Assembly: GCA_017462445.1 (NCBI GenBank)
Contig: JAFTRB010000204.1
Location: 1-11,570 of the forward strand
Length of the DNA stretch: 11,570 bases
Direction: 5' to 3'
Source of the DNA: Clostridia bacterium
GTDB lineage: Bacteria; Bacillota_A; Clostridia; Oscillospirales; CAG-272
Shown here: in pieces, positions 1-11,570 of the stretch
Numbering within the stretch: the stretch's first letter is position 1
Layout of the letters: each line of letters begins with the position of its first letter
The notes under the pieces: generated by a model
What the model was told of the DNA's origin: nothing
Database searches by the model: none
Seen by the model: only the letters and a program-made list of their open reading frames with translations
Position numbers and translations under genes: made by a program

Positions 1-18
1 CACTCTGACAAGTCAAGT

Positions 19-1458
19 TTACTTAATCACCTCTCCCACAAGAGGTCCGATGGCTATCTTAATTCCAAACTTGAAGTCGGCAACCTGACAGTAGGGAACA
101 TCTCTTCTTGTTCCGTAGGGATATGTAACGACCCAGGTGGTGTCCTTCATCATATTTCCGAAGCCCATCTTGGTCCTGTCCTTGCTCATAACGAACTTGA
201 AGGCGGGAGCATTGAACTCCTTGCAGGTACGGTCGAACTGGCACTTGTAGACGGTGATGCTGGGAACGATGGGAATGATAGCGCCGGGGAACTTGATCTT
301 GCAGGGAACGGTGAGAGCGGTCTTGCACTTGGGGCACTTAACCGCGCCCTGGGTGCTGAGGAAGACGGGAGCCTCCTTACACTTGGGGCAGTCAACCATC
401 TCGCCGCGAAGACGAACGAGGGTATCGATAAGAATTGCCTCGACAGGACGGGACTGGGGGTTGCTGAGCGCCTGCTTGCCGAAGAAGGCGAGGAACATCT
501 TGTGGATGTACTCGGGGTACTGGGGCCACATAACCATAACGTTCTTGTGCTTCTCGGGCACGGGAGCGTTTCTCTTATCGGCGGGGTCGAAGATGAATAC
601 GGGATCGCTTCCGTAAACCGTCTTCTCGTCGTTGTTCTCGGAATACACGCCCTCAAGGGGATGCTGTCCGCCCATCATCATACGGAAGAGTATGATAGCC
701 AGGGAGAAGGCATCGGTCTTTCTGTCGGGAAGGACGACCTTCTTGCCTACCCTTGCAGGGTCAACGATCTCGGGCGCCATGTATCTGTCCTTACCTGCAA
801 CGCCGAGGTTCTTTCTGTTGGGGGTGATGTTATCGTTATCCGCGATAAGCACCTCGCCCGTGTCTGCCTTAACGAAGATGTTTCCGTTGTTGAGGTCCTG
901 GTAGCTGTAACCGTTTACGTGCAGCTTCTCGAAGGCGTCAACAATGTTGAGGCAGGCGGTGAGCATTACTCCCCTGTCTGCGTAGCGCTTGCGGAAGAGG
1001 AAGTAATCGGTAAGCTCTACATAGGTACTCATATCAATGAAGTCCATTATGTAGCCGAAGGAGTCCTCCGCTCCGCCAAGCCAAACGGTAACGTCCTGGG
1101 GCCATACATACACCTTCGAGGGTGGAGCGTGGCGGGAGTTTGTTACCAGGTTGTTATAGAAGGCATCAATAGCCGCGCCCGCAACGCGCTCGCCGGGGAA
1201 CAGCTTGGCGGGATCAACCTTTCCGCTTGCCTCTGCCCTGACCGTTCTGGTCTCGCCGTTGTCGCCCTCAACCAGTCTCTTAGCCCTAAGGTTGTCAAGG
1301 AATCCGGCCTTATACCACTTAAGAACCTTCGATGTTCCGCCGTAATCTACCGCGTAAACATATCCCTGTCCACCCTTGGCGCTGATTAGCTTGGTTACTT
1401 TGATGGTGACGCCCTTTTGAGACATTATGGTGTCACCAACCTTTAGAATCTTTGCCAT
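19..1458 (-). CDS. Protein-kinase-like protein with C-terminal zinc ribbon (catalytically intact paralogue)
   Basis: A 479-residue cytoplasmic protein with no signal peptide or membrane segment. The N-terminal ~350 residues read as a divergent Ser/Thr-kinase fold: a glycine-loop-like KGGQGYVY (28-35), the VAIK-type lysine K47 (KVLKWYK), a catalytic-loop equivalent YQDLNNGN with D188 and N193, a DFG equivalent ADND with D207, and an APE motif at 228-230. The 'GGQHPLEG' segment (263-270) resembles the 'GRHPF.G' of YegI-like (COG4248) kinases, as I remember that family. A zinc ribbon follows (C357-x2-C360, C375-x2-C378), then a ~100-residue C-terminal domain of unknown function. ATG is preceded by GAGAGGA at good spacing. 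It is the last gene of a three-gene leftward cluster, 102 bp after its paralogue. YegI-type kinases usually sit with PP2C phosphatases and vWA proteins; none is visible here, but such genes could lie beyond the left edge. Substrate unknown. Confidence 0.85.
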   Translation of the reverse strand: MAKILKVGDTIMSQKGVTIKVTKLISAKGGQGYVYAVDYGGTSKVLKWYKAGFLDNLRAKRLVEGDNGETRTVRAEASGKVDPAKLFPGERVAGAAIDAFYNNLVTNSRHAPPSKVYVWPQDVTVWLGGAEDSFGYIMDFIDMSTYVELTDYFLFRKRYADRGVMLTACLNIVDAFEKLHVNGYSYQDLNNGNIFVKADTGEVLIADNDNITPNRKNLGVAGKDRYMAPEIVDPARVGKKVVLPDRKTDAFSLAIILFRMMMGGQHPLEGVYSENNDEKTVYGSDPVFIFDPADKRNAPVPEKHKNVMVMWPQYPEYIHKMFLAFFGKQALSNPQSRPVEAILIDTLVRLRGEMVDCPKCKEAPVFLSTQGAVKCPKCKTALTVPCKIKFPGAIIPIVPSITVYKCQFDRTCKEFNAPAFKFVMSKDRTKMGFGNMMKDTTWVVTYPYGTRRDVPYCQVADFKFGIKIAIGPLVGEVIK

Positions 1459-1522
1459 TTTTTTGTCCTCTCTTAAAATATTTTTTTATAATAATAACTA
1501 TAATAATCCTTTATTTTTATCT

Positions 1523-1562
1523 GCCCGACTCCACATAGGAGCCACAGCCCTTCTATCGGGCT
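1523..1562 (-). other. Hairpin-forming spacer between the two kinase paralogues
   Basis: The 102-bp gap between the paralogues starts with an inverted repeat, gcccga (1523-1528) against tcgggc (1556-1561). Inside it are a perfect short hairpin, ctcc-acata-ggag (1529-1541), and a competing pairing, agccc/gggct (1546-1550 with 1558-1562). No T-run follows on either strand, so it is not a convincing intrinsic terminator. It may be an mRNA processing or stabilising structure between the two cistrons. The rest of the gap is AT-rich. Confidence 0.3.
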
Positions 1563-2874
1563 ATTTAACCACCTGCCCGACAAAATTGCCGACACCAAGC
1601 GTCATTTGGGGCTTGAATTCTGCAACCTCGCCGAAGGCAAGCTCGCTTTTCGTTCCGTCGGGATAGCTGACAACCAGGGGAGTATCCTTCATCATATTGC
1701 CAAAGCCTATCTTTGTTCTGTCCTTGTTTACAAGGAGCTTGAAGACGGGAGAATTGAAGTTATCACAGGAGCTGTCAAACTGGCTTCTGTAAACCGTACG
1801 CCCGGGGATAAGGGGTATCTCTGTGCCTAAGAAGCGAATTTTGCAGGGGATGTCGAGCGAGGCACCGCACTTGGGGCATTGAACCTCCCCCTCGGAGCTG
1901 AGAAGCACACGGGCCTCCCTGCATTTTGGGCACTCCACGGTCTCGCTGTAAAGGCGAAGGAGCGCATCAAGCATATCGCTCTCAATCGGGCGAGTGTCGG
2001 GGCTGGAGATTCCCTCCTTGCCGAAGAAAGCGAGGAACATCTCGTGGATGTACTCGGGGTACTGGGACCACATAGCAATGGCGTTCTTATGAATCTCGGG
2101 GTCCGCCGCGTTCCTTTGGGCATCCGGATCGAAGATAAACTCTGCATTAAGCCCGTAGGAATAAGAATCGTCATTCATCTCGGTGTTGACACCCTCCAGG
2201 GGATGCTGACCTCCCATCATAAGACGGAAGAGAATGATAGCCAGGGTAAACCTCATTGCCCGCCTGTCAGAGGTGCCGCCCATAACAAGCTCGGGCGCCG
2301 AATAACTCGCCTTGCCGATGCACGGCTTATTCTCGCCGTCAAGGAACAAATCGTCATCAAAGGCAATCTTAACCTCTCCGCTCTCGGGATGGATAAAGAT
2401 GTTCGAGTTGTCAAGGCATCTTAGCACATAGCCCGACAGGTGATAGAGGAACATCTGCTGTGTGAGGTTCATACATGCCCTGAGCATCGCATCAAAGCTT
2501 GCAAAGCAAGTCCTGAAGAGAAAATAATCGGTCAGCTCGATATACTCACCTGTGTCAATCTCCTCAAGAATATAGCCGAAGGAGCTGCCCTTTTCAGGCT
2601 CCCGGCTCGTTACATCGATCGGCAGGATAAAGGCCTTGGGCGTATTCTCCAGCATCCTGTATTTATCCGAAACCTCTGTGTAAAGCTGCTCCAGCTCATT
2701 GACATCGAGCGAATCGAGATAGGAGGACTTGTACCACCTGAGGAGGTAGCTTTTCTCCTGAACCGCTACCCTGTATAGGAAGAAGTTTTTTCCTGTGCCA
2801 ATAAACTCGGTTACCGTCAGGCTTTGTCCTCCTCTAAGGCCTACGGTATCCCCGACCTTTAATACATTTGACAT
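1561..2874 (-). CDS. Pseudokinase-like paralogue with zinc ribbon
   Basis: A 437-residue paralogue of the protein at 19-1458, with near-colinear sequence from 'LKVGDT' to the C terminus. It keeps the fold landmarks: WYK after the beta-3 strand, the 'NSNIF' asparagine N158, APE at 193-195, GGQHPLEG, the zinc ribbon (C315/C318, C333/C336) and the C-terminal domain. The catalytic set is lost. The glycine loop reads GTGKNFFLY, the VAIK lysine is R46, the HRD aspartate is C153 (codon TGC at 2416-2418), and the DFG aspartate is F172 (codon TTT at 2359-2361), although D173-D175 follow directly. The ORF is full length without stops, so this looks like selected loss of activity rather than decay. The likely role is an allosteric partner or scaffold for the neighbouring kinase. 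ATG has AGAGGA seven bases upstream. The preceding gene lies 76 bp away in the same direction. Confidence 0.82.
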   Translation of the reverse strand: MSNVLKVGDTVGLRGGQSLTVTEFIGTGKNFFLYRVAVQEKSYLLRWYKSSYLDSLDVNELEQLYTEVSDKYRMLENTPKAFILPIDVTSREPEKGSSFGYILEEIDTGEYIELTDYFLFRTCFASFDAMLRACMNLTQQMFLYHLSGYVLRCLDNSNIFIHPESGEVKIAFDDDLFLDGENKPCIGKASYSAPELVMGGTSDRRAMRFTLAIILFRLMMGGQHPLEGVNTEMNDDSYSYGLNAEFIFDPDAQRNAADPEIHKNAIAMWSQYPEYIHEMFLAFFGKEGISSPDTRPIESDMLDALLRLYSETVECPKCREARVLLSSEGEVQCPKCGASLDIPCKIRFLGTEIPLIPGRTVYRSQFDSSCDNFNSPVFKLLVNKDRTKIGFGNMMKDTPLVVSYPDGTKSELAFGEVAEFKPQMTLGVGNFVGQVVK

Positions 2875-2950
2875 TTTCTTATCCTCTTTTTTACAATTGC
2901 CGTTATACTTAATCTGAACCCGGCCAAAGAGCCGTCAGGCGCCCCTCAGC

Positions 2951-3368
2951 TTAAGGAGCATTGCCCTTTATGTGGAAAAGCCGCTTGACAAGGGCGAGGA
3001 AGCCCTCCTCGTGATATCTGGCAACCGCCTCGCGTATCTCAGACTCCGGAACGCTCAGGGAGGCATCGGCAAGCGCTCTTCGGCTGTCGATCTGCTTTGG
3101 CTTGAACAGGGATAGCCAGGTGGAGACGGTATTCTCACCGTTTCTGCGAATCCCTGCCTGATTGCTCTTGTCTGCCGCCGCCTTTTTCCTTGCGTCAATC
3201 ACTCGGTCGGCAAACTGGGATTTAGCCTTTTTCTTTGCGGAGGGCCTTTTGCTTTGCCGCAAGCATTTCGCGCATATTCCTGACCTTTTCGCCAAAGTCA
3301 TTGATCTCTGTTTCAATAGCTTTAATTCCGCTATCCAACGCCTTGATTCCGGCAACAAGCTGCTGCAT
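2951..3368 (-). pseudogene. Small helical/coiled-coil protein gene, interrupted by a one-base frameshift
   Basis: Not recognised as a known family. The best start is ATG at 3366-3368, with a perfect GGAGGT five bases upstream and a consensus promoter behind it. That frame gives 48 residues (MQQLVAGIKALDSGIKAIET...) with regularly spaced hydrophobics typical of a coiled coil, then stops at 3222-3224. Removing one A from the A5 run (T5 at 3228-3232 on the plus strand) continues smoothly into the second frame (...RKEKAKSQFADRV...) and runs to TAA at 2951. The restored protein would be 138 residues, basic and helical, ending 'VKRLFHIKGNAP'. This could be a true mutation, a sequencing or assembly homopolymer error, or less likely slippage on the A-rich run. 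It is the first gene of the cluster leading into the kinase pair, which suggests a linked function. An unbroken 135-residue reading exists only from a TTG at 3358 without a good ribosome binding site, and its N-terminal part looks unnatural. Confidence 0.65.
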
Positions 3369-3399
3369 GGGCCACCTCCGTTTTTAAATATTTTATATA

Positions 3400-3429
3400 A
3401 TTATATCAAAACGCTTGTCAGTTTGTCAA
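3400..3429 (-). promoter_or_regulatory. Consensus sigma-A-type promoter for the kinase cluster
   Basis: On the minus strand there is TTGACA (3424-3429), an 18-base spacer and TATAAT (3400-3405). Both hexamers are exact consensus. The site lies 32 bases upstream of the ATG at 3368. An imperfect inverted repeat, tgtcaac-at-gttaaca (3424-3439, six of seven pairs), overlaps the -35 hexamer and could be an operator. No other gene lies between this promoter and the small frameshifted gene. Confidence 0.8.
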
Positions 3430-3624
3430 CATGTTAACATAATATTAAGTTATAAAATATTTAATTAATTTTAGGTATTCTTCACAATTTTTGGTTATCA
3501 TCCTATCCCTCTTGCAGCGAAGAAAACGGCGTTTTAGTAAATAGTTATTTACATTATTGCGGTATGTGACTAACCGTTTTAAATTATTCTCTTTTTGTTT
3601 GCGCAAGGCAAAGTGCGTTCTGCG
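3430..3624. other. AT-rich intergenic spacer
   Basis: This stretch lies between the kinase-cluster promoter and the argH terminator. It is AT-rich, and I see no RNA gene or repeat in it. A possible 72-residue minus-strand ORF here (3445-3663) has no good ribosome binding site, runs through the argH terminator hairpin and starts against the argH stop codon, so it is not called. Confidence 0.5.
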
Positions 3625-3656
3625 AAAAAACAGGACAGAGCCAAGCTCCGTCCTGT
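3625..3656 (-). terminator. Intrinsic terminator of argGH
   Basis: A 12-base-pair stem with one mismatch (3630-3641 against 3645-3656) and a three-base loop is followed, in the leftward direction, by six T (A6 at 3625-3630 on the plus strand). It lies just after the argH stop codon at 3665-3667. This is a textbook Rho-independent terminator. Confidence 0.93.
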
Positions 3657-3664
3657 CGGTCATA

Positions 3665-5041
3665 TTATTTGCTTAGAAAATCCTCAACATAGGCTATCTG
3701 CTCATTTACGCTCTCATAACCCGTCGAGCCACGGGATATCCTCTTTGCTATACAGCTCTCAAGGGATATCTCGGTATAGAGGTCACTGTCAAATATCTCG
3801 CTGTGCGCCTTGTAGTCTTCAAGGGGCAATTCGTCAAGCGCCACGCCCTTCGATATACACTCGGCAACAATGCTTCCGACGATCTTGTAGGCTGTGCGGA
3901 AGGGCAGGCCCTTCTTTACCATATAGTCGGCAAGATCTGTCGCATTGATGTAGCCGCCGGTTGCCGCCTTGTACATATTCTTCTTGTTCGGCTTCATCGT
4001 TGCCACCATCGGAATAAAGATTTCAAGGCACTTAAGCACGGTATCCACCGCATCAAAAATGGCCTCCTTATCCTCCTGCATATCCTTGTTGTACGCCAGA
4101 GGCAGTCCCTTGAGTACGGTCAGCGTTGCCATCAGGTCGCCGTATACCCTACCCGTCTTACCGCGGACAAGCTCCGCCATATCCGGATTCTTTTTCTGTG
4201 GCATGATCGAGGAGCCTGTGGTGTAGGCATCGTCAAGCTCCACGAACTTGAACTCCCAGCTCGACCAGAGAATGATCTCCTCGCTGAACCTGGACAGGTG
4301 CATCATTATAAGGGCAAAGGCGCTTTCAAGCTCCACGCAATAATCCCTGTCAGACACTCCGTCAATCGAGTTCATCGTAATTCCGTCAAAGCCAAGAGCC
4401 TCGGCTACCATATCCCTGTCGGTGTCATAGGTAGTCCCTGCCAGGGCGCAGGAGCCAAGCGGAGAATAGTTCATTCTCTTCAGTGCGTCCTCCATTCTCC
4501 CTTTGTCACGCATCAGCATCATACAATAGGCAAGCAGATGCTGGGCAAAGGTTATCGGCTGTGCCCTTTGCAGATGGGTGTAGCCCGGCATAATGGCATC
4601 GGTGTTAGCCTTGGCAACCTCCTTCACCGCCTCAATTAGCGCGTAGAGCTGCTTTATCACCTTCTCGCCCGCATCACGCATATAAAGCCTTAGATCCAGG
4701 GCAACCTGGTCGTTTCTCGATCTTGCGGTATGAAGCCTTTTTCCCGCATCTCCAATTCTTTTTGTAAGCTCCGCCTCGACAAACATATGTATGTCCTCGG
4801 CATTCATATCAAATGCGAGCGCTCCGCTGTCGAGATCCTCCAGTATTCCCGTCAGCCCCTCTATAATAGAGTCATATTCGCCCGCCGTGAGAATACCCTT
4901 TGTCTTAAGCATAAGAGCGTGCTTCATCGAGCCCTCAATATCAAAGCGGTACATTCTCGAATCAAAATGAATAGAGGAGTTGAAATCGTCGGCAGCCTTG
5001 TCTGTCTGTCCTGCGGTTCTTCCCGCCCACATCTTTTCCAT
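3665..5041 (-). CDS. argH: Argininosuccinate lyase
   Basis: Cleaves argininosuccinate to arginine and fumarate, the last step of arginine biosynthesis, as a cytoplasmic homotetramer. At 458 residues it has the usual family length. The fumarase/aspartase-superfamily signature GSSIMPQKKNPD is at 276-287, with the catalytic-serine loop at S277/S278. Other conserved blocks are SRNDQV (108-113) and GYTHLQRAQP (153-162), with the base-region histidine H156. The N terminus (MWAGRT...) and the 'STGYESVNEQI' region near the C terminus fit ArgH. ATG follows a CGGAG-type ribosome binding site. It lies 92 bp downstream of argG in the same direction and shares its ARG-box promoter. A strong terminator follows. 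No missing residue or break was seen. Confidence 0.97.
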   Translation of the reverse strand: MEKMWAGRTAGQTDKAADDFNSSIHFDSRMYRFDIEGSMKHALMLKTKGILTAGEYDSIIEGLTGILEDLDSGALAFDMNAEDIHMFVEAELTKRIGDAGKRLHTARSRNDQVALDLRLYMRDAGEKVIKQLYALIEAVKEVAKANTDAIMPGYTHLQRAQPITFAQHLLAYCMMLMRDKGRMEDALKRMNYSPLGSCALAGTTYDTDRDMVAEALGFDGITMNSIDGVSDRDYCVELESAFALIMMHLSRFSEEIILWSSWEFKFVELDDAYTTGSSIMPQKKNPDMAELVRGKTGRVYGDLMATLTVLKGLPLAYNKDMQEDKEAIFDAVDTVLKCLEIFIPMVATMKPNKKNMYKAATGGYINATDLADYMVKKGLPFRTAYKIVGSIVAECISKGVALDELPLEDYKAHSEIFDSDLYTEISLESCIAKRISRGSTGYESVNEQIAYVEDFLSK

Positions 5042-5072
5042 ATCTATCTCCGTTTGTAAACTATTATTTTCA

Positions 5073-5118
5073 AAATTCCACCCAACTCTCTACACGGGGG
5101 TAGGGTTGAGTGGAATTT
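5073..5118 (-). promoter_or_regulatory. Long hairpin between argG and argH
   Basis: A near-perfect inverted repeat fills half of the argG-argH gap. The lower stem is aaattccac (5073-5081) against gtggaattt (5110-5118). It continues after one mismatch with caac/gttg (5083-5086 with 5105-5108) and then a ctac/gtag pairing near the loop. In the leftward transcript it is followed only by TTTT and then AT-rich sequence, so it could be a weak terminator, a processing site or a 3' stability element that tunes argH relative to argG. Confidence 0.55.
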
Positions 5119-5133
5119 CACGCTGTGTGAATA

Positions 5134-6360
5134 TTACTTCTTGTTTCTTGCGTTAACCTGCGCCTGGACCTTGATGGGGAGGCCGAAGAGGTTAATGAAG
5201 CCTGCGGAATCTGCCTGGTTGTAGACATTATCCTCACCGAAGGTGGCAATCTCCTCGGAGTAAAGCGAGTAATCGCTCCATACACCAGCCTTAATGATAT
5301 TACCCTTATACAGCTTCAGCTTTACCTTACCCGTCACATTCTCCTGTGTCTTGTCGACAAAGGCGGAGAGAGCCTCACGCAGGGGAGTAAACCACTGACC
5401 GTTGTAAACCAGCTCGGCAAAGGTGATGGAAAGCTCCTGCTTCTTATGGGCGGTCATCTTATCAAGGCAGATGGTCTCAAGATAGCTGTGAGCCGCATAG
5501 AGAATGATTCCTCCGGGAGTCTCGTAAACGCCGCGGCACTTCATACCGACAAGGCGGTTCTCCACGATGTCGAGCAGACCGATACCGTTTGCGCCGCCGA
5601 GCTTGTTAAGCTCAAGAATGATGTCCTTTGCGCTCATTGCTACCCCGTTGAGAGCGGTGGGAACGCCCTGTACAAAGTCAAGGGTGATGTAGGTGGGCTC
5701 ATCGGGTGCCTGCAGGGGAGATACGCCCATCTCGAGGAAGCCGGGCTTGTCATAGAGGGGCTCGTTTCCTGCATCCTCAAGGTCGAGGCCTTCGTGGGAG
5801 AGGTGCCAGAGGTTCTTATCCTTGGAATAGTTTGTCTCGCGGTTTATCTTAAGCGGAACGCCGTGCGCCTCCGCATAGTCGATCTCCTCCTCGCGGGACT
5901 TGATCGTCCACTCACGCCAGGGCGCGATTATGGGCATATCGGGGGCGAAGGCCTTGATGGTAAGCTCGAAGCGAACCTGGTCGTTACCCTTACCCGTACA
6001 GCCGTGACAGATTGCATCTGCGCCCTCGGCAAGAGCGATCTCGGCAATTCTCTTTGCAATAACAGGACGGGCGAAGGATGTGCCAAGCATATACTCCTCG
6101 TAGAGCGCGCCTGCCTTAACGGTGGGAATTACATACTCGTCAACGAACTCGTCCGTGAGATCCTCGATGTAGCACTTGGACGCGCCGGTCGCAATAGCCT
6201 TTGCCTCCAGGCCCTCCAGCTCGTCAGCCTGTCCGACATTTCCCGAAACCGCGATAACCTCGCAGTTGTTGTAGTTCTCCTTGAGCCAAGGAATAATGAT
6301 AGAGGTATCAAGTCCTCCGGAATAGGCGAGGACAACCTTTTTGATCTGTGACTTATCCAT
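5134..6360 (-). CDS. argG: Argininosuccinate synthase
   Basis: Joins citrulline and aspartate to argininosuccinate, using ATP and releasing AMP and pyrophosphate, in the cytoplasm. The 408 residues match the family's usual size. The ATP-pyrophosphatase P-loop SGGLDTS is at 14-20. The citrulline/aspartate-binding block [12 protein letters not shown] is at 121-132, followed by the PIIAPWREW segment (143-151). ATG is preceded by AAAGGAGA at good spacing. It is the first gene of argG-argH, with a mapped -35/-10 pair 60-90 bases upstream overlapped by an ARG box, so repression by an ArgR/AhrC regulator in high arginine is expected. The 5' untranslated region carries a short GC-rich hairpin. Nothing unusual was seen in the coding sequence. 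Confidence 0.97.
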
Positions 6361-6387
6361 TTTCTTATCTCCTTTAATATCGGTATT

Positions 6388-6404
6388 CGGCGCGGCGAGC
6401 GCCG
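6388..6404 (-). other. GC-rich hairpin in the argG 5' untranslated region
   Basis: cggcgc (6388-6393) pairs perfectly with gcgccg (6399-6404) across a five-base loop, between the predicted transcription start and the argG ribosome binding site. No T-run follows it. It may stabilise the 5' end of the mRNA. Confidence 0.45.
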
Positions 6405-6422
6405 TGCTTTAATCACGCAGTT

Positions 6423-6451
6423 ATTCTAGCACTTATTGAATAAATATTCAA
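6423..6451 (-). promoter_or_regulatory. argG promoter
   Basis: On the minus strand there is TTGAAT (6446-6451), a 17-base spacer and TAGAAT (6423-6428), each close to the sigma-A consensus. The start point would fall near 6415, giving a leader of about 55 bases. The ARG box at 6437-6450 covers part of the -35 hexamer and the spacer, a position that would block RNA polymerase when occupied. Confidence 0.8.
6437..6450. promoter_or_regulatory. ARG box overlapping the argG promoter
   Basis: TGAATAAATATTCA matches the ArgR/AhrC pattern TGNATWWWWATNCA at every position and is palindromic except in the central A/T bases. Its place on the -35 region fits arginine-dependent repression of argGH. Confidence 0.82.
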
Positions 6452-6521
6452 GTCTTTTTTGCAATTTTCTTCATTTTCGGCATTATGCACTTAATAAATA
6501 CGCATTTTCCACCATCCTTTG

Positions 6522-6535
6522 TGCATAAATTTCCA
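6522..6535. promoter_or_regulatory. Imperfect upstream ARG box
   Basis: TGCATAAATTTCCA matches the ARG-box pattern with one mismatch. It lies about 85 bp upstream of the promoter-proximal box and just beside the overlapping pair at 6543-6566, so it probably belongs to an upstream ArgR hexamer-binding cluster. Confidence 0.5.
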
Positions 6536-6542
6536 TCATTAA

Positions 6543-6566
6543 TGAATATTAATGCATATTTATGCA
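6543..6566. promoter_or_regulatory. Two overlapping upstream ARG boxes
   Basis: TGAATATTAATGCA (6543-6556) and TGCATATTTATGCA (6553-6566) each match TGNATWWWWATNCA at all positions and share the four bases TGCA. With the box at 6437 this gives separated operators about 110 bp apart. That layout recalls the promoter-proximal plus distal operators used by AhrC/ArgR hexamers, which can loop DNA. Confidence 0.72.
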
Positions 6567-6696
6567 CCGATAACTCACTCTGCCTCTTTGGCCCGTACGC
6601 CAACCGATCCTCCCTTATTATGATTAAACTAGAGCTGAAGCTCGGGGGAGATTGCCCCTTCCCCTGTCTGATAATTTAACTATTTTGATTTATCTA
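6567..6696. other. Intergenic stretch between ARG boxes and regulator promoter
   Basis: The 399-bp gap between argG and the divergent regulator gene holds the ARG boxes on its left side and the regulator's promoter on its right. Between them I see only short possible hairpins (gagc-tgaa-gctc and gggg/cccc around 6632-6660). They have no T-run, and no gene is present. Confidence 0.4.
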
Positions 6697-6725
6697 TTGC
6701 ATTTTAACGCTTATTATGATACAAT
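6697..6725 (+). promoter_or_regulatory. Promoter of the AraC-hydrolase operon
   Basis: TTGCAT (6697-6702), a 17-base spacer and TACAAT (6720-6725). A TG one base before the -10 hexamer makes it an extended -10 promoter. It lies 34 bases upstream of the ATG at 6760, which has its own TAGGAG ribosome binding site. Confidence 0.7.
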
Positions 6726-6759
6726 TTTGTAAAACCAAGCTTTTACGATAGGAGTCGGC

Positions 6760-7650
6760 ATGAACAACGAAATTGTAAAAAGCAATGTCCCGAGGCTGAC
6801 GATACACGCAAAAAAGGGAACGCACGCAAACAATCCGGGTAAATACTCTCCCCTGCACTACCACGATGAGTTAGAGCTGCTGATAGTATACGGCGGCGAG
6901 TTTGTCTGCGCGGTCGATGGGGTGGAATATATTGCCCATGACGGAGATGTGATCTTTGTCAATTCACGAATTCCCCACCACACCTACGGAACGACCGCCA
7001 CGGTAACAGGACTGCTTCAGTTCCGTGAGACCGACTTCCTTGATAGCGAGATGGTAAAGATCATCCGCTATTCTGCCCGCTTCCAGAGTCGCTCGGAGGC
7101 GCCCGCAACCGTTCTCCATCTACCCGAGCTGTTCGAGGAGGTGGACAGAGTTCTCGAGGAGGCAAAAAGCCGAAATACGGCATACGACTTCTACATTCGC
7201 TCGGGCATCTTCCGCATTCTTGGCATTCTGTACAGAAGCGGACTGCTCACCAACGCCGAGCAAATGTACAATTCCAAGGAGATCCAGCACATAGCCGATG
7301 CCCTATCCTACATCAACGAGCATTTTCAGGAGAATATCAGCCTTGACGATGTAAGCCACAAGCTTGGCTTTGATCCCAGCTACTTCTGCCGTATCTTCAA
7401 GGCGGCAACCGGCGCAACCTTCACCGAGTACCTTAACTTTGTACGCGTCTGTAAGGCGGAGAGCCTGCTGGCAAAGACCGCCGACAGCATTTTGGAAATT
7501 TCGGAGGCGGTGGGCTTCTCCTCTGCCTCATACTTCAACCGCATCTTCAAGCGCTACAAGGGCTGCTCGCCGAGGCACTACCGGACCGCGAAATACATAG
7601 CCATTTCGAAGGGCGAAAAAGAAAGCATTATGGAGGATAAGAAGGAATGA
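6760..7650 (+). CDS. AraC-family transcriptional regulator with N-terminal cupin
   Basis: A 296-residue DNA-binding regulator. Residues ~28-80 form a cupin-type sensor strand set with a metal/ligand-like histidine cluster (HYHDELEL, 33-40) and the turn 'HDGDVIFVNSRIPHH' (60-74). The C-terminal ~100 residues are the two-helix-turn-helix AraC/XylS domain: helix set one at ~194-218 (SLDDVSHKLGF...YFCRIFK) and set two at ~243-275 (ILEISEAVGFSSASYFNRIFKRYKGCSPRHYR). Such proteins commonly sense sugars or their derivatives and activate nearby catabolic genes, but the ligand cannot be read from the sequence. ATG follows TAGGAG. Its last four bases (ATGA) are also the start of the hydrolase gene, so the two are translationally coupled and probably functionally linked. 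Confidence 0.93.
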   Translation: MNNEIVKSNVPRLTIHAKKGTHANNPGKYSPLHYHDELELLIVYGGEFVCAVDGVEYIAHDGDVIFVNSRIPHHTYGTTATVTGLLQFRETDFLDSEMVKIIRYSARFQSRSEAPATVLHLPELFEEVDRVLEEAKSRNTAYDFYIRSGIFRILGILYRSGLLTNAEQMYNSKEIQHIADALSYINEHFQENISLDDVSHKLGFDPSYFCRIFKAATGATFTEYLNFVRVCKAESLLAKTADSILEISEAVGFSSASYFNRIFKRYKGCSPRHYRTAKYIAISKGEKESIMEDKKE

Positions 7651-8375
7651 GCATTTTCACCGAATGGAACGGATATAAAAGGGAGGATTTTCTCTTCGAG
7701 GGGCGGAATGCCATCCTGGTCTACCCGAAAGAGCCCGATAAGGAGGGGCGCTGGCTCTTTAAGACAGAATACTTCGGCGCCTTCCCCGAGCTTGAAATTA
7801 TGATGCTTGAGCGCGGCTTTCATATAGCCTATCTCAAGAACAAATCAAGATGGGTAAAGGAGGACGATATCGAGGTCAAGGACCGCTTTATCGAGTATCT
7901 TTCAAGAGAGCGCGGACTAAATCCAAGATGCGCCACCGTAGGCATGAGCTGCGGCGGAATGCACGCGGTTTACCTCGCCTCGAAATATCCGGGGAGAGTT
8001 GCGGTTTGCTACATCGATGCTCCCGTATTAAACCTTCTCTCCTGCCCTATGGCGCTCGGGGAGGCCACCGATGACAGTATGATTGCCGAGTTTGAAGGCG
8101 CAACCGGCTTTACCCTCTCCACCCTGATAAGCTACCGCCATCACCCGATAGACGAAGCCCCAAAAATGCTTGCGGCAAGAGTTCCTCTTTTCATAAGCGG
8201 AGGAGATAGCGACAGTGTTGTTCCCTATTCGGAAAACGGCGCGCTCCTGTCAGAAATGTACAGGAAAAGCGATGTCCCCTTCCGCGAGGTGATCGTCGAG
8301 GGAAGAGGTCATCATCCTCACACTATTCAGGATATGAATTTAATTGTTGAATTTATAGAAAAATATTATAATTGA
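7647..8375 (+). CDS. Alpha/beta-hydrolase (serine esterase/peptidase-like)
   Basis: A 242-residue cytoplasmic protein with an alpha/beta-hydrolase fold and no signal peptide. The nucleophile elbow is GMSCGG (99-104) with S101. The acid is probably D189 in GGDSDSVVP (185-193), with D187 as the alternative, and the base is H222 in EGRGHHPH. The spacing fits a complete catalytic triad. The substrate is unknown; prolyl-oligopeptidase-like and sugar-ester hydrolases share this layout. The ATG lies in the ATGA overlap with the regulator, with GGAGG ten bases upstream. Co-expression with an AraC/cupin regulator suggests an intracellular ester or peptide released during uptake of a carbon source, but this is inference. 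A strong terminator follows about 50 bases downstream. Confidence 0.85.
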   Translation: MSIFTEWNGYKREDFLFEGRNAILVYPKEPDKEGRWLFKTEYFGAFPELEIMMLERGFHIAYLKNKSRWVKEDDIEVKDRFIEYLSRERGLNPRCATVGMSCGGMHAVYLASKYPGRVAVCYIDAPVLNLLSCPMALGEATDDSMIAEFEGATGFTLSTLISYRHHPIDEAPKMLAARVPLFISGGDSDSVVPYSENGALLSEMYRKSDVPFREVIVEGRGHHPHTIQDMNLIVEFIEKYYN

Positions 8376-8427
8376 TTATGCGCTGACAGGTTAGCAGTTA
8401 ACTTGATAATAATTAAATAGATATAAG

Positions 8428-8464
8428 AAACGGGATATGCTAAAGTGGGCATATCCCGTTTTTT
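8428..8464 (+). terminator. Strong terminator, probably shared by converging operons
   Basis: A perfect 13-base-pair stem (8428-8440 against 8449-8461) with an eight-base loop runs into six T (8459-8464), ending the rightward AraC-hydrolase operon. It also lies directly after the stop codon (8466-8468) of the leftward operon. On that strand the stem is followed by TTT and AT-rich sequence, so it probably stops both transcripts. Confidence 0.92.
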
Positions 8465-8465
8465 A

Positions 8466-8834
8466 TTAAAGCAGATGGACGGGCATTTGTCCGCCAAGGT
8501 TTACATATCCCTCGCCCTCTCTGGTCGCCACCGTCTCGGCAACATCGACAGGTGTGGGAATATCATTATTTGACACGGGGGTGGGTGTCTCTTTCTTTTT
8601 GGTTCTTTTTTCCGGTGTCCTCTTCGGCTCCGCCTTCGTCTTTCTCTTTGGCTCTGCCTTTTTCTTTGGCGCCTTCTTCGGCTCCTCCGCCTTTGGTGTG
8701 TCGTCAACTACAACCACGGGCACAGACAGCGGCTCTTCGACAATTGTGCTGTTCTCCATATCGGGTGCGGAGGAGGTTACCTGGCTGTAACCATTGTTCC
8801 TTACCCTCTTTATCGAATCCTTACCTAACGGCAT
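8466..8834 (-). CDS. Small Lys/Pro/Glu-rich disordered protein, candidate ParA partner
   Basis: No known family recognised. From ATG at 8832-8834 (AAGGAGA ten bases upstream) it is 122 residues and overlaps the ParA stop by 14 bases; a TTG at 8855 is a poorer start. It has three parts. A short N-terminal segment (1-30, MPLGKDSIKRVRNNGYSQV...) carries basic residues. A charged low-complexity middle (48-82) has 17 Lys/Arg in 35 residues and a repeated AEPKR (60-64 and 68-72). Pro/Thr-rich sequence then leads to a C-terminal tail (EGEGYVNLGGQMPVHLL) that looks more ordered. There is no signal peptide or membrane segment. Translational overlap with a ParA ATPase downstream of two microcompartment genes suggests it links ParA to its cargo, as McdB does for McdA in carboxysomes. 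It could instead be a nucleoid-binding or shell-associated linker. The function is inference. Confidence 0.72.
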   Translation of the reverse strand: MPLGKDSIKRVRNNGYSQVTSSAPDMENSTIVEEPLSVPVVVVDDTPKAEEPKKAPKKKAEPKRKTKAEPKRTPEKRTKKKETPTPVSNNDIPTPVDVAETVATREGEGYVNLGGQMPVHLL

Positions 8835-9612
8835 ACTGCATAATCTCCTTTGCAAGCTTTACATACTCCAGCGCCGAGCGGCTGTATTTTTTATAGGCAA
8901 CCACGGGCTGGCTATTATCCTGCGCCCACTCAATGGCGGCATCAATGCGGATATATGTCTCAAATAGTCTGGCAATCTCTCCGTCCTTAAGCGTCTGTAT
9001 CGTCTGCTTGAAGTAGTTCTTTCTCTCATCAGCCTTGGTGATAGCAATGCCAAGAACCTCAAGCTTCGGGCTGACCGAGCGGACCTGCCCGATGAAGTCA
9101 AACATATTCGCAAGCCCGAACAGTCCCCAGGGGCTAGCCTCGACGGGAATAACCACATAGTCGGAGGCGCACATTATATTCATAACCCAACCGCCGAGGG
9201 TGGGAGGGGAATCTATCAGAATATAATCGTAATAGCCTCTTGCAAGAATGGGAGAGAGGCACTTCTTCAATATCAGCTCTCGCTGCCACTTGGTGAAGAG
9301 GTCAAACTCAATACCGCTCATCAGGCTTGTCGAGGGGATAATATCCAACCCCTCATAGGCTGTGGGAACGACATAATCGGAAAGGTCCTTTTCACCCTTT
9401 ATTGCGGTGTATATATTCTTCTCGCCTGTTGCGTGCGCCATCGCCCCCTCCTCGTCGAAGAAGGAGAGCGTCAGGTTCATCTGCATATCGCCGTCAATCA
9501 GCAGCACCCTCTTGCCCATACGGGCCATAGCACAGCCAATATTTGACACGGTGGTAGTCTTTCCGCTTCCGCCCTTGTTGTTGGCGAAGGCAATTACAAT
9601 AGTTCTGCTCAT
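8821..9612 (-). CDS. ParA/MinD-family ATPase in a microcompartment operon
   Basis: A 263-residue P-loop ATPase of the ParA/Soj type. It has the deviant Walker A KGGSGKTT (13-20) with signature lysine K13, the A' motif LLIDGDMQ (37-44), the Walker B ILIDSPP (131-137), and the following DYVVIPVEASPWGLFGL segment typical of the family. ParA ATPases dimerise on ATP, bind the nucleoid non-specifically and move or space cargo when a partner triggers hydrolysis. ATG (9610-9612) overlaps the stop of the EutP-like gene in TGATG; a GTG one codon earlier is a less likely start. No parB, parS, replication or chromosome-partition gene is nearby. The neighbours are a shell protein and a EutP GTPase, so the cargo is probably a microcompartment. 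The small basic gene downstream is the likely partner. Confidence 0.9.
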   Translation of the reverse strand: MSRTIVIAFANNKGGSGKTTTVSNIGCAMARMGKRVLLIDGDMQMNLTLSFFDEEGAMAHATGEKNIYTAIKGEKDLSDYVVPTAYEGLDIIPSTSLMSGIEFDLFTKWQRELILKKCLSPILARGYYDYILIDSPPTLGGWVMNIMCASDYVVIPVEASPWGLFGLANMFDFIGQVRSVSPKLEVLGIAITKADERKNYFKQTIQTLKDGEIARLFETYIRIDAAIEWAQDNSQPVVAYKKYSRSALEYVKLAKEIMQYAVR

Positions 9613-10067
9613 CACTTGTTCTCGCTTTCTTTCTCTTTGGGGTCCTCCTCAAGATACTCGAGGATCGCCTGCAGTCCCTCGCCTGTCACGGCGCTGACCG
9701 GGAAGATCTTCTTACAGCCTGCAAGGCGCAACCATCTCTCCACCCGCTCAACATTCGCATCAGGCTTGTCGATTCCCGATATTATGCCAATAACCTCGCG
9801 ATTGACAAGGCTGGTAATACAGGGAGAGAAAATGGAATATGGCTCGTTTGCGCTCAGCACAAGGCCGACCACGTCCGCCTCATAGGAATAGAGAGCCAAA
9901 GCGCCGCTGGTCTGACGAAGCTCGGTATACTCGCCCGGGGTGTCTATCACGGTGTCAAGATAGTTGATATACTGGGTCTTAAAATATTTGATTTCCTCGC
10001 CTCGCAGAGCCTGTGTCAGGGTGGTTTTGCCTGCGGCAACTCTGCCAATCAAGATAATCTTACGCAT
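9612..10067 (-). CDS. EutP/PduV-family microcompartment GTPase
   Basis: A 151-residue single-domain P-loop protein of the EutP/PduV family found in BMC operons. It has the P-loop GRVAAGKTT (8-16), the family block TLTQALRGEEIKYFKTQYI (16-34), the G3 motif DTPGE (42-46), LALYSYEADVVGLVLSANEP (57-76), and a G5-like SAVTGEG (125-131). The G4 position reads SGID (97-100) instead of [NT]KxD. The guanine-contacting aspartate is kept but the lysine is Gly, so nucleotide preference may be altered. PduV has been linked to microcompartment association and movement in earlier work; the exact role of this family is unsettled. It lies 14 bases after the shell gene and overlaps the ParA start, so the three are one transcription unit. 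The C-terminal tail is short and charged (EEDPKEKESENK). Confidence 0.93.
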   Translation of the reverse strand: MRKIILIGRVAAGKTTLTQALRGEEIKYFKTQYINYLDTVIDTPGEYTELRQTSGALALYSYEADVVGLVLSANEPYSIFSPCITSLVNREVIGIISGIDKPDANVERVERWLRLAGCKKIFPVSAVTGEGLQAILEYLEEDPKEKESENK

Positions 10068-10081
10068 TTCGTCACCAAAAA

Positions 10082-10441
10082 TCAGGTCCTTGTGATCTCA
10101 CAGCAGGTATAGCCCAGCTTGTTAATGACATAGGAGCGAATGGCGGTGAAGGCGGACTCGACAGCGGACACGCTGCCGGAGATGATGAGAGTACCGGTAA
10201 ATCTATCAACAAAGCCAACCTCCGCTCCCGAGGACTTAAGCGCGATATCCGCCGCAATAACCGCGCTCTCCGCGGGGCTGACGGTGAGAACGCCTATCGC
10301 CGAGCGTGTGTAGTCGGTTCTGGGGTCAAGTCCAAGCTTGACATAAAGAATATCGTCGGGGTTTGCAATAATGTGACAGAGAGTTACCTGCTTACCGGGT
10401 ACAAGCTCCTGCACTATTCTCATATTTTCTTTAAGCTCCAT
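10082..10441 (-). CDS. BMC shell protein, EutS/PduU type
   Basis: A 119-residue circularly permuted BMC-domain protein, the usual length for EutS/PduU. The N-terminal 'IVQELVPGKQVTLCHIIANP' region is the family hallmark. In known structures the corresponding segment forms a small beta-barrel on one face of the hexamer. The BMC fold follows, with IGVLTVSPAESAVIAADIALKS and the 'VGFVDRFTGTLIISGSVSAVESA' helix/strand region. It would make hexameric tiles in the protein shell of a metabolic microcompartment. ATG follows GGAGGA at good spacing. It lies between the glycyl-radical activase (50 bp upstream) and the EutP-like gene (14 bp downstream). Only one shell gene is in view, so the others must lie beyond the right edge or elsewhere in the genome. 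Confidence 0.95.
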   Translation of the reverse strand: MELKENMRIVQELVPGKQVTLCHIIANPDDILYVKLGLDPRTDYTRSAIGVLTVSPAESAVIAADIALKSSGAEVGFVDRFTGTLIISGSVSAVESAFTAIRSYVINKLGYTCCEITRT

Positions 10442-10491
10442 ATCTGTTTCCTCCGCTTAAAAGGTTAATAATTATTTACATAATATAGATT

Positions 10492-11277
10492 CTATCCGCC
10501 GATTTGGCATCTTAAGCCTGACTCCTCCGCCACCGACAGAAGATGCTCCATTTTAACACGGGTAGGGGGTTCTATCTCGGGGAGCGAGTATTTTCTGCCA
10601 AGACCGTCATACTTGTCAATCCCAAGACGGTGGTAGGGCAAAAGGTGATGCTCCTCAACCGTACCAAGGCTTCTTGAAAACATCGATATAGCCCTTATTT
10701 CCTCGGGTGTATCATTGAAGCCCGGGATAACCGGCGTTCTTATTACAAGCGGCACGCCACTCTCTGCAAGCAGCCTGGCATTATCCAGAATCCTCTCGTT
10801 TGGCATTCCGGTATATTCCTTATGCTTCGCCGAATCCATATGCTTTATATCCATTAAAATCAGGTCAAGATAGGGCAAAAGCTTCTCTATCTCGGTATAG
10901 GGCAAGGATGCGGCGGTTTCTATTGCCGTATGCAGACCGTTGTCCTTTGCCGCGCGGAGAAGATCTCTCGCGAAATCCGCCTGTGCGAGAACCTCGCCAC
11001 CCGACAGTGTGAGTCCTCCGCCCGACCTGTCATAGAAGGGCATATCCGAAAGTATCTCGGGCATAATCTCGCCCACCGTGACATCTCTGCCTACAGTCTT
11101 GGTCTTCCCTCCCTCGACCATCGTCTCTATATCATATCGCTGGCTCTCGGGGTTACAGCACCAGGCGCATCGCATATAGCAGCCCTTAAGGAACACTATC
11201 GTGCGTATACCCGGTCCATCGTGTATCGAAAACCGCTGTATGTTGAATATTCTTCCTTTGGTATCGTATATACTCAT
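10492..11277 (-). CDS. Glycyl-radical-enzyme activating enzyme (radical SAM)
   Basis: A 261-residue radical SAM enzyme that installs the glycyl radical on a partner enzyme using a [4Fe-4S] cluster and S-adenosylmethionine. It has HDGPGIRTIVFLKGC (19-33), the cluster motif C33-x3-C37-x2-C40 (GCYMRCAWC), NPES after it, the SAM-binding GGE (LTLSGGEVL, 90-98), and MDIKHMD (142-148). It is compact. Only C41 and C257 are present outside the core motif, so the ferredoxin-like two-cluster insert of activases for diol dehydratase or choline lyase is absent, and the length is nearer pyruvate formate-lyase activase. Its place upstream of BMC shell genes indicates a glycyl-radical microcompartment. The partner enzyme is not in the window and is probably just beyond the right edge. 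ATG follows AAGGA. The substrate of the system cannot be named from this gene. Confidence 0.93.
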   Translation of the reverse strand: MSIYDTKGRIFNIQRFSIHDGPGIRTIVFLKGCYMRCAWCCNPESQRYDIETMVEGGKTKTVGRDVTVGEIMPEILSDMPFYDRSGGGLTLSGGEVLAQADFARDLLRAAKDNGLHTAIETAASLPYTEIEKLLPYLDLILMDIKHMDSAKHKEYTGMPNERILDNARLLAESGVPLVIRTPVIPGFNDTPEEIRAISMFSRSLGTVEEHHLLPYHRLGIDKYDGLGRKYSLPEIEPPTRVKMEHLLSVAEESGLRCQIGG

Positions 11278-11313
11278 AGTGGTCCTTTCTGTGGAGTTTA
11301 GTGTTCAGTGGTA

Positions 11314-11391
11314 CTCTTTATCGGTGCAAGCCCTCGGGGAGGTCTTGGTGCTAACGCACTGTGTTTGTCTTGCGACAAACCACCGAAAGAG
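11314..11391 (-). other. Four-way-junction (cloverleaf-like) structured element upstream of the activase
   Basis: A 78-base compact secondary structure. The closing stem is 11314-11326 against 11381-11391 (11 pairs with a two-base bulge). It encloses three hairpins almost without unpaired bases: 11327-11335/11339-11347 (eight of nine pairs), 11348-11351/11356-11359 (four pairs) and 11363-11369/11374-11380 (seven pairs). On the minus strand the last loop is GCAA, a GNRA tetraloop, which favours an RNA read towards the activase. It does not match a tRNA, and I do not recognise a known riboswitch. It may be a leader or intercistronic RNA structure, or a dispersed repeat. Confidence 0.5.
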
Positions 11392-11442
11392 CAATCTGCG
11401 GCAATCATCCTTGTGAGCAAGCTCCCAGATATGATTGCTCTT
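11387..11442 (-). other. Competing 10-bp hairpin next to the cloverleaf element
   Basis: aagagcaatc (11387-11396) pairs perfectly with gattgctctt (11433-11442), and a small gagc-aa-gctc hairpin lies inside. The first arm reuses bases 11387-11391 of the cloverleaf's closing stem, so the two folds exclude each other. A further alternative pairs 11401-11408 with 11431-11438 (eight perfect pairs). This looks like a bistable RNA region, though no T-run is present to make a terminator. Confidence 0.4.
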
Positions 11443-11570
11443 GATTATCAGTGGTTAGTGGCTACGCACGCCATAGCTAATAATGTTAAAGAGCTTCAGT
11501 GTGCGTGCTAGCATTTTTCGGCGATTTGGGACCCGACCCAAATCGATTTGCAAGCAAATTACCCTCAAAA
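11443..11570. other. Right-edge intergenic sequence with further inverted repeats
   Basis: No gene seen. It holds a perfect nine-pair hairpin, cgatttggg/cccaaatcg (11522-11530 with 11537-11545, loop acccga), followed at once by atttgc-aa-gcaaat (11546-11559). An imperfect long-range pairing between gctacgcac (near 11461) and gtgcgt...agc (near 11500) is also possible. No T-run makes these terminators, and no clear promoter for the activase was found here. The activase may therefore be transcribed with a gene beyond the right edge. Confidence 0.45.

Follow-up and report, generated by a model that had tools for sequence, protein, structure and literature searches.

The window, the whole 11,570-nucleotide stretch of DNA that was analysed, carries on its minus strand (8466..11277) a gene for a glycyl-radical-enzyme activase followed by genes for a EutS-like shell protein, a EutP-type GTPase, a ParA-type ATPase, and a small Lys/Pro-rich protein (Table 1). 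The initial annotation had described the last four as a tightly packed set, and every detail of that description was confirmed: the EutS-EutP spacer is 14 bases, the EutP and ParA genes overlap by 1 base, and the ParA gene and the small gene overlap by 14 bases. The set was also said to end in a terminator, and a hairpin does lie directly after the small gene. In the 4 kb scanned, terminator-like sites numbered 5, compared with 3.3 expected, and this hairpin has the longest stem of the 5 sites (13 pairs versus 5-6). The Shine-Dalgarno-like element ahead of the small gene occurs at the same spacing in 65/65 loci, as AGGAGA in 56 and AGGAGG in 9. The EutP protein scored 147 bits with model TIGR02528, over the cut-off of 138, and the shell protein scored 105 bits with the NCBIfam EutS model NF012012, under its cut-off of 123. 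Ten proteins of the window were profiled against Pfam and none proved to be a ParB, in agreement with the earlier statement that there is no parB.

Table 1. Features of the locus, listed in the direction of transcription
Feature	Position	Strand	Evidence or remark
Radical-SAM glycyl-radical-enzyme activase, 261 aa	10492..11277	-	TIGR02494, 296 bits (cut-off 174); operon's first gene within the window
EutS/PduU-type BMC shell protein, 119 aa	10082..10441	-	PF00936, 3.8e-12, 46.4 bits
EutP/PduV-type small GTPase, 151 aa	9612..10067	-	PF10662, 1.5e-51, 174 bits
ParA-type ATPase, 263 aa	8821..9612 (ATG) or to 9615 (GTG)	-	AAA_31 PF13614, 2.4e-52, 178 bits
Shine-Dalgarno-like AGGAGA	8844..8849	-	within parA 3' end, 9 nt 5' of the small gene's ATG
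Small adaptor-like Lys/Pro-rich protein, 122 aa	8466..8834	-	family of 64 distinct proteins adjoining ParA
Conserved N-terminal segment MPLGKDSIKRV...APDMENS, proposed ParA-binding end	8745..8834	-	
Conserved C-terminal motif GGQMPVHLL, proposed cargo/shell-binding end	8469..8495	-	64/64 distinct proteins
Terminator-like hairpin, 3' of the small gene	8461-8428	-	13-pair stem, 8-base loop

The assignment of these genes to a glycyl-radical microcompartment (BMC) operon held in part. The activase is in the window but the glycyl-radical enzyme itself is not; in relatives it is encoded upstream of the activase. The best solved match of the enzyme at one such locus (L004) is diol dehydratase 5i2a (1180 bits). 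The diol-dehydratase-like enzyme of the relatives, the activase, EutS, and EutP follow the order of GRM5-type operons, which include a class II aldolase (PF00596) according to an excerpt of PMC8217296. Unlike in GRM5-type operons, the gene after EutP is parA, whereas an aldolase-like gene follows EutP in the nine ParA-less loci that were read (2/9 profiled, both PF00596).

The ParA protein has an intact deviant Walker A motif, NNKGGSGKT, with the signature lysine, and is 68-83% identical to its 42 syntenic copies. Its AF2 model (pLDDT 89.3) had Soj as the top Foldseek match, with McdA at rank 18 (TM 0.83). Sequence comparison with solved proteins gave a similar picture, in that the window ParA is nearer to ParA 8ray (115.4 bits) and Soj (107.6 bits) than to the beta-McdA of Cyanothece (55.9 bits). 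In a tree of 54 of the 106 extracted ParAs, hand-picked for spread and including 5 of the 8 listed plasmid records, the BMC-linked ParAs formed one clade (99/97) on the opposite side of a 100/99 branch from Soj. Thus, the grouping with chromosomal partition proteins that the initial annotation had named as a refutation of its proposal was not found in this tree. The full-length Soj proteins matched in related genomes share 30-38% identity with the window-type ParA, and 25 of the 26 Soj loci that were examined carry a ParB of their own alongside. The closest outsiders in the tree, L140 and L141, are ParAs on large plasmid records (39-40% identity). Behind the L140 ParA comes a protein that has ParB_N and ParB HTH domains, and behind the L141 ParA one annotated as ParB whose ParB_N match is slightly under the cut-off. 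The BMC ParA clade may be sister to these plasmid ParAs, a relation that is tentative because the plasmid rows are long branches.

The small open reading frame is not a chance one, because 27 homologues were found in the first search and 71 more by profile search. All 64 distinct proteins share a signature consisting of an N-terminal end M-x-[ILV]-G-K...[KR], a variable basic linker, and a C-terminal end [ML]-P-x-[YFWH]-L-[LM]. M1, G4, and K5 are invariant, and position 10 is R or K in every protein; the APDMENS portion of the N-terminal segment is conserved in the close group only. Residue -3 is Y or F in 47 proteins, W in 6, and His in 11, the window protein among the last. The linker of the close group is 25% K, 20% A, and 11% P, and AF2 predicted the protein to be disordered except for a helix at residues 6-12 (mean pLDDT 63, pTM 0.13). 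Pfam profiling detected neither ParB_N (PF02195) nor a DNA-binding domain; DUF6465 gave a weak match (E 0.07), and the DUF6465 and HC2 matches of the small proteins were rejected as sub-cut-off and composition-driven. The two conserved ends bear out the suggestion that the protein represents a distinct family of ParA partners.

Conservation of M1, G4, and K5 might simply reflect that their codons overlap the end of parA and its stop codon. Against this explanation, G-K persists where the register of the overlap changes. The overlap is 14 nt in 38/42 loci and in all 22 surveyed loci. It is 26 nt in the other 4/42 because the G4 codon there is GGA and TAA is no longer formed, and G-K is retained. 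In a related form of the partner that contains ParB_N, frames were read by eye in six loci, L179 not among them. The overlap is 10 nt in five of these six, so that K5 lies outside it, and G-K is again retained; L178 keeps the 14-nt register.

The order of the genes was kept in 42/42 homologous loci as far as the contigs extend. ParA was present in 42, EutP in 41, EutS in 40, and the activase in 36, with truncated contigs explaining most of the misses. These loci are the confirmed subset of 79 pattern matches to the small protein, with 37 unconfirmed, and all 42 come from metagenome-assembled genomes. In a survey of 196 genomes of one family, a sequence model of the adaptor matched 14 genomes, and all of these belong to the 50 that have BMC shell genes. 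This model recovered 10 of 22 adaptors that had been located by position and missed 12, and its silence in BMC-free genomes is therefore a weak test. Nine of the 14 matches were weak (E 3e-8 to 1e-3) and were considered as low-complexity noise, an explanation that was rejected: all nine genomes carry BMC genes, and in 9/9 the adaptor lies behind ParA with both motifs.

Among 45 BMC stretches, 22 contain EutP, and all 22 have ParA and the adaptor directly after it; 21 are of a second BMC type, and 2 are cut before the site. The stretches of G115, G120, and G183 were placed with the adaptor match, their BMC matches being on other contigs or at the contig end. The second type has no EutS, EutP, or ParA within the stretch, and a whole-genome search, which also covers the short stretches L109, L121, and L131 (4.5 to 6.4 kb), found the window-type ParA in 0/21 of its genomes. 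Thus, the small gene is conserved beside BMC-linked ParA throughout the 42 loci and the 22 EutP loci. The proposed tie of the pair to BMC genes stands, but the glycyl-radical enzyme was not seen within the stretch examined in 7/22 EutP loci. The cassette tracks the EutS-EutP gene pair, not the glycyl-radical enzyme.

Across 391 genomes of the wider class, EutP was found at E <=1e-30 in 76 (46 above the curated cut-off) and the window-type ParA in only 3. Of 30 EutP loci examined there, a single one has ParA adjoining EutP. Most EutP-bearing Clostridia thus lack the cassette, and these counts indicate that such organelles can exist in its absence. The core operon itself is shared with other Clostridia that have no ParA in it, which makes the cassette an addition specific to its lineage.

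A sister family encodes the same kind of ParA followed by a protein in which the same two ends flank ParB_N. The sister partners profiled for this domain were L146/L173, L175, and L179, with E-values of 6.2e-9 for L146, 2.8e-12 for L175, and 1.2e-14 for L179. The sister pair lies at a distance from the BMC operon; it was found in 7 genomes, 5 of which have EutP. BMC genes are present but EutP was not found in G612, and neither EutP nor BMC genes were detectable in G607. In G293 the ParA stands alone with no adjoining partner gene. On the tree, the ParB_N form may have split off ahead of the adaptor forms or from within them; L145, a ParA without a partner, was assigned to the tree's ParB-like group solely via its genome family.

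The arrangement resembles the alpha and beta McdAB systems, in which a ParA-type ATPase is also followed by a small, compositionally biased, disordered protein and is linked to a BMC. Both McdB and the small protein combine a basic N terminus with a conserved C-terminal end. According to excerpts of the published work, the N-terminal 20 residues and K7 of alpha-McdB bind McdA (PMC12204374), and a C-terminal Trp of McdB is required for association with carboxysomes (PMC11321042). Unlike in McdB, residue -3 of the window family is Y, H, F, or W ahead of L-L, the invariant Trp is not kept, and a sister form contains ParB_N. ParA-ParB/Spo0J partition systems share the ParA fold, the signature lysine, and, with the sister partners, ParB_N. 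The window partner differs from theirs in lacking ParB_N and any DNA-binding domain detectable with Pfam, and the neighbor of its ParA is not a ParB.

Earlier publications have described McdB-like proteins in the neighborhood of GRM and PDU operons, and the window cassette is a variant of this known kind. The putative McdAB-like systems in the available portions of PMC11321042 and PMC8262871 embody the same idea, with an aromatic residue, Y or F in the wording of PMC11321042, within the last five residues, and the set may include members of the window's family. What distinguishes the present case is a bounded two-motif family that was surveyed gene by gene, with the second BMC type as an absence control, and the existence of a sister form with ParB_N.

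We consider it probable that the cassette is McdAB-like and positions a metabolic microcompartment of the diol-dehydratase type, with the small protein as an adaptor related to ParB. We infer ParA binding, ATPase stimulation, shell docking, and positioning by the pair. ParA would bind ATP, dimerize, and coat the nucleoid. The basic N-terminal helix of the adaptor (K5, K9, R10) would contact the ParA dimer and stimulate ATP hydrolysis and release, and the Lys/Pro/Ala-rich linker would act as a flexible spacer. The C-terminal [ML]Px[Y/H]LL would dock on the shell, and the likeliest place is the EutS-EutP site on the outer face or its vicinity; an excerpt of PMC4315436 reports that PduV binds PduU in a two-hybrid assay and is located outside the shell. 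An adaptor held on the shell would then pull the organelle along the ParA gradient, so that organelles would be spaced and shared among daughter cells. Set against this reading are the His at -3 of the window adaptor, as in 11/64 proteins, in place of Y, F, or W, and the looser BMC link of the sister family (EutP in 5/7), together with the partnerless ParA of G293 and the rarity of this ParA among EutP-bearing genomes of the wider class.

Other explanations were weighed. The genes are very improbably ordinary plasmid or chromosome partition genes that neighbor BMC genes by chance, with parB elsewhere. The position of the plasmid ParAs L140 and L141, each followed by a ParB protein, would fit this idea, but the BMC-linked clade is separate from Soj, Soj has its own ParB in nearly all of the loci examined, and the gene order was kept in every one of the 42 loci. 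Furthermore, no plasmid record with at least 60% identity to the ParA occurred within the 5000 best matches, and the lone phage record above 60% was a 42-residue Walker-A piece. It is unlikely, though less so, that this is a true ParA-partner pair whose cargo is something other than the shell, such as EutP, some assembly of enzymes, or DNA; its place in the operon would then serve co-expression. The location of the sister pair off the BMC operon, G607 with its lack of detectable BMC genes, and the membership of ParB_N in a DNA-partition family would all suit such a cargo. However, in the surveyed family every one of the 22 EutP loci has the pair directly after EutP, and the window-type ParA is missing from all 21 genomes that carry the second BMC type.

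We also doubt, somewhat more strongly than in the case of a different cargo, that the pair acts mainly in assembly, condensation, or number control of the organelle rather than in nucleoid-based movement. The basic low-complexity linker does resemble the biased, disordered McdB proteins that part of PMC8262871 links to phase separation, but a ParA ATPase with an intact Walker A motif would presumably be superfluous in a pure scaffold.

It is possible, although we would stop short of calling it probable, that a DNA-partition system was converted into one that positions the organelle. The ancestral system would have been a plasmid-like ParA/ParB pair whose partner had ParB_N between a ParA-binding N-terminal end and a cargo-binding C-terminal end, a state that would survive in the sister family. 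In the window lineage ParB_N would have been lost, leaving the two ends with a basic linker between them, and the pair would have been relocated into the BMC operon behind EutP. Such a conversion, if true, would have led to BMC positioning along a path separate from McdAB. The ParB_N sister form connects organelle positioning with DNA partition.

A section of PMC8262871 describes it as an outstanding question whether McdAB-type positioning also operates outside carboxysomes. The cassette offers a compact test case of two genes and two short peptide ends, with natural controls in the second BMC type, which lacks the cassette, and in other Clostridia, where the core operon occurs but the cassette does not. 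The relatives of the window that carry the cassette are gut bacteria, and the pair lies at the end of the organelle operon.

The spacing that the initial annotation gave for the last four genes of the operon, a 14-base gap followed by overlaps of 1 and 14 bases, agrees with the coordinates in the window. Its description of a glycyl-radical microcompartment (BMC) operon held only in part: the activase gene is there, but the gene for the glycyl-radical enzyme is not in the window, being absent from the 293 bases upstream of the activase (11278 to 11570). The enzyme gene precedes the activase in six relatives examined, at a distance of about 30 to 340 bases, and the window perhaps just ends inside this gap. 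The genes for the ParA-type ATPase and the small Lys/Pro-rich protein, the putative adaptor, are together referred to as the cassette.

Features of the window and of two other loci
Sequence	Feature	Position	Strand	Remark
Window	Radical-SAM glycyl-radical-enzyme activase	11277-10492	minus	first in transcription order
Window	EutS/PduU-type shell protein	10441-10082	minus	second
Window	EutP/PduV GTPase	10067-9612	minus	third
Window	ParA-type ATPase	9612-8821	minus	fourth
Window	Lys/Pro-rich protein, 122 residues	8834-8466	minus	last gene, then terminator-like hairpin
Window	AraC-type regulator gene overlapping alpha/beta hydrolase gene	6760-8375	plus	converges on the cassette's terminator
Window	Argininosuccinate lyase (Pfam) and argG-like gene (named by eye)	3665-6360	minus	downstream of cassette
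Window	Two adjacent similar genes, protein-kinase-like domain and C-terminal zinc-ribbon-like part	19-1458 and 1561-2874	minus	
L042	Relatives of the argininosuccinate lyase and argG-like genes	13590-16272		near cassette
L145	BMC-type ParA, 64% identity	13427-14344		alone among genes resembling housekeeping genes by eye

Sequence comparisons indicate that the 122-residue ORF is a real gene. A first search returned 27 homologues of its product, and a profile search returned 82, of which 71 were new. The N-terminal motif (M-x-[ILV]-G-K...[KR]) was found in 71/71 of the new homologues and a slightly looser form of the C-terminal motif in 70/71, counts that describe the family rather than test it because the profile itself selects for both motifs. 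In the set of 64 distinct proteins encoded by 65 loci, M1, G4, and K5 are each invariant, position 10 is always R or K, and [ML]-P-x-[YFWH]-L-[LM] always forms the C terminus. The small gene starts within parA, so that the overlap partly dictates G4-K5; the N-terminal motif is also retained in loci where the overlap does not dictate these residues. The sequence AGGAGA or AGGAGG lies inside parA, 9 nt before the start of the small gene, in 65/65 loci, but it coincides with conserved ParA codons and is therefore only supporting evidence. The linker between the conserved ends varies in length and sequence (25% K, 20% A, and 11% P in the close group), and the AF2 model (mean pLDDT 63, pTM 0.13) has a single helix at residues 6 to 12.

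When genome contigs were scanned once with the alignment of small proteins, 42 loci were recovered, all from MAGs titled Clostridia, Clostridiales, or Oscillospiraceae. Gene order was constant: ParA directly precedes the small gene in all 42 loci, of which 41 have EutP, 40 have EutS, and 36 have the activase. Missing EutP and EutS genes reflect contig ends, as do four of the six missing activases; the other two loci (L011 and L036) have no activase although their sequence extends about 2.9 and 1.2 kb upstream of EutS. When 196 genomes of the family of G004, a surveyed genome, were searched, the small-protein model matched 14 and the BMC shell family matched 50, which included all 14. This model is insensitive, detecting 10 of the 22 adaptors found when BMC stretches were taken from 45 of the 50 BMC-bearing genomes (stretches from G004, G005, G006, and G008 were available beforehand, and G197, with one weak match, was left out). 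EutS and EutP are present in 22 of the 45 stretches; in each of these, EutP is followed by ParA, with a small ORF (63 to 142 amino acids) that begins exactly 14 nt inside parA. The two genes lie side by side in 42/42 contig loci and 22/22 EutP-bearing stretches, which goes against the lack of conservation that the initial annotation named as refuting its proposal. Another 21 stretches represent a second operon type and contain neither EutS nor EutP nor ParA; the other two end before the cassette site. Searches of the 21 whole genomes with the second type (E up to 1e-30) found no ParA of the cassette kind; 20 have only matches of 32 to 38% identity, and one has none. The glycyl-radical enzyme was not found in the fetched stretch of 7 of the 22 EutS-EutP-ParA loci, and therefore the cassette is tied to EutS-EutP. 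In the EutS-EutP-ParA-adaptor operons of L095, L102, L110, L114, L122, L125, and L133, a BMC-T gene directly precedes EutS, and no glycyl-radical enzyme was found in the fetched stretches. One MAG (G018) has two cassettes on two contigs (L147 and L067/L030), each with BMC genes, which may represent two operons or a mixed bin.

EutP operons outside this lineage mostly do without the cassette. EutP was detected in 76/391 genomes of the class at E up to 1e-30 (46 above the curated cut-off), and a ParA of the cassette kind in only 3/391 (E up to 1e-50). In the 30 EutP loci fetched, the best-scoring ones, EutS always adjoins EutP, and ParA does so once, in G004 itself. Seven of the 29 ParA-less loci share a glycyl-radical core of enzyme, activase, EutS, and EutP. 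The downstream side was examined in six of these seven, in the ParA-less locus L224, and in two loci from the sister family considered below; a similar gene comes next in all nine, a class II aldolase in both that were profiled. Class II aldolase is described as a GRM5 component (PMC8217296). Because EutP loci mostly lack ParA and the same core is followed by an aldolase-like gene, the cassette is not a general requirement but an addition, specific to this lineage, to a GRM5-like core.

The window ParA has a deviant Walker A motif with the signature lysine (NNKGGSGK). One copy at 68 to 83% identity was found in each of 24/24 related genomes searched, with two in G018; other full-length matches had 30 to 36% identity, and the remainder were weak (E no better than 1e-8), some of them reaching higher identity across short segments. 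The initial annotation named a grouping of this ParA with plasmid or chromosome-partition proteins, whose parB would lie elsewhere in the genome, as refuting its proposal. In a 54-row tree, cassette-type ParAs group as a single clade (99/97), separated from Soj (100/99), and on contig L006 the Soj-ParB pair of that genome lies separately from the cassette. The nearest outsiders, tentatively and on long branches, would be two ParAs from large plasmid records (L140 and L141; 39 to 40% identity). The L140 ParA is followed by a ParB with ParB HTH and ParB_N domains, both above cut-offs, and the L141 ParA by a gene annotated as ParB, with ParB_N at 23.8 bits, below the cut-off. In sequence comparison with proteins of solved structure, the window ParA scored 115.4 bits with ParA, 107.6 with Soj, and 55.9 with McdA. 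Since it is closer to ParA and Soj, it was probably recruited separately from McdA, yet would be like it in role. The L145 ParA has no partner gene beside it and is directly followed by a hairpin; its genome (G293) has BMC and EutP genes elsewhere.

A class-level search recovered a sister form in G472, in which the gene after a ParA of 62% identity encodes a protein of 207 aa. This protein starts MSIGKNSINRA, ends NDEMPTFLL, and has a ParB_N domain between (PF02195, 6.2e-9, above cut-off). Partners of this kind occur in 7/9 genomes of the G472 family, each behind a cassette-type ParA (55 to 62% identity). All seven have the C-terminal motif, and ParB_N was present in the three profiled, as in 8/8 database relatives. 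The L179 partner combines a Lys/Pro/Ala-rich linker with ParB_N (1.2e-14). In the fetched stretches (10 to 20 kb) the ParA/ParB_N pair is not within a BMC operon. BMC genes are present in 8/9 genomes of the family: G612 combines the pair with BMC genes but lacks EutP; G293 and G608 have BMC and EutP genes, with no partner of this kind; and G607 has the pair, yet no BMC or EutP match. The simplest reading of these sequences would be common ancestry of the window adaptor and the ParB_N form, with loss of the domain during, or following, entry of the pair into the BMC operon. The domain may instead have been gained in the sister form, as the 54-row ParA tree does not fix the order of the ParB_N-form and adaptor-form branches.

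ParA binding, ATPase stimulation, shell docking, and positioning are proposed functions of this candidate pair. ParA would sit on the nucleoid and the adaptor on the shell, and the adaptor's N-terminal end would trigger ATP hydrolysis by ParA. PduU is the same type of protein as EutS, and PduV is of the EutP type. The neighborhood of EutS would be the likely docking place for the adaptor, because PduU binds PduV at the outer side of the Pdu shell (PMC4315436) and the cassette follows exactly EutS-EutP. The organelle would then move by a diffusion ratchet, as described for McdAB (PMC8262871). The small protein has the layout described for alpha-McdB. The N-terminal 20 residues and K7 of alpha-McdB contact McdA (PMC12204374). 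The C-terminal aromatic residue of McdB is required for association with carboxysomes (PMC11321042). In the small-protein family, the -3 residue is Y, F, or W in 53/64 and His in 11/64, including the window protein. ParA is listed among ancillary genes of BMC loci (PMC4207490), and published work already describes putative McdAB systems encoded within BMC operons (PMC8262871) as well as McdB-like proteins in the vicinity of PDU and GRM operons (PMC11321042). The literature searched, with most subscription papers outside its scope, held no description of the small-protein family, its tie to EutS-EutP, or the ParB_N form.

The AraC-type regulator and hydrolase pair may be unrelated to the BMC. 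The second of the two kinase-like genes scores under the Pfam kinase cut-off. The argininosuccinate lyase and argG-like genes have relatives in L042, a divergent cassette locus.
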